Below are positions 1 through 64,000 of a stretch of 64,000 nucleotides of DNA, piece by piece. How positions within the stretch are numbered: the first letter of the stretch is position 1; each line of letters opens with the position of its first letter. Origin of the DNA: Porphyromonas sp. COT-239 OH1446 (lineage in GTDB: Bacteria; Bacteroidota; Bacteroidia; Bacteroidales; Porphyromonadaceae); NCBI RefSeq assembly GCF_000768875.1, contig NZ_JRAO01000015.1, forward strand, positions 62,192-126,191, written 5' to 3'. A program made the translations under genes and the position numbers. A model generated the notes under the pieces. It worked only from the letters and a program-made list of their open reading frames with translations. It was not told where the DNA came from and ran no database searches.

Positions 1-105
1 CTACTTCGACTAGGAGCCATCCCTCAAGAACATCGAGGCGAGGTCCTCCAAACGATCCAGCGGATCAAAGAACAAGCTCCCAGCCCCAATACCTCAAGAT
101 CCTAG
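1..105 (+). CDS. 3' end of an unidentified gene
   Basis: Frame 1 is open from the left edge to a TAG at 103-105 and encodes 34 residues beginning LLRLGAIPQEHRGEVL and ending in a short Ser/Pro/Asn-rich tail. Codon use (CTC, GAG, ATC) matches the real genes nearby, which supports this as a true C-terminus. It converges with the phosphoethanolamine transferase on the other strand, with an inverted repeat between them. The piece is too short for me to assign a family, and I do not guess a function. Confidence 0.45.
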   Translation, partial: LLRLGAIPQEHRGEVLQTIQRIKEQAPSPNTSRS

Positions 106-153
106 AACCTCACATCATGACCTCAATAAAAAGGGGAGGGATAGAGACGACAG

Positions 154-194
154 AGCCCCCGAGAGAGCCGCAGTTGGCGACCCTCTCGGGGGCT
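154..194. terminator. Inverted repeat between convergent genes
   Basis: A perfect 12-bp stem (AGCCCCCGAGAG at 154-165 with its complement at 183-194) encloses a 17-nt loop. It lies between the end of the left-edge gene and the end of the minus-strand transferase. No uridine tract follows directly on either strand, although the minus-strand transcript becomes U-rich some 15-25 nt later. It is probably a terminator or 3'-end stabiliser shared by both genes. The rest of 106-290 shows no supported gene. Confidence 0.5.
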
Positions 195-290
195 TGTATG
201 CAGAGATAGAGTAAATGTCGAAGCGCAGAGATATTCGAGCCCGAGAAGAAGCGGAGCAGAGGTGTACACATGACCCTACTCCACTCATCA

Positions 291-2114
291 TCACAGGACA
301 AGCTCCTGATTTAGGCTGCGGATGATGCGAGGACGAGAGGCTCGGTAGCCAGGAGAGAGGAACTCCAGCTCGGGGGTGCTGTATTGAGTACGAATGCCCA
401 GCAGAGCTGGCAGTGTATGGGTGAATAGATCCAACATAATACGACGATCCTTGTAGGAAACTAATTGCTCATAAAGCTCTGGGTATTTGTTCCTCATAGA
501 GGGGCTCATATAGATAAGCAAAGGAACGGAGACGCCCCCGACAGTCATCCCATGGTCGCAATAAGTTGGATTTCTCGGGTCATCATAGAGGATCTCCCCA
601 TGGTCAGAGAAATATAGAAGTAGCGTGGACCGATTCGAGTACCTATTGATGATCTCGGAGACAACATAGTCGTTATAGTAAACACTATTCACATAGTCTG
701 CAATGTCTTGGTCCGGCTTCTCTCCTCGACGGATCGGGAGGTCTTGGGGAGTGAACCGAGCATAAGCCTCGGGGAAACGCTTCTTGTAGAGAGGGTGCGA
801 GCCGAGCAGGTGTACGACCTGCATCAATCCAGACCGCCCCTTAGCCCTAGCCTTGTCGACACTGATGAGATAGGGGAAGACCCCTTCGTCAAAGAAGTGC
901 TTCGTTTGGTCATGCTCCTCATCGATACTTCGGGCATGCACATAGTGGTGCTCATCAGCTAGATGGGCGAAGGTATTGATAGGCTGGATGAAGGTACCAC
1001 TGCTCTCCTGGTTGCTGATCCACTCAACCCAATAGCCCGCCTGAGCAAAAACTGTAGGCAATGCGGGGTAGTCATACCAATTGCCTCCAGAATCATTCGT
1101 CTGATAAGTCAAGATCTTGGTCAGAGACTCTATCGTATTCGGTGCGGGGCTAACCACGCTATCATAGGCGATTAGATCGCCTGTGCTGAGTATCGAGTCT
1201 AGCCTAGGGGTATTGGACAAGGGGTAGCCGTAGCAGTGCATATAATCACGGCGGAGCGTCTCCCCGATCACCACGATGACATTCAGATCCTCTTGAGCAG
1301 GGGTAGAGGGGTCTTGATGGACAGAGAGCTGTAGATCAATATCTTTCATTCGCTCTACACTGGAGGCTATAGCCTTTGAGTTTTTGAGGAAGCCAATAGT
1401 ATTCCACAGCACCCTATCATTAGGAGCAATGGTCAAATCGTAGGCATGGCCACTGGTCATAACCTTATCGTAAGTTCTAGGCAGAGAATATAGAGCGGTC
1501 ATAAGGGTGGGAACGACAAGTAGTAGGCTCAAGACAATGCTCGAGAACTTAGACCACCAGCGAGGACTATATCGCACCCAGACCCAGGATATGAGTAGAA
1601 GTAGGCACAGCATCCCCACGGGTCTAATCAAGGTGGATAGGGATAGGCTAGACTCAATATATTCGCTCGCCTCCGAGGGGTTCGTCCCAGCCAAGGCTAA
1701 GACCACCCCATGGCTATAAACAGCACCATACCGGCCGAGCGTGAAGGCCTCTAGCAAAAAGATCGAGGAAGACAAGAAAACAATGACACCCCCTGCGAGC
1801 TGTCGTCCCCAGCGAGAGGAGAATAAGGCATGCCCCCACCACAGAAGTGAGGACCAAAAAGCTATTCGGATGAAGCCCCTAACGAGGGTTTCCGTCTGTG
1901 ATAGACCAACGATGAGCTCCTCACCCTCCGGCAACAAAGCGTAAGACCGAGAGACGAACTGGACGTTGATCACCATCTGTAGGGTAAATGCCAGCAGGAA
2001 GACCCAGGAGGATCTCCCCAAGCGTTCCCAATAGGCATTCAGGAAAAGGTGCTCTTGCACCCATTTCGTAAGTGTACTCTTATTCATTAGTTGTTTCAAA
2101 CATGTTTTATGCAA
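291..2114 (-). CDS. Phosphoethanolamine transferase (EptA/CptA-like, sulfatase fold)
   Basis: This is a membrane enzyme expected to move phosphoethanolamine from phosphatidylethanolamine onto a lipid A or LPS core sugar at the periplasmic face. The first ~215 residues hold about five hydrophobic spans (near 38-55, 80-98, 107-125, 165-180, 190-208). The catalytic domain follows, with the nucleophile motif GET (Thr about 286), a CYGYPLSNTPRLD stretch just after it, and the metal-binding SDHGE near 503. Full length for the family is about 550-600 residues, so it looks intact. An internal Met at 2087 is an equally good start. It lies 32 nt downstream of the DUF695 gene and is probably cotranscribed. 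The acceptor (lipid A or core) cannot be read from sequence. Such enzymes usually lower sensitivity to cationic peptides. Confidence 0.85.
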   Translation of the reverse strand: MHKTCLKQLMNKSTLTKWVQEHLFLNAYWERLGRSSWVFLLAFTLQMVINVQFVSRSYALLPEGEELIVGLSQTETLVRGFIRIAFWSSLLWWGHALFSSRWGRQLAGGVIVFLSSSIFLLEAFTLGRYGAVYSHGVVLALAGTNPSEASEYIESSLSLSTLIRPVGMLCLLLLISWVWVRYSPRWWSKFSSIVLSLLLVVPTLMTALYSLPRTYDKVMTSGHAYDLTIAPNDRVLWNTIGFLKNSKAIASSVERMKDIDLQLSVHQDPSTPAQEDLNVIVVIGETLRRDYMHCYGYPLSNTPRLDSILSTGDLIAYDSVVSPAPNTIESLTKILTYQTNDSGGNWYDYPALPTVFAQAGYWVEWISNQESSGTFIQPINTFAHLADEHHYVHARSIDEEHDQTKHFFDEGVFPYLISVDKARAKGRSGLMQVVHLLGSHPLYKKRFPEAYARFTPQDLPIRRGEKPDQDIADYVNSVYYNDYVVSEIINRYSNRSTLLLYFSDHGEILYDDPRNPTYCDHGMTVGGVSVPLLIYMSPSMRNKYPELYEQLVSYKDRRIMLDLFTHTLPALLGIRTQYSTPELEFLSPGYRASRPRIIRSLNQELVL

Positions 2115-2146
2115 ATGAGTAAATCAAAGGCTCTCCAACCTTCGAG

Positions 2147-2584
2147 TTATTCGATATCGGGTGTGTTGAGGGAGAGGAGGTCGAGGTACTCCTCCCAGTC
2201 GGGATCTTCTTCACAGAGGATCTCTAGTGGGAGGGTTTCATAGGGAGCTAGACACTCATTGAGCCGCTCGCCAAAGGAGGGCAGATGTCGGGTGTAGAAG
2301 ACCCAGTACTTCTCCCCTGCTCCTGTATAATTGCCTGTCAAGATGGCCAATTTGTCTCGCTCCATAATCCGGCGCAGCTTGGGCTCTATCTCAGCGATCA
2401 GAGCTCCAGTTGATTCGTCAGGCATCCCAACTTCGTCAGCAGAGTAGGGCCACTTGATCTCCACCCGAACTCGAAGCTTCTTGCTCTGCATAAACTCCTC
2501 GAGCTCCAGCCTTCCCGTTACGAAGACAAGCTGTCCATTCTTTCCCTCACTGAGGGAGGTAAACCAATTATCCGTCAGTTTCAT
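2147..2584 (-). CDS. DUF695-family protein
   Basis: A 145-residue soluble, acidic protein with no signal peptide. The N-terminal half matches what I recall of DUF695: a Trp/Phe-rich start (NWFTSLSEGKNGQLVFVTGRLEL), a central WPY...GMPDE block, and a second half carrying IEPKLRRIMERDKLAILTGNYTGAGEKYWVFYTRH. The family has no established biochemical role. It is the first gene of a likely two-gene unit with the phosphoethanolamine transferase and starts about 40 nt after a TACCTTTG box. The shared operon does not by itself imply shared function. Confidence 0.7.
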   Translation of the reverse strand: MKLTDNWFTSLSEGKNGQLVFVTGRLELEEFMQSKKLRVRVEIKWPYSADEVGMPDESTGALIAEIEPKLRRIMERDKLAILTGNYTGAGEKYWVFYTRHLPSFGERLNECLAPYETLPLEILCEEDPDWEEYLDLLSLNTPDIE

Positions 2585-2621
2585 ACCTTGTCAGTTATTA
2601 TTGAGATCTCTAAAGACGAAG

Positions 2622-2629
2622 CAAAGGTA
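2622..2629 (-). promoter_or_regulatory. -7 box for the DUF695/transferase pair
   Basis: On the minus strand this reads TACCTTTG, an exact match to the Bacteroidota -7 consensus TAnnTTTG, 38 nt before the DUF695 start. No clear TTG -33 box is seen at the usual 19-21 nt spacing, so the call rests on the -7 box and its position. Confidence 0.55.
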
Positions 2630-2791
2630 ATGCTTTCTCCCTTTGCCCGAGACCTACAAGAAGTAAGTCTCCTCTGTCAGTTTGACTGAGGTTAGCCTCT
2701 CTCACTAGGCAATGGGAGTTAGATCAGGATGTAAACTTCGGAGTTTAAATCCCATTAAATGCACTATTTGTGCAAATAACGGCATACATAT

Positions 2792-2823
2792 TTTGTTTGT
2801 CTGCAGTAGTTTTTTTAACTTTG
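2792..2823 (+). promoter_or_regulatory. Promoter of rimP-nusA-infB
   Basis: TTTG at 2792-2795 and TAACTTTG at 2816-2823 are separated by 20 nt, matching the Bacteroidota -33/-7 arrangement (TTTG, 19-21 nt, TAnnTTTG). Transcription would start near 2830, giving a leader of about 85 nt before rimP. That leader holds the hairpin at 2839-2870. Confidence 0.75.
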
Positions 2824-2838
2824 TCAGCGGAATGAGAT

Positions 2839-2876
2839 ACATGGAGGAGGCAGAAAGGCTTCCTCCATGTTTCTTT
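2839..2876 (+). terminator. Terminator-like hairpin in the rimP leader
   Basis: ACATGGAGGA at 2839-2848 pairs perfectly with 2861-2870. The stem extends to about 13 bp with one G-U pair around a tight loop, and TTCTTT follows at once. It lies downstream of the rimP promoter and upstream of the rimP start, so it is inside the transcript. By form it is an intrinsic terminator placed in a 5' leader, that is, a candidate attenuator. NusA, encoded by this operon, modulates hairpin-dependent termination, so autoregulation is plausible, but this is inference. No alternative antiterminator pairing was established by eye. Confidence 0.55.
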
Positions 2877-2913
2877 AGTAGCATATCACCATTTCATCAA
2901 CCGATAGAGCATT

Positions 2914-3384
2914 ATGATAGAGCAGTCAGTAATCCAATCCATCGTGCAGGCCCACATCGAGCAGCACAATCCCGACCTATACATCGTGGAGGTATCGATA
3001 CACCCAGGCAACCGCATCCTCGTGGAGATCGGTGCAGATCAGGGCGTTAGCATCGATGAATGCGTGGCCTTGAGCAAACACATCGAGAGCCAACTAGATC
3101 GTGAGGAGGAGGACTTCGAGCTCGAAGTTGGCTCGGCTGGCATTACCTCTGCCTTCAAAGTACTTCGCCAGTACATCGGGGCGATCGGCTCAGAGGTCGA
3201 GCTACTCCGCAAGGGTGGCATCAAGGAGAGAGGCCTACTGCGCTCAGCCAACGAGAGCGGAGTAGAGCTCGAGGTCGAACGCAAGATCAAACCTGAGGGG
3301 GCTAAGCGCAAGCAGCTCGTCCTCGAGGTCATCCAAATCCCCATGGACGAAGTCCTACAGACCAAACGTATTATCAAGATCTAA
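2914..3384 (+). CDS. rimP: Ribosome maturation factor RimP
   Basis: A 156-residue cytoplasmic protein of usual family length, needed for late 30S subunit maturation. The N-terminal alpha/beta domain (about 1-80) contains the conserved block CVALSKHIESQLDRE followed by FELEVGSAGI, the family's hallmark ending of that domain. The C-terminal Sm-like barrel (about 85-156) carries alternating hydrophobic strands and ends IIKI. It is the first gene of the classic rimP-nusA-infB transcription and translation operon, with only 15 nt to nusA. Expression is likely controlled by the upstream promoter and leader hairpin. Confidence 0.95.
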   Translation: MIEQSVIQSIVQAHIEQHNPDLYIVEVSIHPGNRILVEIGADQGVSIDECVALSKHIESQLDREEEDFELEVGSAGITSAFKVLRQYIGAIGSEVELLRKGGIKERGLLRSANESGVELEVERKIKPEGAKRKQLVLEVIQIPMDEVLQTKRIIKI

Positions 3385-3399
3385 AGCAACAACTCAATA

Positions 3400-4743
3400 A
3401 TGGCAAAGAAAAAAGAAACAACAAGTCTGATCGACTCTCTAGCAGAGTTCAAAGACCTCAAAAACATCACCAAGGAGACCATGGTGAGCGTCCTGGAGGA
3501 CGCTTTCCGCAATGTACTCTCTAAGATCTTCGGGACAGATAGCAACTGCGATGTCATCATCAACCCCGAGCGTGGAGACTTCGAGATTTGGCGCACACGC
3601 CGTGTCGTGGGCAATGGAGAGGTAATCAATCCCCCCCTCGAGGTGGAGCTCAAGGAGGCTCAGATGCTTGACCCCGAGGCCGAGATCGGCGAAGAGGTTA
3701 CCGACCAAGTGGACTTCTCGGCCTTCGGTCGTCGTGCCGTCATCAACCTACGTCAGGCCTTGGCCAGCCGCATCCTCGAGCTACAGAAGGACAACTTCTA
3801 CGCTAACTTTTCCTCTCGTATCGGAGAGCTCATCACCGCCGAAGTCTATCAGGTTTGGAAGCGAGAGGCTCTGCTCATCGATGATGAGGGTAACGAGCTC
3901 TTGATGCCCAAGAGCGAACAGATCCCTGGAGACTTCTTCCGCAAGGGAGAGACTGTGCGTGCCGTGATTGCCCGTGTAGAAAATGAGAACAACAATCCTA
4001 AGGTCATTCTCTCCCGCTCAAGTGGGGAGTTCCTCAAGCGTCTACTCGAGCTCAACGTGCCTGAGATAGCCGATGGATTGATTACCCTCAAGGCCGTGGC
4101 ACGCATCCCAGGCGAGCGTGCCAAGATAGCTGTCGAATCATACGACGACCGCATTGATCCCGTAGGGGCCTGCGTCGGGATGAATGGCTCTCGTATCCGA
4201 GGTATCGTACGTGAGCTGCGTGGGGAGAATATCGACGTTACGACCTATACGAGCAATACCCTACTCTTCATCCAAAGAGCCCTAAGCCCAGCCAAGGTAT
4301 CAGCTATTACACTCAGCGAGGGAGATGTCAAGGAGGCAGAGGTTTACGTTCGCCCCGAGGAGGTACCACTGGCCATCGGGAAGAATGCCTCCAACCTCAA
4401 ACTCGCATCGCTACTCACAGGCTACCGCATAGAGATCTTCCGAGATGGAGAGACTGAGGGTGAGGAGGACATCTATCTAGATGAATTCGACGACGAGATC
4501 GATCCATGGGTAATTGATCTGCTCAAGAACATGGGTTGCACCACAGCCAAGGCTGTCCTCAAGAAGGGCAAGGAGGAGGTTATCACCTCCACAGACCTCG
4601 AGGAGTCTACAGTAGATCACCTCTTCGCAGTCCTAAGCGCAGAGTTCGGCGACGAAGAGAGCGAAGGGGCTACTGAGGAGGAGGCTACCAACGAAGAAGA
4701 CCTCGACCCTAAGGAGGGCGAGAGTGAGGGAGCTCAAGATTAA
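3400..4743 (+). CDS. nusA: Transcription termination/antitermination factor NusA
   Basis: A 447-residue RNA polymerase accessory protein that promotes pausing and hairpin-dependent termination and acts in antitermination. Domain order is visible: an N-terminal polymerase-binding domain (about 1-125), an S1 barrel (about 130-200, with ELITAEVYQVWKREALLID), then KH1 and KH2 (about 230-370) including the signature DPVGACVGMNGSRIRGIV and PLAIGKNASNLKLASLLTG. The acidic tail after about 380 (many Glu, ending GESEGAQD) replaces the repeated acidic domains of E. coli NusA, as in many other phyla. It sits between rimP and infB, with 107 nt before infB that show no strong terminator. Confidence 0.96.
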   Translation: MAKKKETTSLIDSLAEFKDLKNITKETMVSVLEDAFRNVLSKIFGTDSNCDVIINPERGDFEIWRTRRVVGNGEVINPPLEVELKEAQMLDPEAEIGEEVTDQVDFSAFGRRAVINLRQALASRILELQKDNFYANFSSRIGELITAEVYQVWKREALLIDDEGNELLMPKSEQIPGDFFRKGETVRAVIARVENENNNPKVILSRSSGEFLKRLLELNVPEIADGLITLKAVARIPGERAKIAVESYDDRIDPVGACVGMNGSRIRGIVRELRGENIDVTTYTSNTLLFIQRALSPAKVSAITLSEGDVKEAEVYVRPEEVPLAIGKNASNLKLASLLTGYRIEIFRDGETEGEEDIYLDEFDDEIDPWVIDLLKNMGCTTAKAVLKKGKEEVITSTDLEESTVDHLFAVLSAEFGDEESEGATEEEATNEEDLDPKEGESEGAQD

Positions 4744-4850
4744 CTCGCTCGAGGCCGAGTAAGCGGGAGGCGAAGGCCCAAGGATACCCCTCCCGACAGA
4801 CCCAGGGGACAGAGCGTCCCAGATAGACATTACACAAAGAAATAGCAAGT

Positions 4851-7766
4851 ATGGCAAAAGATATAAAGTTAGTAGAACTAGCCAAGAAGCTCAACGTCGG
4901 GGTGCGCAGCCTGCAAGAGACCTTGGAGCAGAAGGCCCTGCTAGAGGCCGCCACACCCAATACCCGTGTTGGCCGCCAAATCGCAGAGCAGCTCATCCAA
5001 GAGCATGGCAAGGGCCTCCCCCGTGAGGCTATTGAGCAGATCAAGCAGGAGCTCTTCGCCCCAGTGAAGCAAGAGGCTAGCCCTCGCACCGAGACTAAGC
5101 TCGAGCCCAAAGCTGAGGTAGAGGCTGCACCCCAGCCCCACAAGCAAGAGTTCAAGGTCGTAGGCCACATCGAGGATCTGAACAAGAGGGCTCAGGGCGA
5201 GCCCCAAGCAAAGCCTAAGGTCGAGGTAAAGCCCGAAGTGAAGCCTGAGGCTAAAAAAGAGGAGGCTAAGCCTGCCCAGTATGTAGAGCCTCAACCTCAA
5301 GTCAAGGAAGAACCTAAGGTCGAGGTAAAGCCCGAGACCAAGCCACAGACAGAGAGCAAGAGTACACCCAAGATCGAGACTGAGCCCAAGCCAGCAGTAC
5401 CCCCTGTAGCAGAGGCTGAGGCGAAGCCCGCCCCCTCAACCGAGACCCTTGCCCCCGCAACTAGCGAGGCAGGGACGACGGAGACCGAGGGAGGGATATT
5501 CCGCCACACAACTCCTGAGGGGGTTCAACTCAAGGTGGTGGGCAAGATCGACCTCTCGAGCATCAATGACAGCATGCGCCCAGCCAAAAAGACAAGAGCT
5601 GAGCGAAATAAGGAGAACAACGAGCGCAAGAAACGGGCTCGCATCAACAAGAGTGCTGTCGATGTCAAAGCCGAGGTAGCCAAGGCCAATGATGGTTCGA
5701 ACAAGAAGGCCTCAACAGGTAAGAACGGGATGAACGGCAAGGGCTCTCAACCCAACTCTGATCGCAACCAGCGCAATGGGCAAGGCAATGGCTCAGCCAA
5801 CAAGAACGACCGCAAGGGTAAAAAGCAGAAGGCTGAAGCTCCCAAGGCTGTCGTAACAGACGAGGATGTACAGCGTCAGGTCAAGGAGACTCTTGCTCGC
5901 CTTACGGGCAAGAGCCCTCAGTCAGGCAAGAGTGCCAAGTATCGCCGAGACAAGAGAGACGCTGCCCGCTCTGCCGCCCAAGATGCCCAAGAGGCAATGG
6001 AGCAGGAGAGCCGCACCCTCAAGCTGACAGAGTTCGTTACTGTGAGCGACCTGGCCAATATGATGGACGTGCCAGTAACCAAGGTCATCGCCACCTGTAT
6101 GAGCGTAGGGCTTATGGTATCGATCAATATGCGCCTGGATGCTGAGACGATCGACCTCGTAGCTGAGGAGTTTGGCTTCCAAACAGAGTTCGTCAGCGCA
6201 GAGGTGGTTGAGTCCATCGGTCAAGAGGAAGAGGATAGTGAGGAGGATCTGACCAGCCGTCCGCCCATTGTTACAGTAATGGGACATGTAGACCATGGTA
6301 AGACCTCGCTCCTAGACCGCCTACGCAATACCAACGTCATCGCAGGCGAGGCTGGGGGGATTACTCAGCACATCGGGGCATACAGCCTCAAGCTATCCAA
6401 TGGCAAGCGCATCACCTTCCTCGATACCCCAGGACACGAAGCCTTTACCGCTATGCGTGCACGAGGAGCGAAGATCACCGACATCGCCATTATCATCGTG
6501 GCAGCAGATGACGACGTGATGCCTCAGACCAAGGAGGCCATTAACCACGCAGCTGCAGCTGGTGTACCCATCGTCTTTGCTATCAATAAGATTGACAAGC
6601 CTGCCGCCAACCCCGACCGCATCCGAGAGCAGCTGGCCGCAATGAATTACCTCGTAGAGGATTGGGGCGGGAAGTATCAGTGTCAAGAGATCAGTGCCAA
6701 GCAGGGTATCAACATCGATGAACTGCTGGAGAAAGTTCTCTTAGAGGCAGAGCTGCTCGAGCTCAAGGCGAACTCGAATCGTCGTGCCATCGGCTCTGTC
6801 ATCGAATCTTCGCTAGACAAGGGTCGAGGCTACGTTACAACCATCATGGTGCAGAACGGGACGCTCAACAATGGCGACATCGTCCTCGCTGGGACGTTCT
6901 TCGGTAGGGTGAAGGCGATGTTCAACGAACGTAACCAAAAAGTGCAGCAAGCTGGCCCCAGCACGCCTGTACTCATCCTCGGGCTCAATGGAGCACCCAC
7001 CGCGGGCGAGACCTTCAACGTCATCGAGACAGAGCAGGAAGCCCGTAGCATTGCGAACAAGCGTGAGCAGCTCAAGCGAGAGCAAGACAATCGAACTAAA
7101 AAGGGCCTTACCCTCGACGAGCTGGCTCGCCGACGTGCTTTGGGCAACTTCCAGGAGCTCAACGTCATCATCAAGGGCGACGTGGACGGTTCGATCGAAG
7201 CCCTCTCGGACTCGCTCATTCGCCTCTCTACAGAGGAGATCCAAGTCAACGTCATCCACAAGGGCGTGGGAGCAATCTCCGAGAGCGATATAGTGCTGGC
7301 CTCTGCCTCCTCGGCGATCATCATCGGCTTCCAGGTTCGTCCTATGCAGGCTGCCAAGCGCAAGGCTGAGGCAGAGGGTGTAGAGATCCGTACCTACTCG
7401 ATCATCTACGACACGATCGAAGACATCAAGAGTGCGATGGAGGGGATGCTCTCGCCAGAGATCAAGGAGAACGTGGTGGCAAACCTCGAGGTACAGCAGA
7501 CCTTCAAGATCACCAAGGTGGGGACGATCGCTGGCTGTATCGTACTCGAGGGGAAGATCAAGCGTTCGAACAAGATCCGCCTCATTCGAGACGGGATCGT
7601 CAAGTACTCAGGTGCTTTGGGCTCGCTCAAGCGTTTCAAGGACGATGCCAAGGAGGTGGTCATGGGTCAGGACTGCGGTCTGAATATCGATGGCTACAAT
7701 GACATCATGGTCGGCGACGTGATCGAGGCCTACGAAGAGATCGAGATCAAGAAGACGCTGGACTAA
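4851..7766 (+). CDS. infB: Translation initiation factor IF-2
   Basis: A 971-residue GTPase that places fMet-tRNA on the 30S subunit and drives subunit joining. The first ~60 residues form an IF2_N-type helical segment. About 80-215 is a low-complexity stretch rich in Lys, Glu, Pro and Val with KPEVKPEAK-like repeats, and about 240-370 is a Lys/Asn/Gly-rich linker. A second IF2_N domain comes next (near 395-450, [21 protein letters not shown]). The G domain begins near 472 with G1 GHVDHGKT, then DTPGHEAFT (G3) and NKIDKP (G4), followed by the beta-barrel and C-terminal domains to KKTLD. It is the last gene of its operon, with a strong terminator 24 nt after the stop. The long unordered N-terminus is typical of Bacteroidota IF-2. 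Confidence 0.97.
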
Positions 7767-7789
7767 GCCCTTAGTCTCAGCACAGAAAG

Positions 7790-7845
7790 GCAATAGGCCA
7801 AGGCGAGGAGTCAGCTCTCTCGACCTTGGCCTATTGCTTTGTCTT
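7790..7845 (+). terminator. Intrinsic terminator of rimP-nusA-infB
   Basis: GCAATAGGCCAAGG (7790-7803) pairs perfectly with 7824-7837, giving a 14-bp stem followed directly by TTTGTCTT. It begins 24 nt after the infB stop. This is a textbook rho-independent terminator on the plus strand. Confidence 0.85.
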
Positions 7846-7852
7846 ACAATGT

Positions 7853-7905
7853 AGGAGGCTGTAGCTCGAGCCGCTCAAAGAGCGGCGGACGATCTACAGC
7901 CTCCT
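7853..7905 (-). terminator. Hairpin downstream of the RNase P RNA gene
   Basis: A 12-bp outer stem (AGGAGGCTGTAG at 7853-7864 with 7894-7905) encloses a smaller 6-bp stem (CCGCTC/GAGCGG around AAA at 7871-7885). It lies just past the 3' end of rnpB on the minus strand, so it most likely ends or protects that transcript. There is no U-tract after it on the minus strand. A tRNA terminator near 10.96 kb also carries a GAGGCTG-type stem, so this may be a favoured local terminator form. Confidence 0.5.
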
Positions 7906-7916
7906 GTCTAGATGAG

Positions 7917-8316
7917 GGGAGGGGGGAGAGGATCTATAAGCCGAGTTCTGTACCCCAAGGCCGAGGCCTCGAGGCGTCTGTCATTTATCTGGGCCAGATG
8001 TCTCCACCTGGCTCTAGCGATCTACCCTCCGACATGGGGCGAGCAACCCTCATAACGTCGGTTTACATGATCTTGCAACCCATAAGGTGTACGGCCCAGC
8101 CTGTTGCCAGGGCTGGCGGTGAGCTCTTACCTCACCTTTTCACCCTTACCGACAGAGGTCGCTCCCGAGGGATTGACTCCTCTGTGGCGGTTCTTTTCTG
8201 TTACACTACTCTGCCCTCACGGACGGCTTCCCGTTAGGAAGTATGGAGCTCTGCGTTGCTCGGACGTTCCTCACCTGCCTCTAGGGCAAATGCGACAGAC
8301 CGATCTTCTCCCCCCT
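7917..8316 (-). ncRNA. rnpB: RNase P RNA (M1 RNA)
   Basis: Read on the minus strand, the 5' region contains GAGGAACGTCC, the P4/CR-I type core element (consensus GAGGAAAGTCC), soon after a GC-rich start. The 3' end contains ACAGAACTCGGCTTATAG, the conserved CR-V tail. The two ends pair through GGGGGGAGAAGATC-like and GATCCTCTCCCCCC-like arms, forming helix P1 and setting the boundaries near 8316 and 7917-7921. The length, about 400 nt, fits bacterial type A RNase P RNA. It is the catalytic subunit that trims tRNA 5' leaders; its protein partner rnpA is at 30220-30648. It follows mrp on the same strand with about 60 nt between and no clear promoter, so readthrough from mrp is possible. The exact ends are estimates. 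Confidence 0.93.
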
Positions 8317-8374
8317 GTAGGGGTCTTCTTCCCCTGGAGAGGGGGCGATGTATGGTAAAGGCCCAGGGCCTCAA

Positions 8375-9487
8375 TTAGTGCGTCATCTCGACACGCTGCG
8401 TGGGGGCTAGCTCGGCATTGCGCCGCTCGACCTGCTCAACGAGGTTGGCCGCCAGTGTGCGGAAGAATATCCCCGTCATGCTATTGGTCTGTATTGCCGA
8501 GGGTGCTCCCTCGTCGCCAGCCTCACAGATCCCTTGTACGAGGGGGATCTGCCCCAATAGGGGAATACCCATCTCCTCGGCGAGGGCACGGCCGCCATCA
8601 CGGCCGAAGATGTAATAACGGTTCTCAGGCAGCTCGCGGGGGGTAAACCAGGCCATATTCTCGACGAGACCGAGGATGGGAACCCCGACCTTCTCGTCGA
8701 GGAACATCCCGATCCCCTTGATGGCATCTGCGATAGCGACCTGCTGAGGTGTCGTTACGACGAGTGCGCCAGTGAGTCCTAGGGTCTGCACGAGGGTTAG
8801 ATGGATGTCGCTTGTCCCAGGAGGCATATCGAGCAGCAGATAGTCGAGCTCGCCCCAATTACCCTCCGAGAGGAGCTGCTTGAGCGCATTGCTGGCCATG
8901 CTGCCACGCCAAAGGACGGGGCTGGCCTTGTCGATGAAGAAGCCTATCGAGAGGAGCTTGACACCATAGCGTTCGACGGGGGCAATGAGCTCCCGCCCAT
9001 CGACCTCCTCGAGGACGGGGCGAGCATCCTCGCAGCCGAACATCTTGGGCATAGAAGGGCCGAAGATGTCTGCATCGAGCAGCCCCACACGATAGCCTGC
9101 TTGGGCCAAGGCTACGGCTAGATTGGCCGATACGGTACTCTTGCCTACGCCACCCTTGCCCGAGAAGATCGCCACGACGTTCTTCACCCCAGGCAATAGC
9201 TTAGCCTCGACCTTGGGCTGGAGCTCGGGCATCTTGACTGAGATATTGCCCTTGATCTCAACGTCAGGGCCAACGTAGGTGAGGATAGCGGTCTCAGCCG
9301 CCTTGACTACGGACTTAACGAAGGGGGAGTTGGGCTTGTCAAAGATCAGCGAGAAGCTGACCTTGAGCCCATCGATGCGAATATCGTCCTCGACCATGCC
9401 AGCCTCGACGAGGTTCTTCCCCGTACCAGGGTAACGAACCTTTGAGAGGGCCTCGAGGATTAGGTTAGGATATATAGTAGTTGCCAT
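8375..9487 (-). CDS. mrp: Mrp/NBP35-family iron-sulfur cluster carrier ATPase
   Basis: A P-loop ATPase implicated in Fe-S cluster delivery. An N-terminal MIP18/DUF59 domain (about 1-85, with VRYPGTGKNLVEAGMV) precedes the ATPase domain with the deviant Walker A GKGGVGKST and the conserved DMPPGTSDIHLTL. In most Mrp proteins a CxxC that binds the bridging cluster follows VENM; here the segment reads VENMAWFTPRELPENRYYIFG with no cysteines. I recall the same variant from other Bacteroidota. I chose the start MATTIYPNL at 9487 because it aligns with relatives; an ATG at 9502 adds five residues and nearly touches the trmB stop. It lies in a minus-strand run after trmB and before rnpB. Confidence 0.9.
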   Translation of the reverse strand: MATTIYPNLILEALSKVRYPGTGKNLVEAGMVEDDIRIDGLKVSFSLIFDKPNSPFVKSVVKAAETAILTYVGPDVEIKGNISVKMPELQPKVEAKLLPGVKNVVAIFSGKGGVGKSTVSANLAVALAQAGYRVGLLDADIFGPSMPKMFGCEDARPVLEEVDGRELIAPVERYGVKLLSIGFFIDKASPVLWRGSMASNALKQLLSEGNWGELDYLLLDMPPGTSDIHLTLVQTLGLTGALVVTTPQQVAIADAIKGIGMFLDEKVGVPILGLVENMAWFTPRELPENRYYIFGRDGGRALAEEMGIPLLGQIPLVQGICEAGDEGAPSAIQTNSMTGIFFRTLAANLVEQVERRNAELAPTQRVEMTH

Positions 9488-9504
9488 GAAGTGATCAATC
9501 AAAA

Positions 9505-10251
9505 TTATTGTACCCTGCGAGAGCGGCTGTAGCTGCGATAGCTATCGGGCTCGATCTCGATCTCGGGCTCTTGAAGCCCAGCCGCCGGGATGCTGGGGGA
9601 GAAGCGGATATACTTGATCGTAAGCCCTCGACTGAGCCACTGACGCTCGTAATAGGTTTGGATCTCGGGCACTTGATGCTGGAGCTCCGAGGCATAGAGA
9701 TCTTCTGTAATGAGGTCTATCGGCTGATGGTTCAGCTCGAGCATCGCTCGGGTGTAGGTGTAGAGGAAGGAGCTATCCGTCTTGAGGTGGATGCAACCCG
9801 AGGGGGCAAGTAGCTGCGCATAACGCTCGACGAAGCGAGTGCCCGTGAGCCTTTTGGTAACCTTCTTCATCTGTGGATCGGGGAAAGTGATCCAGATCTC
9901 ATTCACCTCGCCAGGGGCGAAGAAATGCTCCAGGAGCTCGATCTCAGTGCGCAGAAAGGCCACATTGCTCAGCCCCTCGAGCTGACTCTCTGTAGCCCCT
10001 GCCCACATGCGTGCACCCTTGATGTCTATGCCTATGAAGTTTGCCTCGGGCCTTAGGCGTGCGAGCCCGACAGTGTACTCGCCACGCCCGCATCCCAGCT
10101 CGAGGATAATCGGATGGTCGTTGCCGAAGAAGTCCCCACGCCAACGCCCCTTCAGGGGAAAGCTCTCCTGAGAGATACGAGCGAAGGGGTACTGGAAGAC
10201 ATGCGGGTAGTCCTGCATCTGAGCGAACTTCGCCAGCTTGTTCTTACCCAT
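9505..10251 (-). CDS. trmB: tRNA (guanine-N7-)-methyltransferase TrmB
   Basis: A SAM-dependent enzyme that makes m7G at position 46 of the tRNA variable loop. At 248 residues it shows the family pattern: an N-terminal [13 protein letters not shown] segment, the SAM-binding [16 protein letters not shown] (about 51-66), [15 protein letters not shown], then the catalytic-site [15 protein letters not shown] (NFPDPWPKKRH in E. coli) and the substrate loop [13 protein letters not shown]. It sits 4 nt after the small acidic protein gene, just before mrp; the order suggests one operon. Confidence 0.94.
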
Positions 10252-10255
10252 CTGC

Positions 10256-10582
10256 TTACTCGAAGAGATTTACCGTCTCACAATACTCCAGCTCTCCCTG
10301 TACGACGAAGCGGATCTCATCCTTGTCGAAACGTCCGACCCCATCTTTGAGGGCATTCTTGACCACATAGTCGAGCAGCTCCTCTTCATCGAACTCGAGG
10401 ACTGCATCCTCGTCGTCGACATCGTCGCCAATCAACCCACGGCTCTCGTAAAAGTCGTAGATGAGGTCTACGAAGTAGACGATGTCGTCGTCGCTGAGCT
10501 TCTCCTTGAGCTCCTGGGGGATATAGTTGCGGATGAAGGCCACAGAAGCACCATCATCGTAGCCGAATATTTCGTCTGCCAT
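10256..10582 (-). CDS. Small acidic protein, conserved in Bacteroidota by my recollection
   Basis: A 108-residue soluble protein, strongly acidic (runs such as [21 protein letters not shown]), with no signal peptide, membrane span or cysteine pair; it has a single Cys near the C-terminus. Predicted content is mostly helical: a middle [19 protein letters not shown] block and a C-terminal strand [18 protein letters not shown] recognise it only as the sort of hypothetical protein seen next to trmB in this phylum, and no function is known to me. It heads the minus-strand run with trmB and mrp, 4 nt apart from trmB. A role in tRNA or Fe-S biology would be guesswork. Confidence 0.75.
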
Positions 10583-10622
10583 ATTTTATTCATTTATCTA
10601 GTGATGTAGATCTATTTGACTG

Positions 10623-10630
10623 CGAAGTTA
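10623..10630 (-). promoter_or_regulatory. Possible -7 box for the trmB/mrp operon
   Basis: On the minus strand this reads TAACTTCG, one base off TAnnTTTG, 40 nt before the acidic protein start. The same TAACTTCG variant is seen ahead of pepT (18275-18282). There is no good -33 element, so this is weak. Confidence 0.35.
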
Positions 10631-10637
10631 ACAAAAA

Positions 10638-10911
10638 GCTCCGAGGCATAGACTTCGGGAGACGAATTGCCCCTCGACAGAGCTCCGACTTAGACCTCGA
10701 TCGAGACCCTATCTGGATCTCTGTAGAGCTTCTACTTGGGTCTCGAGTAAGCTCCTATCTGAGTCTCGGTGGCGATCCTATTACCCTCTCTGCTGAGGGT
10801 CTACCCTCCCCTCAGCTGCGCCCCTATCGGCATCGACTGTGAGAGCCAAGTTGAGGCTCAGCGGAGCACCCTGTAGGAGTTCATCGGCCGTCCTATCGAG
10901 GGCCCACTCGA
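10638..10911. repeat. 23-nt tandem repeat array, locus A (about 12 degenerate units)
   Basis: Cutting the gap every 23 nt gives aligned units. The clearest are at 10705, 10728, 10751 and 10774, beginning GACCCTATCTGGATCTC, GCTTCTACTTGGGTCTC, GCTCCTATCTGAGTCTC and GATCCTATTACCCTCTC, most ending in GA, AA or GC. Phase holds outward from these for about six decayed units to 10911 and two or three to the left. The period is not a multiple of three and no reading frame runs through, so it is not coding. It lies between the acidic protein gene and the tRNA gene, both on the minus strand. Apart from this array, the tRNA terminator and the weak -7 box, I see nothing else in 10583-11023. Confidence 0.8.
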
Positions 10912-10954
10912 GCCCTCTCACTAGAGCAACACAACTCTCGTAGCTCTAGGGCAA

Positions 10955-11008
10955 AAGAGAGAGGCTGCGCCACATCTCCCTGTATGAGGGGATGGGTGGC
11001 ACAGCCTC
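10955..11008 (-). terminator. Terminator after the CAU tRNA
   Basis: A 13-bp stem with one mismatch (10961-10973 with 10996-11008) is extended by a partly paired inner helix. On the minus strand it is followed by TCTCTCTTTTG. It starts 16 nt past the tRNA 3' end, as expected for an intrinsic terminator. Confidence 0.7.
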
Positions 11009-11023
11009 CTGTTGATCGCAGCG

Positions 11024-11097
11024 TGGTCCCACTTGGGCTTGAACCAAGGACTCCCTGATTATGAGTCAGGTGCTCTAACCGACTGAGCTATAGGACC
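11024..11097 (-). tRNA. tRNA with CAU anticodon (Met, or Ile after lysidine modification)
   Basis: On the minus strand the 74-nt gene begins GGTCCTATAGCTCAGTCGG, pairs its 7-bp acceptor with TGGGACC (one G-U) and has discriminator A. The anticodon arm CTGACTCATAATCAG gives loop CTCATAA with anticodon CAU, and the T loop is GGTTCAAGCC. CCA is not encoded. CAU is shared by elongator tRNA-Met and by tRNA-Ile2 (lysidine-modified). It is not an initiator, since position 1 pairs and the three G-C pairs in the anticodon stem are absent. I cannot separate Met from Ile by eye. Confidence 0.93.
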
Positions 11098-11176
11098 AGC
11101 TCGCGAGAGGACTCAGTCCTACTCTTCGAGTTTTGCAGGTGCAAAGATAGGGCTTTGAGCTCGATTTGCCAAACGT

Positions 11177-12154
11177 CTAGCCTTGATGTAGCAGTCGAGC
11201 GGCCTCGGCAGCGAAGTAGGTCATGATGATCTTCGCCCCTGCACGCTTGATCGAGAGCAGCGATTCGAGGATGATGCGATCTCCATCAATCCATCCATTC
11301 GCTGCCGCAGCCTTAATCATAGCATATTCACCACTAACCTGATAGGCTGCTATAGGTAGATCGTAGCGCAGGCTAGCCTCCTTGATCACATCGAGGTAAG
11401 GCAGAGCGGGCTTGACCATGACAATATCCGCCCCCTCATCTATATCGGCCTCAATCTCTCTGAGAGCCTCACGACCATTAGCTGGATCCATCTGATAAGC
11501 CCTTCGATCCCCAAACGAAGGGGCCGAGTCTGCAGCATCTCGGAAGGGGCCATAGAAAGCGGAGGCGAACTTGGCCGCATAGGACATAATCGGCATTTGG
11601 CTAAAGCCCGCCTCGTCCAAAGCTCGACGCATGTTCAGGATACGCCCATCCATCATATCGCTAGGGGCAACCATATCCGCTCCGGCACGGGCGAAGGAGA
11701 CTGCCTGGCGAGAGAGATACTCGAGCGTCTCGTCATTGGCGACCTCATGACCGTGGATGATGCCACAGTGTCCATGATCCGTATATTCACACATACAAAT
11801 ATCGGCCACCACGATCAACTCGGGCAGGGCTGCCTTGATGGCACGGATGGCCTGCTGTACAATGCCACCATGATCGTCGTAGGCCTCCGACCCTGTAGCA
11901 TCCTTGTGCTCAGGGATGCCGAAGAGCATGACTCCCGAGACCCCTAGGCGGGCCAGCTCGGCACACTCGAGGACTAGATTGTCCACCGAGAGGCGGTACT
12001 GCCCCGGCATACTACAGATCTCCTGACGGATGCCCTCCCCATGGACAACGAAGAGAGGGGCAATGAAATCACTTGGACTAAGGCTCGTCTCACGAACCAA
12101 CTGGCGCAGCTCCTTGCTCTGGCGCAAGCGACGTAAACGTGTAAGAGGATACAT
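11177..12154 (-). CDS. hemB: Delta-aminolevulinic acid dehydratase (porphobilinogen synthase)
   Basis: Condenses two 5-aminolevulinate molecules to porphobilinogen in tetrapyrrole synthesis. At 325 residues it is of normal length. The zinc site is the cysteine form: C120, C122 and C130 in [14 protein letters not shown]. The two active-site lysines are K195 ([17 protein letters not shown]) and the Schiff-base K248 ([11 protein letters not shown]). It is the last gene of a minus-strand run behind the HHH protein, 59 nt away. Together with hemD at 29.4 kb it suggests at least part of a heme or cobamide pathway, unlike heme-auxotrophic relatives. Confidence 0.96.
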
Positions 12155-12213
12155 TGACGTTGAAGTTATTTTTATTGATTAAAGTATCTATCGTTATAAG
12201 GCTGAGAAAGGCT

Positions 12214-12858
12214 CTAGGGGAAGTAGGGCGAGAGGCGGACACTATCGTCATAACCGAACTCAGCCTCCCGCATCAACAAAGGCCAGGAGAGACGCTTGCC
12301 GTGGCGATGCACCAAGCGGCGCAAGACTCTCGTCTGCCTAAGGTTCAGATACGGATGCCGAGGCAGCTCATCAGGATTGAGGCTAGAGAGCGGATGCCTA
12401 GTCGGAGGGCTCTGCACCTTGAACCAAGACTTGAGTTCGAGGAAGAGATCCTCCTCCATCCCATAGACTTCCTGTAGCTGTAGCGGTGTGTAGTAACCGC
12501 CCAATCGGCTACGCAGGGATAGGATCCGACGAGCGAAAGCAGGGCCAATGCTGGGCACCTTGAGCAGAGTCAGCGAATCGACCGCATTGAGATCGAGCAC
12601 GACCCTGTCCTCGAATTTCTTCACCCCTCCCATGCGATACGCAGCTCCTGGAGGGCCTACATAGTCCTTCGAGGTATATAGGGTATCGGTCGAGGCCTCA
12701 ACGAGCTGCTCAAGGCTATCCCGAGAGGCAGCCGAGAGCCGACCCGTAGAGCCTCCGCCTACAAGGTGAAGTACTAGAGCGGTGAGGACCAAAAGCGACA
12801 AAAGAAGCAGGACAAGCCGCTCCGAGCGACCAACAAAGAGGAAGTGGCGGGGTTTCAT
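12214..12858 (-). CDS. Helix-hairpin-helix (ComEA-like) membrane-anchored protein
   Basis: A 214-residue protein with one N-terminal membrane span (about 14-34, LVLLLLSLLVLTALVLHLV) and an extracytoplasmic body. Residues about 88-140 form paired helix-hairpin-helix motifs of ComEA type: LDLNAVDSLTLLKVPSIGPAFARRILSLR, then GGYYTPLQLQEVYGM. A second, degenerate HHH-like copy (about 160-210, SLNPDELPRHPYLNL) follows. Such proteins bind double-stranded DNA without sequence specificity and in many bacteria take part in DNA uptake. Whether this one does so is unknown. The ABC transporter ATPase gene lies 27 nt upstream. Confidence 0.8.
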   Translation of the reverse strand: MKPRHFLFVGRSERLVLLLLSLLVLTALVLHLVGGGSTGRLSAASRDSLEQLVEASTDTLYTSKDYVGPPGAAYRMGGVKKFEDRVVLDLNAVDSLTLLKVPSIGPAFARRILSLRSRLGGYYTPLQLQEVYGMEEDLFLELKSWFKVQSPPTRHPLSSLNPDELPRHPYLNLRQTRVLRRLVHRHGKRLSWPLLMREAEFGYDDSVRLSPYFP

Positions 12859-12885
12859 ACGGCTGGATCTATTGGACGAGGGTAT

Positions 12886-13569
12886 TTAACCTTGAGGCGA
12901 GGATTCCTCGACACCCGAGATCATCCCGTCTCGGAGGCTGATCATTCGATCTGCCCGTCGAGCGAGCTCGAGGTCATGCGTTACGATGACGAAAGTCTGA
13001 CCGAGATCTCGACGCAGGTCGAAGATTAGGTCGTGCAGCTCCTGCTTATTCGTGCTGTCGAGGCTACCCGAGGGCTCGTCAGCCAAGATGACTCGAGGCT
13101 CATTCATCAAGGCTCGGGCTACGGCTACACGCTGACATTCTCCGCCCGACATCTCGCCAGGCTTGTGCCCCTGGCGAGGCCACAGCGATAGACGCTCGAG
13201 CAGCTCAGCAGCCCGGGCCTCCACCTCACGGCGACGTCGGCCCATGATCAGGGCGGGCATCATGACGTTCTCCAGGGCGGTGAACTCGGGCAGCAGCTGG
13301 TGAAACTGAAAGATGAATCCTAGCTCTCGATTGCGAAAGCGAGCCTCCTCCCTCGGGCTAAGGCTCGAGACCTCCACCCCACCGATACGCAGGCATCCGC
13401 CAGGGTCGGAAGGAGAGAGCGTGCCAAGGATCTGCAGCAGGGTGGTCTTGCCCGCCCCACTAGAGCCTACGATCGAGACGATCTCCCTTGGGGCTATGTC
13501 TAGATCTATCCCTTTGAGTACCTCCAGTGTACCAAAGGTCTTATGTATATTGCGTGCCTCTATGACCAT
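12886..13569 (-). CDS. ABC transporter ATP-binding protein, LolD/MacB-like
   Basis: A 227-residue cytoplasmic ATPase with Walker [13 protein letters not shown] (about 35-46), a Q-loop in [21 protein letters not shown], the signature [15 protein letters not shown], Walker [14 protein letters not shown], and the H-switch VTHDLELA. The loop [14 protein letters not shown] and overall size match the LolD subgroup of lipoprotein-releasing or MacB-type systems. No permease is encoded beside it, so the partner (a LolC/E-like protein) must lie elsewhere. It begins 5 nt after tcdA and is therefore probably translated from the same mRNA. Confidence 0.88.
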
Positions 13570-13574
13570 AGTAC

Positions 13575-14336
13575 TTAGGACTTATCCTCTACAGAGGGGT
13601 AAGTAGCTCCGTCTGCCAAATGCCTCAGGACATAAGCCGCTAGATGGCATCCGAAGATCATGGGCATATAGGAGACAGTGCCTGCTGTGCTGCGCTTGCA
13701 TTGCTCTCCCGAGATCTCTACGACAGCCTCCTCATCGGGCAGCTCTGTCGAGAAGACTACGGGTAGACCGCTGCGAATACCCATCTTGCGCAGTCGCTTG
13801 CGCAACACCCGAGCCAGCGTACAGTTGTAGCTCTTGGAGAGATCGCCGAGCTGAACGGAGGCAGGGTCTTGCTTCGCCCCTGCCCCCATTGAACTAATGA
13901 TCGGAAAACCTCGCTCGAGGCTTAGGGCGATCAGATGCACCTTGGGGCTCAGTGAGTCTATAGCGTCGACGACGAAGTCATAGTGATGGGCATCGACGAG
14001 GGCCACAAGGTTGTCATCCTTCATGAACTCCTCGATGATCTCGAGGTGGATCTCGGGGTTAATATCTCTCAATCGCTCTGCCAGCACAGAGGCCTTTGCA
14101 CGCCCTACGGTGCTGTGCAGAGCGACGATCTGACGGTTAATATTAGACGGCTGGACAATGTCGGCATCGACGAGGGTCATGCGGCCAATGCCTGCTCGGG
14201 CAAGCATCTCTGCACACGCCCCCCCGACACCACCTAGGCCGACGACGAGGACGTGGCTCTCGGCAAGCCTCTGCATTCGAGGAGAGCCATAGAGCAGGCG
14301 AGTACGCTCGCACCAGTGATTGTTATGATCTATCAT
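13575..14336 (-). CDS. tcdA: tRNA threonylcarbamoyladenosine dehydratase TcdA
   Basis: An E1/ThiF-like ATP-dependent enzyme that cyclises t6A37 of ANN-decoding tRNAs to ct6A. At 253 residues it has the nucleotide loop [21 protein letters not shown] (about 30-50), followed by [13 protein letters not shown] and the DAIDSLSPK motif used in adenylation. The start [15 protein letters not shown] is typical of the YgdL/CsdL group. The t6A synthesis gene tsaB lies at 32.0 kb. It stands between mltG and the LolD-like ATPase in a run of five minus-strand genes. Confidence 0.9.
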
Positions 14337-14350
14337 TTGAAGTCTAGGGC

Positions 14351-14376
14351 GTGCCTCAGCCCTGTGGCTGAGGCAC
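14351..14376. terminator. Hairpin between mltG and tcdA
   Basis: A perfect 11-bp stem GTGCCTCAGCC (14351-14361) with its complement at 14366-14376 and a 4-nt loop. It lies in the 50-nt gap after mltG. There is no U-tract on the minus strand, so it may be a weak terminator or an RNA-stability element that tunes the downstream genes rather than a full stop. Confidence 0.45.
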
Positions 14377-14386
14377 GAAGGATAAG

Positions 14387-15478
14387 CTATTTGATGCCCC
14401 GAGCATTGAGGGCTTGCTGATACTTGCGGGCATTGACCTGATGCTCTCTATAGCTGGCCGAGAAGTTATGGTAGCCAGAGAAGTCTTCCTTGGCACACAT
14501 GTAGATATAGGGATGGGTCTCTGCGGCCAAGACCAGGTCAATCGTAGTGGGTCTAGGGATACGGATAGGCCCTGGGGGGAGGCCTCGCACTCGATAGGTG
14601 TTGTAGGGCGAAGCGACGCTGAGGTGGGCGTAGAGAATGCGACGCAGAGCAAAATCCTCTAGAGCGAACTTGACCGTAGGATCGCTCTGCAAAAGCATCC
14701 CTCGGCGCAGTCTGTTGAGATAGAGGCCTGCGATGCGAGGGTATTCGTCTCGCTTGGCCGACTCCTCCTCGACGATGGCTGCAAGGGAGGTAACCTCGTC
14801 AGGACGGAGACCTAGCCGCTCGGCTTGCGCCCTGCGCTCTACATTCCAAAAGCGTCGATGGTGTCGGGCAATCGTGTCGATAAGCCCCTCGGCAGAGATG
14901 CTCCAGAGCACCTCGTAGTCGCCCCTAAGCAGGAGGCTACGAATACTATGCGTACTCAAACCATAGCGGGCACAGAAGGTGCTGTCGGAGAGTAGCTGAT
15001 AGAGCTCTCTCTCGGGGAGCATCAAGTGGCTGGAGAGGTGTCGACTAATCTCCTCGGTGGTGCGTAAAGCCCCGACGGAGATCGTAACGGGGCTCTCCTC
15101 GCCCTCGGCTAGAGCCCTGATGATCTCTCCCATATTCATCCGAGGAGTGATGGCATAACGCCCTGGACGGAGCTTCGCCTCTAATCCCTCTCGACGAGCC
15201 AAGAAGGTGAAGAGACGGGGATAGCGCAGCCACACCCTACTCTGTACCGAATGAATGACGGTCTCGAGATCTTGTCCTGGACGAACGAAGACATAGGCCG
15301 TCTGCTGTAGCCTACCTGCTGGTCTATCGAGGATGTAGTAGAGTGCGAGGCCTGCGAGCAATGCAAGGGCCAGTAGGATGGCCACTAGGCGATAGATCCA
15401 CAGATAACGAGACGAGGGCTTGCCCTCTGATCGTTTGGATCGAGGCGAGGTGGTCTGGGTTGCTTTACTCTTGTCCAT
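14387..15478 (-). CDS. mltG: Endolytic murein transglycosylase MltG
   Basis: An inner-membrane lytic transglycosylase that cuts nascent glycan strands and is thought to set glycan length. At 363 residues it has a basic cytoplasmic N-terminus, a single membrane span (about 29-50), a LysM-like region, and the YceG catalytic domain. The catalytic Glu is E237 in LAAIVEEESAKRDEYPRIAGLYLNRL, followed by the conserved LQSDPTVKFAL and PYNTYRVRGLPPGPI. It is the first gene of the mltG-tcdA-ATPase-HHH-hemB run and has its own TATCTTTG box 33 nt before the start. Confidence 0.95.
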   Translation of the reverse strand: MDKSKATQTTSPRSKRSEGKPSSRYLWIYRLVAILLALALLAGLALYYILDRPAGRLQQTAYVFVRPGQDLETVIHSVQSRVWLRYPRLFTFLARREGLEAKLRPGRYAITPRMNMGEIIRALAEGEESPVTISVGALRTTEEISRHLSSHLMLPERELYQLLSDSTFCARYGLSTHSIRSLLLRGDYEVLWSISAEGLIDTIARHHRRFWNVERRAQAERLGLRPDEVTSLAAIVEEESAKRDEYPRIAGLYLNRLRRGMLLQSDPTVKFALEDFALRRILYAHLSVASPYNTYRVRGLPPGPIRIPRPTTIDLVLAAETHPYIYMCAKEDFSGYHNFSASYREHQVNARKYQQALNARGIK

Positions 15479-15510
15479 AGGATGCCTGTTTGATGTACAC
15501 TACTATCTTA

Positions 15511-15518
15511 CAAAGATA
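15511..15518 (-). promoter_or_regulatory. -7 box for the mltG operon
   Basis: The minus strand reads TATCTTTG, an exact TAnnTTTG match, 33 nt before the mltG start in a divergent gap. No TTG at the usual upstream distance was found. Confidence 0.6.
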
Positions 15519-15592
15519 ACACTTTTGCCCCGACGTCGGGGAGTGATAAACGGCCGATGGAGAGCCGGAGCGTTACAAAAGAGCGAAATAGT

Positions 15593-15600
15593 TACCTTTA
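15593..15600 (+). promoter_or_regulatory. -7 box for the S41 protease gene
   Basis: TACCTTTA matches TAnnTTTG except at the last base and lies 68 nt before the S41 gene start, facing away from the mltG promoter. The -33 side is not convincing. Confidence 0.45.
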
Positions 15601-15668
15601 GCATACCAAAAGCGACCTCAAGACCGTTAGAGAGATAATGAGAGATCTATTCACACCTAAAAGTATTT

Positions 15669-17702
15669 ATGATGTCGCACGTACTCAAACGAATGTTCCT
15701 AGCCCTCGGCCTCCTGATGCTCTGGGCTATGCAGGGCCATGCACAGGAGGGCCCTACCCTACTTTGGCCCATCGAGGGCAAGCAGGCTGGCGAAGATATT
15801 CTCTATCGCCCACAGGACTACATCGACAGAGAGCTCAACCTCGACAACCTCTTCATCCAAGCCCCCGAGGGCTCTCAGGTGGTGTGCCCTACCGATGCAG
15901 TTGTCAGATCCATCTCGCTGAGCTATTACTCCAGCCTAACTCAGACGATGGGCTTCCCCCTAGGGGGCGACTTCGGGGTTGCGGTCGCTGAGGTCAAGGC
16001 CAAGTACGCCTCTCGCCTCGGCCCTATCCGCTATCTAGCGGCTCAGATTGGGCTCAAGATGAAGGATGGCAGCACGATCTATATCTCGGGACTGAGGCCT
16101 GCCCGCCCATTCAAGACGGGGCAGCGTGTCTCCCGTGGCGAGCTCCTCGGCACAGTCCTCTACTCCTACCACAAGATCAACGAACCCTCGATCTCGCTAT
16201 CCATCTCGTCGGCTCAGGGCAAGCCTCGAGACCCGATGACTCCCTTTGGGCTCAAGACTACCTACAAAGCTCCTGTGGTGTCCAAGCCCAAGGCTACGCT
16301 TAGCCGTGCCGAGGCCGAGGCGGACTATCGCCAGCTAGCCCAAGCCATACGGGAGCTCTACCCCTCGCTGGAGGATCTGATGAGCCTGGACGAATACGAT
16401 CGCTTCGTCGAGGCCGAGATCGCTCGCCTGCCTCTTCAGCTCTCGAGAAGGGAGTTCGGACGCATCCTCTCTCGCTACAATCGTCAGATACACGACTCGC
16501 ACCTCTTCATCGACTGGCAGACGAGCTCTAGTCCACGTACACCCATGATCCCCGAGATCATGCCCAGCAAGGTGGGTGGTAAGCTGGTGGCTCTGCTGGC
16601 CAGCAAACGCCTCGAGCGGTACATCGGTCGTGAGATCACGCACATCAATGGCCGATCGCTCTCGGAGCTAGAGGCTCTCGAGGACGTAGGTCAACGGCAT
16701 ATCTACGACGCTGGTGTACGATCGGTGCTAGAGCGCAATCACTTCCTCAAGTATTTCTTCACCGAGGGCATACAGCTCTCCCGCAAGCGCGAGAGCGACC
16801 CCATACGGATGACCTTCGCAGACGGAGAGGTGCTCGACGTCCCCATGCTCAAGCAAGACATCAACAAGCCTCTCTATGGCCAGTCGCTCCAAGGCTACGC
16901 AAGGGTACAAAGGGTGAACCGACACAAGGATCGCTTCGACCTGCGTGTACTCAGCGACACCACGGCCTACATAGGGCTCTCGACCTTCGAGCTCAACGAG
17001 GTGGAGACGGACTCGATCGTCGCCTTCATCCGAGAGATGACTAGGCGCAGGCAACCCGCCCTGGTCATCGATCTGAGGAATAACCCTGGTGGGGCAGTCG
17101 AGGTGCTGGAGGCTATCACGAACGAGCTACTGCCCCGAGAGCGGGTGGCTGTGAAGAGCTACTCGATGGTCAATGCCGTAGCCTTCGACACCCCTACGCT
17201 CAATCTCGTCCAGGGCGAACCCATCTTCGAGGGCTACAAGCCCATCGAGGGGCGCAGGGGGCTCTACCTACTGCCCCAATCTCAGGAGGCAAGCCCCGAA
17301 GGGGAAGAGAGGACGACAGAGGTCTACCCTGGGCGCGTGTACGTCCTCACAGATGCGGGCTCGGCCTCGGCCTCTACAGAGCTAGCAGGCAGCATCAAGC
17401 GCAATAGGCGAGGCCTGGTGATCGGGCGAGAGACACAGAGTGCCTACCACTGCTTCACAGCACAGAAGTTTGCCAACGTGGGGCTCAAGCATAGCCATTT
17501 CTATGCCGTGATCCCACTGGTGCGCTGCGTCTTCGACGAGACGGTAGACGAACGCTTTCCCCGTGGACGTGGGGTAATGCCCGACCTACACATTCCCCTA
17601 TCACTCGAGGAGGTTCATAGCGAAGGAGATTACCTACTCGAGCGAACGCTCCAGCAGATCCGCCAAGATCTAAGAACGGGGGACACCTCTATACATCCCT
17701 AG
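15669..17702 (+). CDS. Secreted S41 protease with a degenerate M23-like N-domain
   Basis: A 677-residue exported protein. Residues 1-25 form a signal peptide ending near QGHAQ. Residues about 30-190 resemble an M23/LytM fold (APEGSQVVCPTDAVVRSI, then GQRVSRGELLG), but the zinc His/Asp residues are absent: the usual final HxH position reads SLSIS. After a linker, residues about 215-670 form a tricorn-type S41 peptidase with IHDSH (274-278, catalytic His), DLRNNPGG (468-475) and the nucleophile region AGSASAS (about 563-569). A non-catalytic M23-like module on a serine protease suggests peptidoglycan or substrate targeting; this is inference. It is transcribed alone, and start codons at 15669 and 15672 are adjacent. 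Confidence 0.85.
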   Translation: MMSHVLKRMFLALGLLMLWAMQGHAQEGPTLLWPIEGKQAGEDILYRPQDYIDRELNLDNLFIQAPEGSQVVCPTDAVVRSISLSYYSSLTQTMGFPLGGDFGVAVAEVKAKYASRLGPIRYLAAQIGLKMKDGSTIYISGLRPARPFKTGQRVSRGELLGTVLYSYHKINEPSISLSISSAQGKPRDPMTPFGLKTTYKAPVVSKPKATLSRAEAEADYRQLAQAIRELYPSLEDLMSLDEYDRFVEAEIARLPLQLSRREFGRILSRYNRQIHDSHLFIDWQTSSSPRTPMIPEIMPSKVGGKLVALLASKRLERYIGREITHINGRSLSELEALEDVGQRHIYDAGVRSVLERNHFLKYFFTEGIQLSRKRESDPIRMTFADGEVLDVPMLKQDINKPLYGQSLQGYARVQRVNRHKDRFDLRVLSDTTAYIGLSTFELNEVETDSIVAFIREMTRRRQPALVIDLRNNPGGAVEVLEAITNELLPRERVAVKSYSMVNAVAFDTPTLNLVQGEPIFEGYKPIEGRRGLYLLPQSQEASPEGEERTTEVYPGRVYVLTDAGSASASTELAGSIKRNRRGLVIGRETQSAYHCFTAQKFANVGLKHSHFYAVIPLVRCVFDETVDERFPRGRGVMPDLHIPLSLEEVHSEGDYLLERTLQQIRQDLRTGDTSIHP

Positions 17703-17747
17703 GCCTCGGGCTTAAGAACCCCGAGTGTGAAGATCCTCAATAAACAA

Positions 17748-17787
17748 ACTGCCCCATAGATCGTACAACGATGATCTACGGGGCAGT
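17748..17787 (-). terminator. Terminator of tRNA-Leu
   Basis: ACTGCCCC (17748-17755) pairs with 17780-17787. The stem continues past one A-C mismatch through TAGATC/GATCTA. On the minus strand the helix is followed by TTGTTTATT. It begins 14 nt after the tRNA-Leu 3' end and may also serve the S41 gene from the other side, which itself is followed by a small CTCGGG/CCCGAG stem near 17705-17725. Confidence 0.7.
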
Positions 17788-17800
17788 CCTCTTGGGAGAG

Positions 17801-17884
17801 TACCCGGAGCGGGACTTGAACCCGCACAGCCATAATGGCCAAAGGATTTTAAGTCCTTCGTGTCTACCATTTCACCATCCGGGC
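17801..17884 (-). tRNA. tRNA-Leu (UAA)
   Basis: The minus strand gives an 84-nt class II tRNA starting GCCCGGATGGTGAAATGGT. The anticodon arm AGGACTTAAAATCCT has loop CTTAAAA and anticodon UAA. A long variable arm (TTTGGCCATTATGGCTGT) and the T arm GCGGGTTCAAGTCCCGC follow. The acceptor pairs with TCCGGGT, with a G-U at the first pair. CCA is not encoded. Confidence 0.96.
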
Positions 17885-18062
17885 AGCGTAGAGGCACGAG
17901 AACCCTCACCGGGCGCAAAAGTACTTATTTATTTTCAATTCCCCTGAATAAAAAAGAATTCTAAACTAGATCCAAGCTAACCAATAGGCCATACGACTCG
18001 AAACGAAATGCATCATCCACTAACAGATAATGCTTTACCCTAGCTACAGAGGCTGCCCGAAA

Positions 18063-18223
18063 GGTATAAATAGGATCTCAAGTGAACTCCTACTTATGTC
18101 TCATCTGCGATCCTAATAGGGTCGCAGATGAGAGCCTACTTGAGTCTCTAGAGAGCCTCACTCGATAGTTCAGCCAAGACTTAGAGGGCGGCTCACTCGA
18201 GAGCCTATCGAGAGCATGGCACA
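18063..18223. repeat. 23-nt tandem repeat array, locus B (7 units)
   Basis: Units of exactly 23 nt start at 18063, 18086, 18109, 18132, 18155, 18178 and 18201; the best begin ACTCCTACTTATGTCTC, GATCCTAATAGGGTCGC and GAGCCTACTTGAGTCTC. TCTCATCTGCGA (18099-18110) pairs with 18121-18132, so part can fold as a 12-bp hairpin. The first unit (TAAATAGGATCTCAAGTGA) reads as an inverted copy. It lies between tRNA-Leu and pepT, which are divergent. Within 17885-18337 I otherwise see only the pepT promoter. Confidence 0.8.
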
Positions 18224-18250
18224 AGGGGCTGGCGAGTAGATGGGAGCAGC

Positions 18251-18282
18251 CTTGGGGAGGTTAGCATTTCTCCGTAACTTCG
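18251..18282 (+). promoter_or_regulatory. Probable pepT promoter
   Basis: CTTG ending at 18254 and TAACTTCG at 18275-18282 are 20 nt apart, fitting the Bacteroidota layout with one mismatch in the -7 box. The pepT start follows 55 nt later and repeat array B ends about 30 nt upstream. Confidence 0.5.
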
Positions 18283-18337
18283 CCTATTCAATGTACATCC
18301 TAGACCCAAAGGGTCTATCCACCCCATATAGTATAAT

Positions 18338-19615
18338 ATGACCCCGAACCTAAACCCCATCGCCGCTGAGGTACGTGCGAGCCTGCTCGAGCGGTTCTTG
18401 CGCTACATCTCCATCGATACTCAAAGTCAAGAGGAGAGCGACACCTATCCCTCGACCTCGAAGCAGCTTGATCTGCTTCGCCTCCTACACACCGAGCTCG
18501 CTGAGCTCCCCCTAGAGCGTCTGTGCCTAGACGAGCATGGCTACGTGATGGCTCAGATTGCCCCCAGCCCAGGGCTCGAGGATGCCCCTGCCATCGGCTT
18601 CATAGCCCATGTAGATACCAGTCCTGACCTTAGTGGAGCCAACGTTCGCCCACAGATCATCGAGAGCTACACGGGGAGCAGCATCCCTCTCGGCGAGAGT
18701 GGCTACAGCCTCAGCCCCGAGGCCTTCCCCGAGCTCGAGGAGCTCATCGGGCACTGCCTCATCACCACCGACGGCACAACGCTGCTCGGCGCAGACGACA
18801 AGGCTGGAGTCGCAGTTATCATGACCCTAGCGACCTATCTCACCCAACACCCTGAGGTCCGCCATGGGCGGATCTGCATCGGCTTCACCCCCGACGAGGA
18901 GGTCGGCCGAGGGGTCGATCACTTCGATGTCGAGGCCTTCGGGGCGAGGTATGCCTACACCGTGGACGGATCGGTCGAGGGAGAGCTTGAGTATGAGAAC
19001 TTCAACGCTGCCTCTGCCAAACTCCTCCTACACGGGCGCAACATCCACCCCGGCTATGCCAAGGGCAAGATGATCAATGCCCTCGAGCTCTGGCACGAGC
19101 TGCATGCCCAGCTGCCACAGAACGAACGCCCAGAGTACACGGAGGGTTATGAGGGCTTCTATCACCTCATCGGCCTCGAGGGCAGTGTAGAGGAGGCCAC
19201 AGCAAGCTACATCATCCGAGACCACGACCGAGAGCTCTTCGAGCAGCGCAAGGCCCGCCTAGAGCACCTCGTTGGGGCAATGAACGAACGCTATGGCCTC
19301 ACAGTGGCCGAGCTCCAGCTCCAGGATCAGTACTACAACATGCGCGAACAGATCGCTCCTCACCCTCAGCTCATCAGCCTAGCCGAGGAGGCCATGCGTC
19401 GCTCAGGGGTACGCCCACTCATCCGCCCAATCCGTGGAGGGACGGATGGGGCTCGCCTCTCGTACATGGGACTACCCTGCCCCAATCTCTTCACTGGAGG
19501 GGCGAACTTCCACGGACGCTACGAGTATGCCTCGCTTGAGGTCATGAGTCGTTCGGTCGAGACCCTCGTACACCTCGTTCAGCTCTGGGGCGAGACCACT
19601 ACTACCGAGCCCTAA
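18338..19615 (+). CDS. pepT: Peptidase T (tripeptide aminopeptidase)
   Basis: An M20-family zinc aminopeptidase that frees the N-terminal residue of tripeptides in the cytoplasm. At 425 residues it is of usual length (about 410) and shows the metal-site motifs IGFIAHVDTSPD (His ligand and catalytic Asp), TTDGTTLLGADDKAG (bridging Asp), and FTPDEEVGRGVDHFD (catalytic and ligand Glu). Near the end RPIRGGTDGARLSYMGLPCPNLFTGG carries the conserved Arg and Gly run, and the last His ligand is in GANFHGRYE. It is transcribed alone and ends at a strong shared terminator. Peptide use fits an amino-acid-fermenting anaerobe. Confidence 0.96.
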   Translation: MTPNLNPIAAEVRASLLERFLRYISIDTQSQEESDTYPSTSKQLDLLRLLHTELAELPLERLCLDEHGYVMAQIAPSPGLEDAPAIGFIAHVDTSPDLSGANVRPQIIESYTGSSIPLGESGYSLSPEAFPELEELIGHCLITTDGTTLLGADDKAGVAVIMTLATYLTQHPEVRHGRICIGFTPDEEVGRGVDHFDVEAFGARYAYTVDGSVEGELEYENFNAASAKLLLHGRNIHPGYAKGKMINALELWHELHAQLPQNERPEYTEGYEGFYHLIGLEGSVEEATASYIIRDHDRELFEQRKARLEHLVGAMNERYGLTVAELQLQDQYYNMREQIAPHPQLISLAEEAMRRSGVRPLIRPIRGGTDGARLSYMGLPCPNLFTGGANFHGRYEYASLEVMSRSVETLVHLVQLWGETTTTEP

Positions 19616-19637
19616 ACCCTCCCTGCCGAGAGGACAA

Positions 19638-19685
19638 AAAGATAGCGGCACCAACCGAATAATATCGGTTGGTGCCGCTATCTTT
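19638..19685. terminator. Two-way terminator between pepT and the glycan locus
   Basis: A perfect 21-bp stem (19638-19658 with 19665-19685), core GCGGCACCAACCGA, around the loop ATAATA. A-rich and T-rich outer ends (AAAGAT/ATCTTT) supply a U-run in both directions. It lies between convergent genes 22 nt after the pepT stop. Confidence 0.9.
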
Positions 19686-19699
19686 AAAGACAAGACAGA

Positions 19700-20755
19700 C
19701 TACTTCTTCTCGAAAAGCTCAAGCTCTGCGATAGAAATATAGTATGACCATGGAGACATTGCTAATGGCTTTAGGAGACGCATAGAGGTAACCCCCTTCA
19801 TAGGCCCATAGAATTCCTTGATTTGGATAGGATGAGTCCATCCAGTGCGATCATTGTAGCGCAGATCGAAAGAATCTCTTCCATAGCTCTTCCAGGTCTG
19901 TCCTCCATCCGTGCTCAACAGCAATTCATACTCTTGAAGCTGAAGGCTATAAGAGGAAGCTCGTAAGTGCATCCTGTAGGCTGCTAGGTCTACGGGCTCA
20001 TTGAAGTTGATCTGGAAGTATCCATCCCTTCTATACCCATCTAGAGCCCAATAAGTGCTATTGTCACCATCGAAAGCATTCTCTGCAGGGTAATACTCTA
20101 CTCCATGCAAATCACTGGTAGTGAAACGATCCTTTTCAATCTTAGTCAATCCGTCAACAGAAGCATTTGGATTGAAGGGCCTAAGAACCTTCTCTTCGCG
20201 AGAGATAGCCACATAGGAAGTACCAAAGTTCGTACTAGGAACTCCTACAGAAGTCTTAACGACCTTAACTGATGCCACGAAATACCGGCCATCCACTTGA
20301 CGAAGCATGTCCTTATTATCAAATTGGACAAGGACCGAAGTCTCCGACTGCAAAGCACCCTTCTTAACCACGACGGAGTTAGTACTCAACTTGAGCACAC
20401 CCTTAGGGGCAATGGGCAGCAATCCACCACCCTTATGGAGGGCTACAGTCCCAGCTTTCTGATCAGCCTCTGTAGTCTCGAGGGTAACCTCGACAGTTAC
20501 ATCTGCTGGAGCAGGGCTACTCAGCCTAACCTTCAGCTCAGCAGTGGTCTCCTCTGCGAAGCCTATTGGAGTCTGGATAAGAGTCAATGTAGAAATATTG
20601 TATGGGCTATCTCCAGTAGTCAGATAAGCCTTCAATAGGGTTGGATCAACCTTCTCCTGCGGAACAAGCTCAGCATTTAGATCGAAACCTTTCTCGCAGC
20701 TCGTCAACCCAACCAACGATAGGGCAGCAATAGCCAATATTGAATTTATCTTCAT
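19700..20755 (-). CDS. Surface lipoprotein with DUF1735 and discoidin (F5/8 type C) domains
   Basis: A 351-residue protein with a lipoprotein signal (IAALSLVGLTSCEKG, Cys about 20). An N-terminal DUF1735-like beta-sandwich (about 55-190, with AEETTAELKVRLSSPAPADVTVEVTLE) matches the non-catalytic domain seen in BT_3987-type loci. A C-terminal galactose-binding, discoidin-like domain follows (about 205-350, with AENAFDGDNSTYWALDGYRRDGYFQINFNEPVDLAAYRMH). It is the last gene of the SusC operon and is expected to bind glycan at the cell surface. No catalytic residues are seen. An intercistronic hairpin separates it from the preceding gene. Confidence 0.85.
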   Translation of the reverse strand: MKINSILAIAALSLVGLTSCEKGFDLNAELVPQEKVDPTLLKAYLTTGDSPYNISTLTLIQTPIGFAEETTAELKVRLSSPAPADVTVEVTLETTEADQKAGTVALHKGGGLLPIAPKGVLKLSTNSVVVKKGALQSETSVLVQFDNKDMLRQVDGRYFVASVKVVKTSVGVPSTNFGTSYVAISREEKVLRPFNPNASVDGLTKIEKDRFTTSDLHGVEYYPAENAFDGDNSTYWALDGYRRDGYFQINFNEPVDLAAYRMHLRASSYSLQLQEYELLLSTDGGQTWKSYGRDSFDLRYNDRTGWTHPIQIKEFYGPMKGVTSMRLLKPLAMSPWSYYISIAELELFEKK

Positions 20756-20771
20756 AATTCTTTTGAGTTTT

Positions 20772-20810
20772 ATACCCTCTCAGAAGCACAAAGGCTTCTG
20801 AGAGTGGTAT
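20772..20810. other. Hairpin between two glycan-locus genes
   Basis: CTCTCAGAAGC (20777-20787) pairs with 20794-20804 around a 6-nt loop, and ATACC/GGTAT extends the helix to about 16 bp with one bulge. It lies in the only long gap (82 nt) inside the operon. With no U-tract on the minus strand it is more likely an mRNA processing or stability element than a terminator. Confidence 0.5.
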
Positions 20811-20837
20811 TTATTTGGAATTTAAGATTGCTTACAA

Positions 20838-22055
20838 CTACTTATCAGAAGTATTACGTCCCTTACCATCCGAGCGGATGTTGTCTACCCAGCGCACATT
20901 GCCGCCTGAGTTCTGATTGACTAGGGATGGAGCACCCGAGATAGAGTTCTTCAACTCGTTACCCTTACCTTCGTTCATCTTCCAGTAGTGCAAGAGACCT
21001 GGTGTTTTGGGACTTACAGAGAACTCATTCTCCACAAGCTGCTGAGGTGTACGAGCGATATTCCACACACGCATCTCACTCATCATTGCAGCATTAACAA
21101 ACCACTGAGAACCAGAGTTGGCAACACTGATACCATTACCTAGATTGAAGACCTTGCCAGCAGGCTTATCAGTGTCAAGGTCCTTCTGACCGTTGACATA
21201 GAGGGTAGCCTTAGTACCATCATATACGACAGCGATATGATACCAAGTATTGGGTGTGAAGACCATATTAGAGCGGTCGAACTGCCCCTTGTCTCCAAAC
21301 TTCACCTGTAGCGTATTGAATGGAGTACCAGCATCACCAAAGCGGATATAGATCTCAGAATCCTTACCCCAGTTACCGAAGAGAGCTTGGTTATTACGGC
21401 CAAATCCATTCATGTTCACTCGGAACTCAACCGTCCAAGCAGAGAGAGGAACTTCTTCAACACCTGTAGCCTTGAAGCCATTGTAGGTGTATCCATTACT
21501 TCTGTCAGAACCAAGTACAGGAGCTACCGTAACGATCACAGGACGTACGATATAGACGAACTCATCAGCACCAGGTAGTACAGCTACCTTACCATCCTTA
21601 CTCTTGAGACGGAAGGGGATGGCGAACTTCTCTCCAGAGTCCTTCTGTTCATCACTCAGAGGATCAATCTCAAGCTTGACAGCAGCAGAGCTGGTAGCAC
21701 CAGCCTTAACTACCACCTCAGTAGCAGACACACGACGCTGGGCCTCAGGGAGAACCTTCAGATTGGAGGCATTCTGCTTGTTATAGGCATCTAGTACAGA
21801 TGGGTCTACAACCAATTCGAACTTTGCATCCTCTGTAAAAACATCTGACAGACGCACACTGATCTCCGAGCGTCCAAGCTCTCCATCAGCTACAGAGATA
21901 CCCTTAGAGGCATTCCCCTTAGTATTCGTCTGCTCAATATAGGCCTGCCCTCTAAGGACAGAGTACTTGGCATCATCCTTACAGCTCACGAGTCCCGTCC
22001 CCATAAATAGGACAAGTGCCCAAGCTGCAAAACTCTTATAATTAAAAGTCTTCAT
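20838..22055 (-). CDS. Surface lipoprotein with DUF1735 and LamG/concanavalin-like domains
   Basis: A 405-residue lipoprotein with signal and lipobox FMGTGLVSCKDD (Cys about 26). An N-terminal DUF1735-type sandwich (about 35-165, with SEISVRLSDVFTEDAKFELVVD) precedes a LamG/laminin-type jelly roll (about 195-395; SAWTVEFRVNMNG, TWYHIAVVYDGTKATLYVNGQKDLDTD, MSEMRVWNIARTPQQL). This architecture occurs next to the GH18 endoglycosidase in Bacteroides N-glycan loci. The probable role is surface glycan binding in support of SusD. It lies 9 nt after the GH18 gene and is clearly cotranscribed. Confidence 0.87.
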   Translation of the reverse strand: MKTFNYKSFAAWALVLFMGTGLVSCKDDAKYSVLRGQAYIEQTNTKGNASKGISVADGELGRSEISVRLSDVFTEDAKFELVVDPSVLDAYNKQNASNLKVLPEAQRRVSATEVVVKAGATSSAAVKLEIDPLSDEQKDSGEKFAIPFRLKSKDGKVAVLPGADEFVYIVRPVIVTVAPVLGSDRSNGYTYNGFKATGVEEVPLSAWTVEFRVNMNGFGRNNQALFGNWGKDSEIYIRFGDAGTPFNTLQVKFGDKGQFDRSNMVFTPNTWYHIAVVYDGTKATLYVNGQKDLDTDKPAGKVFNLGNGISVANSGSQWFVNAAMMSEMRVWNIARTPQQLVENEFSVSPKTPGLLHYWKMNEGKGNELKNSISGAPSLVNQNSGGNVRWVDNIRSDGKGRNTSDK

Positions 22056-22064
22056 TGTTAGTTC

Positions 22065-23240
22065 TTATTTGATTATAGGGTTCATGATGTGGATAGCCTT
22101 ACGCAGCCATGGGTAGGTAGCTCCCTTAACATCAGACATATCAAATCCTGCTACCTTGTCTGGAGCTTGAGCTACATATTCCTGATCCATACGGAAGCTC
22201 CCGACACCACCCTTGCGATACTTGACACCTTCCCAAACAGGCTTATGAGCAGCAAATGTAAGCAACTGACCTGGGACTGCACCACCTTTAGCAGCATAGC
22301 TCTCGAAGTTCACCGTAACGATCCAACGCTTGCAGATCTCCTCTACGCTCATGGCATCGCCGAAAGCTCTAACCATACTGCCAAGACGTCCACTTGAAGG
22401 CTCAGCCCCATCATTGTAGGCCTGGGAGATAAAGTAGTTGAAGTATTGACACATCTCACCCTTAAATGCTTCAGGCTCACCGTCTACACAGAAGAGTTTT
22501 TTACGACCTTCGGCAGTCTCCGCCTTAGGGCCAATACGCTTACCCATCGTGCGAACAAAGGCATAAGCAACTTCATAGCCATTGGGGCCACGCCATAGCT
22601 CATAATCAGTATTGAATGGATGAGGATAGCTGGGCTCAGCATCTAGATCAAAACCATCGTAGCCATACTTGAAGATAGTATCGCACACAGCGTTAGCATA
22701 TCTCTCTGCTGCAGCGATTCGCTTAGCTTTCCCTTCTTCAGTAGCTGCAGAAGACCAATCCCAAAACTCATGTCTCCAAGTCCTCCAGTGTAAGCTCTCT
22801 GCGATATTCTTATCCTTGTACTCTTGCCTCTTAGCATCAGGAATAGCAGGGGTAAGCTGATCCCCGATATCTAGGAGTAGGAAGCAGACTAGAGCCTTAG
22901 TACCCTTAACCTGCTGCACGAAACGCAAGTCCTCAAGCTGAGCGGCATTAGGGTTCTTCCATCCGCCCCAGAGAGAAACAAAGTCTACTGAGTCGGGCAA
23001 ACCAGCTAGAGAGCTCTGTAGGTTAGAGCCGACACCAGTCCAACCACTAAACCAACCAAAAGCAACCTCGTGGTCGGTCTGCTTATAAGCTCTGAGGCTC
23101 TCATAATACTCAGGAGACTTATTAGAACCCACGAGAGAGGTGGGGTTCTTGATCTCAGTTTCAGTCCACTTGTCGCAAGAGCCCAAAACGAGTGCACCCA
23201 GTGCGAAAGCTAGGAGTGAAGTCTTATTGATGATATTCAT
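22065..23240 (-). CDS. GH18 endo-beta-N-acetylglucosaminidase-like lipoprotein
   Basis: A 391-residue surface lipoprotein (signal with lipobox GALVLGSCDKW, Cys about 22) with a GH18 barrel. The catalytic DxxDxDxE motif is complete as YDGFDLDAE: D195, D198, D200 and the acid E202. The preceding strand has AFGWFSGWTGVG, and downstream FNYFISQAYNDG supplies the Gln/Tyr residues typical of endo-acting GH18 enzymes such as EndoF and EndoBT-3987. The expected reaction is cleavage of the GlcNAc-GlcNAc core of N-linked glycans. Gene order SusC-SusD-GH18-DUF1735/LamG supports that reading over chitinase. High-mannose versus complex preference cannot be told from sequence. Confidence 0.86.
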   Translation of the reverse strand: MNIINKTSLLAFALGALVLGSCDKWTETEIKNPTSLVGSNKSPEYYESLRAYKQTDHEVAFGWFSGWTGVGSNLQSSLAGLPDSVDFVSLWGGWKNPNAAQLEDLRFVQQVKGTKALVCFLLLDIGDQLTPAIPDAKRQEYKDKNIAESLHWRTWRHEFWDWSSAATEEGKAKRIAAAERYANAVCDTIFKYGYDGFDLDAEPSYPHPFNTDYELWRGPNGYEVAYAFVRTMGKRIGPKAETAEGRKKLFCVDGEPEAFKGEMCQYFNYFISQAYNDGAEPSSGRLGSMVRAFGDAMSVEEICKRWIVTVNFESYAAKGGAVPGQLLTFAAHKPVWEGVKYRKGGVGSFRMDQEYVAQAPDKVAGFDMSDVKGATYPWLRKAIHIMNPIIK

Positions 23241-23267
23241 TGCTTTGATTCAATAATCAAGTTATTC

Positions 23268-24833
23268 TTATTTCTTCTGCCACCACATTGGCGTCGCATA
23301 ATCGTCGGCACCTCCGAGGAGCTTTACTGCGCCAGCGTATCCTTCTGGGTTATTCACCTTCTCTTCGCTATCGAAGGGGATACGATTAGGTACGAGGAGG
23401 GTATAACCATTCTTGCTCGTCTTGATATCGAACACCTTAGGGTAACCCGTACGACGGATTTCGCTCCAAGCCTCTTGACCGAGGGGGAAGAGGGCGATCC
23501 ACTTCTGAACGATCAGACGCTCGAGCTTCACTTCGTCCGAAGAGCCCTCGTCCCACATGGGAGAGATGCTAGAGGCGGCAGGCATGTCAGAGCCATGCCC
23601 TCCATCGGCATCTTCATAGTTATCAGGTGTCTGCTCGCTCTTGAGATAAGCAGCAGCAGCACCAGAAACGCCCCACTGACCAAACGAAGTCGTAACAGCC
23701 TTCTCGTAAAGCTCCTTGACAGAGCCGCCCATGCCTTCCCAGCCAGCGAGGGCACCTTCGGCACGACAGAACCACATCTCGGCAGCAGTCATCCAAACAC
23801 CCTTAGAGTCGCTCGCAGCCTCAGCAGCGGAATAAAGTCTAACAGCCTGATCCTTGTTTTTGGTGTTTGATCCAGCTAGAAGACCGATAAGAGGACGCTT
23901 TGTCTCAAGTTCAGCAGAGCGGAAGTACTTCTCTAAGCGAGGGTCATCATAACCGTTCATATACGAATCGATATCCGCACACATGCGGCTGTCTCCCCAC
24001 TCAACAGATGTTTTGTAAAGGCCTCTTGGGACATAGGCGCGCAGGGCATTATCCTCATTGCTCTCGATAACCCCAGCGTTGATAGCCTCTTGAGCAAACT
24101 TCTTAGCTAGCTCTGGCTCTACAAAGCGCATGCGGATAGCCATACGCAGCTTTAGAGAATTGGCAAACTTTCTCCACTTAGTGAAGTCCCCACCATAAAT
24201 CTTATCATCGTTGATGGAGAGATTACCAGGGTTGTTTCGACCAAGGAATTCCTGGGCAGCATCAAGGTCTGCGATAAGTGCCTTGTAGATGTCTCCCTGA
24301 GCGTTGTAAGCATTAGGCTTAGAGGCATCCAGTCCCATTGGGAATGGGCCATACTTATCTGTCAAAGAGAGCATCGCATGGGCACGGAGGATAAGAGCCC
24401 AGTTGTAGTTAATATCCTCCTTGTAGTTAGCTCCCCCTACAGCAGCCAAACGCTTGATGTCGTTGAAAGCACTCACGACCTTGGGAGTAACGCTGCGGAA
24501 AGGGTAACGCACCCAACCATCAGGAGCATTGAAGACGGCAAAGTTCTTACCATTCCAGCCCGACACCGTATAGGTGAGGTAACGGCCGAGGTAGTTACCG
24601 ATGAGGTCATAGTTCATCTGATACTCATTCTCCTGCTCGGGGAAGGAGATATTCTGCATCTGAGTGATGAACGAACCGATATTGTAGCTATCCACAGCCA
24701 GCTGTTCTGCGCTGGCAGCGTGCTTAGGGTTATTGATTTCCTCGAAGCCTGCGGTACATGCTGAGAGGGTCAGCATACCTGCCGAAGCGAGGAGGGTCAG
24801 CTTGCCCAGGCGGCTATTCTTATAAAGTTTCAT
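23268..24833 (-). CDS. SusD/RagB-family glycan-binding lipoprotein
   Basis: A 521-residue outer-membrane lipoprotein that forms the lid of the SusC channel and binds oligosaccharide. Its signal carries the lipobox MLTLSACTAG (Cys about 26). The sequence fits the SusD-like type 2 subgroup: an N-terminal EINNPKHAASAEQ, the TPR-like helices DINYNWALILRAHAMLSLTDKYGPFPM, ANSLKLRMAIRMRF and ERLIVQKWIALFPLGQEAWSEIRRTGYP, then a C-terminal LVPNRIPFDSEE loop. It lies 37 nt downstream of susC and is translated with it. Binding-site aromatics cannot be assigned without a structure. Confidence 0.95.
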   Translation of the reverse strand: MKLYKNSRLGKLTLLASAGMLTLSACTAGFEEINNPKHAASAEQLAVDSYNIGSFITQMQNISFPEQENEYQMNYDLIGNYLGRYLTYTVSGWNGKNFAVFNAPDGWVRYPFRSVTPKVVSAFNDIKRLAAVGGANYKEDINYNWALILRAHAMLSLTDKYGPFPMGLDASKPNAYNAQGDIYKALIADLDAAQEFLGRNNPGNLSINDDKIYGGDFTKWRKFANSLKLRMAIRMRFVEPELAKKFAQEAINAGVIESNEDNALRAYVPRGLYKTSVEWGDSRMCADIDSYMNGYDDPRLEKYFRSAELETKRPLIGLLAGSNTKNKDQAVRLYSAAEAASDSKGVWMTAAEMWFCRAEGALAGWEGMGGSVKELYEKAVTTSFGQWGVSGAAAAYLKSEQTPDNYEDADGGHGSDMPAASSISPMWDEGSSDEVKLERLIVQKWIALFPLGQEAWSEIRRTGYPKVFDIKTSKNGYTLLVPNRIPFDSEEKVNNPEGYAGAVKLLGGADDYATPMWWQKK

Positions 24834-24870
24834 AGTCGATAATCTGTAATTGAGTATAAACTAGGATGTA

Positions 24871-27800
24871 CTAGAACTGCAGCTTAATGTTGAAGCCGAA
24901 GTTACGCAGGCTGGGCTGCATGAAGTAATCGAATCCTTGATAGTAGGTACCAGTAGAACCAGTGAGCTCTGGATCGAATGGAGCCTTGTTGTAGATCATC
25001 AAGAGGTTACGAGCCGTTACACCGAGTGTCAGGCGAGCCTTACCAAGGAGGTTGGTGGGCAGGGTGTAAGAGATGTGTGCCTCCTGAAGACGAACGTTGG
25101 TTGCGTCGTAGATGTACTCAGACCAAAGTGGGTTCTCACCACCCACTACGCTATAGTAAGACTCTGCACTAATGGAGCCCTTATTGACCTGTATACCGCC
25201 CTTGTTGCGGAGGTCTGCGCTAGCCTGAGACACACCGTAGCTGTCCAGGATAGCCTGCGTCTGAGAGAGTACGATACCACCGAGGCGAGCAGAGAACATG
25301 AAGCCCACGTTGAGACCCTTCCAAGAGAACTCGTTCACGAGACCGAGGTTAGCATCGGGCAGTACAGAACCACGATAGATAGGCGTTGGGAGCTTGTCGA
25401 TGAGCAGATTACCCTGAGCGTCGAGTACGGGATTGCCCTCACGGTCGCGCTTAACGACACGATCGATATAGAGGTCTCCCATAGTACCACCCTGCTTGAG
25501 GTAGATGTTTGCACCGCTCAGGCCACCCTTACTGATAGGCTTGTCGTTGCCCAGATCCATGATCTTATTCTGGTTAGCACTGTAGGTAAAGGTTGTAGTC
25601 CAGTCTACTTGGCCAATCTTGTTGTTCAGGCCGAGGGTCAACTCGATACCACGGTTGCGCACGTCTCCAGCCTGGATGTACTCGCTGTCGAAGCCTTCGG
25701 ATGGAGTAATCTTATTGAGGAAGGTCTGATTGAGCGTGTTAGACTGATAGAGCGTAACGTCGAGGCTCACCTTATTATCGAAGAGCTTAGCAGTCAAACC
25801 AGCCTCCCAAGAGTAAGTCAGCTCAGGCTTGAAGTCCTTGGGGAACTTGTAAGTAACCGTGCTGTAGCTCTGTGTGGCAGCGTCGTAGAAGTAACGATGA
25901 GGAGAGGAGATCTGAGATGGGATAGGCGAACCGACCTTGGCCCATGAAGCACGTACCTTGAGGTAATCGAGCCACTGTGGGGCCTTGATCATCTCTGTGA
26001 TGATACCCGAGAGACCAACCGAAGGATAGAAGAATGGGTTGCTCGTCGTGTAAGCCAAAGCAGAATCCCAGTCTGAGCGGCCAGTAAGAGTCAGATAGAG
26101 CATGCTCTTGTAGCCAAACTCACCGCTGAAGAAAGCAGAGCGAGTCAGGTGATCCACCTCTGAGTAGAGAGGAGCATTGGCACTGGTTGGACGCCCATAG
26201 TCGATTTGGTTAGGCGTGAAGAAGTTCGATGGGCCACGAAGACCTCCTCTGAAACCATGAACGTCTGCGTGCGTAGAGCTTGAAGAGATCCCCAGGTTAG
26301 CAGAAATAGAGAAGTCATCAATGCGCTTATTGATGTTAGCCATCAAGTCGGCATATACGGAGCGATCCTCACTCTTGTCGTAGCGATAGTAACCGAATGG
26401 AGAGTGGGCGAAGAGACCTAGGGTAGAGGCATAACGCTTGTCCTGGTAGAAAGTGTTGGCCACGTCTGCGCGCACACGACCCGTGATGTCGAGCCAGTCA
26501 AGCACCTGATACTTGAGTGAGGCACTACCCATATAACGCTTCTTGTCGCTAGAGCGCACCATGCGATGAGCCACCCAGTATGGGTTCTGCATCTTGTAGT
26601 CGTCGCCATAGCCCCAGTTCTGCTTGTAGATCTTGCGCACAGGGTCGTAGATCTCGAACACACGGATAGCCTCGAAGTTCTCTCCACGAGGGAAGAGGTA
26701 GAGAGGCACCAATGGGTTGAAGTACTGTCCCTGAGCCATGAGGTTCTGGTCGTCCTGCTTGATGAAGTTGAAGTTTACATCCAACGTCATCTTGTCTTCG
26801 AGGAACTGAGTCGTATTACGTACAGTGAAGTTGTATCTATCGTAAGCACTGTTGGGGATGATACCCTTAGCGTTAGAAGAACCGACAGAGACATAGGTCT
26901 GATTCTTCGCATTACCGATAGTCAGCGAAGCTGTATTCTGGATGTTCGTACCTGTGTTGAAGAAGTCAGCTGGGTCGTAGACACCATAGCGAGAGGGTTG
27001 CTTAGCACCCCAAGACTTCACGCTACCAGGAGTATTGATGTACTCGGTTTGGAAGCGAGGCATGATGAATGGACGAGAGAATGAAGAGCTGTTTGAGAGC
27101 ATCACGCTCACCTTACCCTCCTTACCTTTCTTAGTCGTAATCATGATAACCCCCTGGGCAGCACTAGCACCATAGAGGGCTGCAGCGGCAGGGCCGCTAA
27201 GCACAGACATGCTCTCGATGTCATCGGGGTTGATGTCGGAGATACCTTCACCACGAGGCTGCTCAGAGAAGACCCCTGCAGTCTGCCCACCATTGACGTT
27301 GAAGATGGGCACCCCATCGATCACATAGAGGGCCTGGTTACTCTGGTTCATAGACTTAGGTCCACGCATCACGACACGCGTAGCACCACCGATACCGGAG
27401 GAGGATGCATTGATATTCACCCCTGCCACCTTACCAGAAAGGGCGTTCATGAAGTTGGCATCCTTGACCGTGGTCAGAGCGTCGCTCTTGATCTCCTGCA
27501 CATTGTAGCTCAGAGCCTTCTGCGAACGCTTGATACCTAGAGCTGTAACGACCAGTGTCTCGAGGCTCTTAACATCTTCCTTCATCACGATCTTGATCAT
27601 GGTGCGACCAGACACAGAAATCGTCTGCGTTGCGAAACCAATCGAGGTAATCTCGAGGACCGCATTAGGAGAGATGTTTGCCAAGGTGAACTCACCCTCG
27701 ATGCCAGTAGTGGCAACTCGAGAAGTACCCTGGACCCGCACATTGACCCCCAACAGAGCTTCTCCCTGCTCGTCAGTGACCACACCCTTGACAGTAATCG

Positions 27801-27936
27801 TCTTCCCCTGCTGTGCATTGACGCTGGGAAGCTGAACGCTTGTACTCTCGGGCGAAGCCACACCTGCGGCCTGCAACCCTCCCACGAGAGGGATCGAGAG
27901 TGCTAGCGTCATTACGCTTAAGAACTTTCGTCTCAT
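24871..27936 (-). CDS. SusC/RagA-family TonB-dependent glycan importer
   Basis: A 1021-residue outer-membrane receptor. A signal peptide (about 1-24) is followed by a carboxypeptidase-D-like regulatory domain (about 48-125: VKGVVTDEQGEALLGVNV and IGFATQTISV), a plug domain (about 130-270: RVVMRGPKSMNQSNQALYVIDGVPI, then DDIESMSVLSGPAAAALYGASAAQGVIMITTK), and a 22-strand barrel ending FGFNIKLQF. The plug sequence is the SusC hallmark. It heads the operon with its own promoter, about 135 nt of leader and no regulator gene (ECF sigma, hybrid two-component) beside it. It should take up the oligosaccharide released by the GH18 enzyme. Confidence 0.96.
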   Translation of the reverse strand: MRRKFLSVMTLALSIPLVGGLQAAGVASPESTSVQLPSVNAQQGKTITVKGVVTDEQGEALLGVNVRVQGTSRVATTGIEGEFTLANISPNAVLEITSIGFATQTISVSGRTMIKIVMKEDVKSLETLVVTALGIKRSQKALSYNVQEIKSDALTTVKDANFMNALSGKVAGVNINASSSGIGGATRVVMRGPKSMNQSNQALYVIDGVPIFNVNGGQTAGVFSEQPRGEGISDINPDDIESMSVLSGPAAAALYGASAAQGVIMITTKKGKEGKVSVMLSNSSSFSRPFIMPRFQTEYINTPGSVKSWGAKQPSRYGVYDPADFFNTGTNIQNTASLTIGNAKNQTYVSVGSSNAKGIIPNSAYDRYNFTVRNTTQFLEDKMTLDVNFNFIKQDDQNLMAQGQYFNPLVPLYLFPRGENFEAIRVFEIYDPVRKIYKQNWGYGDDYKMQNPYWVAHRMVRSSDKKRYMGSASLKYQVLDWLDITGRVRADVANTFYQDKRYASTLGLFAHSPFGYYRYDKSEDRSVYADLMANINKRIDDFSISANLGISSSSTHADVHGFRGGLRGPSNFFTPNQIDYGRPTSANAPLYSEVDHLTRSAFFSGEFGYKSMLYLTLTGRSDWDSALAYTTSNPFFYPSVGLSGIITEMIKAPQWLDYLKVRASWAKVGSPIPSQISSPHRYFYDAATQSYSTVTYKFPKDFKPELTYSWEAGLTAKLFDNKVSLDVTLYQSNTLNQTFLNKITPSEGFDSEYIQAGDVRNRGIELTLGLNNKIGQVDWTTTFTYSANQNKIMDLGNDKPISKGGLSGANIYLKQGGTMGDLYIDRVVKRDREGNPVLDAQGNLLIDKLPTPIYRGSVLPDANLGLVNEFSWKGLNVGFMFSARLGGIVLSQTQAILDSYGVSQASADLRNKGGIQVNKGSISAESYYSVVGGENPLWSEYIYDATNVRLQEAHISYTLPTNLLGKARLTLGVTARNLLMIYNKAPFDPELTGSTGTYYQGFDYFMQPSLRNFGFNIKLQF

Positions 27937-28078
27937 AAATTGATTGATAAATAATTATAGCCGAAGCTTGAATAATTGTATTCCAAATACTCAGCAGAAA
28001 CACTAGAAGCGAATCACCTCCCCAAAGAAACGAAAGACAACCCTCAACAGTATTCCACTAGAACTTCCAAACACACGG

Positions 28079-28108
28079 CAAAGATACCCTTTTCGTCTAT
28101 ACTTACAA
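28079..28108 (-). promoter_or_regulatory. Promoter of the SusC operon
   Basis: On the minus strand TTG (28106-28108) and TATCTTTG (28079-28086) are 19 nt apart, matching the Bacteroidota consensus. The leader to the SusC start would be about 135 nt, long enough for post-transcriptional control such as the antisense RNAs known in Bacteroides glycan loci. I saw no such RNA. Confidence 0.7.
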
Positions 28109-28139
28109 GAGCTTTTTATGGAGAATAGGCAACTCCTAT

Positions 28140-28350
28140 CGAGCCCCAAAAGGAGAAAACACTATACATAATACAAAAACAAACAATAGACATAAAGGGA
28201 AAATATATTCTCAGTATATATAGACAATCCACAAGAAGAAAATAGATAAATAATCTTATCCTTTAGGTCATAATGAACTATGATCTTTGTTTTACTGGAC
28301 TGATAGAAACCACTGAGCATTCCTGAACACAGCATATATAATAAGGTATC
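28140..28350. other. AT-rich intergenic tract upstream of susC
   Basis: This stretch is clearly richer in A and T than anything else in the first 60 kb (runs such as ATACATAATACAAAAAC and GAAAATATATTCTC). The one open frame through it on the minus strand is 64 residues, hydrophobic, and lacks codon bias, so I do not call a gene. It lies between the susC promoter and repeat array C. It could be a regulator-binding, curved region or the relic of an insertion. Within 27937-28674 the other supported elements are the two promoters and the array. Confidence 0.5.
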
Positions 28351-28442
28351 GTCCACTCCCTCCCTGCAGGAGAGTCAGGCAAGACACCCTACGCCCCACA
28401 CCACAGAAGCCATCCCAAAGTCCCATCGCACACTTGATAGAG

Positions 28443-28580
28443 ATGCCGTCTAAAGCCTCCATTGCGATCCTACTTATACCTCGATGGAGATCCTACTTGA
28501 GCCTCTGTTGAGATCCTATTTATATCTCGATGGAGATCCTATTTGGATCGCTCGAGGGAGGATACTACTCTTTGAGGAGC
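28443..28580. repeat. 23-nt tandem repeat array, locus C (4 strong units)
   Basis: Four nearly identical 23-nt units start at 28466, 28489, 28512 and 28535, opening GATCCTACTTATACCTC, GATCCTACTTGAGCCTC, GATCCTATTTATATCTC and GATCCTATTTGGATCGC; the first three end in GGA or TGA. Weaker units flank them at 28443 and 28558. All run in the plus direction. The array ends about 55 nt before the -7 box of the DUF4271-hemD operon, in a divergent gap with susC. Confidence 0.85.
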
Positions 28581-28635
28581 AGGGGTATGGAAATGGGAAA
28601 GATGGAGAGGATGGCAAGGGTTGGGCTTTTCTTCG

Positions 28636-28643
28636 TACCTTTG
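28636..28643 (+). promoter_or_regulatory. -7 box for DUF4271-hemD
   Basis: TACCTTTG matches the consensus exactly and lies 31 nt before the GTG start of the DUF4271 gene. No clear -33 TTG was found at the expected spacing. Confidence 0.6.
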
Positions 28644-28674
28644 CAACGTTATTCTTTGGCGCAGATTAGACTAA

Positions 28675-29388
28675 GTGGACAATCTATTTTGGAGTCGTCT
28701 AGCATGGGACAATGCCTGCTACCTCTTGACCCTCTTGCTGTGGGTCATCGGGAGCTTCGTCCTGCTTGTCGTACCAGGCCTGGGTGCTATAGCCTTCAAT
28801 GCATATGCCCGTAGCAGAGGGGAGGCTGTTTCTCTACGCCCCTACATCTCCCGCTTCATCCCCTACTACATTTATGCTCGACTAGTCGATATGGCCAACG
28901 CTATCGGCCTGAGCAGTTGCATCATGATCACCCTCTATAGGGGTGGCTATGCAGACCTCGAGGCCTCGTGGCTGGAGATCGGGGAGAGTACTGGGCTTCT
29001 GCTCCTTGTCTTCTTCGCTCTACGCCTACTGCGTGCGCTCTCTTTCCGTATTTGGAGCTACACCTTCATGAACGAGGAGGCCTCGGAGAGCCTCCTACAG
29101 GACTATTTAGTCATCGACTGGCTGCGTGCCCTCTCGCTGCTACCGCTGAGCCTCATGCTACTCAGTCCTCTCGATCTGAGCATCAGTCTGTACACCGCCA
29201 CCACGCTGCTCGTTCTCAGCCTCCTGCTCTCTATCGTGCAGACCCTTCGTCGACTAGGGGGCGAGGCGGATGCTCAGGTCTATCTTTTTTTGTACCTTTG
29301 CGCCCACGAATTACTCCCCCTGCTCTACATTTTGACCGCAGGAGCATACATTGTAACGAACAAAATATTTCTGAACATATTCATATAA
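28675..29388 (+). CDS. DUF4271 integral membrane protein
   Basis: A 237-residue, highly hydrophobic protein with about six or seven membrane spans (near 14-40, 60-80, 92-118, 155-172, 175-195, 214-235). It fits the DUF4271 family, which in Bacteroidota often sits directly before the uroporphyrinogen-III synthase gene, as here, where the TAATG stop/start overlap couples translation to hemD. No function is established for the family. The start is GTG; a downstream alternative is not obvious. Position beside hemD hints at a link with tetrapyrrole metabolism, but that is only context. Confidence 0.8.
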   Translation: MDNLFWSRLAWDNACYLLTLLLWVIGSFVLLVVPGLGAIAFNAYARSRGEAVSLRPYISRFIPYYIYARLVDMANAIGLSSCIMITLYRGGYADLEASWLEIGESTGLLLLVFFALRLLRALSFRIWSYTFMNEEASESLLQDYLVIDWLRALSLLPLSLMLLSPLDLSISLYTATTLLVLSLLLSIVQTLRRLGGEADAQVYLFLYLCAHELLPLLYILTAGAYIVTNKIFLNIFI

Positions 29389-30131
29389 TGAGCGTAAAGA
29401 AGATTCTCATCTCTCAGCCACAACCTGAGAATGGTAAGTCTCCCTACTTCGATATTGCTGCCAAGCACGATGTCCAGATCACCTTCCGCCCCTTCATCAA
29501 GGTCGAATCGCTTACTCCAAGAGAGTTTCGCAATCAGAAGGTGAATATCCTCGAGCATACTGCCATTGTCTTCACAGCACGCAAGGCAATGGAGCACTTC
29601 TTCCAGCTCTGCGAAGAGCTGCGCATTACGATGCCTGAGAGCATGAAGTACTTCTGCATCAACGAGCAGGTGGCCAACTACCTTCAGAAGTTCGTTGTCT
29701 ATCGCAAGCGTAAGGTCTTCTTCCCCCCTACGGGCAATAGCGTGCAGGCTTTGGCAACGCTGATCTACAAGCACAACAAGGAGAGCTACTTCCTCCCCAT
29801 GGCCGAGGAGCACAAGAATGACCTCATCGACCTGCTTACGCTCAAGAAGATCCAGTTCTCCACAGGCATTATGTACCGCACGGTCAGCGATACCTTCACC
29901 GAGGAGGAGAAGCAAGAGGTCTACGATATGATGATCTTCTTCAGCCCCGTCGGCGTGGCATCGCTACTACAGAACTTCCCAGGCTTCGAGCAGGGGGACA
30001 TCAAGCTCGCAGCCTTTGGCCCTCTGACCGCTCAGGCGATTGAGGAGGCAGGCTTCCGCCTAGATCTCTCAGCCCCCACCCCAGAGGCCCCGTCGATGGC
30101 TATGGCACTAGATAGCTTCCTGGGCAAGTAG
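29388..30131 (+). CDS. hemD: Uroporphyrinogen-III synthase
   Basis: A 247-residue cytoplasmic enzyme that closes hydroxymethylbilane with inversion of ring D. The start at 29388 (MSVKKILISQPQPENGK) overlaps the DUF4271 stop; the longer frame from 28968 runs through that gene and is not used. The sequence is low in motifs, as usual for HemD, but contains FRPFIKVESLTPREFRNQ, AIVFTARKAMEHFFQLC, a middle FPPTGNSVQALA, and MMIFFSPVGVASLLQNFPGF with LAAFGPLTAQAIEEAGF, the second-domain signature. With hemB at 11-12 kb it points to endogenous tetrapyrrole synthesis. Confidence 0.88.
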   Translation: MSVKKILISQPQPENGKSPYFDIAAKHDVQITFRPFIKVESLTPREFRNQKVNILEHTAIVFTARKAMEHFFQLCEELRITMPESMKYFCINEQVANYLQKFVVYRKRKVFFPPTGNSVQALATLIYKHNKESYFLPMAEEHKNDLIDLLTLKKIQFSTGIMYRTVSDTFTEEEKQEVYDMMIFFSPVGVASLLQNFPGFEQGDIKLAAFGPLTAQAIEEAGFRLDLSAPTPEAPSMAMALDSFLGK

Positions 30132-30157
30132 TCTGAGAACATTATAGTATCTACAGT

Positions 30158-30198
30158 AAGGCGTGTGTCAGAGGACAAGCTCTCCTGACACACGCCTT
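30158..30198. terminator. Hairpin between hemD and rnpA
   Basis: A perfect 14-bp stem (AAGGCGTGTGTCAG at 30158-30171 with 30185-30198) and a 13-nt loop lie 26 nt after the hemD stop and 21 nt before the rnpA start. It lacks a U-tract, so it may be a weak terminator, a processing site, or an element that controls rnpA translation. Confidence 0.5.
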
Positions 30199-30219
30199 GC
30201 CGTTCGACACCAGTGCAAT

Positions 30220-30648
30220 ATGTATAGCGACCCACCCCAGCCCTCGCAGACCTTCCCCAAGCAGGAGCGACTCTGCCTCAAGAGAGACGTCCAAAGGCTC
30301 TTTGCCTCGGGAGAGTCTTTCATTGCCTATCCGCTCAGGGTGGTCTACCTGCTCGAGAGTCAGCAGCAGGGTGCGCAAGCCCAAGTGCTCGTCTCCGTCG
30401 GGAAGAAGTACTTTCGCCGAGCCAACAAACGCAATCGGGTCAAGCGACTTATACGAGAAGCCTATCGGCGCAACAAAGCCTCCTTCATCGCCCACCTAAG
30501 CCAGCAAAACCTACATGGCTACCTCGGCTTCATGTGCGTGAGCAAGGAGCTCCCCACCTACAACGACGTCGAGCGAGCCATACACAAGGCCCTGGGACGC
30601 ATCATCCAACGCCATCAGCCTAGCCCATGCCCTCCACCTCAGTCCTAA
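30220..30648 (+). CDS. rnpA: Ribonuclease P protein component
   Basis: A 142-residue basic protein that binds the RNase P RNA (rnpB at 7.9-8.3 kb) and helps bind the pre-tRNA leader. The core has the family signature [22 protein letters not shown] (about 64-85), preceded by [24 protein letters not shown], which aligns with the usual RL....F..v...G start. I chose ATG at 30220 ([12 protein letters not shown]) because the frame further upstream overlaps the hairpin. It is not beside rpmH or dnaA, unlike the common bacterial order; it overlaps yidD by 22 nt instead. Confidence 0.93.
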
Positions 30649-30887
30649 ATCGAGCCTTGCACGCTCTCAGGCTACTCGCCTCATGGATGCTGCTCCTGCC
30701 AATCTACTTCTACAAGGCCGCCATCTCGCCCCTCTTCCCCCCTGCCTGCCGCTTCACCCCAAGTTGCTCGACCTATGCGGTCGAGGCCATCAAGCGACAT
30801 GGGCCCATCAAGGGGCTATGGCTTGCCATCAAACGCATCCTACGCTGCAACCCCTGGGGCGGCTGTGGGCACGACCCTGTTCCCTAG
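30627..30887 (+). CDS. yidD: Membrane protein insertion efficiency factor YidD
   Basis: An 86-residue protein with an amphipathic, membrane-associated N-terminus and the family signature [21 protein letters not shown] followed by the conserved cysteine segment [16 protein letters not shown]. It helps YidC-dependent insertion of membrane proteins. It overlaps the end of rnpA by 22 nt, preserving the widespread rnpA-yidD pairing, and precedes the TatD-like gene by 5 nt. Confidence 0.95.
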
Positions 30888-30892
30888 ACGAG

Positions 30893-31576
30893 ATGAGCGC
30901 ATCCCCCGCCCTCCTAGACCTCCACACCCACCACCCCGGGGCAAGCCCCGAGGGGAGTGTCCAGATCCTTAGCCTAAGGCCCTCTGAGCCCCTCCTAGAG
31001 CCCGAGCGATGGCACAGCCGAGGGCTGCACCCATGGTACGCAGAGGACCTCACCCGAGAGGCCCTCGAGCGGCTCGAGAGACAACTCTGCGATCCTCACT
31101 GCATCGCCCTCGGAGAGGCAGGGCTAGATCGCCTTACCAACAGCGACCTTGCTCTACAGATCGAATACTTCGAGCATCAGATAGAGCTCTCCGAGCAGAT
31201 TCATCTCCCACTCATCATCCACTGCGTCAAGGCCTGGGATCTCTTGCTCAGCCTACACAAGCGGATGCGTCCACGATCGAGTTGGATCGTCCATGGCTTC
31301 CGCTCAGGAGCGATTCTAGCGGCTCAACTGCTGGCCAAGGGGCTAGTCCTCAGCTTCGGGCCTAGGCATCAGTTAGAGAGCCTCCGCCTAGCCTTCACCG
31401 CTGGGGCAGCCCTCCTTGAGACAGATGAGGCCTCCGCCAGCATCCTCGAGGTTTATATCCAGGCCTCTAGCGAGCTGGAGATCCCTCTCGAGAGGCTAAG
31501 AGAGCAAATTTGGACAACGGGGCTGAGGTATTGCCCCAGGATCGGGGCAATACCTTACCCCAAAGAGGAGACATAG
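30893..31576 (+). CDS. TatD-family metal-dependent hydrolase, short form
   Basis: A 227-residue protein with a TIM-barrel metal site laid out as in TatD: DLHTHHP near the N-terminus (HxH), ALGEAGLDR (Glu), IIHCVKAWDLLL (His), WIVHGFRSG (His) and LLETDEAS (Asp). TatD proteins act as DNases or phosphoesterases in repair and quality control. At about 30 residues less than typical TatD (about 260) it is a compact form. The start ATG at 30893 follows yidD; the frame upstream to 30683 is a shadow of yidD. I cannot tell its true substrate. Confidence 0.83.
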   Translation: MSASPALLDLHTHHPGASPEGSVQILSLRPSEPLLEPERWHSRGLHPWYAEDLTREALERLERQLCDPHCIALGEAGLDRLTNSDLALQIEYFEHQIELSEQIHLPLIIHCVKAWDLLLSLHKRMRPRSSWIVHGFRSGAILAAQLLAKGLVLSFGPRHQLESLRLAFTAGAALLETDEASASILEVYIQASSELEIPLERLREQIWTTGLRYCPRIGAIPYPKEET

Positions 31577-31579
31577 GTC

Positions 31580-31957
31580 ATGCAACTACTTTGGGTCGGT
31601 CTAGGAAGTGCTCTCGGAGGCATGCTGCGCTACCTCGTAGGGCTTTGGATCTCGGGTAGAGTGGAGGCAGGGCTCCCGATCGCCACCCTAGTGGTTAATC
31701 TGTTGGGTAGCCTGCTGCTAGGTTGCCTCATGGGTATTTTGGGGCGGATAGAAGGCCCCAGCGAAGCCCTAAGGCTTACCCTCGGGATCGGGCTCTGTGG
31801 GGGCTTCACCACCTTTTCCACTCTCTCGTGGGAGGTCGTCTCCCTCTTCACCTCGGGTAGCTGGCAGCTGGCCCTGCTGTACCTCCTCATCACGCTCTTG
31901 GGTGGACTGCTGCTCTGCCTCATGGGTTACCTCTTCTGCAGCCTGACACTACACTAA
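31580..31957 (+). CDS. crcB: Fluoride exporter CrcB/Fluc
   Basis: A 125-residue membrane protein with four hydrophobic spans (near 3-22, 34-55, 66-85, 97-121) and the motif GGFTTFSTLSWE (about 74-85), where GxTTFSTF-type residues form the anion-selective pore. ALGGMLRYLVG at the start and NLLGSLLLGCLMG (with the conserved Asn) are family marks. It works as a dual-topology dimer. The gene follows the TatD-like gene by 3 nt. No fluoride riboswitch is seen ahead of it, so control by fluoride is unlikely here. Confidence 0.93.
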   Translation: MQLLWVGLGSALGGMLRYLVGLWISGRVEAGLPIATLVVNLLGSLLLGCLMGILGRIEGPSEALRLTLGIGLCGGFTTFSTLSWEVVSLFTSGSWQLALLYLLITLLGGLLLCLMGYLFCSLTLH

Positions 31958-31994
31958 GCCCTAGGACTACGAACAAACTATAAAGGCTAATGTC

Positions 31995-32002
31995 TACCTT
32001 TG
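31995..32002 (+). promoter_or_regulatory. -7 box for the tsaB-helicase-ssb run
   Basis: TACCTTTG is an exact consensus match 22 nt before the tsaB start. The -33 side lacks a clear TTG. Confidence 0.55.
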
Positions 32003-32024
32003 TAGACCAATCACAAGCTCAGAT

Positions 32025-32753
32025 ATGACACCAGAACAAGATACTCTTCCTCTCCCCCTCATCCTTGCCCTTGATAGCTCTACGGCCACCGCCTCGGTAG
32101 CCCTTGGGACTAATGAGAAGACCCTTTACCACCTCACCAGCGACAGCCACGGCGAGCATGCAGCACATCTAGCCCCTATGGTAGATCAAGCCCTGGAGCA
32201 CCTTCGCTCCGAAGGGCTTAGCCTCGATGCTATTGCCATAGCTGCAGGGCCAGGCAGCTACACGGGTCTGCGCATTGCCTCCTCGCTGGCCAAAGGGCTG
32301 GCTATGGGCTTTGGCCTCCCACTCGTCGCCATCTCTACGCTGGAGCTCATGGCCTCAGGCTATCGAGCTCAGCTCAACGAGATCGCCCCCGAGAGTCGCC
32401 TCTGCCCGATGATTGATGCCCGACGGATGGAGGTCTACACCACGACTTTCGACAGCTCGCTCGGGCGTCTAGAGGCCGATCGACCTGTAGTCCTAGAGGG
32501 GACGCCTCTCTATGCCGATCTTGGGGAGCGACCCTACTACTTCTTCGGCTCAGGGGCGGCTAAGCTCGAGGGTCTATGGCCTGGGTATAGCTACTCCATA
32601 GCCTCAGACTTCGTCCCAAAGGCTCAATATATGCTTCCCCTGGCTACTGAGGCCTACCGTAGAGGGGACTTCGTTGATCTGGCCTACTGGAATCCCTCTT
32701 ACCTCAAAGAGTATGTAGCTACCATTGCCAAAAACAAGGTATTAGGTCGTTAG
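32025..32753 (+). CDS. tsaB: tRNA t6A biosynthesis protein TsaB
   Basis: A 242-residue ASKHA-fold protein that pairs with TsaD in making threonylcarbamoyladenosine at tRNA position 37. LILALDSSTATASVALG at the start is the phosphate-binding hairpin remnant, then HGEHAAHLAPMVDQAL and AIAAGPGSYTGLRIASSLAKGLAMG, the family's strongest motif, followed by MIDARRMEVYTT. Its downstream partner in the ct6A pathway, tcdA, is at 13.6-14.3 kb. It is followed after 15 nt by the helicase gene. Confidence 0.95.
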   Translation: MTPEQDTLPLPLILALDSSTATASVALGTNEKTLYHLTSDSHGEHAAHLAPMVDQALEHLRSEGLSLDAIAIAAGPGSYTGLRIASSLAKGLAMGFGLPLVAISTLELMASGYRAQLNEIAPESRLCPMIDARRMEVYTTTFDSSLGRLEADRPVVLEGTPLYADLGERPYYFFGSGAAKLEGLWPGYSYSIASDFVPKAQYMLPLATEAYRRGDFVDLAYWNPSYLKEYVATIAKNKVLGR

Positions 32754-32768
32754 TCCCCTCCCTCAGCG

Positions 32769-34769
32769 ATGCACGAGCTAGACCCTACCAACCTCGAGCA
32801 AGCGGCTCTACTGCACCTGCTCGACCAGTCGAATGACTGCCTCTTCCTCACAGGTAAGGCAGGCACGGGTAAGTCTACGCTATTGCGCTACATCAAGGAG
32901 CATACCCGCAAGCGTCATGTCGTCCTCGCCTCGACGGGCATTGCCGCCCTAAATGTAGGCGGACAGACCATACACTCCTTCTTCAAGCTCCCCCTACGCC
33001 CCCTGCCTCCAGACGACCCAGAGCTCTCCACCGCCCGCAATCAGATCTATCAGACACTCCGCTATACAGCGGCACAGAGAGAGTTGATCCGCAGCCTCGA
33101 GCTCATCATCATCGACGAGGTCTCGATGGTACGGGCGGATGTGGTCGATGCCATAGACCGCATCCTGAGGGCCTACTCTCGCTATCGAACCCTACCCTTC
33201 GGGGGCATTCAGATCCTCTTCGTCGGGGATCTCTACCAGTTAGAGCCTGTGATCACAGGCGAGGAGCGAGGAATACTAGATCGCTTCTATCGGACACACT
33301 TCTTCTTCGGGGCGCAGGTCTTCGTCCATCACCGACCCCCGATTACGATCGAGCTGACCAAGGTCTACCGTCAGAGCGACCCGACCTTCGTCGGCATCCT
33401 CGACCGCATTCGCTGTGCCCAGGCCTCCCAGACAGACCTCAACAGCCTCAACCAGCGGTATGCACCCGAATATCAACCTCAGGACGAGGAGCTTGTCATT
33501 ACCCTCGGCACAAAGCGTCGCCAAGTGTCTGCCATCAATGAGCGTCAGCTTGGCCTCATCGCTGAACCCGCCCATAGCTTTGTAGGGCAGATAGAGGGGG
33601 AGTTTCCCGAGACCTCTCTGCCCACTGAGGAGAGTCTCGTCCTCAAGGTCGGGGCTCAGGTCATGTTCATCCACAACGACCGAGACAAGCGATGGGTCAA
33701 TGGTACTATCGCCCGAGTGGAGCGCATAGAGGCCGAGGAGGGGCACGTCTACGTCCGCCTCGAGGATGGGGCAATCTATCTCGTTGAGCCGCAGACCTGG
33801 GAGAACCAACGCTATACCTACGACGAAGAGGAGCGACGCATCCGTACCCTCGTCGTCGGGCGCTTTACTCAGCTTCCTCTGAAACTAGCTTGGGCCATCA
33901 CCACGCACAAGAGCCAGGGCTTGACCTTCGACCGAGTAATCATTGACTTTAGCGACCGAGCCTTCGCCGCTGGACAAGCCTATGTAGCCCTGAGCCGATG
34001 CCGCAGTCTAGAGGGGATGTATCTGCGTAGCCCTCTCTCCCGCAGGGACGTTATTGTCAGCCTTGATGTCCCTCGCTTCTATGCCCATGCCAACAACGAG
34101 GGCGAGATCACAGCCTCGCTGGAGCGAGCTGAAGCACAGCGTGGCTACATAGAGGCCTGCCAGCTGTGGAATAGGGGGGCTTATGCCGAAGCCATCACTG
34201 CCCTCTCAGGGGCTATTGAGCGGAGCAACGAGCTCAGCCACCCTACCCTACGCCGTATGCTCGCAAGCAAGCTGCAGCGTGTGCCTCAACTTCAGCGACA
34301 GCTGGAGGAGCAACGAAGGCATATTGCCCGCCAAGATGAACTCCTTAGGGGATTGGCCCAGGAACACACCCAGCTCGGCGATGAATGCCTCTCTGAGGTC
34401 AAAGATGCCCGAGCGGCTCTACGCTGCTACGACAAGGCCCTGCGCCTCGACAGCCGATGCCTCGGCTCTATGATCGGGCGAGGACGTGCTCTGCTACAGC
34501 TGGGCAAGGCAAATGAAGCCTTACGAAGTCTGCGCTCCGCCCTTGAGCTCTCGCCTAGAAGCCTAGAGGCTAACTATCACTTCGGCCATGCCCTCCACGA
34601 GCGTAGGCACTACGAGGAGGCCCTGCAACCTCTACTGAAGGCTTTCGAGATCGCCCCTGAGCATCGCCCCTCCTGTCGCCTGCTTGTCGATGTGTATGAG
34701 CGGCTCGAGAGGGAAGATGATGCCGAGTTCATGCGCCGACACCTTCGCTCAATCTCCAAAAAGCTATGA
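32769..34769 (+). CDS. PIF1/RecD-like helicase with a C-terminal TPR region
   Basis: A 666-residue superfamily 1B-type helicase. The P-loop GKAGTGKST (29-37), LASTGIAALNVGGQTIHSFF (Ia), Walker B IIIDEVSM (about 113-120), VGDLYQLEPV (III), and the motor end THKSQGLTFDRVIIDF with AYVALSRCRSLEGMYL (V/VI) are all present. After about 445 the protein changes to helical repeats rich in Leu, Glu and Arg, with TPR-like units (AALRCYDKALRLDSRCLGSMIGRGRAL). This helicase plus TPR form is known from Bacteroidota. Likely roles are G4 unwinding or replication restart; I cannot tell which. It overlaps ssb by four bases (ATGA). Confidence 0.88.
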   Translation: MHELDPTNLEQAALLHLLDQSNDCLFLTGKAGTGKSTLLRYIKEHTRKRHVVLASTGIAALNVGGQTIHSFFKLPLRPLPPDDPELSTARNQIYQTLRYTAAQRELIRSLELIIIDEVSMVRADVVDAIDRILRAYSRYRTLPFGGIQILFVGDLYQLEPVITGEERGILDRFYRTHFFFGAQVFVHHRPPITIELTKVYRQSDPTFVGILDRIRCAQASQTDLNSLNQRYAPEYQPQDEELVITLGTKRRQVSAINERQLGLIAEPAHSFVGQIEGEFPETSLPTEESLVLKVGAQVMFIHNDRDKRWVNGTIARVERIEAEEGHVYVRLEDGAIYLVEPQTWENQRYTYDEEERRIRTLVVGRFTQLPLKLAWAITTHKSQGLTFDRVIIDFSDRAFAAGQAYVALSRCRSLEGMYLRSPLSRRDVIVSLDVPRFYAHANNEGEITASLERAEAQRGYIEACQLWNRGAYAEAITALSGAIERSNELSHPTLRRMLASKLQRVPQLQRQLEEQRRHIARQDELLRGLAQEHTQLGDECLSEVKDARAALRCYDKALRLDSRCLGSMIGRGRALLQLGKANEALRSLRSALELSPRSLEANYHFGHALHERRHYEEALQPLLKAFEIAPEHRPSCRLLVDVYERLEREDDAEFMRRHLRSISKKL

Positions 34770-35224
34770 AGCAACCCCTTCCCTCCCCATACCCCATCAA
34801 CCTCGTCCTACTGAGCGGTGAGGTCGAGAGCAATCCCGAGATCCGCTACCTTGGCTACGAGCTGCCGACAGCACGCTTTCGTCTGATGACCTGCGAATGC
34901 ATCCCCCTCTACGATGGCTCAGGAGAGCGAGAGCAAAGGCTCTGGCATCACATCCGAGCCCATGGGCCTCTAGCAGGCTGGGTGGAGGAGCACCTCAGGC
35001 AGGGTGATCGAGTGGCATTGGAGGGCAAGATAGCCTCCTTCACAGAGACGGATCGACTGGGGAATAGACACTTTGTAACCGAGATCACGGCGCAGAAGAT
35101 CCAGCTCCTGCCCCGAGAGGAAGAGCCCTCACAAGAGCTGCAAGAGGAGGTGCTTCGGCAAGAGGCTCCCGAGCTGAACTGGTCAGACTTCGCCCCGAGT
35201 GAGGGGGAAGATCCCTTCGCCTAA
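34766..35224 (+). CDS. Divergent single-stranded DNA-binding protein
   Basis: A 152-residue OB-fold protein. The N-terminal strand INLVLLSGEVESNPEIR, the middle ARFRLMTCE, the long-helix LAGWVEEHLRQGDRVALEGKIAS and TEITAQKIQLL match SSB. The acidic tail ends GEDPFA: the usual tip (DDxPF, with Phe as the last residue) is recognisable but carries one more Ala, which would block the normal free-carboxylate contact with partners such as RecO, PriA or Exo I. The tail is confirmed by the TAA that follows. Translational coupling to the helicase suggests the two work together. A second, canonical SSB may exist elsewhere. Confidence 0.82.
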   Translation: MKQPLPSPYPINLVLLSGEVESNPEIRYLGYELPTARFRLMTCECIPLYDGSGEREQRLWHHIRAHGPLAGWVEEHLRQGDRVALEGKIASFTETDRLGNRHFVTEITAQKIQLLPREEEPSQELQEEVLRQEAPELNWSDFAPSEGEDPFA

Positions 35225-35319
35225 CCCCATCGAGGGGGCTCTTCGGACTCGGTGGAGGGCGGGGAGGGAGAGCGGCATAGGAGGCAGTCTGGATCGACCC
35301 GCCAACACTATAGCTATAG

Positions 35320-35369
35320 AAACATATAGAGGTCAGTAGAGCCATGGCTCTACTGACCTCTATATGTTT
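35320..35369. terminator. Two-way terminator between ssb and ferritin genes
   Basis: A perfect 50-bp palindrome centred on 35344/35345, core GGTCAGTAGAGCC with its complement. The outer arms AAACATATAG and CTATATGTTT provide a U-run for each strand. It lies between convergent genes; the 95 nt before it (35225-35319) show no gene. Confidence 0.9.
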
Positions 35370-35397
35370 ATGGCCCTAGATAAGGGCTCAGGAGAGA

Positions 35398-35883
35398 TTA
35401 CTTGCGCTGTGCCAGCTCTCTATCGAGAAACATGATCGCATGCCCCTGAGCGAGCTCAAGCTGCTCTACAAGGCCAGCAGCGGAAGCCTCCTCCTCTACC
35501 TGCTCGCGGATGTACTTCCAGAAGAAGTCCTGAGAGGCCATATCCTTCTCTTCAGAGGCCAGCCGTACGATCTGCTGGATCTTCTCCGACACCTCGCACT
35601 CATGCTCGTAGACTTGCTTGGCAATGGCCATAGGCGATTCGAACTCGGTGGGTACAGCTGGGATCGCTCCGATCTTCACCTCTCCACCACGAGTGATCAA
35701 ATAGTGCATCATATCCTCAGCGTGCTCGTTCTCCTCTGCAGACTGCTTACGCATCCAGTGGGCAAAGCCATTGAGGCCCTTCTGAGCGAAGTGAACGGAC
35801 ATAGAGAGGTAAATGTTAGCAGACCACATCTCGAAGTTGATCTGTTCGTTGATGGCATCCTGCATTCTTTGCGTTAGCTTCAT
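35398..35883 (-). CDS. ftnA: Ferritin (non-heme iron storage)
   Basis: A 161-residue four-helix-bundle protein that oxidises and stores iron as a 24-mer. The ferroxidase residues are visible: INEQINFEMWSANIYLSM (Glu in helix A), KQSAEENEHAEDMMHYL (Glu and Glu-X-X-His of helix B), EHECEVSEKIQ in helix C, and QVEEEASAAGLVEQL in helix D. Length and start (MKLTQRMQDAINEQ) match FtnA of anaerobes. It is the last gene of a five-gene minus-strand run, 85 nt after the phosphatase, so it may also have its own promoter, though I found no clear -7 box. Confidence 0.95.
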   Translation of the reverse strand: MKLTQRMQDAINEQINFEMWSANIYLSMSVHFAQKGLNGFAHWMRKQSAEENEHAEDMMHYLITRGGEVKIGAIPAVPTEFESPMAIAKQVYEHECEVSEKIQQIVRLASEEKDMASQDFFWKYIREQVEEEASAAGLVEQLELAQGHAIMFLDRELAQRK

Positions 35884-35968
35884 CTTCTTGTGTTTTGAGG
35901 CTAGAGTCTATAAAAGCTCTAGCAGTTGGACAATCTTATTACTTTGTAAATAGTATCGTTGCAGAGGA

Positions 35969-36517
35969 TCAGAACTCCAGCTCCGTTACAGAACCAAAGC
36001 CTGGCAAGAGAGCAAAGGCATTCCGTAGCTCACACTCCCCCGAGAGGGCACGAGCACAGTTGATTACCCCCCCATGACAGAAGACAAGGATCGAGCTATA
36101 GCCCCAAGCCTTCTGCTCGAGGATGAAGTCCCTAACCCTCTCATACTGCATCATCAGAGATTCGCCCCCAGGGGTCGGGTGGTCAATATAGTAAGAGAAG
36201 AACTCCTCATAGCTCTTGCCCTGCATCAGCTCGGCCCAAGGGCGCAGCTCCCACGCTCCAAAGTTCATTTCCTTGAGGCGATCATCCCTCTGAGCATCAG
36301 GGTAACCAACGTAGGCAGCAAGCTTAGCTGCACGAGAGAGGGGGCTGGTGAAGACTGCCTCCACTGGAGCTTCTCCTCGAAGGAGTGTCTCAAGCGTTTG
36401 CTTGGTTTGCTCAGCCTCCTGCTCGAAGCTCTCTCGAGTCTGCACGTCGCTGAAGCCGTAGCAAGTCTCATTGCCATCGAGGACGACCGAGGTATGTCTA
36501 ACGATATAAACCTTCAT
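35969..36517 (-). CDS. Histidine phosphatase (CobC-like, alpha-ribazole phosphatase type)
   Basis: A 182-residue member of the phosphoglycerate-mutase fold. The phosphohistidine motif reads VRHTSV (RHT in place of RHG), followed by CYGFSDVQT, which resembles the CYGQTDV seen in CobC. FTSPLSRAAKLA, LKEMNFGAWELRPWAEL, PGGESLMMQYERVRDF and FCHGGVINCARAL complete the active site (second His in CHGGV). CobC removes phosphate from alpha-ribazole-5'-phosphate in cobamide assembly. No other cobamide gene is in the window, so a general phosphatase role remains possible. It lies 56 nt after the S4-domain gene. Confidence 0.85.
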   Translation of the reverse strand: MKVYIVRHTSVVLDGNETCYGFSDVQTRESFEQEAEQTKQTLETLLRGEAPVEAVFTSPLSRAAKLAAYVGYPDAQRDDRLKEMNFGAWELRPWAELMQGKSYEEFFSYYIDHPTPGGESLMMQYERVRDFILEQKAWGYSSILVFCHGGVINCARALSGECELRNAFALLPGFGSVTELEF

Positions 36518-36573
36518 TTATCTGAATACAATGTCTCTACCCCAAGTAACCATAAGGTCGAGGTTAAAGTTCG

Positions 36574-37071
36574 CTAATCGTCGTCTCGGTAGCGAAATCG
36601 GCCCTTCGAACCACGAGGCGAGGACGGACGCCGCATTTGCGCTCGCTTGCTCGAGTGGCGCATAGGTAGGACGTCCCAAGAGTGCTCGTCGTCCCATACC
36701 TCATTGCGCAGGCGGGCAGCACGTTTGTTCTCGGGATTGTTCTTGCTCGTTTTACGTAGGGCTGCGCTCTTGCTTTGGACCTGTAGTCTTTGGCTCTCCG
36801 CTCGCTCCTCGGCACGACCCTTGGGGCGGGGTCGAGCGTCGTCTCGCTGCTCTTTCTGCACCTGCTTCTGCATGGCTGCATGCTCCTGGAGCAGTTCCTT
36901 GACGGGCAGATCTACCTCGTCGAAGAAGACAACATCGCCTAGATCGACCATATCGCTCAGCTGAGCTCGACGGCCATTGATCTTGACTCTTCCCTGACGG
37001 ATATAGTCCTCAACATCACGACGAGAGCCAAGGCCTGCGTCGCTAATCAGTTTGTTAATACGAAGTTTCAT
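36574..37071 (-). CDS. S4-domain RNA-binding protein with a basic tail
   Basis: A 165-residue protein. The first ~50 residues are an S4 domain (LRINKLISDAGLGSRRDVEDYIRQGRVKINGRRA), as at the start of RluB/RsuA-type pseudouridine synthases. No synthase domain follows. Instead there is a long Lys/Arg-rich, low-complexity tail (QRDDARPRPKGRAEERAE, then RRPSSPRGSKGRFRYRDDD). It is thus a stand-alone S4 protein, not a truncated pseudogene, since the tail is in frame with normal codon use. It may act in ribosome or rRNA metabolism; the true function is unknown. It sits in a run between GT9 and the phosphatase. Confidence 0.8.
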   Translation of the reverse strand: MKLRINKLISDAGLGSRRDVEDYIRQGRVKINGRRAQLSDMVDLGDVVFFDEVDLPVKELLQEHAAMQKQVQKEQRDDARPRPKGRAEERAESQRLQVQSKSAALRKTSKNNPENKRAARLRNEVWDDEHSWDVLPMRHSSKRAQMRRPSSPRGSKGRFRYRDDD

Positions 37072-37102
37072 TGGAGGTATAATGTGCTAGACAAATGAGT
37101 GC

Positions 37103-38161
37103 TTAGGAGAGGTGAGGACTAGAGAGAACGCCCTCGATACGACGAATAATCTCATGACTGGATACAGTGCGACGACAAGGGAAGTCGCCACACAAGCAGG
37201 CTTTCACGCGCCCAAAGATGGAGCAGGGGCGGCACGATAGGTTGGGCTGTAGACAGTCCTCGAGGCTCTGCCCCAAACCGAGGAAGCCAGCCGAGGGATG
37301 GGTCGAGCACCAAAGAGAGAGGACACGGACGCCGACCATAGAGGCGAAGTGCATATTGGCACTGTCCATCGAGAGCATGCAGCGCAGGCGGCTAATGAGG
37401 GTTAGCTCCTGCGAGAGCTCGAGCCTGCCAGCGACAGAATGAACATGGGGGTAACGCTCCTGCCAGAGGCTGAGGAGCTTCTCCTCTCTCCCTCTCCCTC
37501 CGAAGAGTAAGAGCCGACAATCATCTCTAAGAGAGAGCTGGGCCACGACCTGCTCCATGAGCGAGAGGTCGTAGGTCTTAGCCTCTGTCGAGGCAAAGGG
37601 AGCAATACCTATGAGAGGTTTGTCCAAGAGGGGCGCAAGCTCGGGATGTTCCTCTGCGAGGCTCTCGATACGCCTAGGATCGATGGTTATAGGGGGTAGC
37701 TGCTGCGGAAGCTCAAGGCCTAGCAAGCCAAGCGTCTGACGCTGCAGCTCGAGCATAGAGGGCAGAGGAGTGAGATCCTTGGAGGGCGGACGGGCAACGA
37801 AGCGACGACGCTGCCGACGAGGCTTACTCAGCGTACGCACGGGCACACCACTCAGACGCAGCGACCAACCCAACAGCCGTGTACGCAGGACAGCATGCAG
37901 ATCGATGACCGCATCAAAATGCTCTCGACGCAATCGATCGGCATAGCGCACCAGGCCAGATAGGTGTCGCTCCTCCCGACGAATGTCAATAGCCATGGCC
38001 TCGAGATTGCTCGGTGGATCTATCAGAAGAGCTGTCAGGAAAGGCTGCGTCAGGAGCGTGAATCGATGCGCAGGATAAGCTCGAGCCAAGGCATAGAGCA
38101 CGGGCACAGCCATGGCGACGTCGCCAATGGCCGAGAGCCTCATGATCAGATAATGAGCCAC
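37103..38161 (-). CDS. Glycosyltransferase family 9 (heptosyltransferase-like)
   Basis: A 352-residue GT-B enzyme of the ADP-heptose:LPS heptosyltransferase type. The N-terminus LIMRLSAIGDVAMAVPVLYALARAYP contains the conserved GD. The C-terminal half has IGIAPFASTEAKTYDLSLM, LLLFGGRGREEKLL and the donor-site run MLSMDSANMHFASMVGVRVLSLWCSTHPSAGF with D/H residues typical of GT9. A Cys-rich end (LSCRPCSIFGRVKACLCGDFPC) follows the usual C-P-C tail of these enzymes. It adds a sugar to the inner LPS core; the sugar is not known. It lies 36 nt after the DUF4254 gene. Confidence 0.9.
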   Translation of the reverse strand: MAHYLIMRLSAIGDVAMAVPVLYALARAYPAHRFTLLTQPFLTALLIDPPSNLEAMAIDIRREERHLSGLVRYADRLRREHFDAVIDLHAVLRTRLLGWSLRLSGVPVRTLSKPRRQRRRFVARPPSKDLTPLPSMLELQRQTLGLLGLELPQQLPPITIDPRRIESLAEEHPELAPLLDKPLIGIAPFASTEAKTYDLSLMEQVVAQLSLRDDCRLLLFGGRGREEKLLSLWQERYPHVHSVAGRLELSQELTLISRLRCMLSMDSANMHFASMVGVRVLSLWCSTHPSAGFLGLGQSLEDCLQPNLSCRPCSIFGRVKACLCGDFPCRRTVSSHEIIRRIEGVLSSPHLS

Positions 38162-38197
38162 AGTGGTGGGAGCTAAGGCAGGATGGGTGCTCGGGAA

Positions 38198-38806
38198 CTA
38201 AATGCTCTGCCCTTTAAGCATCGGGTTGAGCTGAGGGTCGTTGTACATCTTCATCTGCTTGTAGACCTTCATATACTTGCGACCAGCAGAGATGTCTGCG
38301 AGCAGCTCGTCTATGGCACGGCAGAGATCTCGATCCTGCTCCTTGAGTGTAGCTAGCTTGCCGAGACACTTGTCCTTGAGTACTGGATCGCTCGCTTGCT
38401 CGGCAGCCTGACCCATATAGTAGATCTTGAGCTTGAGGATAGAGAGGCGGTCGATAGCCCACGCAGGGCTCTCGGTATTGATCGTGGCCTCGGGCAGGGG
38501 CTTTATATCGGCGAACTGCTGCAGGAAGAAGCTATCAATGAGCTCCACCAGGTCTGTTCGCTCCTGATTGCTTCGATCGATGCGTCGCTTGATGCGCAGG
38601 GCCTCTTCGGCTGCGATCTCGGGGTCTCTGATAATGTCCTCCAGTCCCCATTGGGCGTGGTCGATCCAATTCTTGCGAAAGAGATCATGCTCGATCGTAC
38701 GCTCGGGATAGGGATTACGAGGCTGGGCATCTACCCCCCCCTCGTGTAGATACAGGCTTACAGCCTCATCAAAGATACGAGAGGCCAGGCTACTGAAATT
38801 GTTCAT
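38198..38806 (-). CDS. DUF4254 protein
   Basis: A 202-residue, mostly helical soluble protein of the DUF4254 family (LFRKNWIDHAQWGLEDIIRDPEIAAEEALRIKRRIDRSNQERTDLVELID, then SRDLCRAIDELLADI-like end). I chose the start MNNFSSLASRIF at 38806 because the -7 box at 38851-38858 lies downstream of the longer start at 38881. In Bacteroidota these genes often precede a GT9 transferase, as here, which suggests a link to LPS synthesis. No biochemical role is known. It heads the five-gene run that ends in ferritin. Confidence 0.82.
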   Translation of the reverse strand: MNNFSSLASRIFDEAVSLYLHEGGVDAQPRNPYPERTIEHDLFRKNWIDHAQWGLEDIIRDPEIAAEEALRIKRRIDRSNQERTDLVELIDSFFLQQFADIKPLPEATINTESPAWAIDRLSILKLKIYYMGQAAEQASDPVLKDKCLGKLATLKEQDRDLCRAIDELLADISAGRKYMKVYKQMKMYNDPQLNPMLKGQSI

Positions 38807-38850
38807 ACTACTGAGTAATAAGTAAGTGTCGTATGCAGATGCTACGGCCT

Positions 38851-38858
38851 CAAAGATA
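38851..38858 (-). promoter_or_regulatory. -7 box for the DUF4254 to ferritin run
   Basis: The minus strand reads TATCTTTG, an exact match. The DUF4254 ATG follows 44 nt later. The box decides between the two possible starts, since transcription would begin near 38844, after the upstream ATG at 38881. Confidence 0.65.
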
Positions 38859-39116
38859 GATAAAAAACGCCAATGCGACACCTCCTCTATCGCCTAGAGC
38901 AGCACTGGGGAGAGGCTCTAAAGCTCTTGGCTCGAGGAGGAGGACAGCCATTGAGGGAGGAGATGTCCCCATCACAAACGAGCTAGACCTCAACATCGGG
39001 AAGAGGACTCCCTGTGCACTAGGTAAATATATCTATCGAGCGAGGGGACATCAGACCCTCTCGAACACACTAGAGAGGGCCCCCGTCCACTGCCCTATAG
39101 CCTCGGGCAAACGAAC

Positions 39117-39256
39117 TAAGTAGGATCGCACTCGAGATCTAAGTAGGAGCTCAATCGAACTCCTATCTATACCTCGAGTAAAGACCTATCTAAGTCTCCA
39201 GAAAAAGTCTATCGAAGCCTCGATCGGGGTCTCATCTAGCCCCTCAGTCGAGGCCC
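39117..39256. repeat. 23-nt repeat array, locus D (mixed orientation)
   Basis: Two inverted units (TAAGTAGGATCGCACTCGAG at 39117 and TAAGTAGGAGCTCAATCGA at 39140, each 23 nt) are followed by forward units at 39159 (ACTCCTATCTATACCTC), 39182 (AGACCTATCTAAGTCTC), 39205 and 39228. The two orientations meet head to head near 39158, where TAGGAG and CTCCTA can pair. It lies between divergent genes (DUF4254 and a sugar transferase). Other than the promoters and a small 7-bp stem near 39051-39078, I see nothing in 38860-39440. Confidence 0.8.
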
Positions 39257-39397
39257 TACTGAGAGTGCTGCGCCCTCCCCCCAGAGAGCAAGCTCGAGGG
39301 GCTAAGAGCTACACTACGATAGGGGTTAGACGAGGGATGTGGAGGCAGAGAGACCATTGCGCTCGGGGTAAGAGGAGAGGTGGCAGTTTATTTTGCT

Positions 39398-39405
39398 TAT
39401 TTTTG
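39398..39405 (+). promoter_or_regulatory. -7 box for the sugar transferase gene
   Basis: TATTTTTG matches TAnnTTTG and lies 38 nt before the ATG at 39444. It shows that the longer frame starting at 39393 cannot be the real start. Confidence 0.55.
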
Positions 39406-39443
39406 TTCGTACAAGCATTCATTCTACCGCAGACGAAGAGATT

Positions 39444-40331
39444 ATGAAGCCCAAAGATTACGAAGCCTTGCTCCCCACGATAGAGCTCGGGGACTGTATC
39501 CCCAGGCTCATCCATCAGACCTACAAGAGCAAAACAGACCTGGAGGAAAAGCTCCTGGACAACATCGAGCGGATCAAGCAGATGAACCCCTCCTGGAGCT
39601 ATACCCTCTACGACGATGAGGATATACGAGACTTCATCCAGGGCGAGTATGGGCTAGAGGTTTGGCAGTACTACGAGCGGATCGAGCGATCCTATGGGGC
39701 TGCACGGGCCGACCTCTTTAGGTATCTGCTCATGTACAAGCGGGGCGGGGTGTATCTAGACATCAAGTCTAGCTTCACACAGCCATTGGACGAGGTCTTG
39801 TCCGACAGCGACCTATACATCCTCTCCCCCTGGGACAACCTCCCAGGGCAGGAGTATGAAGGCTTTGGCATGCTGCCCGAGCTGACCTTCCTCCCCAGGG
39901 GCGAATACATCCAGTGGGCAATTATCTGTGCACCTGGGCACCCCTTCCTTAGGGCAGTGCTTATTCAGGTATTCAAGAACATTGATCACTACGAACCTTT
40001 CAGCTGCGGGGTAGGTCTCTATGGGGTCATCAAGACAACAGGGCCTGTAGCCTACAGCCATGCCATCGAGCCTGTTCGGCAGCAGCTCGATAAGGGAAAG
40101 TATCGTCTACTCAACTGGCCAGGGGAGGTTGGACTACAGTACTCCATATACCACCAACAGGGAGCTTATGCACACAAGAAAGCCCTCAAGGCCAACTACA
40201 ACATCAAGCACATCCCCGTTATCAAGCAAAACTACCACCCACTGAAGGGCCGCCTTGTCAATGGACTGCTCTGGCTTCGCCTCGTAGGGCAGATCCTTCG
40301 GGACAAGCTCAAGCGCATCAAATCCAAATAA
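39444..40331 (+). CDS. Capsule-type glycosyltransferase (OCH1/Gly_transf_sug-like)
   Basis: A 295-residue GT-A-type transferase. Starting MKPKDYEALLPTIELG, it runs through PRLIHQTYKSK, MNPSWSYTLYDDEDIRDFI and YGAARADLFRYLLMYKRGGVYLDIKSSFTQPLD, the family's core. The metal-binding DxD is written DIK here, a form I recall from related sequences. Later HPFLRAVL and a C-terminal basic stretch (LRDKLKRIKSK) suggest membrane association. It is transcribed alone, away from DUF4254, and ends at a shared terminator. It probably adds a sugar to a surface polysaccharide; donor and acceptor are unknown. Confidence 0.82.
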   Translation: MKPKDYEALLPTIELGDCIPRLIHQTYKSKTDLEEKLLDNIERIKQMNPSWSYTLYDDEDIRDFIQGEYGLEVWQYYERIERSYGAARADLFRYLLMYKRGGVYLDIKSSFTQPLDEVLSDSDLYILSPWDNLPGQEYEGFGMLPELTFLPRGEYIQWAIICAPGHPFLRAVLIQVFKNIDHYEPFSCGVGLYGVIKTTGPVAYSHAIEPVRQQLDKGKYRLLNWPGEVGLQYSIYHQQGAYAHKKALKANYNIKHIPVIKQNYHPLKGRLVNGLLWLRLVGQILRDKLKRIKSK

Positions 40332-40371
40332 TAGTCTCCCATCAATAGAGATGAGAGAAGGGACAAAAGAT

Positions 40372-40402
40372 AGGGGGATGGGCTATAATAGCCCATCCCC
40401 CT
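40372..40402. terminator. Two-way terminator between the transferase and frdB
   Basis: A perfect 13-bp GC-rich stem (AGGGGGATGGGCT at 40372-40384 with 40390-40402) and a 5-nt loop ATAAT in a 100-nt convergent gap. There are short T or A tracts nearby (AAAAGAT upstream, AAAGCTATTG downstream). Confidence 0.8.
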
Positions 40403-40431
40403 AAAGCTATTGTGCGCTCGGAGACTAGAGG

Positions 40432-41187
40432 CTAGTCCTTGAACTTAGCCGAGAGGAACTCCCTATTCAGACGAGCAATATTGCTCACAGAGACATTCTT
40501 GGGGCATTCGACCTCACAAGCACGTGTATTCGTACAGTTACCGAAGCCGAGCTCGTCCATCTTGGCAACCATTGCCTTAGCACGACGGGCAGCCTCGACC
40601 TTACCCTGTGGCAGGAGGGCCAGCTGGCTGACCTTAGCAGAGACGAAGAGCATAGCCGAGCCATTCTTACAAGCGGCAGCACAAGCTCCACAGCCGATAC
40701 AAGCAGCCGCATCCATAGCCATATCCGCATACTTCTTGGGGATGGGGATGGCATTGGCATCGGGAACTCCTCCAGTATTCACCGAGACGAAACCGCCAGC
40801 CTGGATGATCTTGTCGTAGGCCGAGCGATCAACCATAAGGTCTCTGATAATGGGGAAGCCAGCCGAACGCCAAGGTTCTACCGTAATGGTATCGCCATCG
40901 TTGAAGCGACGCATATGTAGCTGACAGGTTGTGATGCTGTCATCTGGGCCGTGAGGATGGCCGTTGATGTAGAGCGAGCACATACCGCAGATCCCTTCAC
41001 GGCAGTCATGGTCAAAGACCACGGGCTCCTTGCCCTGACGGATCAACTGTTCGTTGAGTATATCAAGCATCTCGAGGAAGGAGCTTCCCTGAGAGACATT
41101 CTCGAGTGAATACGTTTCGAATGCGCCCTTAGCCTGGGGACCTCTTTGACGCCAAACCTTAACCTTGATATTGATATTCTTGTCCAT
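40432..41187 (-). CDS. frdB: Fumarate reductase/succinate dehydrogenase iron-sulfur subunit
   Basis: A 251-residue electron-transfer subunit. The 2Fe-2S motif is [20 protein letters not shown] with a fourth Cys in TTCQ. The 4Fe-4S and 3Fe-4S ligands are [14 protein letters not shown] and [16 protein letters not shown]. It links the flavin of FrdA to the heme/quinone site of FrdC on the cytoplasmic face of the membrane. The gene is last in the operon frdC-frdA-frdB, 23 nt after frdA. In fermenting Bacteroidota this complex mostly reduces fumarate to succinate with menaquinol. Confidence 0.96.
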
Positions 41188-41210
41188 TGTTTCTTGTTGC
41201 TTAGAGAGGT

Positions 41211-43154
41211 TTAGTTCTTATAGTTACGCTGCTGACGCACTACGAACTCGTAGTCTAGTGGTTCCTTGATCATGACAGGATCTTTGTCCTCGCCCTGATA
41301 TTCCCAGCAAGACACGTAGGCAAACTGGTCGTCGTGGCGCATTGCCTCACCCTCCTCGGTTTGGTGTTCGAGACGGAAGTGTCCACCGCAGCTTTCCTCT
41401 CGATCGAGGGCATCGTGGGCCATCAGTTCGCCGATCTCGATGAAGTCGGCCAAGCGAAGTGCCTTCTCCAGCTCAACGTTTAGGTCATTCGCAGCACCAG
41501 GAATGCGGACGTCGCTCCAGAACTCCTTCTTCAGTTCCTTGAGCTCCTTGATAGCCTTCTCAAGGCCGGCCTTCTCACGACCCATGCCGACGAAGTCCCA
41601 CATGATGTGGCCAAGTTTCTTGTGCAGGCTGTCTACGCTCTGCTTGCCCTTGATGTTCATCAGACGGGCGATGCGATCGTTGATGCCCTTCTCAGCTTCG
41701 TCGAACTCTGGACGGTCGGTGCTAAAGCGAGGTACCTGAATCTGATCTGCAAGATAATTTTGGATCGTGTAAGGGAGTACAAAGTATCCGTCTGCAAGCC
41801 CCTGCATCAGAGCCGAAGCCCCCAGTCGGTTTGCCCCGTGATCGGAGAAGTTTGCCTCTCCGATGGCGAAGAGACCTGGGATGGTGGTCTGCAGCTCATA
41901 GTCTACCCAAATCCCACCCATGGTGTAGTGGATGGCGGGATAGATCATCATGGGCGTCTCGTAGGGATTATCGTTGGTAATCTTCTCATACATTTGGAAG
42001 AGGTTACCATAGCGAGCCTCTACGACATCACGACCCAAACGCTGGATCGCAGAGGAGAAGTCTAGATATACGGCAAGACCTGTATTGTTGACACCATAGC
42101 CAGCATCACAACGCTCCTTAGCAGCACGACTGGCAACGTCTCGAGGTACGAGGTTACCGAAGGCTGGATAGCGACGCTCGAGGTAGTAGTCTCGATCCTC
42201 CTCCTTGATCTCTGTGGGGCGAATCTTGCCCTCTTGTAGCTTCTTAGCATCCTCGAGCTTTTTGGGAACCCAAATGCGACCGTCGTTGCGCAGGGACTCT
42301 GACATCAGTGTGAGCTTGGACTGGAACTCACCGTGCACAGGGATACAAGTTGGGTGGATCTGCGCCATACATGGATTGGCGAAGTAAGCTCCCTTCTTAT
42401 AGCACTGCCAAGCGGCCGAGCCATTGGAGGCCATCGCATTGGTCGATAGGAAGAAGGCATTACCGTAACCACCCGTGCCGATGACTACAGCATGGGCAGC
42501 GAAACGCTCTACCTTACCAGTAACGAGGTTACGAGCGATAATCCCACGGGCACGTCCATCAATGATCACCACATCGAGCATCTCATAGCGGGTGTAGAGC
42601 TTGACAGAGCCCTTACCCACCTGACGGCTTAGAGCTGAATAGGCACCCAGCAGGAGCTGCTGCCCCGTCTGACCGCGGGCATAGAAGGTACGAGAGACCT
42701 GAGCTCCACCGAAAGAGCGGTTATCGAGCAGACCACCATATTCACGAGCGAAGGGGACACCCTGAGCGACACACTGGTCAATGATCGAGTTGGCCACCTC
42801 TGCCAGGCGATATACATTGGCCTCACGGGCACGATAGTCTCCGCCCTTGATGGTATCGTAGAAGAGACGATAGACAGAGTCGCCATCATTCTGATAATTC
42901 TTGGCAGCGTTAATTCCCCCCTGTGCAGCGATCGAGTGTGCACGACGAGGAGAGTCCTGGATACAGAAGTTGAGGACGTTGAAGCCCATCTCTCCCAGCG
43001 AAGCGGCTGCCGATGCACCTGCCAATCCTGTACCGACAACGATCACATCAAGGCGACGCTTGTTGGCGGGGTTCACCAGCTTCTGATGGTTCTTATAGTT
43101 AGTCCACTTCTCTGCGAGTGGGCCTTGAGGTATCTTAGAGTTAATCTTTGACAT
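41211..43154 (-). CDS. frdA: Fumarate reductase/succinate dehydrogenase flavoprotein subunit
   Basis: A 647-residue catalytic subunit with covalent FAD. The Rossmann start [21 protein letters not shown] (about 38-58) is followed by [17 protein letters not shown], where the His bonds FAD. The active-site loop with HPTCIPVHG comes later, as does the FAD-binding [26 protein letters not shown]. The length and the C-terminal SDHGANR block match the B-type (b558) FRD/SDH of anaerobic Bacteroidota and epsilonproteobacteria. It sits 37 nt after frdC and 23 nt before frdB. Confidence 0.96.
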
Positions 43155-43191
43155 AGTAGTAATGTATCTGTAGATGGATCACTAAGCGAAC

Positions 43192-43905
43192 TTATGCGAA
43201 GGGGCAAGATGCAGTCCCATTGCAAAGCGACTGGAGGAAGAAGAAGATCACCACCGCAGCAAAGCCTAGGACGATCAGTGTAGAGTAGATATTAGAGATC
43301 ACCTGAAGACGCTTCATCCAGATCGTATTGTTCCATCCGATCGTGTGCAGAGCACTCCAGAAACCATGTGCCAAGTGGAACCACAGGGCAGCTAGCCATA
43401 CGAGGTAGAGCAACACATAAACTGGATTGGCGAAGGTGTAGCGGATCAGGCCAGCCCCATCGGTAGGGCCATTAACCCCTGGGATACCTAGATCATGAAT
43501 GTGCTGTAGCTCTGCCAGCTGCATCTTGGCCCAGAAGTTAAAGAGGTGCAGACCAAGTCCGAGCAATACTACGACACCGAGAGCCATCATGTTTTGAGAG
43601 GCCCACTCTACGCCCTGAGGCTTGCCCACGACACCATAGCGATCTGACCCACGAGCCTTACGGTTCTGATTGGTTAGGATAAGTGCGTAGACGATGTGCA
43701 AGATGAAGAGCAGTGCCAGCCCCTTAGTTGCAACTAAAGCGTACCAGTTAGCCCCGAGGAATGCACAGATCATGTTGTAACCCTCGGCCGAGAACAGAGC
43801 TACCAAGTTCATCGACATGTGGAAGGTTAGGAACAGGATCAACGCAAGCCCAGAAATACTCATCACGAGCTTGCGGCCAATCGAAGATTTAATTAACCAC
43901 GACAT
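43192..43905 (-). CDS. frdC: Fumarate reductase/succinate dehydrogenase cytochrome b558 subunit
   Basis: A 237-residue diheme membrane anchor with five hydrophobic spans (near 11-34, 55-80, 100-124, 155-180, 205-228). Conserved histidines are seen in FLTFHMSMNLVALF, ILHIVYALIL, LGLHLFNFW and WFHLAHGFWSALHTIGW, giving enough axial ligands for two hemes. It carries menaquinone chemistry and anchors FrdAB. It is the first gene of the operon with a TATCTTTG box and a leader of about 85 nt. Confidence 0.94.
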   Translation of the reverse strand: MSWLIKSSIGRKLVMSISGLALILFLTFHMSMNLVALFSAEGYNMICAFLGANWYALVATKGLALLFILHIVYALILTNQNRKARGSDRYGVVGKPQGVEWASQNMMALGVVVLLGLGLHLFNFWAKMQLAELQHIHDLGIPGVNGPTDGAGLIRYTFANPVYVLLYLVWLAALWFHLAHGFWSALHTIGWNNTIWMKRLQVISNIYSTLIVLGFAAVVIFFFLQSLCNGTASCPFA

Positions 43906-43997
43906 AAAGAATTACTATTAAGTTGTTATGATGTTACTTGTCCAACCAACACGGCGTTCCCCCCACGAGTAGGTATAGAGGAAGCGTGTTTCCGCAA

Positions 43998-44005
43998 CAA
44001 AGATA
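43998..44005 (-). promoter_or_regulatory. -7 box for frdCAB
   Basis: The minus strand reads TATCTTTG exactly. A TTG lies upstream at slightly long spacing (about 23 nt). The leader to frdC is about 85 nt. Confidence 0.6.
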
Positions 44006-44178
44006 AGCGAATTAAGGAGATTATTGCACAATAATTGAAGAAAGAAAGATATAATTACACCCTCATGCTCCCTAGGATTAGGTATAAAGCCGAGCAAAGC
44101 ATTCATTCTCAATGCTGCAGACCGTTCGAAGGGGTTCTCGAAGGGAAGATAAGCAAGGGATTGGGAGAAGTTCAGACA

Positions 44179-44455
44179 AGGTCCTATCTGAGCCCTCACA
44201 GAGACATAAGTAGGAGCTCAAGTGAAGTCCTATCTGAGCCTCCACAGAGACATAAGTAGGAGCTCAAGTGAAGTCCTATCTGAGCCTCCACAGAGACATA
44301 AGTAGGAACTCAAGTGAAGTCCTATCTGAGCCTCTGCAGAGACATAAGTAGGAGCTGGGGTGAACGCTCCCCGAGGGCGCAGACGAGGCTCTATCAAGAT
44401 CTCTGCCAGGGGTCAGCAAAGGCCCGAGACAGCGAGACAAATAGGTCTCTCAGAG
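44179..44455. repeat. 23/46-nt repeat array, locus E (most regular copy)
   Basis: Four copies of a 46-nt unit begin at 44181, 44227, 44273 and 44319, exactly 46 nt apart and nearly identical. Each is one forward 23-mer (AAGTCCTATCTGAGCCTC...) and one inverted 23-mer (...ATAAGTAGGAGCTCAAGTG), so the array alternates orientation. Decayed 23-nt units continue at 44387, 44410 and 44433 (the last contains GAGACAAATAGGTCTC). It lies between divergent frdC and the TPP-controlled receptor, ending 35 nt before the -7 box of the latter. The remainder of the 43906-44806 gap is accounted for by the frd promoter, the TPP promoter and the riboswitch. Confidence 0.9.
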
Positions 44456-44490
44456 CATCTCTCCACCTGAGAAGATGTCGAAATAATGCG

Positions 44491-44498
44491 TACCTTTG
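44491..44498 (+). promoter_or_regulatory. -7 box of the TPP riboswitch transcript
   Basis: TACCTTTG matches the consensus exactly. Transcription starting near 44505 would begin just before the TPP aptamer at 44510. Confidence 0.65.
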
Positions 44499-44509
44499 TC
44501 TCGACATAA

Positions 44510-44615
44510 GGACAAAAGGGGTGCTAGCCTCTCAATGCCCCAGCGGCAGAGAGATCGGCAGCTGAGAACAAACCCTCATACCTGATCCAGATAGTACTGG
44601 CGTAGGGATTTATCC
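44510..44615 (+). promoter_or_regulatory. TPP (thiamine pyrophosphate) riboswitch
   Basis: The thi-box core is complete: GGGGTGCT at 44518-44525, GCTGAGA near 44571, ACCCTC, then ACCTGATCCAGATAGTACTGG and GCGTAGGGA ending near 44609. The P1 arms GGACAAA and TTTATCC pair with one mismatch. P3 is a stem near 44535-44560. About 190 nt separate it from the receptor start at 44807 and contain possible expression-platform stems (for example GACC/GGTC near 44731-44745). TPP binding is expected to lower expression of the receptor; whether at transcription or translation I cannot say. Confidence 0.93.
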
Positions 44616-44806
44616 GTGTCGGAGGGCTCGTCTCTCAGGGATCTACCCTACTAGGCATCCGCCTCGAGCCTCACCCCACACCAACATCCACATCAGGTTC
44701 CCATCGGCAGTATTAGACCATCGACAGGTCTCATCATTGTCCTGGTCATGGAGCATCGAGGTTGATGCTTCATTATCGTTCATCATATATATACTTTATA
44801 GCAACG

Positions 44807-47023
44807 ATGAGATCACTCATTACTCTCATGCTCGCAGGCGGTAGCCTGCTCTCGGTAGCAGCCCAATCGACTGCACCAAAGTCCTCCGAAGCAGACTCGC
44901 TTCGAGTAACCACCCTACAGGAGCTCTCCGTCGTAGGCGTACGTGCAGACAAGCGCACCCCTATGGCCTACAGCAACCTGGGCAAGAAAGAGATTGGGAA
45001 GGAGAACCTTGGCCGAGATATCCCCTTCCTGCTGCAGAGCCTTCCCTCGGTCGTCTTCTCAAGCGATGCGGGCACGGGCATCGGTTACACCTCGCTGCGT
45101 GTGCGTGGGGTGGATGCCACAGGGATCAACATCATGGTCAATGGCATCCCTCTCAACGACTCAGAGAGCCAGGCCGTCTTTTGGGTTAATATGCCCGACT
45201 TCGCCTCTAGCCTACAGGAGCTACAACTCCAGAGAGGCGTAGGGACATCGTCCAATGGAGCGGCAGCCTTCGGAGCCAGCCTCAACATGCGCACCGATCA
45301 GATCGGGCTCAAGCCCTATGCGACGGTGAGCGCAGGCGCAGGCTCGTTCGGAACTCGGAGGGCCTCGATCAAGGTAGGCACAGGACGCCTCGGCGGACGC
45401 TGGACGATCGACACCCGACTATCCCGAGTAGAGAGTGCTGGCTATGTCGATAGAGCTTCGGTAGATCAGTACGCTTACTTCCTACAAGCGAGCTATGCCA
45501 CCGAGACGACAATGCTGCGCTATGTAACCTTCGGCGGTAAGCAGATCACAGGCATTGCCTGGCATGGCATCGAGGCCAGCGACGAGAAGAGCTACGGGCG
45601 CACCTACAACCCAGCTGGCTATATGTACACTGATGCTGCAGGCAAGGCACACTATTACCACGATACTGACAACTACAGCCAGCCTCATCATCAGCTCATC
45701 CTCACCCACAGCTTCTCCCCCAGGCTGACGCTCAACCTCACGGCGCACTATACAGCAGGCTTTGGCTACACAGACGAATTCAAAGCAAGCTCTTCACTCA
45801 AGAAGTACGCTCTGAAGAACTATGTAGACGCCTCGGGCAAGCAGATTAAGCGAGCGGACATCATCCGTCGCAAGTACCTCGACAATGACTTCTACGGGGT
45901 CAATGCGATGCTCAACTGGCAGCAGAGGGATTGGCAGCTCAGCGCAGGGCTTAGCGGCAATTACTACAAGGGGCTACACTATGGAGAGCGTCGCTGGATA
46001 TCTAAATACCCCGAAGTGATTTACCCCGAGAGCCGCTACTATGACAATCTAGCGCACAAGACAGACCTCTCAAGCTTCGTCAAGGCCAACTGGCAACTCT
46101 CCGAGCAGCTGAACCTATTCGCTGACCTCCAGCTACGCCACATCGCCTACGACGTACAGGGGACACTGGACAAGTACAGCGATGCGACCAAGGGGATGAG
46201 GGCCATTGACCTGAAGAAGGACTTCCTCTTCCTCAACCCCAAAGCGGGTGTCTACTACCAATTCACCCCCCAGCATCATGCCTTCGCTTCGGTAGCTGTG
46301 GCACAGCGTGAGCCAGGGCGAAAGATCTACACCGAGGGGAGCAACGCTGGTGGCGCAGAGCCCAAGGCCGAGCACCTCATAGACTACGAGCTGGGCTACG
46401 GCTATCGCAGCCACAGACTAAGTCTCTCGGCTGGACTCTACTACATGAGCTATCGAGATCAGCTCGTAGCCAATGGTAAGATCAGCGATGTAGGCGAACC
46501 TCTACTGGAGAATGTTGATCATAGCTACCGCATGGGCCTTGAGCTCTCGGCTAGCTATCGCCCTACGAAGTGGCTTCGCCTCGACGGAGCTCTAGCCCTC
46601 AGCCAGTCTCGCATCAAGGACTACCACAACTTCAGCACAGGCGAGGAGGTGAAGTATAGCAATACCCCCATCGGTTACTCCCCAGAGATTGTCTCCTCTG
46701 CTGCAGCTAGCCTCGTGTTCGGGAGCTTCGAGGCTGGTCTGACCAGCCAATTCGTCGGCAAGCAGTACCTAGACAATACGGGGAGTGAGGCTCGTAAGCT
46801 ACCCGCCTACCACGTCGCAGGCCTGCGCATGAGCTACGACCTCAGCCTGCCAGGGGTGAAGCGTATGAACCTCAGCCTACAGGTGAATAACCTCTTCGAT
46901 GCCAAGTACTCCAGCAATGGTTGGACTTACTTCTACGTCGATGGAGGCAAGGAGGTGAGCCATGTAGGACTCTATCCGCAGGCTGGGATCAACTTCCTCC
47001 TGGGCACAAGCCTGAGCTTCTAG
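44807..47023 (+). CDS. TonB-dependent outer-membrane receptor, probably for thiamine
   Basis: A 738-residue receptor that starts MRSLITLMLAGGSLLSVAAQ (the ATG at 44807 gives a clean signal peptide; an ATG 45 nt upstream adds residues that spoil it). The plug domain has DIPFLLQSLPSVVFSSDAGTGIGYTSLRVRGVDATGINIMVNGIPLNDSESQ, and the barrel ends INFLLGTSLSF, with a terminal Phe for BAM insertion. It is single, with no SusD partner, so it is a classic siderophore/vitamin-type receptor. The TPP riboswitch ahead of it says it is shut off when thiamine is plentiful, which fits thiamine or thiamine-precursor import as known for OMPthi in Bacteroides. Confidence 0.88.
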   Translation: MRSLITLMLAGGSLLSVAAQSTAPKSSEADSLRVTTLQELSVVGVRADKRTPMAYSNLGKKEIGKENLGRDIPFLLQSLPSVVFSSDAGTGIGYTSLRVRGVDATGINIMVNGIPLNDSESQAVFWVNMPDFASSLQELQLQRGVGTSSNGAAAFGASLNMRTDQIGLKPYATVSAGAGSFGTRRASIKVGTGRLGGRWTIDTRLSRVESAGYVDRASVDQYAYFLQASYATETTMLRYVTFGGKQITGIAWHGIEASDEKSYGRTYNPAGYMYTDAAGKAHYYHDTDNYSQPHHQLILTHSFSPRLTLNLTAHYTAGFGYTDEFKASSSLKKYALKNYVDASGKQIKRADIIRRKYLDNDFYGVNAMLNWQQRDWQLSAGLSGNYYKGLHYGERRWISKYPEVIYPESRYYDNLAHKTDLSSFVKANWQLSEQLNLFADLQLRHIAYDVQGTLDKYSDATKGMRAIDLKKDFLFLNPKAGVYYQFTPQHHAFASVAVAQREPGRKIYTEGSNAGGAEPKAEHLIDYELGYGYRSHRLSLSAGLYYMSYRDQLVANGKISDVGEPLLENVDHSYRMGLELSASYRPTKWLRLDGALALSQSRIKDYHNFSTGEEVKYSNTPIGYSPEIVSSAAASLVFGSFEAGLTSQFVGKQYLDNTGSEARKLPAYHVAGLRMSYDLSLPGVKRMNLSLQVNNLFDAKYSSNGWTYFYVDGGKEVSHVGLYPQAGINFLLGTSLSF

Positions 47024-47054
47024 GTTTGCCAATCTTTTTCGTTACCTTGCTCTT

Positions 47055-47092
47055 GGGAGCCTCGGCCTTGGGTCGGGGCTCCCTGCTTTTTA
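47055..47092 (+). terminator. Terminator of the TPP-regulated receptor gene
   Basis: GGGAGCC (47055-47061) pairs with 47077-47083, followed by TGCTTTTTAG. It begins 32 nt after the receptor stop. The stem is short (7 bp) but the U-run is good. Confidence 0.65.
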
Positions 47093-47200
47093 GGGCCTAG
47101 AGAGGGGGCAGAGAGAGTCATGGTCAAGGGCGAAGAGCAGGCATAGAGATGAGACAGAGCGAGGGGTGGTCTAATCCAATGGGCTACCCACCCAAAGCTT

Positions 47201-47240
47201 GAGGGGCTGCCTCGAAACGATCGTTTCAAGGCAGCCCCTC
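47201..47240. terminator. Two-way palindrome between the receptor and GH20 genes
   Basis: A 40-bp palindrome centred on 47220/47221 with one mismatch pair; the arm opens GAGGGGCTGCCT. It lies in a convergent gap and probably ends the GH20 transcript (stop at 47297). Between 47093 and 47200 I see no gene. Confidence 0.75.
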
Positions 47241-47296
47241 TTGGCTTGATGAGGACGCTGAGGGAGCTTCACCTCAGCAGCCCTTAGACCGCCAGC

Positions 47297-49639
47297 TTAC
47301 TTGGCAATGAAGGAGGTGATGGGGGTGAACTTATCTGCACCCTCAGCACGCATATACACCGAGGAGTCTGACCAGTAAGTGGGGAAGCCTCCGTGCACAG
47401 CCCCAATGAAGACAACCTTGATGGGGTGATAGCCAGCCTTCAGAGCGACGCTACAGTCATGTCGGCTAAACTTCTTCACCTCACCTGCATTGTCGATGAT
47501 CTTCTTCCCATCAATCCAAAACTCATCATTGTCTGTAGAGAAGAAGTACACACCATCCTCAGGGATTAGGACATAACCCTCACCAATAACCGCACTGGCG
47601 TCGAACTCATCCATGTTGTTCTTGAGGCCATGGGGCTTCACACGCTCGAGCCTCTCAGCCTTGCCCTCTACCCAGTTGGTAGCATTGGCGAAGTCCGAGG
47701 CCTTGAGGTAATTCCCCATTGATCTGCGAGTCAAGAGGCCCTCTACAGGCTTCTTCAATTCGACAGCGGGGCTGAGCTCCTGCTTCTCAAAGGTGATCTC
47801 ACGCACACGACTGAGCTTGCCCGAGGGCAATACCGAGGCCACCTTGATCACCTTGCTCTCCGTTACCAACAGAGGCTCAGAGTACTCCGTTGAGCTAGCT
47901 GTAGGCTCGCTGCCATCGAGGGTATAGACCATCTTGATGGGGCGTGTCGTCTTGAGCGTGAGCTGAGTGCTATCTACGAAGGCAATGAAGTCGCATGAGC
48001 CCTTGGGCTGCTCAGGCAGGGGGATGTGGTAATTAACCCCTACATGATCTAGGCGCACGTAGGCGTTGTTGATACGACGAGAGAAGTCTGCGAAGTCCTT
48101 CTTCTCCACTGGAGTCCAGGTCAGCTCGGCCAGGGCCTGCAGGCGAGGATAGGCTCGGTACTCCATAGTACGAGTATCATAGAGATACTCCCCCCACAGA
48201 TTGGCCTGTGCCCCGAGGATGTGATGACGCTTATCCTCAGCGATCGTCTCAGGGACGGGGTAGTAGCTATAGACCTTCTCTAGAGGAGAGTAGCAGCAGA
48301 TGGCCACAGGCTCTATCTTAGGATCACCCTGATAGTGGTCGATGTAGAGGCCACCACTACCAGGGGTCATGATCACATCATGCCCCATATTGGCACTGGC
48401 AATCCCTCCAGACTCGCCTCTCCAGCTCATGACTGTAGCCGATGGAGCTAGACCGCCCTCGAGGATTTCGTCCCAACCGATAAGCTTCTTGCCATGCTTA
48501 TCTAGCATCTTCTGAGCTCGACGGATGACGTAGCTTTGCAGCTCGTGCTCATCCTTGAGCTTCTCCTGCTTGATACGCTTCTGACAGAGTGGGCAGACCT
48601 TCCATCGATCCTTAGGGCACTCGTCGCCACCGATGTGGAAGTATTCTCCTGGGAAGAGAGGGGCAACCTCGTCAATCACATCCGAAAGGAATTCGAATAC
48701 TTCCTCCTTACCAGCACAGTAGACATCCAGTTCGACACCCCAGAGGTTACGCACCTTGTAGTCCTGCCCAGCCTGTGTCTTCGGGTTACAAGCGAGCTCA
48801 GGATAAGCAGAGATGGCACCCATAGCATGCCCAGGAAGCTCAATCTCTGGGATGATAGTTACGAAGCGCTCTTGAGCGTAACGGACAACCTCCTTGATCT
48901 GCTCCTGAGTATAGAAGCCCCCATACTCAGAGCCATCGCCCTCGATGCGCTTCGAACCAATCTCTGTCAGACGGGGATACTTCTTGATCTCAATGCGCCA
49001 ACCCTGATCTTCGGTCAAGTGCCAATGCATGCGATTGACCTTGAACATAGAGAGGACATCGATCTGACGCTTAACATCCTCGACCGTGAGGAAGTGACGG
49101 CAGACATCAATCAATAGGCCACGATAGCCAAAGGCGGGCTCGTCCTGGACAGAGACCACAGGAGCCTTCCAGTAAACAGTTCTCACGAGACTACGGCTCT
49201 CGATCTCGGCAGGCAGAAGCTGCATTAGGGTTTGCATACCGTAGAAGAGGCCATGAGCAGAGCGTCCAACGACCTCTACCCCGCTAGCCTTGACCTCGAG
49301 AGTGTAACCCTCTTCCTTGAGCTTAAGAGAGGGATCGATACGCAGGAAGATAGAGCCTTCTGCAGACTGCTCGCCCTCTACGACAGGGAGCTTATACCCG
49401 GTCGAGGCACGCATCTTGGTTGCGAAAAACTCTGCGATCGTGCGAGCCTCTGCCCCTTGGGCAATAAGCTCGGCAGACTTACCAAGCTCAAATTCTCCAC
49501 CATGCTCTGTGAGGGATAGTGGCTTGGGAATGATGTTGATTCCTTTGTTGTACTCAGGCATCGTCTTCTCGACGGCATCTGTACAGGCTGACAGCAGCAG
49601 GGTAACAGCTGTAGCCATAGTTAGCATAAATTTATTCAT
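47297..49639 (-). CDS. GH20 beta-N-acetylhexosaminidase lipoprotein with PA14 domain
   Basis: A 780-residue surface lipoprotein that removes terminal GlcNAc/GalNAc. The start at 49639 (MNKFMLTMATAVTLLLSAC) puts the lipobox Cys near 19. A GH20b lead domain (about 35-150) precedes the GH20 barrel with RGLLIDVCRHFLTVEDVKRQID, MHWHLTEDQGWRIEIKKYPRL, and the catalytic D-E pair in FHIGGDECPKDRWK (about 339-340 from this start). After a chitobiase-type beta domain (about 545-620), a PA14-like sandwich (about 630-780; EDGVYFFSTDNDEFWIDGKK) probably binds glycan. It is transcribed alone behind glyA. It can work after GH18/GH2 on host glycans. Confidence 0.93.
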   Translation of the reverse strand: MNKFMLTMATAVTLLLSACTDAVEKTMPEYNKGINIIPKPLSLTEHGGEFELGKSAELIAQGAEARTIAEFFATKMRASTGYKLPVVEGEQSAEGSIFLRIDPSLKLKEEGYTLEVKASGVEVVGRSAHGLFYGMQTLMQLLPAEIESRSLVRTVYWKAPVVSVQDEPAFGYRGLLIDVCRHFLTVEDVKRQIDVLSMFKVNRMHWHLTEDQGWRIEIKKYPRLTEIGSKRIEGDGSEYGGFYTQEQIKEVVRYAQERFVTIIPEIELPGHAMGAISAYPELACNPKTQAGQDYKVRNLWGVELDVYCAGKEEVFEFLSDVIDEVAPLFPGEYFHIGGDECPKDRWKVCPLCQKRIKQEKLKDEHELQSYVIRRAQKMLDKHGKKLIGWDEILEGGLAPSATVMSWRGESGGIASANMGHDVIMTPGSGGLYIDHYQGDPKIEPVAICCYSPLEKVYSYYPVPETIAEDKRHHILGAQANLWGEYLYDTRTMEYRAYPRLQALAELTWTPVEKKDFADFSRRINNAYVRLDHVGVNYHIPLPEQPKGSCDFIAFVDSTQLTLKTTRPIKMVYTLDGSEPTASSTEYSEPLLVTESKVIKVASVLPSGKLSRVREITFEKQELSPAVELKKPVEGLLTRRSMGNYLKASDFANATNWVEGKAERLERVKPHGLKNNMDEFDASAVIGEGYVLIPEDGVYFFSTDNDEFWIDGKKIIDNAGEVKKFSRHDCSVALKAGYHPIKVVFIGAVHGGFPTYWSDSSVYMRAEGADKFTPITSFIAK

Positions 49640-49671
49640 AGGATACACATTAATGATCTAAATTTGTGTCA

Positions 49672-49730
49672 ATGCTATAGCACAGAAGCGAGTGAGGATA
49701 TTCCCCAACAGAAGCTCTGTGCTATAGCAT
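49672..49730. other. 15-bp inverted repeat between glyA and GH20 genes
   Basis: ATGCTATAGCACAGA (49672-49686) pairs perfectly with 49716-49730 around a 29-nt loop. It follows the glyA stop on the minus strand. The left arm overlaps a possible -7 box TAGCATTG (49670-49677, minus strand) for the GH20 gene. It may be the glyA terminator, or an operator-like site for GH20; I cannot separate the two. No U-tract follows. Confidence 0.5.
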
Positions 49731-49757
49731 CGTTACCTCAGTCTCTCTCAGGACTGA

Positions 49758-51035
49758 CTACCAAGCGAAGATCGGATACTTGACCATGGCCTCATTGACC
49801 TCGGCCCGTACGGCATCGATGACGGAGGCATCCTCAGGTGCAGAGAGCACTCTATCGATCTTGTCCACGATAGCATCCATCTCATGCTCCTTGAGGCCAC
49901 GAGTAGTAATGGCAGGCGTTCCGACACGGATACCAGAGGTTTGGAAGGCTGAGCGGCTATCGAAGGGAACCATGTTCTTATTGACAGTGATGTCTGCAGC
50001 CACGAGAGCCTTCTCAGCGACCTTACCGGTGAGTTCGGGGAACTTAGTCCTTAGGTCAATAAGCATGCTGTGATTGTCTGTACCACCAGAGACCACGGTG
50101 TAGCCACGACGGATGAAAGCCTCAGCCATAGCCTTAGCATTCTTCTTGACCTGGATCTGATACTCCTTGAATGAAGGCTTGAGAGCCTCACCGAAGGCTA
50201 CTGCCTTAGCGGCGATCACATGCTCGAGTGGCCCCCCCTGTACACCAGGGAAGACAGCCGAATCCAGCAGGGCAGACATTTTCTTGATCTCTCCCTTGGG
50301 TGTCTTCTTGCCCCAGGGGTTATCGAAGTCGCGGCCCATGAGGATGATCCCTCCACGAGGGCCACGCAGGGTCTTGTGGGTCGTAGAGGTTACGATGTGG
50401 GCATACTTGACGGGATTGTCGAGCTCGCCTGCAGCGATGAGTCCAGCAGGGTGAGCCATATCGATGAGCAGCAGCGCACCCACCTTGTCAGCGATCTCAC
50501 GCATGCGCTTGTAGTCCCACTCACGAGAGTAGGCCGATCCACCGCCGATGATGAGCTTGGGGCGATGCTCTAGGGCTCTCTGCTCCATCTGGTCGTAGTC
50601 CACACGGCCATCTTCCTGACGGACGTTGTACTCTATGGGGCGATACAGCAGCCCTGAGCTGTTGACGGGCGAACCGTGCGAGAGGTGTCCGCCATGGGCT
50701 AGATTGAGCCCCATGAAGGTATCCCCCGGCTCGAGACAAGCCAGGAGCACAGCCATATTGGCCTGTGCACCCGAGTGTGGCTGCACATTGGCCCATTCTG
50801 CGCCGAAGAGCTGCTTGAGGCGGTCGATGGCCACCTGCTCTACTTGGTCTACGACCTCGCAACCACCGTAGTAACGCTTGCCTGGATAGCCCTCGGCATA
50901 CTTGTTTGTCAGGCAGCTACCCATGGCCTGCATGACCTCTTGGCTTACGAAGTTCTCCGAGGCGATGAGCTCGATACCCTTGAGTTGTCTCTGGCTCTCC
51001 TGCTCGATGAGATTAAAGATTACTGCATCATTCAT
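49758..51035 (-). CDS. glyA: Serine hydroxymethyltransferase
   Basis: A PLP enzyme that interconverts serine and glycine with transfer of a one-carbon unit to tetrahydrofolate. At 425 residues it has [37 protein letters not shown] (substrate and folate site), [17 protein letters not shown], and the Schiff-base lysine in [22 protein letters not shown]. Its neighbour across a divergent gap is folP, also a folate gene. The -7 box at 51111-51118 gives a leader of about 70 nt. Confidence 0.97.
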
Positions 51036-51110
51036 TGCTGCTTTTGTTTATTGTTTGACCTAAAAATGGTGAATTACCCAAAGAAGGTTCGGGCGCTTAC
51101 CCGCCGGAGA

Positions 51111-51118
51111 CAAAGATA
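51111..51118 (-). promoter_or_regulatory. -7 box for glyA
   Basis: The minus strand reads TATCTTTG exactly; TTTG lies upstream at short spacing (15 nt). A small stem GGCGGG/CCCGCC-like element follows in the leader. Confidence 0.55.
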
Positions 51119-51270
51119 ATAATAACTTCCGTGCAAAGTTGCTCCAAAGCAGACCAAATAACCCTCCTCCAATTGCCTAAGCTCAGGATCGGCTGCCCAG
51201 CAAGGCCAGCATCGAAGGAGCAAAGAGATCTGCTGATCGAGCCTGCTGGGGACAAGTGTGGAGAAAAGCG

Positions 51271-51278
51271 TACCTTTA
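51271..51278 (+). promoter_or_regulatory. -7 box for folP-cdaA
   Basis: TACCTTTA, one mismatch from consensus, lies 39 nt before the folP ATG at 51317. It shows that the longer frame opening at 51131 is not the start. Confidence 0.5.
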
Positions 51279-51316
51279 CGGCTGGCATACAGCCCATACA
51301 CCATCACAGATACCGA

Positions 51317-52231
51317 ATGATAATGATCAAACGAACGCTCAACCTCTCGGGGCGGCTATACGACCTCTCGCGCCCCCTGGTCATGGGGATTGTGAACGTT
51401 ACCCCGGACTCCTTCTACCCAGATAGCAGAGTACAAGGCGAGACAGCCCTACGCCAACGCCTCGAGATGATCGTCACCGAAGGGGGGGACCTCGTAGACC
51501 TAGGGGCCTATAGCTCTCGCCCAGGGGCGGATGAGGTCTCCGCCGAGGAAGAAATGCTCCGCCTCGCCCCAGCCCTCAAGATTCTAAGAGATGAATACCC
51601 CGAGCTCCCTATCTCGGTAGACACCTTCCGCTCGAGCGTGGCACGCTGGGCGGTGGAGGAGTACGGGGTCTCGATGATCAACGACATCTCTGGCGGCACG
51701 CTCGACGAGGCCATGGCACGCACCATCGCCGAGCTACAAGTGCCCTATGTGCTGATGCACATGCGGGGCACGCCGCAGACGATGCAGAGCATGACCCAGT
51801 ATGACGATGTGGCCACAGCCGTAGCCGACTTCCTCATCGAGCGTGTGGGGCAGCTGTACGAGCTGGGGGTACATGACCTCATCATCGACCCAGGCTTCGG
51901 CTTCGGCAAGACCCTCGAGCAGAACTATGAGCTGCTCTCACAGCTACCTCAGCTCAAGAGCACGCTGGGCCTTCCGCTACTGGTCGGGCTCTCTCGCAAG
52001 AGCATGATCTATCGCCTGCTCGAGATCTCGAGCCCAGAGGCTCTCAATGGCACGAGCGTCCTGCACACCCTATGCCTAGAGCGAGGGGCAGACATCCTTA
52101 GGGTGCATGACGTCCTGGAGGCTAGGCAATGTGTACGCCTAGTGGAGCAGCTGCGACGCTCGAGCAAGCACAACGCCTCGGAGCACCTGAGCCTCTCTCG
52201 AGCCACTTCACTCACCTCAAACAACGGCTAG
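51317..52231 (+). CDS. folP: Dihydropteroate synthase
   Basis: A TIM-barrel enzyme that joins p-aminobenzoate to dihydropterin pyrophosphate, the sulfonamide target. From the ATG at 51317 (or 51323) it has 304 residues. VMGIVNVTPDSFYPDSR is the N-terminal signature loop, followed by GGDLVDLGAYSSRPGAD (the second signature), PISVDTFRSSVARWA, INDISGG, LMHMRGTP, IIDPGFGFGKTLEQN and LPLLVGLSRKSMIYRLL (catalytic Lys/Arg). It precedes cdaA by 4 nt, an order known in Bacteroidota. Confidence 0.95.
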   Translation: MIMIKRTLNLSGRLYDLSRPLVMGIVNVTPDSFYPDSRVQGETALRQRLEMIVTEGGDLVDLGAYSSRPGADEVSAEEEMLRLAPALKILRDEYPELPISVDTFRSSVARWAVEEYGVSMINDISGGTLDEAMARTIAELQVPYVLMHMRGTPQTMQSMTQYDDVATAVADFLIERVGQLYELGVHDLIIDPGFGFGKTLEQNYELLSQLPQLKSTLGLPLLVGLSRKSMIYRLLEISSPEALNGTSVLHTLCLERGADILRVHDVLEARQCVRLVEQLRRSSKHNASEHLSLSRATSLTSNNG

Positions 52232-52235
52232 GGCT

Positions 52236-53003
52236 ATGTGGTGGCTTCAATTCTCCCTCAAGGATGCCATCGACATCCTCCTGCTGGCCGTCTTCCTCTA
52301 CTATACCTATACAGTGCTCAAGGCCTCTGGGAGCAAGGCGATCTTCACGGGTGTCATTGCCTTCTTCGGGCTGTGGATCTTGATCTCGCACATCCTCAAG
52401 ATGCAGCTCATGGGGGCACTACTGGACAAGTTCGTCAATATTGGCTTCCTGGTGCTGGTGATCATCTTCCAGGATGAGATGAAGCAATTCCTCTCGACCA
52501 TCGGTTCGGCACAGAAATGGAAGCGGTTTAGACGCTACTTCCGAGACAAGCGACAGCAAAGCGCAGATCGAGAGCGATACATCGCCCCCATCGTCCTGGC
52601 CTGCCTCAACCTCTCCCGCAAGCGCACGGGGGCTCTGATCGCTATACAGCAGAGCTTCGACCTCTCGGTCTACCAGCATGCGGGCGAACGCTTCGAGGCG
52701 GATGTCAATGCCCGACTGATCGAGACCATCTTCTTCAAGAATAGCCCCCTGCACGACGGGGCTATGATCATCGCCCAGGGGAAGATCCGTGCCGCAGGCT
52801 GCATCCTCCCCGTGGCGAGCAACCCCGATCTGAACAAGGATCTCGGCCTGCGCCACCGCTCGGCCCTAGGCCTCTCTCAGCAGACTGATGCCAAGGTCAT
52901 CATCATCAGCGAAGAGCGAGGCACGATCTCGATGGCCTATCGGGGCGAGATCATGCTCGACATCACGGCCGAGCAGCTACAGGAGCTACTCAGCAAGGAA
53001 TAG
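52236..53003 (+). CDS. cdaA: Diadenylate cyclase CdaA
   Basis: Makes the second messenger c-di-AMP from two ATP. At 255 residues it has two or three N-terminal membrane spans (about 10-30, 35-54, 65-82) and a DisA_N (DAC) domain (about 115-250) with the catalytic DGA (174-176, HDGAMIIAQGKI) and RHR (206-208, LGLRHRSALGLS). It is cotranscribed with folP (4 nt gap). No CdaR regulator follows, as usual in this phylum. Likely roles are cell-wall and osmotic control. After it a 400-nt gap holds repeat array F. Confidence 0.95.
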   Translation: MWWLQFSLKDAIDILLLAVFLYYTYTVLKASGSKAIFTGVIAFFGLWILISHILKMQLMGALLDKFVNIGFLVLVIIFQDEMKQFLSTIGSAQKWKRFRRYFRDKRQQSADRERYIAPIVLACLNLSRKRTGALIAIQQSFDLSVYQHAGERFEADVNARLIETIFFKNSPLHDGAMIIAQGKIRAAGCILPVASNPDLNKDLGLRHRSALGLSQQTDAKVIIISEERGTISMAYRGEIMLDITAEQLQELLSKE

Positions 53004-53049
53004 CTCTAGAGCTCCCCCGACCCCCTCCCATCACCCTCTATTGCAACCT

Positions 53050-53240
53050 CACTCGAGACCCAAATAGGAGCTCATTCGAGCTCCTATTTGGGTCTCTGAT
53101 GCGATCCTATCTGAGCCTCAAGTGAAGTCCTATCTAGACTTCGAGTGCAAACCTCTCGATAGCTCATGCTAGGCCCAACCGAAACCCCGACAGCGAGCCT
53201 ATACGAGACCTCGGTCGAGACCTCCATATTCCCTCAATAG
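53050..53240. repeat. 23-nt repeat array, locus F, with a perfect 19-bp hairpin
   Basis: One inverted unit and one forward unit meet as a perfect hairpin: GAGACCCAAATAGGAGCTC (53055-53073) pairs with 53078-53096 around ATTC. Forward 23-nt units follow at 53080, 53103 (GATCCTATCTGAGCCTC), 53126 (AGTCCTATCTAGACTTC), 53149, 53172, 53195 and 53218, the later ones decayed. It lies downstream of cdaA and upstream of the mazG-like gene, both plus strand. The hairpin could also serve as the cdaA terminator. No other feature is seen in 53004-53400. Confidence 0.85.
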
Positions 53241-53405
53241 ACCCTCTAGGGGCAACTCGAAGGCTGCGGAAAGTCGTCGAGCCTCGTTATTCATTGAGGC
53301 ATCCTATCTAGTCCCGTCTCGTGCTCAAACGAGAGAGAGGTGAGGAGGGAAGAGGTCGAGGCATAGTTAAAACCTTTTTTCGCTGGTATTTCGGGCGAAT
53401 TAGCC

Positions 53406-53413
53406 TACTTTTG
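53406..53413 (+). promoter_or_regulatory. -7 box for mazG-like/deoC
   Basis: TACTTTTG, an exact consensus match, lies 27 nt before the ATG at 53441. The TTG start at 53420 would fall at the transcription start and is not preferred. Confidence 0.6.
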
Positions 53414-53440
53414 TAGAGTTTGCATTTGACCCCAGCACTC

Positions 53441-53803
53441 ATGAGCGCATTAGCCCCAGAAGAGTTGAGCCTGAGACAGGCCCAGGAGACCGTAGACCAA
53501 TGGATCAAGACCTATGGCGTACGCTACTTCAGCGAACTGACCAATATGGCTATACTGACCGAAGAGGTCGGTGAAGTGGCCCGCATCATGGCCCGCCGCT
53601 ACGGAGACCAAAGCAACAAAAACGGCGAGAGCGATGCCTTAGCAGACGAATTGGCCGACGTGCTTTGGGTACTCATCTGCCTGGCCAACCAAACGGGCGT
53701 AGACCTTAGCGAGGCCTTCCGACGCAATATGGCCAAGAAGACCGCCCGAGACAGCACAAGACATATCAATAACCCCAAACTATATGAATCAGAACAAAAG
53801 TAA
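53441..53803 (+). CDS. MazG-like nucleotide pyrophosphohydrolase
   Basis: A 120-residue all-helical NTP pyrophosphohydrolase. Metal ligands are in LTEEVGEVARIMARR (EExxE-type) and LADELADVLWVLICLANQTGVDL (ExxD-type), the standard two halves of the MazG fold. Such enzymes hydrolyse damaged or non-standard NTPs to the NMP. It overlaps deoC by 20 nt, so the two are cotranscribed. Combined with deoxyribose-phosphate aldolase, the pair suits nucleotide clean-up and salvage. The exact substrate is unknown. Confidence 0.88.
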   Translation: MSALAPEELSLRQAQETVDQWIKTYGVRYFSELTNMAILTEEVGEVARIMARRYGDQSNKNGESDALADELADVLWVLICLANQTGVDLSEAFRRNMAKKTARDSTRHINNPKLYESEQK

Positions 53804-54656
53804 GTGGGAGGAGCTCTTCCTCTCCTACGCCCCCGTCCTCGAAGGGCAAGCCCTCCAAGAGGCCATCGACAAGATCCTAGAGAAGGAGTACGAGCAGTGC
53901 AATACCGTTGAGGTCAAGAAGGCCCTGCACGGCATGATCGACCTAACGACCCTCGCAGGAGCAGACACCGAGACCAAGGTAGCAGCCCTGGTACACTCTG
54001 TCAATGACTTCGAGGGTACAGACGAGAGCGTACCCAGCGTGGCCGCTATCTGCGTCTACCCCAACTTCGTCCCCACTGTACTAGAGACCCTCACGGCCGA
54101 AGGCGTACGAGTAGCCTGCGTGAGTGGAGCCTTCCCTGCCTCGCAGAGCTTCGCTGAGGTCAAGGTCGCCGAGGTCAGCCTCGCCGCACGAGCTGGGGCA
54201 CATGAGATCGACATCGTACTCAACCTCGGTCGCTTCCTCGAGGGCGACTACACCGAGGCTGGCGACGAAATCTTCGAGCTCAAAAGTGCAGCCCGTGAGG
54301 CTCATCTAAAGGCAATCCTCGAAACTGGAGCTCTCCAAGAGCCCGAGCGCATCCGCCGAGCCAGTATCCTTGCTCTCGTCTCTGGAGCAGACTTCCTCAA
54401 GACCTCGACGGGCAAGGAGTACCCTGGAGCTTCGCTCGAGGCCGCCTATATCATGTGTAGCGTCATCCGAGAGTTCTACAAGAAGACGGGCGAGAAGCGT
54501 GGGATCAAGTTCAGCGGAGGCATCAAGACCTCTACCGACGCCGTACGCTACTACTGCATCGTCAAGGACGTCCTCGGCCAGGAGTGGCTCACACCCGAGC
54601 TCATGCGCATCGGGGCTAGCAGCCTCGTAGCTAACCTACAGAAGGACATCCTCTAG
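53784..54656 (+). CDS. deoC: Deoxyribose-phosphate aldolase
   Basis: Splits 2-deoxyribose-5-phosphate into glyceraldehyde-3-phosphate and acetaldehyde through a lysine Schiff base. At 290 residues (somewhat longer than E. coli DeoC) it has LARAGAHEIDIVLNLGRF, LKAILETGALQEPERIRRAS, GADFLKTSTGKEYPGASLEAA (Schiff-base Lys) and RGIKFSGGIKTSTDAVRY. It starts MNQNKSKWEELF inside the end of the mazG-like gene. It ends before a strong palindrome. Confidence 0.96.
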   Translation: MNQNKSKWEELFLSYAPVLEGQALQEAIDKILEKEYEQCNTVEVKKALHGMIDLTTLAGADTETKVAALVHSVNDFEGTDESVPSVAAICVYPNFVPTVLETLTAEGVRVACVSGAFPASQSFAEVKVAEVSLAARAGAHEIDIVLNLGRFLEGDYTEAGDEIFELKSAAREAHLKAILETGALQEPERIRRASILALVSGADFLKTSTGKEYPGASLEAAYIMCSVIREFYKKTGEKRGIKFSGGIKTSTDAVRYYCIVKDVLGQEWLTPELMRIGASSLVANLQKDIL

Positions 54657-54710
54657 TCCTCCTCTCTAGGTCTCTACCCCCTCGAGGGCAGACCCTAGAT
54701 CCTCAAAAAA

Positions 54711-54754
54711 CAATTAGGGAGGGGCGAAACCATGGTTTCGCCCCTCCCTAATTG
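54711..54754. terminator. Two-way terminator between deoC and the GNAT-like gene
   Basis: A perfect 44-bp palindrome centred on 54732/54733; arm core AGGGAGGGGCGAAACCA. Preceded by CTCAAAAAACAATT and followed by AATTGTATC. It lies in a convergent gap. Confidence 0.9.
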
Positions 54755-54771
54755 TATCATACGCCCCAGGG

Positions 54772-55902
54772 TTAGATACGCTTGATGTAAGATCGGCGTG
54801 TTTTGTGATGCTCACGCTCGAAGTAGTTCCACTGCATCTGTACCGCAGTATTGGTTTCGAGCTCAGGATTACTCTCTGCATACTCCACCCCATTGCGGTG
54901 AAAGATAGGGATGAGGTCATCAAAGAGCAAAGCATTCACCCCCTTGTTCTGATACTCTGGAATAACCCCGATAAGGTAGAGGTCTACAACCTTATTACCT
55001 CGGAAGTTCAACTCCTTGTACAGATGAGCCCATCCGAAGGGAAGTAAGCTGCCACCAGCCTTCTGCAATCCTCGGCTCAAATTGGGCATGGTAATGGCGA
55101 AGGCTACGACCTTGTCGTCCTCCTTTCGTACAATCACGGTAACGAAATCCAAGCGGATCATCGGGATATAGACCTTAACATAGTAATCGATCTGCTCACG
55201 GCTCAGTTCAGAGAAACCATACAGAGGGGCATAGGCCTGATTGAGCGTCTCAAAGATGCGGTGAGCGTAAGGCAAGACCTCTTTTTGACTCTTGAACTTA
55301 AGGATCTTGAGCCCGTACTTCTTACGCACAATCTCAGAGATACGCATGTGCTTCTCAGGCATCTGGGCCGGTACGAAGATTTTATACTCTCTCCAGTCTT
55401 GGTCTTTAACAAAACCCATGCGTTCCATCTGCTTAGGATAGTAGGCATAGTTATAGATCGTAGCCATTGTACCCAGCTGGTCAAAGCCCTCCACGAGCAT
55501 TCCCTGGTGGTCTAGATCTGTAAAGCCCATGGGGCCCTGAAGCATCTCCTTACCTCGACGCTTGGCCCAATCGATCACAGCTCCAAATAGAGCATCTACG
55601 ACCTCGTCATCATTGATGAAGTCTACGAAGCCAAAGCGAGCATTGTTTTGATTCCAAGTCTCATTAGCCTTGTTATTGATGATGCCAGCAATGCGCCCTA
55701 CAATCTCACCATCTCGATAGGCTAAGAAGTAGGCTGCTTCGCAGAACTTGAAGGCGGGGTTCTTCTTTGCGTCAAGAGTCCTCAGCTCATCATCGATGAG
55801 CCCTGGGACATAGTAGCGGTTGCCCTTGTATAGCTTGAGATTGAACTTTACGAACTTCCTCATATCTGCCGAGGAAGATACTTGTCTGATTTCTACTGCC
55901 AT
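54772..55902 (-). CDS. GNAT-like conserved protein of Bacteroidota
   Basis: A 376-residue soluble protein. The C-terminal half holds an acetyltransferase-like core: DFVTVIVRKEDDKVVAFAITMPNLSRGLQKAGG (beta-4/5 region) and VVDLYLIGVIPEYQNKGVNALLFDDLIPIF, where VIPEYQNKGV matches the acetyl-CoA loop Q/RxxGxG/A loosely. The N-terminal half is also GNAT-like (YFLAYRDGEIVGRIAGIIN). It therefore looks like a tandem GNAT. I know the family only as a conserved hypothetical protein of the phylum; substrate unknown. It shares an overlapping divergent promoter with the SUI1 gene. Confidence 0.78.
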   Translation of the reverse strand: MAVEIRQVSSSADMRKFVKFNLKLYKGNRYYVPGLIDDELRTLDAKKNPAFKFCEAAYFLAYRDGEIVGRIAGIINNKANETWNQNNARFGFVDFINDDEVVDALFGAVIDWAKRRGKEMLQGPMGFTDLDHQGMLVEGFDQLGTMATIYNYAYYPKQMERMGFVKDQDWREYKIFVPAQMPEKHMRISEIVRKKYGLKILKFKSQKEVLPYAHRIFETLNQAYAPLYGFSELSREQIDYYVKVYIPMIRLDFVTVIVRKEDDKVVAFAITMPNLSRGLQKAGGSLLPFGWAHLYKELNFRGNKVVDLYLIGVIPEYQNKGVNALLFDDLIPIFHRNGVEYAESNPELETNTAVQMQWNYFEREHHKTRRSYIKRI

Positions 55903-55961
55903 TGTTTCTCTGCTCTGTGCACGTGCCTGGTCGGAGGACTATGGTACGGGCGATTAAGTCG

Positions 55962-55981
55962 TATATTTGCGAGCAAATATA
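55962..55981. promoter_or_regulatory. Overlapping divergent -7 boxes in a palindrome
   Basis: The 20-bp site is TATATTTGC, GA, then the reverse complement GCAAATATA. Each strand therefore carries a perfect TATATTTG -7 box (plus strand 55962-55969; minus strand 55974-55981). They serve the SUI1 gene (start 56009) and the GNAT-like gene (start 55902). Polymerase bound for one direction would block the other. A dyad-binding regulator could also bind here. Confidence 0.6.
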
Positions 55982-56008
55982 GTCAAAACTTAGCAGGCAT
56001 AGATCATT

Positions 56009-56350
56009 ATGGCAGACTGGAAAAAGCGTCTGGGTGTCCTCTACAGCACAAACCCAGATTTCGACTACGAAAGGACCGATAGCTCACAGAGCATCGAAAC
56101 CCTCCCTGAGGAACGGCAGGAGCTACGCATCTCCATCAGCCGACGCCATCGGGCAGGCAAAGAGGTCAGCCTCATCACGGGCTTTGTCGGATCAGAAGGA
56201 AGCCTAGAGGAGCTGGGCAAACTCCTCAAACAACGCTGCGGCGTAGGCGGGGCCGTCAAGCAGGGAGAGATCATCATCCAGGGTGACCAGCGAGACAAGC
56301 TCCTCGAGATCCTGCTTTCTCTCGGCTACAAGCGCACCCGAAAGGCTTAG
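56009..56350 (+). CDS. SUI1/eIF1-like translation factor (YciH)
   Basis: A 113-residue protein of the SUI1 family. The core is ELRISISRRHRAGKEVSLITGFVGSEGSLEELGKLLKQRCGVGGAVKQGEIIIQGDQRDKLLEILLSLGYKRTRK, matching the eIF1/YciH fold with the family's typical GxGGxxKxGxIxxQGDQR run. In bacteria it can discriminate at initiation on weak starts, but its role is unsettled. It is transcribed alone from the divergent palindromic promoter. Confidence 0.9.
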   Translation: MADWKKRLGVLYSTNPDFDYERTDSSQSIETLPEERQELRISISRRHRAGKEVSLITGFVGSEGSLEELGKLLKQRCGVGGAVKQGEIIIQGDQRDKLLEILLSLGYKRTRKA

Positions 56351-56372
56351 CCCAAAGCTCAGTATTAGTCCG

Positions 56373-56380
56373 TATCTTTG
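56373..56380 (+). promoter_or_regulatory. -7 box for the GH2 gene
   Basis: TATCTTTG, an exact consensus match 41 nt before the GH2 start; no good TTG upstream at the usual spacing. Confidence 0.55.
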
Positions 56381-56421
56381 AGGGCTCTCAAGCATTCTCA
56401 ACAAAAAATCATCATAACATC

Positions 56422-58929
56422 ATGACTAGATCCAAACTCTACACCGCTCTACTACTCTCGGGGCTTAGCCTGAACTCCTTGATGGCTCAGCGCACGCTGC
56501 AGACCCTCGAGGAGGGATGGCGATTTAGCCGAGAAGACAAGGCCCAGGCCGCACAGCCGTCCTTCGACGATCGCAAGTGGCAGAGCGTTACAGTACCCCA
56601 TGACTGGGCCATCTATGGCCCTTTCAGCTTCGACAACGACAAGCAACACCTGGCCATTACCCAGGACGGACAAAAGGAGGCTATGGAGCACGCAGGACGT
56701 ACGGGAGGCCTCCCCTTCGTCGGAGTAGGCTGGTATCGCCGCTCGCTCTCACTCCCTTCCTCCCTTGATGACAGGCGTGTACAGCTACGCTTCGACGGGG
56801 CTATGAGCCATGCCCGAGTGTATGTCAATGGCCAGGAGGCTGGCTATTGGCCCTATGGGTACAATACCTTCATCCTCGACATCACCCACCTCGTCCGCCC
56901 TGGGGACAACACCCTAGCCGTCCGCCTGGAGAATAAGCACGAGAGCAGTCGTTGGTACCCTGGTGCAGGCCTCTATCGCAATGTGCACCTGCTCATTACC
57001 CCTCAGACGCATATCGCCCATTGGGGGACGCAGATCCAAACGCCCCAGGTGAGCAAAGACTATGCTCGGGTAGAGGTGCGCACAGCTCTTGAGGGGCGTA
57101 GCCATCTAGGCTCATCGCACCTCACCTATGAGGGCAAGTTGCTCTCGCCCAAGGGGCAGGAGATCGCCTCCTTCCGCTCGGAGGGTATCGGGCAGAAGGC
57201 TCTCGAGCGAGACACGATCATCCGCTCTAGCTTCGGGGTAGATCGCCCCGAGCTTTGGGACATCAAGCAGCCCCACCTCTATCGCCATGTAGCTCTCCTC
57301 TACCGAGATGGGCAGCTCATCGACAGCGACACGACGAGCTTTGGCATTCGCTCGATAGAGCTCCGACAGCATGACGGGTTCTACCTGAATGGGCGCAAGA
57401 TCAAGTTCCAGGGCGTTTGCCTCCACCACGACCAGGGGCCACTCGGGGCTGCAGTCAATGTGGCCTCTATGCGCCGCCAAATTCGCACCATGCAGGACAT
57501 GGGGGCTAATGCCATCCGTACTAGCCACAATATGCCTGCCCCAGAGTTCGTTCGCCTATGCGACGAGATGGGGATGATGGTCATGGCCGAGAGCTTCGAC
57601 AGCTGGGCAGTACCCAAAGTGCCCAATGGCTATAACCTCGACTTCGCCCAGTGGCATCGGAGAGACCTGACGAACCTTATCCGCCAATTCCGCAATAGCC
57701 CCTCCGTGGTTATGTGGTGCATCGGCAACGAGGTCAGCGAGCAGTGGAGGGACAATGGCTCCAAGACCCAATACACCCTGCAGGAGATCTGCCACCGAGA
57801 GGATCCTACACGCCCAGTAACCAATGGGATGGATGCTCCATTAGCTGTCCTCAAAAATGGCATGGCCGCCAGCCTCGACGTGCCAGGCTTCAACTACCGC
57901 CCACACCTCTACGACACGGCCCATCGTGTCCTCCCTCAGGGCTTCATCCTCGGCAGCGAGACCGCCTCTACACTCAGCTCTCGAGGCGTTTACAAGTTCC
58001 CCGTACAGCGCAGGGCCATGGCCAAGTACCCTGACCATCAAGCCTCTAGCTACGATGTAGAGCACTGCAGCTGGAGCAACCTACCCGAGGATGACTGGAT
58101 GCGCCACGAGGATCACCCCTGGACAATGGGCGAATTTATTTGGACAGGTATCGACTACATTGGCGAGCCTACCCCTTACTACAGCGATTGGCCCAGCCAT
58201 AGCTCACTCTTCGGAGCGGTAGACCTGGCGGGTATCCCCAAGGATCGCTTCTATCTCTATCGCAGTCATTGGAATAAGGAGGAGACCACGCTACACATCC
58301 TACCCCACTGGACCTGGCCAGGCAGAGAGGGCGAGGTAACCCCGATCTTCGTCTACACCAACTACCCCGAGGCCGAGCTCTTCATCAACGGCAAGAGCCA
58401 GGGACGTCAGCGCAAGGATCTAAGCGTACGTATTGCTGAGACAGAGCATTCTGAGGCGAAAAATAACTTCACCCGCCAGAGACGCTATCGCCTCATGTGG
58501 ATGCAAACGAAGTACGAACCAGGCGAAGTACGGGTCGTTGCCTATGACAAGAGTGGGAAGGTCGCCGAGACCAAGACCCTGCGCACTGCGGGCAAGCCAC
58601 ACAGCCTTAAGCTCTCGGTCGATCGCTCAGAGATCGCTGCTGACGGGCGAGATATTGCCTTCGTTAGGGTAAGCCTCGTGGACAAGGAGGGCAACCTCAT
58701 CCCCTCAGACCAGCGTCTAGTGAAGTTCAAGGTTGGGGGTGCAGGTAGCTTCAGGGCTGCTGCCTCGGGCAATCCAGCCTCACTTGACCTCTTCCACCTG
58801 CCCCAGCATCACCTCTTCTCGGGCGAGCTAACAGCCCTCGTGCAGAGCACAAAGCAGGCGGGTAAGATTACCCTCACTGTCTCGGCCAAGGGTGTCCGCT
58901 CCGCCACCATCACCCTACACAGCAAGTAG
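56422..58929 (+). CDS. GH2 beta-galactosidase (exported)
   Basis: An 835-residue secreted or periplasmic glycosidase with a signal peptide of about 22 residues (LLLSGLSLNSLMAQ). Domain order: GH2 sugar-binding (about 25-195, with WAIYGPFSFDND and GVGWYRRSLSLP), immunoglobulin-like (about 200-310), TIM barrel (about 315-600), then DUF4982-like and Ig-like C-terminal domains. The acid/base Glu is in WCIGNEVSEQW (E437). The nucleophile is probably Glu 513 in FILGSETAST. NMPAPEFVRLCDEMGM and GEFIWTGIDYIGEPT are typical of the DUF4982-type beta-galactosidases. Galactosidase is the best guess; other beta-linked hexoses are possible. It is transcribed alone. Confidence 0.88.
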   Translation: MTRSKLYTALLLSGLSLNSLMAQRTLQTLEEGWRFSREDKAQAAQPSFDDRKWQSVTVPHDWAIYGPFSFDNDKQHLAITQDGQKEAMEHAGRTGGLPFVGVGWYRRSLSLPSSLDDRRVQLRFDGAMSHARVYVNGQEAGYWPYGYNTFILDITHLVRPGDNTLAVRLENKHESSRWYPGAGLYRNVHLLITPQTHIAHWGTQIQTPQVSKDYARVEVRTALEGRSHLGSSHLTYEGKLLSPKGQEIASFRSEGIGQKALERDTIIRSSFGVDRPELWDIKQPHLYRHVALLYRDGQLIDSDTTSFGIRSIELRQHDGFYLNGRKIKFQGVCLHHDQGPLGAAVNVASMRRQIRTMQDMGANAIRTSHNMPAPEFVRLCDEMGMMVMAESFDSWAVPKVPNGYNLDFAQWHRRDLTNLIRQFRNSPSVVMWCIGNEVSEQWRDNGSKTQYTLQEICHREDPTRPVTNGMDAPLAVLKNGMAASLDVPGFNYRPHLYDTAHRVLPQGFILGSETASTLSSRGVYKFPVQRRAMAKYPDHQASSYDVEHCSWSNLPEDDWMRHEDHPWTMGEFIWTGIDYIGEPTPYYSDWPSHSSLFGAVDLAGIPKDRFYLYRSHWNKEETTLHILPHWTWPGREGEVTPIFVYTNYPEAELFINGKSQGRQRKDLSVRIAETEHSEAKNNFTRQRRYRLMWMQTKYEPGEVRVVAYDKSGKVAETKTLRTAGKPHSLKLSVDRSEIAADGRDIAFVRVSLVDKEGNLIPSDQRLVKFKVGGAGSFRAAASGNPASLDLFHLPQHHLFSGELTALVQSTKQAGKITLTVSAKGVRSATITLHSK

Positions 58930-58985
58930 GGTGTGCCGAGGCCAAGCAACCAATAGAATTGGGCACTATTTCTACATTGATCAAA

Positions 58986-59031
58986 AGGACAGTCCCCTCG
59001 CAGTGCAAATGCACTGCGAGGGGACTGTCCT
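58986..59031. terminator. Two-way terminator between GH2 and the O-antigen cluster
   Basis: A perfect 22-bp stem (58986-59007 with 59010-59031) with almost no loop, core CCCCTCGCAGTGCA. Preceded by TCAAA, followed by TATATCGG. It lies 56 nt after the GH2 stop in a convergent gap. Confidence 0.9.
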
Positions 59032-59052
59032 ATATCGGTGTGAGATAGAGCA

Positions 59053-59640
59053 TTAAAGGAATACAGCTCTCAAGGTCATCAGTATAATTGACAAATCCTT
59101 CACAAAGCTTTGGTCTTTTATATACTCTAAATTTATCTTCAGCTTATCTGGCATGATAACCTCTCGATAGAAAGCCTCAGGATCCTCTGCAGACTCTAAT
59201 AGCTCGTTCTCATTGCGATACTTAATAGAGGCCAAGTCCGTAATACCAGGTCTTACCTTGAGTACCTGCATCTGCTCTGCGGTATATAGATCCACATAGC
59301 GACGCACCTCAGGTCGAGGCCCTACAACGCTCATATCGCCTTTGAGGACATTGATGAGCTGTGGAAACTCGTCTAGCTTGAACTTACGAATATAATACCC
59401 CGAAGGCGTCACACGAGGATCGCGACCTCCGACTGTAATGAGACTGCCCTTGTCCGAGCCAGGTCTCATAGAGCGAAACTTGTAGAGCTGGAAATCCTTA
59501 TTATCTCGTCCTACTCGGATCTGCTTGTAGAAGACCGGTCCTTGGGAGTCTACTTTGATCCAGATAGCGATGATGACAAACAATGGGCTCAATAGGAGCA
59601 ACCCTATCAAGCTCATAACAATATCAAAGATTCTCTTCAT
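59053..59640 (-). CDS. Initiating sugar-1-phosphate transferase (PglC/WcaJ-like)
   Basis: A 195-residue monotopic membrane enzyme that loads the first sugar phosphate onto undecaprenyl phosphate. The N-terminal hydrophobic span KRIFDIVMSLIGLLLLSPLFVIIAIWIKVDSQGPVFYKQ contains the DxxxS.G..LL..P signature. FQLYKFRSMRPGSD has the catalytic D/E-proximal KFRSM, and KLDEFPQLINVLKGDMSVVGPRPE is the family's end motif. It lacks the extra N-terminal spans of WbaP, so it is the small PglC type. It is the last gene of the cluster, 6 nt after the aminotransferase. Confidence 0.93.
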   Translation of the reverse strand: MKRIFDIVMSLIGLLLLSPLFVIIAIWIKVDSQGPVFYKQIRVGRDNKDFQLYKFRSMRPGSDKGSLITVGGRDPRVTPSGYYIRKFKLDEFPQLINVLKGDMSVVGPRPEVRRYVDLYTAEQMQVLKVRPGITDLASIKYRNENELLESAEDPEAFYREVIMPDKLKINLEYIKDQSFVKDLSIILMTLRAVFL

Positions 59641-59646
59641 CTGTCT

Positions 59647-60849
59647 TTAGCCGATGAGTTGAGTGAAATGCTCTAGCACATAAGCCACATCGTCATCTGA
59701 AAGGCAGTTGTGGAGTGGGAGTGAAATCTCGTTCGCATACTGCGCATAGGCATTAGGATAATCCTTGATATCAAAGCCTAGAGCCTTGTAAGCGGTCATC
59801 ATAGGCAGAGGTTTGTAGTGTACATTGCAGGTAATCCCCTGCTCAGCCATCTTAATAATGATCGCATTACGCTCCTCTACACCCTTGCCTATTAGACGTA
59901 CCAAGTATAGGTGCCCACATGAGTCTCCATGCTCAGAGTAGTGCTCAAGCACCTGTAGGGGTAGCCCCTTCAAGCCTTCGTTGTACATCTCCACGATCTG
60001 ACGACGGCGTGCAAGCATCTGATCGTAGCGCTCGAGCTGAGCCAAACCAATAGAGGCAACTACATCGGTCATATTGCACTTGTAGAGAGGCGCGATAATA
60101 TCATACTCCCAAGCCCCAAGCTGAGTCTTAGCTAGAGCATCCTTATTCTGTCCATGTAGAGAGTAAAGCATAAACTCCTTGTAGAGTGCATCAGGCTCAA
60201 TGACAGGTATAGGCCTCCAAGTCAATGCCCCGCCCTCAGCAGTAGTAAGATTCTTCACTGCATGGAAAGAGAATGATGTGAAGTCTGCTATCTCTCCACA
60301 CATCTTACCCTTGCGACGAGAGCCAAATCCGTGTGCAGCATCCGCCATCACGATAACACGACCAAAGGCTTCCTGAATCTTATTGCTAGCCTTGAAAAGA
60401 TGTTTCTTACGCTCTACAGCAGCAAAGATGCGGTCATAGTCACAGACTACTCCACCAAGGTCTACAGGGATAATCACCTTAGTCCGCTCTGTGATAGCGT
60501 CCTCTAGTGCCTGATAATCCATCTCGAAAGAGTCTGGGGCAGTATCTACGAGGACTACCTTCGCCCCGACATGGCACACAACACTCGCGCTTGCAGTGTA
60601 AGTATATGCACTCGTAATCACCTCGTCTCCAGGACCTACCCCGAGGACATGCAGGATAGCCTCCATACAAGCCGTAGCCGAATTGAGGCACACAGCCCTC
60701 TCTGTGTGGCAATACTCTGCGATCTTGCTCTCGAAGAGCTTAGTCTTAGGGCCAGTAGTGATCCAACCTGAGCGAAGGGCTTCGGCGACTAGTGCGATCT
60801 CACTCTCTGTAATATCAGGAGGAGAAAAAGGGATATTCTTTCTGTTCAT
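59647..60849 (-). CDS. DegT/DnrJ/EryC1-family sugar aminotransferase
   Basis: A 400-residue PLP enzyme that aminates a nucleotide keto-sugar for surface polysaccharide. IPFSPPDITESEIALVAEALRSGWITTGPKT is the N-terminal family block. The Schiff-base Lys is in FTSFSFHAVKNLTTAEGGAL, with DAAHGFGS before it and ITCNVHYKPLPMMTAYK after. It is followed by the PglC-type transferase. Codon use resembles the rest of the genome, unlike the AT-rich genes upstream of it. The amino sugar made cannot be told. Confidence 0.93.
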   Translation of the reverse strand: MNRKNIPFSPPDITESEIALVAEALRSGWITTGPKTKLFESKIAEYCHTERAVCLNSATACMEAILHVLGVGPGDEVITSAYTYTASASVVCHVGAKVVLVDTAPDSFEMDYQALEDAITERTKVIIPVDLGGVVCDYDRIFAAVERKKHLFKASNKIQEAFGRVIVMADAAHGFGSRRKGKMCGEIADFTSFSFHAVKNLTTAEGGALTWRPIPVIEPDALYKEFMLYSLHGQNKDALAKTQLGAWEYDIIAPLYKCNMTDVVASIGLAQLERYDQMLARRRQIVEMYNEGLKGLPLQVLEHYSEHGDSCGHLYLVRLIGKGVEERNAIIIKMAEQGITCNVHYKPLPMMTAYKALGFDIKDYPNAYAQYANEISLPLHNCLSDDDVAYVLEHFTQLIG

Positions 60850-60897
60850 AGTTTTATCTATTTACTTGTACTGAAGAAAATGGTTGTTTCCAAGTTA

Positions 60898-62427
60898 TTA
60901 AAGAGATATCTTCCTTTGTATAATTTTTACAATTTTAAACCTTTCTTCTTTACGAAGAATGCAAAAGAATACAGAGACTAACATATACAACATTAATACC
61001 CCAAACTGAAGAACTAGGAAATATCCATCTGAATAACAAAAAAGTCTATAGGGAATGACGAATAAAGTGATACAGCATAAAAAGACTAAACAAGGAATAA
61101 TTACTTGATGGGAATAGGACCTAAAATTGAAATCTTCCTGTCGATAGGCTAGGAGTAGTATCAAAGAGAAATTCAGGAGCTCTACTAGAGCCATTGCAAT
61201 AAACACATAATGATATGGAAGTCCATTTAGCAAAATGATGTAGGCAATAGGTAGATTTAACAGCATAACCGATAGTTCAATTAATTGGTATCTTGCCAGT
61301 CTCGCCGAGGCTTTAAATACTAGATCAATAGGCCCATGCAGACTACGAAGAGCGGTATACCCTAAAATAGACAACACCATTTCTACTGAATATTGAGGAA
61401 CTTCACCAAGCCAAATTTCCAATAAAGGGACACAATACAGCCCAATGACTGTAGATAATAATATATAGACAGAAAATGATATTCTTGAGGAGAGTAGTAC
61501 CAAGTACCAGAATCGATCCATATCTCTATTCCCGTAGAGCATCATTGCTTGAGGCCGAAATGCCACAAGAATGTTTTCCACGAATACAAGAAGTGCTGAC
61601 TGCACCTGATAGGCGATTGCTCTAGCTGCATTTACAGCAACTCCTCCAAATAAGTTTAACATATAATTAACTCCCTGCGTTGTCAATGCATAGGCTGTAT
61701 TTCCCATGAAGTTCCATCCCGCAAATTGGGTCATTTGACGAAATAACTTTTGATCCCAGAAAAAAGCTCTACGAGATTCCGGAAAATTTCTTCTACAGTA
61801 AATAATGCTAGCTCCTCTGATAATAATTGCGACAAAAAGAAGAGAAGCAGCATAGAGGATAGCCTTATCCCCTATGAAGAGTTTTAAAACAAGAACAGCG
61901 GATAATCTCAGTATAGCATCAAAGATAGAGATATACGCATAGGCTCCCATCTTCTCATTAGCTATAATCAAGGCATCATAGGGGATGGATATAATGGCGA
62001 GTACGGTTGTAAAGATTGAAAATTGCAGTACAAGGTGAGAAGTTAGGAGTTTCGACGGCTCGACATTCAAATGTTGTACCATTATAGAGCCTGCAACCTC
62101 TACGACAAGAATAAAAACAATGGCGATACCTATATGGATAAGGACTCCCATATTGAATATCTTGTTTAGTGCCATTGGGTTATTTTGCCCCTTTACCACA
62201 TTTAGGAATCTCTGTATTGAGGTTACAAATACTGTTTTAAGAGAGGCAAACATTGCGACAATCCCCCCGACGACATTATATAATCCATAATCTTCAACTC
62301 CTAACTGAGCGAGCAGGACTCTAGATGTATAAAGAGTAATAGCCATCAAAAGAAGCATTCTCATGTACATAAAGATTGTATTGGAGGCTATTTTTCTTGA
62401 ATTTAGCATGGAAGAACCCATTAGCAC
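60898..62427 (-). CDS. Polysaccharide flippase (Wzx-like)
   Basis: A 509-residue membrane protein with about 14 hydrophobic spans, starting NSRKIASNTIFMYMRMLLLMAITLYTSRVLLAQLGVEDYGLYNVVGGIVAMFASL, the standard MOP/MATE polysaccharide-exporter opening. It should flip undecaprenyl-linked repeat units to the periplasm. It is AT-rich compared with the aminotransferase gene next to it. It lies 2 nt after the GT2 gene and 48 nt before the aminotransferase. Confidence 0.92.
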   Translation of the reverse strand: MLMGSSMLNSRKIASNTIFMYMRMLLLMAITLYTSRVLLAQLGVEDYGLYNVVGGIVAMFASLKTVFVTSIQRFLNVVKGQNNPMALNKIFNMGVLIHIGIAIVFILVVEVAGSIMVQHLNVEPSKLLTSHLVLQFSIFTTVLAIISIPYDALIIANEKMGAYAYISIFDAILRLSAVLVLKLFIGDKAILYAASLLFVAIIIRGASIIYCRRNFPESRRAFFWDQKLFRQMTQFAGWNFMGNTAYALTTQGVNYMLNLFGGVAVNAARAIAYQVQSALLVFVENILVAFRPQAMMLYGNRDMDRFWYLVLLSSRISFSVYILLSTVIGLYCVPLLEIWLGEVPQYSVEMVLSILGYTALRSLHGPIDLVFKASARLARYQLIELSVMLLNLPIAYIILLNGLPYHYVFIAMALVELLNFSLILLLAYRQEDFNFRSYSHQVIIPCLVFLCCITLFVIPYRLFCYSDGYFLVLQFGVLMLYMLVSVFFCILRKEERFKIVKIIQRKISL

Positions 62428-62429
62428 GT

Positions 62430-63329
62430 TTAGATATCTATTTTCCCGTAATCTAAGAACGGCACTCCTTTGTATCGATGAGACACGTATCTCAACCCTC
62501 GTAGAAAGCCTACAATAGATGCAAATGATCCTTTAGCAAGTGCGAACCCGATGGCATCGACCAAAACTCCTAGCAAAACCAAGGCATAAGAAACCCTGGA
62601 CACAAAATCTCTAGAAGTATTCTTTTGGTAAAAGTATGAGTACCCTGCAACTTTACACGCAAAAGACTCTACAGGGTCGTATCTTCCAATAGAAGAATGG
62701 TTATGCAAGACCTTAGCATCTGTCGCAAATGCAAGAGGATACTTACGGCTTACTCTGTAAGAGAAATCCATATCCTCCCCTAAGCAGTATCTAATTAGGG
62801 TTTCGTCAAATTGGAACTCTTGAAAAATTTCAATCTTGTACGCTGTTACTCCTCCAGGAAGGATGGGAGTGTCAACCAATCGTTGACTAACAAAACCAGA
62901 ATTGCACTTCTTACGAACATCATGAAAAGGGCCCACATGAAAAATTGAGAAAATTAAGAGTTTGAATCTAGATGATTTGCTATTTCTTTGTCTTCCACAA
63001 ATTCCTTTATATTGAGGATTTTCTACAAAATGTCGATTGAGAGTTTCGAAGTAATTGTGATCAACAATAATGTCATCATCAAAAAAATGAATAAGCTCAC
63101 AGTCACAATACTTCACCCCAAGATTTTTGGCCATAGTAAGGCCTGAAATATTGGGTTTATGCAAATGATTAATCACAAATTTCGATGAATTCAAAACAGA
63201 CTCTATGTGAGAGGATTGGTCTACAATAATGACTTTCTCTGGCAGCACACTAGATTGTTCGATACTCTCTAAGATTCGTTGGAGATCTTCCGGTCTATCT
63301 TTTGTCGGAATTACAACATCAAATTTCAT
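62430..63329 (-). CDS. Glycosyltransferase family 2
   Basis: A 299-residue GT-A enzyme with the opening FDVVIPTKDRPEDLQRILESIEQ, then KVIIVDQSS (first Asp) and the DDDIIVDHNYF (DxD) metal site. Later ILPGGVTAYKIEIFQEFQFDETL and YCLGEDMDFSYRVSRKYP hold the catalytic ED of GT2. One C-terminal hydrophobic span (about 250-270) may tie it to the membrane. It adds one sugar to the O-unit; which is unknown. It overlaps the polymerase gene by four bases. Confidence 0.92.
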   Translation of the reverse strand: MKFDVVIPTKDRPEDLQRILESIEQSSVLPEKVIIVDQSSHIESVLNSSKFVINHLHKPNISGLTMAKNLGVKYCDCELIHFFDDDIIVDHNYFETLNRHFVENPQYKGICGRQRNSKSSRFKLLIFSIFHVGPFHDVRKKCNSGFVSQRLVDTPILPGGVTAYKIEIFQEFQFDETLIRYCLGEDMDFSYRVSRKYPLAFATDAKVLHNHSSIGRYDPVESFACKVAGYSYFYQKNTSRDFVSRVSYALVLLGVLVDAIGFALAKGSFASIVGFLRGLRYVSHRYKGVPFLDYGKIDI

Positions 63330-64000
63330 TTCTTCGTCAGTTTATATATATATCTTGGGATAAACATATACCAAAAAATACCCCTCACTAAATCGGCAAA
63401 CTCCCCTCTTGGATACATCGACAAATAAATACAAATAATCGCAAGGGAAGCATATGTAATGGGGGAATTGAGAGCGAGAGCTCTATTTTCGGCTCTCTGT
63501 AGTATGTAGCCAAATACAAGGGGTATTAGTATTAGTCCGAAATACCCAAAATTAATATAAGATTCAGCAACACAACTATATCCCAATGCTCCACCAAAGT
63601 CATAAAAATTTCTATCGACTATTTTGGTAATCCATCTCCCCAAAGTCCCGTAAGTTTCAGCAGGATGTTTATCCCAAAATAAATTAGGAAATACAGATGT
63701 CAGATTCATGATATAGGTGACCCCGTATCTAAATGGATACTCTTTGGGGACTAACTCTTTAGTGTAAACGACAGTTTGCAGAGATTTTCCCATATCGTAT
63801 ACCGTTTCAAATGAATTCGACTGGTCAGATGTAAAGATTTCTTTTGCAGATGCGGTAGCAATCCCTCCATCATTTCGAGTCTTCCTCATAGCAGGGAATA
63901 TGAAGAATATCACAAGTGCGGCTAATCCACCTCCAATATAAAATAACCATTTCTTCTTTAGCGTTCTTACCCGATAAGAGCTCTTTTTCACAGTTACCGC
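63326..64000 (-). CDS. O-antigen polymerase (Wzy-like), partial
   Basis: The frame is open to the right edge, so the 5' end lies outside the window. The GTG at 63989-63991 is probably internal, because the codons upstream of it (reading Ala-Val-Thr) stay in frame. The visible ~225 residues hold about three hydrophobic spans, a long periplasmic loop (RYGVTYIMNLTSVFPNLFWDKHPAETYGTLGRW) and AESYINFGYFGLILIPLVFGYILQRAENRA, where GYFGxxxxP resembles the C-terminal part of Wzy/oligosaccharide polymerases. It should link repeat units. It overlaps the GT2 gene by 4 nt. Confidence 0.78.
   Translation of the reverse strand, partial: AVTVKKSSYRVRTLKKKWLFYIGGGLAALVIFFIFPAMRKTRNDGGIATASAKEIFTSDQSNSFETVYDMGKSLQTVVYTKELVPKEYPFRYGVTYIMNLTSVFPNLFWDKHPAETYGTLGRWITKIVDRNFYDFGGALGYSCVAESYINFGYFGLILIPLVFGYILQRAENRALALNSPITYASLAIICIYLSMYPRGEFADLVRGIFWYMFIPRYIYKLTKK

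Follow-up and report, generated by a model that had tools for sequence, protein, structure and literature searches.

Results

A phased array between two divergent promoter boxes

The window, which is the whole 64-kb stretch of DNA analysed here, belongs to a Porphyromonas-type draft genome of 1.96 Mb in 37 contigs (hereafter referred to as the own genome). At the locus under study, a tandem array lies between two -7 promoter boxes, at 43998..44005 on the minus strand and at 44491..44498 on the plus strand. The sequence TAnnTTTG is the -7 box of Bacteroidota promoters. The features of the locus are as follows.

43998..44005, minus strand: -7 promoter box TATCTTTG, oriented toward the divergent gene 43192-43905
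44178..44357, mixed strand: main array of eight 19-nt units in phase at a step of 23 nt, with a 4-nt linker after each unit
Unit starts in the main array: 44178(+), 44201(-), 44224(+), 44247(-), 44270(+), 44293(-), 44316(+), 44339(-)
44385..44403, plus strand: decayed in-phase unit (15.7 bits), 46 nt past the last strong unit
44491..44498, plus strand: -7 promoter box TACCTTTG, oriented toward the TonB-type receptor gene and lying 133 nt past the last strong unit
44507..44625, plus strand: TPP riboswitch, past the array and upstream of the receptor gene; a neighbour, not a part of the array
44807..47023, plus strand: TonB-dependent receptor gene, facing the main array

An earlier note on this DNA had described four copies of a 46-nt composite (44181, 44227, 44273 and 44319), each holding one forward and one inverted 23-mer and followed by decayed units. 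Tandem Repeats Finder reported 44181-44356 with a period of 46, 3.8 copies and 95% matches, and the four 46-mers differ from the second copy by 2, 0, 1 and 5 bases, respectively; the copies are thus real. The period is 46 because the underlying units follow one another on an exact 23-nt step and alternate in orientation, and the decay beyond them is represented by the in-phase unit at 44385.

The closest named relatives of the receptor are from Porphyromonadaceae and Porphyromonas. The TPP riboswitch scored 54.9 bits against a cut-off of 54.3, and a similar leader is legible by eye at four other loci (L031, L144, L145 and L149). Elsewhere in the window, an RNase P RNA (bacterial class A) lies at 7921-8311 on the minus strand.

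Five further arrays in the window

We scanned the window with a 19-mer profile (22.7 bits) that had been refined on own-genome loci, the window's among them. It found 33 units of at least 10 bits, compared with a mean of 2.7 in Markov sequences. Thirty-one of them, a count that takes in the weak in-phase units at 10864 and 44385, fall in six groups with first units at 10680, 18061, 28464, 39111, 44178 and 53055, in which neighbouring units are 23 nt or a multiple of it apart regardless of orientation. The remaining two, at 12651 (13.4 bits) and 20239 (15.9 bits), are within called genes; this is about the number expected by chance. The groups other than the main array are the following.

10680..10767, plus strand: four direct units and a weak in-phase unit at 10864; codirectional gap between tRNA-Met (-) and ORF 10256-10582 (-)
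18061..18148, mixed strand: units -,+,-,+; divergent gap; the third unit (18107) is a nearly perfect palindrome
28464..28551, plus strand: four direct units; divergent gap
39111..39221, mixed strand: units -,-,+,+,+; divergent gap
53055..53142, mixed strand: units -,+,+,+; codirectional gap

The profile therefore recovered the repeat in all five gaps (10.6, 18.1, 28.5, 39.1 and 53.1 kb) where the earlier note had seen it, and our own gene calls agree with its four divergent and two codirectional gaps. Its statement that no convergent gap holds the repeat is correct within the window but not genome-wide, since among the 39 gaps with arrays in 464 kb of the own genome, four are convergent.

Unit design and constraint

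The unit consists of a 19-nt quasi-palindrome, GAGNTCCTAYYTRNRYCTC, and a weakly conserved 4-nt linker, which together give the 23-nt step. The two ends of the unit, GAG and CTC, complement each other, and inversion therefore leaves the 23-nt phase intact. Among the 129 neighbour spacings of 150 nt or less in 464 kb of own sequence, 120 were exactly 23 nt and the remainder were 24, 46, 47 or 69 nt, which confirms that the units are phased. Toward the edges the arrays decay in phase, and the phase can be traced about four steps past the strong units.

We examined per-position conservation in 83 interior slots, which were picked by phase and given the orientation of best score. T8 and A9 were present in 100% and C7, T18 and C19 in 99% of the slots, whereas the commonest base reached only 45–60% at positions 2, 4, 10 and 13-16. 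Such uneven constraint is unlike neutral decay, which would strike all positions about equally, and it fits the protein-binding array that the earlier note had offered as one reading.

Units differed by 5.22 positions per 19 nt within one array and by 5.31 between arrays, indicating that the arrays are not mainly the product of recent local duplication. Skip-one neighbours were closer (4.3 differences), and a few arrays contain 46- or 69-nt higher-order repeats. We looked for covariation across the dyad and found none, the Watson-Crick counts being equal to expectation; the highest mutual information was between near neighbours inside the unit or inside the linker. The absence of dyad covariation points to recognition of the duplex, not of a hairpin, and hairpin maintenance was rejected on this ground.

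Copy number and species range

The 186-bp main array had 45 blastn matches in the own genome. A unit model had at least 285 matches at E<=10, a lower bound because the unit-model searches scored 150 candidates per genome, and the match positions from both searches cluster into at least 119 loci. In 25 congener genomes, the unit model found no match at E<=0.1 among the 150 candidates scored in each. By profile, 464 kb of the own genome contain 181 units of at least 16 bits and 217 of at least 12 bits, as compared with 1 and 15, respectively, in 1.78 Mb of congener sequence. The arrays thus constitute an interspersed repeat family found in one species among the 26 searched. As far as our searches covered the openly accessible literature, including passages of PMC5771137, they brought up no account of these arrays, nor of 22-nt palindrome arrays that extend over the genus.

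Arrays lie upstream of promoters

For placement, genes in the 464 kb of own sequence were called by a codon-usage script, not taken from annotation. None of the 181 units lies in a called gene or tRNA: 171 are within the counted gaps, and the other ten are outside those gaps and in no called gene. The unit is accordingly not as common inside genes as between them, and the earlier description of it as intergenic and non-coding stands.

Arrays of at least two units were present in 20 of the 38 divergent gaps, 15 of the 198 codirectional gaps and 4 of the 38 convergent gaps. In permutations that placed arrays at random, weighted by gap length with the array length subtracted, 10.3–14.0 divergent gaps were expected (P 0.002 or less) and 4.7–5.7 convergent ones. 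Of the placement bias suggested by the earlier note, the enrichment in divergent gaps was upheld, but convergent gaps were not significantly depleted.

Between array and gene start, TAnnTTTG was found on the correct strand at 43 of 55 array-facing starts (4.1 expected) and on the wrong strand in one case; no such box lay inside an array, and five lay beyond arrays. The arrays are therefore upstream of promoters, with a median distance of 175 bp from array edge to -7 box. In the 13 gaps with boxes on both sides, they are centred between the divergent promoters (asymmetry 0.19, versus 0.5 expected). In array-free gaps of at least 150 bp, 44 of 81 starts also had a -7 box within 300 bp, so that the box is not special to arrays and it is the relative position that matters. 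A fixed distance to the promoter was considered for the own genome and rejected: 15 of 43 distances fell in one 40-bp interval, against 8.6, 11.2 and 13.2 expected with exclusion zones of 0, 80 and 110 bp (P = 0, 0.03 and 0.24), the peak being non-significant at 110 bp. These results show a family of phased 19-nt quasi-palindrome arrays that occupy promoter-upstream spacer DNA and, where the promoters diverge, sit centrally between them.

An unrelated unit in the same position in a second species

The closest ortholog of the receptor among the congeners searched (73% identity) is in the genome designated G016. This genome carries a family with the consensus AAAAGTTCGGGAACTTTT, a 22-nt palindrome unrelated to the own-genome unit. 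In 832 kb of G016 there are 259 sites, two of them in genes, and 190 of 192 short spacings are exactly 22. Most arrays have 4 (18 of 47) or 5 (25 of 47) units, and they are present in 14 of the 41 divergent gaps, 31 of the 359 codirectional gaps and 2 of the 48 convergent gaps. Expectations for the divergent class were 8.0, 9.2 and 10.0 as the margins grew (P 0.006, 0.03 and 0.052), and the divergent enrichment is thus weak under the strictest control. A -7 box lies between array and start at 53 of 59 starts, compared with 9.9 expected and with 9 on the wrong strand, and the arrays are again centred (asymmetry 0.20, 10 gaps). Twenty-eight of the 53 box distances fall in one 40-bp interval, as compared with 10.5–15.6 expected (P 0 of 2000), the value of 15.6 belonging to the strictest control.

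Pooling the flanks from both sides of the G016 arrays gave a single outward consensus that reached about +54 and contained TAA and TTA at a spacing of 22 nt. The G016 array resembles a symmetric element of about 200 bp. Outside its palindromes, conserved A/T-rich words recur at a distance of 22 nt, and the -7 box is often about 155 bp away from the element.

We compared array positions across 93 ortholog pairs. Arrays were upstream of both orthologs in 4 pairs, of the own-genome one alone in 14, of the G016 one alone in 4 and of neither in 71; the raw odds ratio over all 93 pairs, an untested figure, is about 5, and the own side of the table includes 37 loci selected for holding arrays. For long gaps, the corresponding counts were 4, 8, 3 and 15 (Fisher p 0.39). 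The downstream gaps yielded nothing (p 1.0), and 33 orthologous adjacent gaps, 31 of them short, had no array on either side. Shared array slots were thus rejected, the upstream overlap being non-significant in long gaps. The little overlap between the array-bearing genes of the two genomes argues against gene-specific regulation.

A ~22-nt step in most sampled species of the genus

We sampled 18 other species of the genus (~432 kb from G016, 40–100 kb from the others) and applied a periodicity test with a fixed criterion to gaps of at least 100 nt, allowing lags of 15–60. Periodic gaps numbered 58 of 460, with none in shuffled sequences, and 57 of the 58, from 13 of the 18 species, had a lag of 21-23 or 42-46; some congener gaps may contain missed genes. 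The five species lacking a periodic gap were mostly 40-kb samples. By the same test, 30 of 156 own-genome gaps were periodic, 29 of them with such lags. The letters of the repeats vary between species and often between loci, and many are palindromes, such as TGAGGGATATCCCTCA and TTTCCACTAGTGGAAA. Compared with column-shuffled units at p<0.05, 27 of the 58 congener arrays were palindromic (2.9 expected) and 31 were not; in the own genome the figure was 7 of 30. In G020 (L175-L178) and G017 (L187-L190), CCACGTGG palindromes ~22 nt apart flank 21-nt direct repeats. Gaps, above all those of G017, also hold short repeats of the TCTAACCTCTAATC type, which form a family of their own.

For other Bacteroidota, plain lag counts gave strong lags of 115, 21 and 14, with most lag 21-23 pairs at L076, L103 and L066, and the stricter periodic-gap test was used for that reason. 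It returned 12 of 487 gaps (1.5 in shuffles), and since 9 of the 12 have a lag of 21-23 or 45, the array design may extend past the genus. Palindrome-like repeats at a 22-23-nt step are visible in a few gaps of these other Bacteroidota (L042, L066, L082 and L088). In an E. coli control, none of 36 gaps in 100 kb was periodic, where the gene caller covered 59% of one of the two stretches.

Insertion sequences in and near the arrays

Two IS types with different ends occur in the own genome, and for each, 6 of 15 ends lie within 130 bp of a unit, as do 2.6% of random points. P is about 1e-6 if IS ends are independent; the paired ends of one insertion were counted apart, and one second-type flank holds an N. 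All six near ends of the first type split the next unit near its centre. Three of the six near ends of the second type do so, and for three the nearest unit is at least 58 bp away. IS of both types, with the ends TAGTCGTCCCTTAA and ACGTGAGTTCGRTATAA, interrupt array units at L301, L302, L005, L015 and L023, frequently at the centre of the unit, and some own-genome contigs end near such sites. Arrays as the ends of the own IS were rejected: the ends of the two types are unlike the unit, and the IS are inserted into units instead. REP sequences are described as IS targets in the available part of PMC1525189; the two IS types in or near array units are a parallel, although both the repeat and the IS differ.

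Comparison with described repeats

The earlier note knew of no described class that fits the repeat. This was too strong, since BrickBuilt (PMC4596501) and REP/BIME (PMC3733652), in the parts of these papers available, are close kinds, though formal membership fails for both. BrickBuilt is the nearest described repeat of the genus that we found. As described in the accessible part of PMC4596501, BrickBuilt of Porphyromonas gingivalis has a spacerless, intergenic 23-nt unit with imperfect copies, arranged as direct units at 19 loci with a leader, a tail and IS5-like, 12-nt terminal inverted repeats; promoter activity of the leader and tail is reported in E. coli. The tandem intergenic 23-nt unit is shared with the present arrays (120 of 129 spacings of 23, 0 of 181 units in called genes), and the consensus printed there rotates to GAGAYCATARTATCCTCTC+RTRT, that is, 19+4 with GAG...CTC ends as here. 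The letters differ: the BrickBuilt consensus AGAYCATARTATCCTCTCRTRTG, allowing two mismatches, occurs 0 times in the own genome, 217 times in G041, 28 times in G010 and 0 times in the other 23 genomes, and the similarity of its profile to that of the own unit has a P of 0.06. On these two results, BrickBuilt homology was rejected. The present family also differs in having at least 119 mostly small loci and mixed orientation kept in phase. Around 39 own arrays, the 25 commonest flank 8-mers were promoter boxes and unit-like words, among which there was no shared leader, tail or terminal repeat.

According to the available parts of PMC3733652 and PMC2817692, REP/BIME elements are short palindromic extragenic repeats of more than 100 copies with regular spacing and alternating orientation, some of them species-specific. 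The at least 285 palindromic extragenic units found here, regularly stepped and in either orientation in phase, are similar. REPs are tagged at one end with GTAG or CGTC, and most of them are found in codirectional or convergent gaps downstream of genes (PMC3733652, same part). In contrast, the present unit ends in GAG...CTC, with GTAG possible only inside it when position 10 is C (49%), and its arrays are upstream of promoters, enriched in divergent gaps and fixed at a step of 23. The Y1 (REP-type, RAYT) transposase family PF01797 had no match in the own draft genome, while 5 of 14 control genomes were positive; a RAYT-driven REP was rejected for the own genome accordingly.

As for the hallmarks of MITEs, no terminal inverted repeat or target-site duplication was seen among the commonest 8-mers of the own flanks, and in G016 the element is bordered by conserved sequence in inverted orientation. 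The accessible part of PMC4596501 also lists MITE239, MITEPgRS/464 and MITE700 in P. gingivalis, with 41-nt tandem repeats in PgRS. Compared through the printed sequences alone, these elements are likewise dispersed, and the 41-nt PgRS repeats differ from ours. The IS end ACGTGAGTTCG of the own genome resembles the printed end of MITE239, a resemblance seen with the second IS end, ACGTGAGTTCGRTATAA. Rfam at gathering scores gave no match over any window array.

Discussion

Taken together, the constraint, symmetry and phasing of the units suggest that the arrays are most likely arrays of duplex sites for a putative dimeric DNA-binding protein, spread in the manner of REPs. Each unit would be a double-stranded recognition site for such a sequence-specific protein, and the near symmetry of the site would allow either orientation to work, an inverted unit keeping the phase. 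Neighbouring sites, about two helical turns apart, would produce a co-aligned nucleoprotein array. The arrays would have spread over the genome through a REP/BIME-like process with a putative enzyme and would be retained where they keep promoter regions apart, a boundary, topological or regulatory role being the most plausible. We favour a putative protein-bound boundary element over a purely selfish one, and we hold this reading at slightly less than even confidence. Weighing against it are the small overlap between the array-bearing genes of the own genome and G016, the own-genome distance peak that loses significance with a 110-bp exclusion zone, the weak divergent enrichment in G016 under the strictest control, the 5 of 18 congeners with no periodic gap and the 31 of 58 congener arrays that were not palindromic at p<0.05.

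It is quite possible, if on balance doubtful, that the arrays are purely selfish REP- or MITE-like repeats, in which a trans-acting transposase or recombinase recognises and copies the unit and insertions survive only outside the gene, the leader and the core promoter, so that arrays would accumulate between promoters with no role. Hundreds of units in one species of 26, the few slots common to the own genome and G016, the in-phase decay of array edges over about four steps and the landing of insertion sequences in arrays would all be in keeping with this, as would the same inverted consensus reaching ~50 nt on each side of the G016 element, like a miniature element. Recognition by the mobilising enzyme alone would, moreover, yield an identical per-position constraint. 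The decaying mobile element named in the earlier note may also apply. What speaks against a selfish origin is that the own genome has no Y1 transposase match, that the commonest flank 8-mers reveal no common leader, tail or terminal repeat around the own arrays, and that arrays are centred between promoters in both genomes; convergent gaps are not favoured either (4 versus 4.7–5.7), though chance gives a similar outcome.

A minisatellite, descended from or parallel to BrickBuilt and shaped by replication slippage and decay with no recognition, is improbable. It would account for the higher-order repeats of a few arrays and for the closeness of skip-one neighbours, and the 23-nt step and the rotated 19+4 consensus with GAG...CTC are common to BrickBuilt; however, slippage leaves the in-phase inversions and the at least 119 dispersed loci unexplained, units differ as much within arrays as between them, and neither the BrickBuilt pattern search nor the profile comparison linked the two families. 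We regard it as very improbable that the arrays work at the RNA level, forming hairpins in leaders, in terminators or in small RNAs: the units are quasi-palindromic and some are near-perfect palindromes, but most arrays lie upstream of -7 boxes and hence outside leaders, with neither dyad covariation nor an Rfam match at gathering scores over the window arrays.

Returning to the protein-bound boundary element, most other sampled species of the genus have arrays with a ~22-nt step that are often palindromic but use different letters. Changed letters with a kept step would be expected if site and binder co-evolve quickly. We tentatively propose, as an extension that is rather unlikely to hold in full, a genus-wide promoter-boundary system in which palindromes at a ~22-bp step upstream of promoters would be read by a putative fast-evolving dimeric binder, design and position being inherited while the letters are replaced.

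Repeats between bacterial genes have often been classed as debris, or as elements that act at the RNA level downstream of genes. In the two species compared here, whose units are unrelated, phased palindrome arrays share one location, the interval upstream of promoters, and the ~22-bp step, but not the sequence, is found again in 13 of the 18 other species sampled from the genus. If the arrays are read by a protein, they would represent a fast-evolving system that organises the chromosome or insulates promoters, in a genus with a major oral pathogen among its members.
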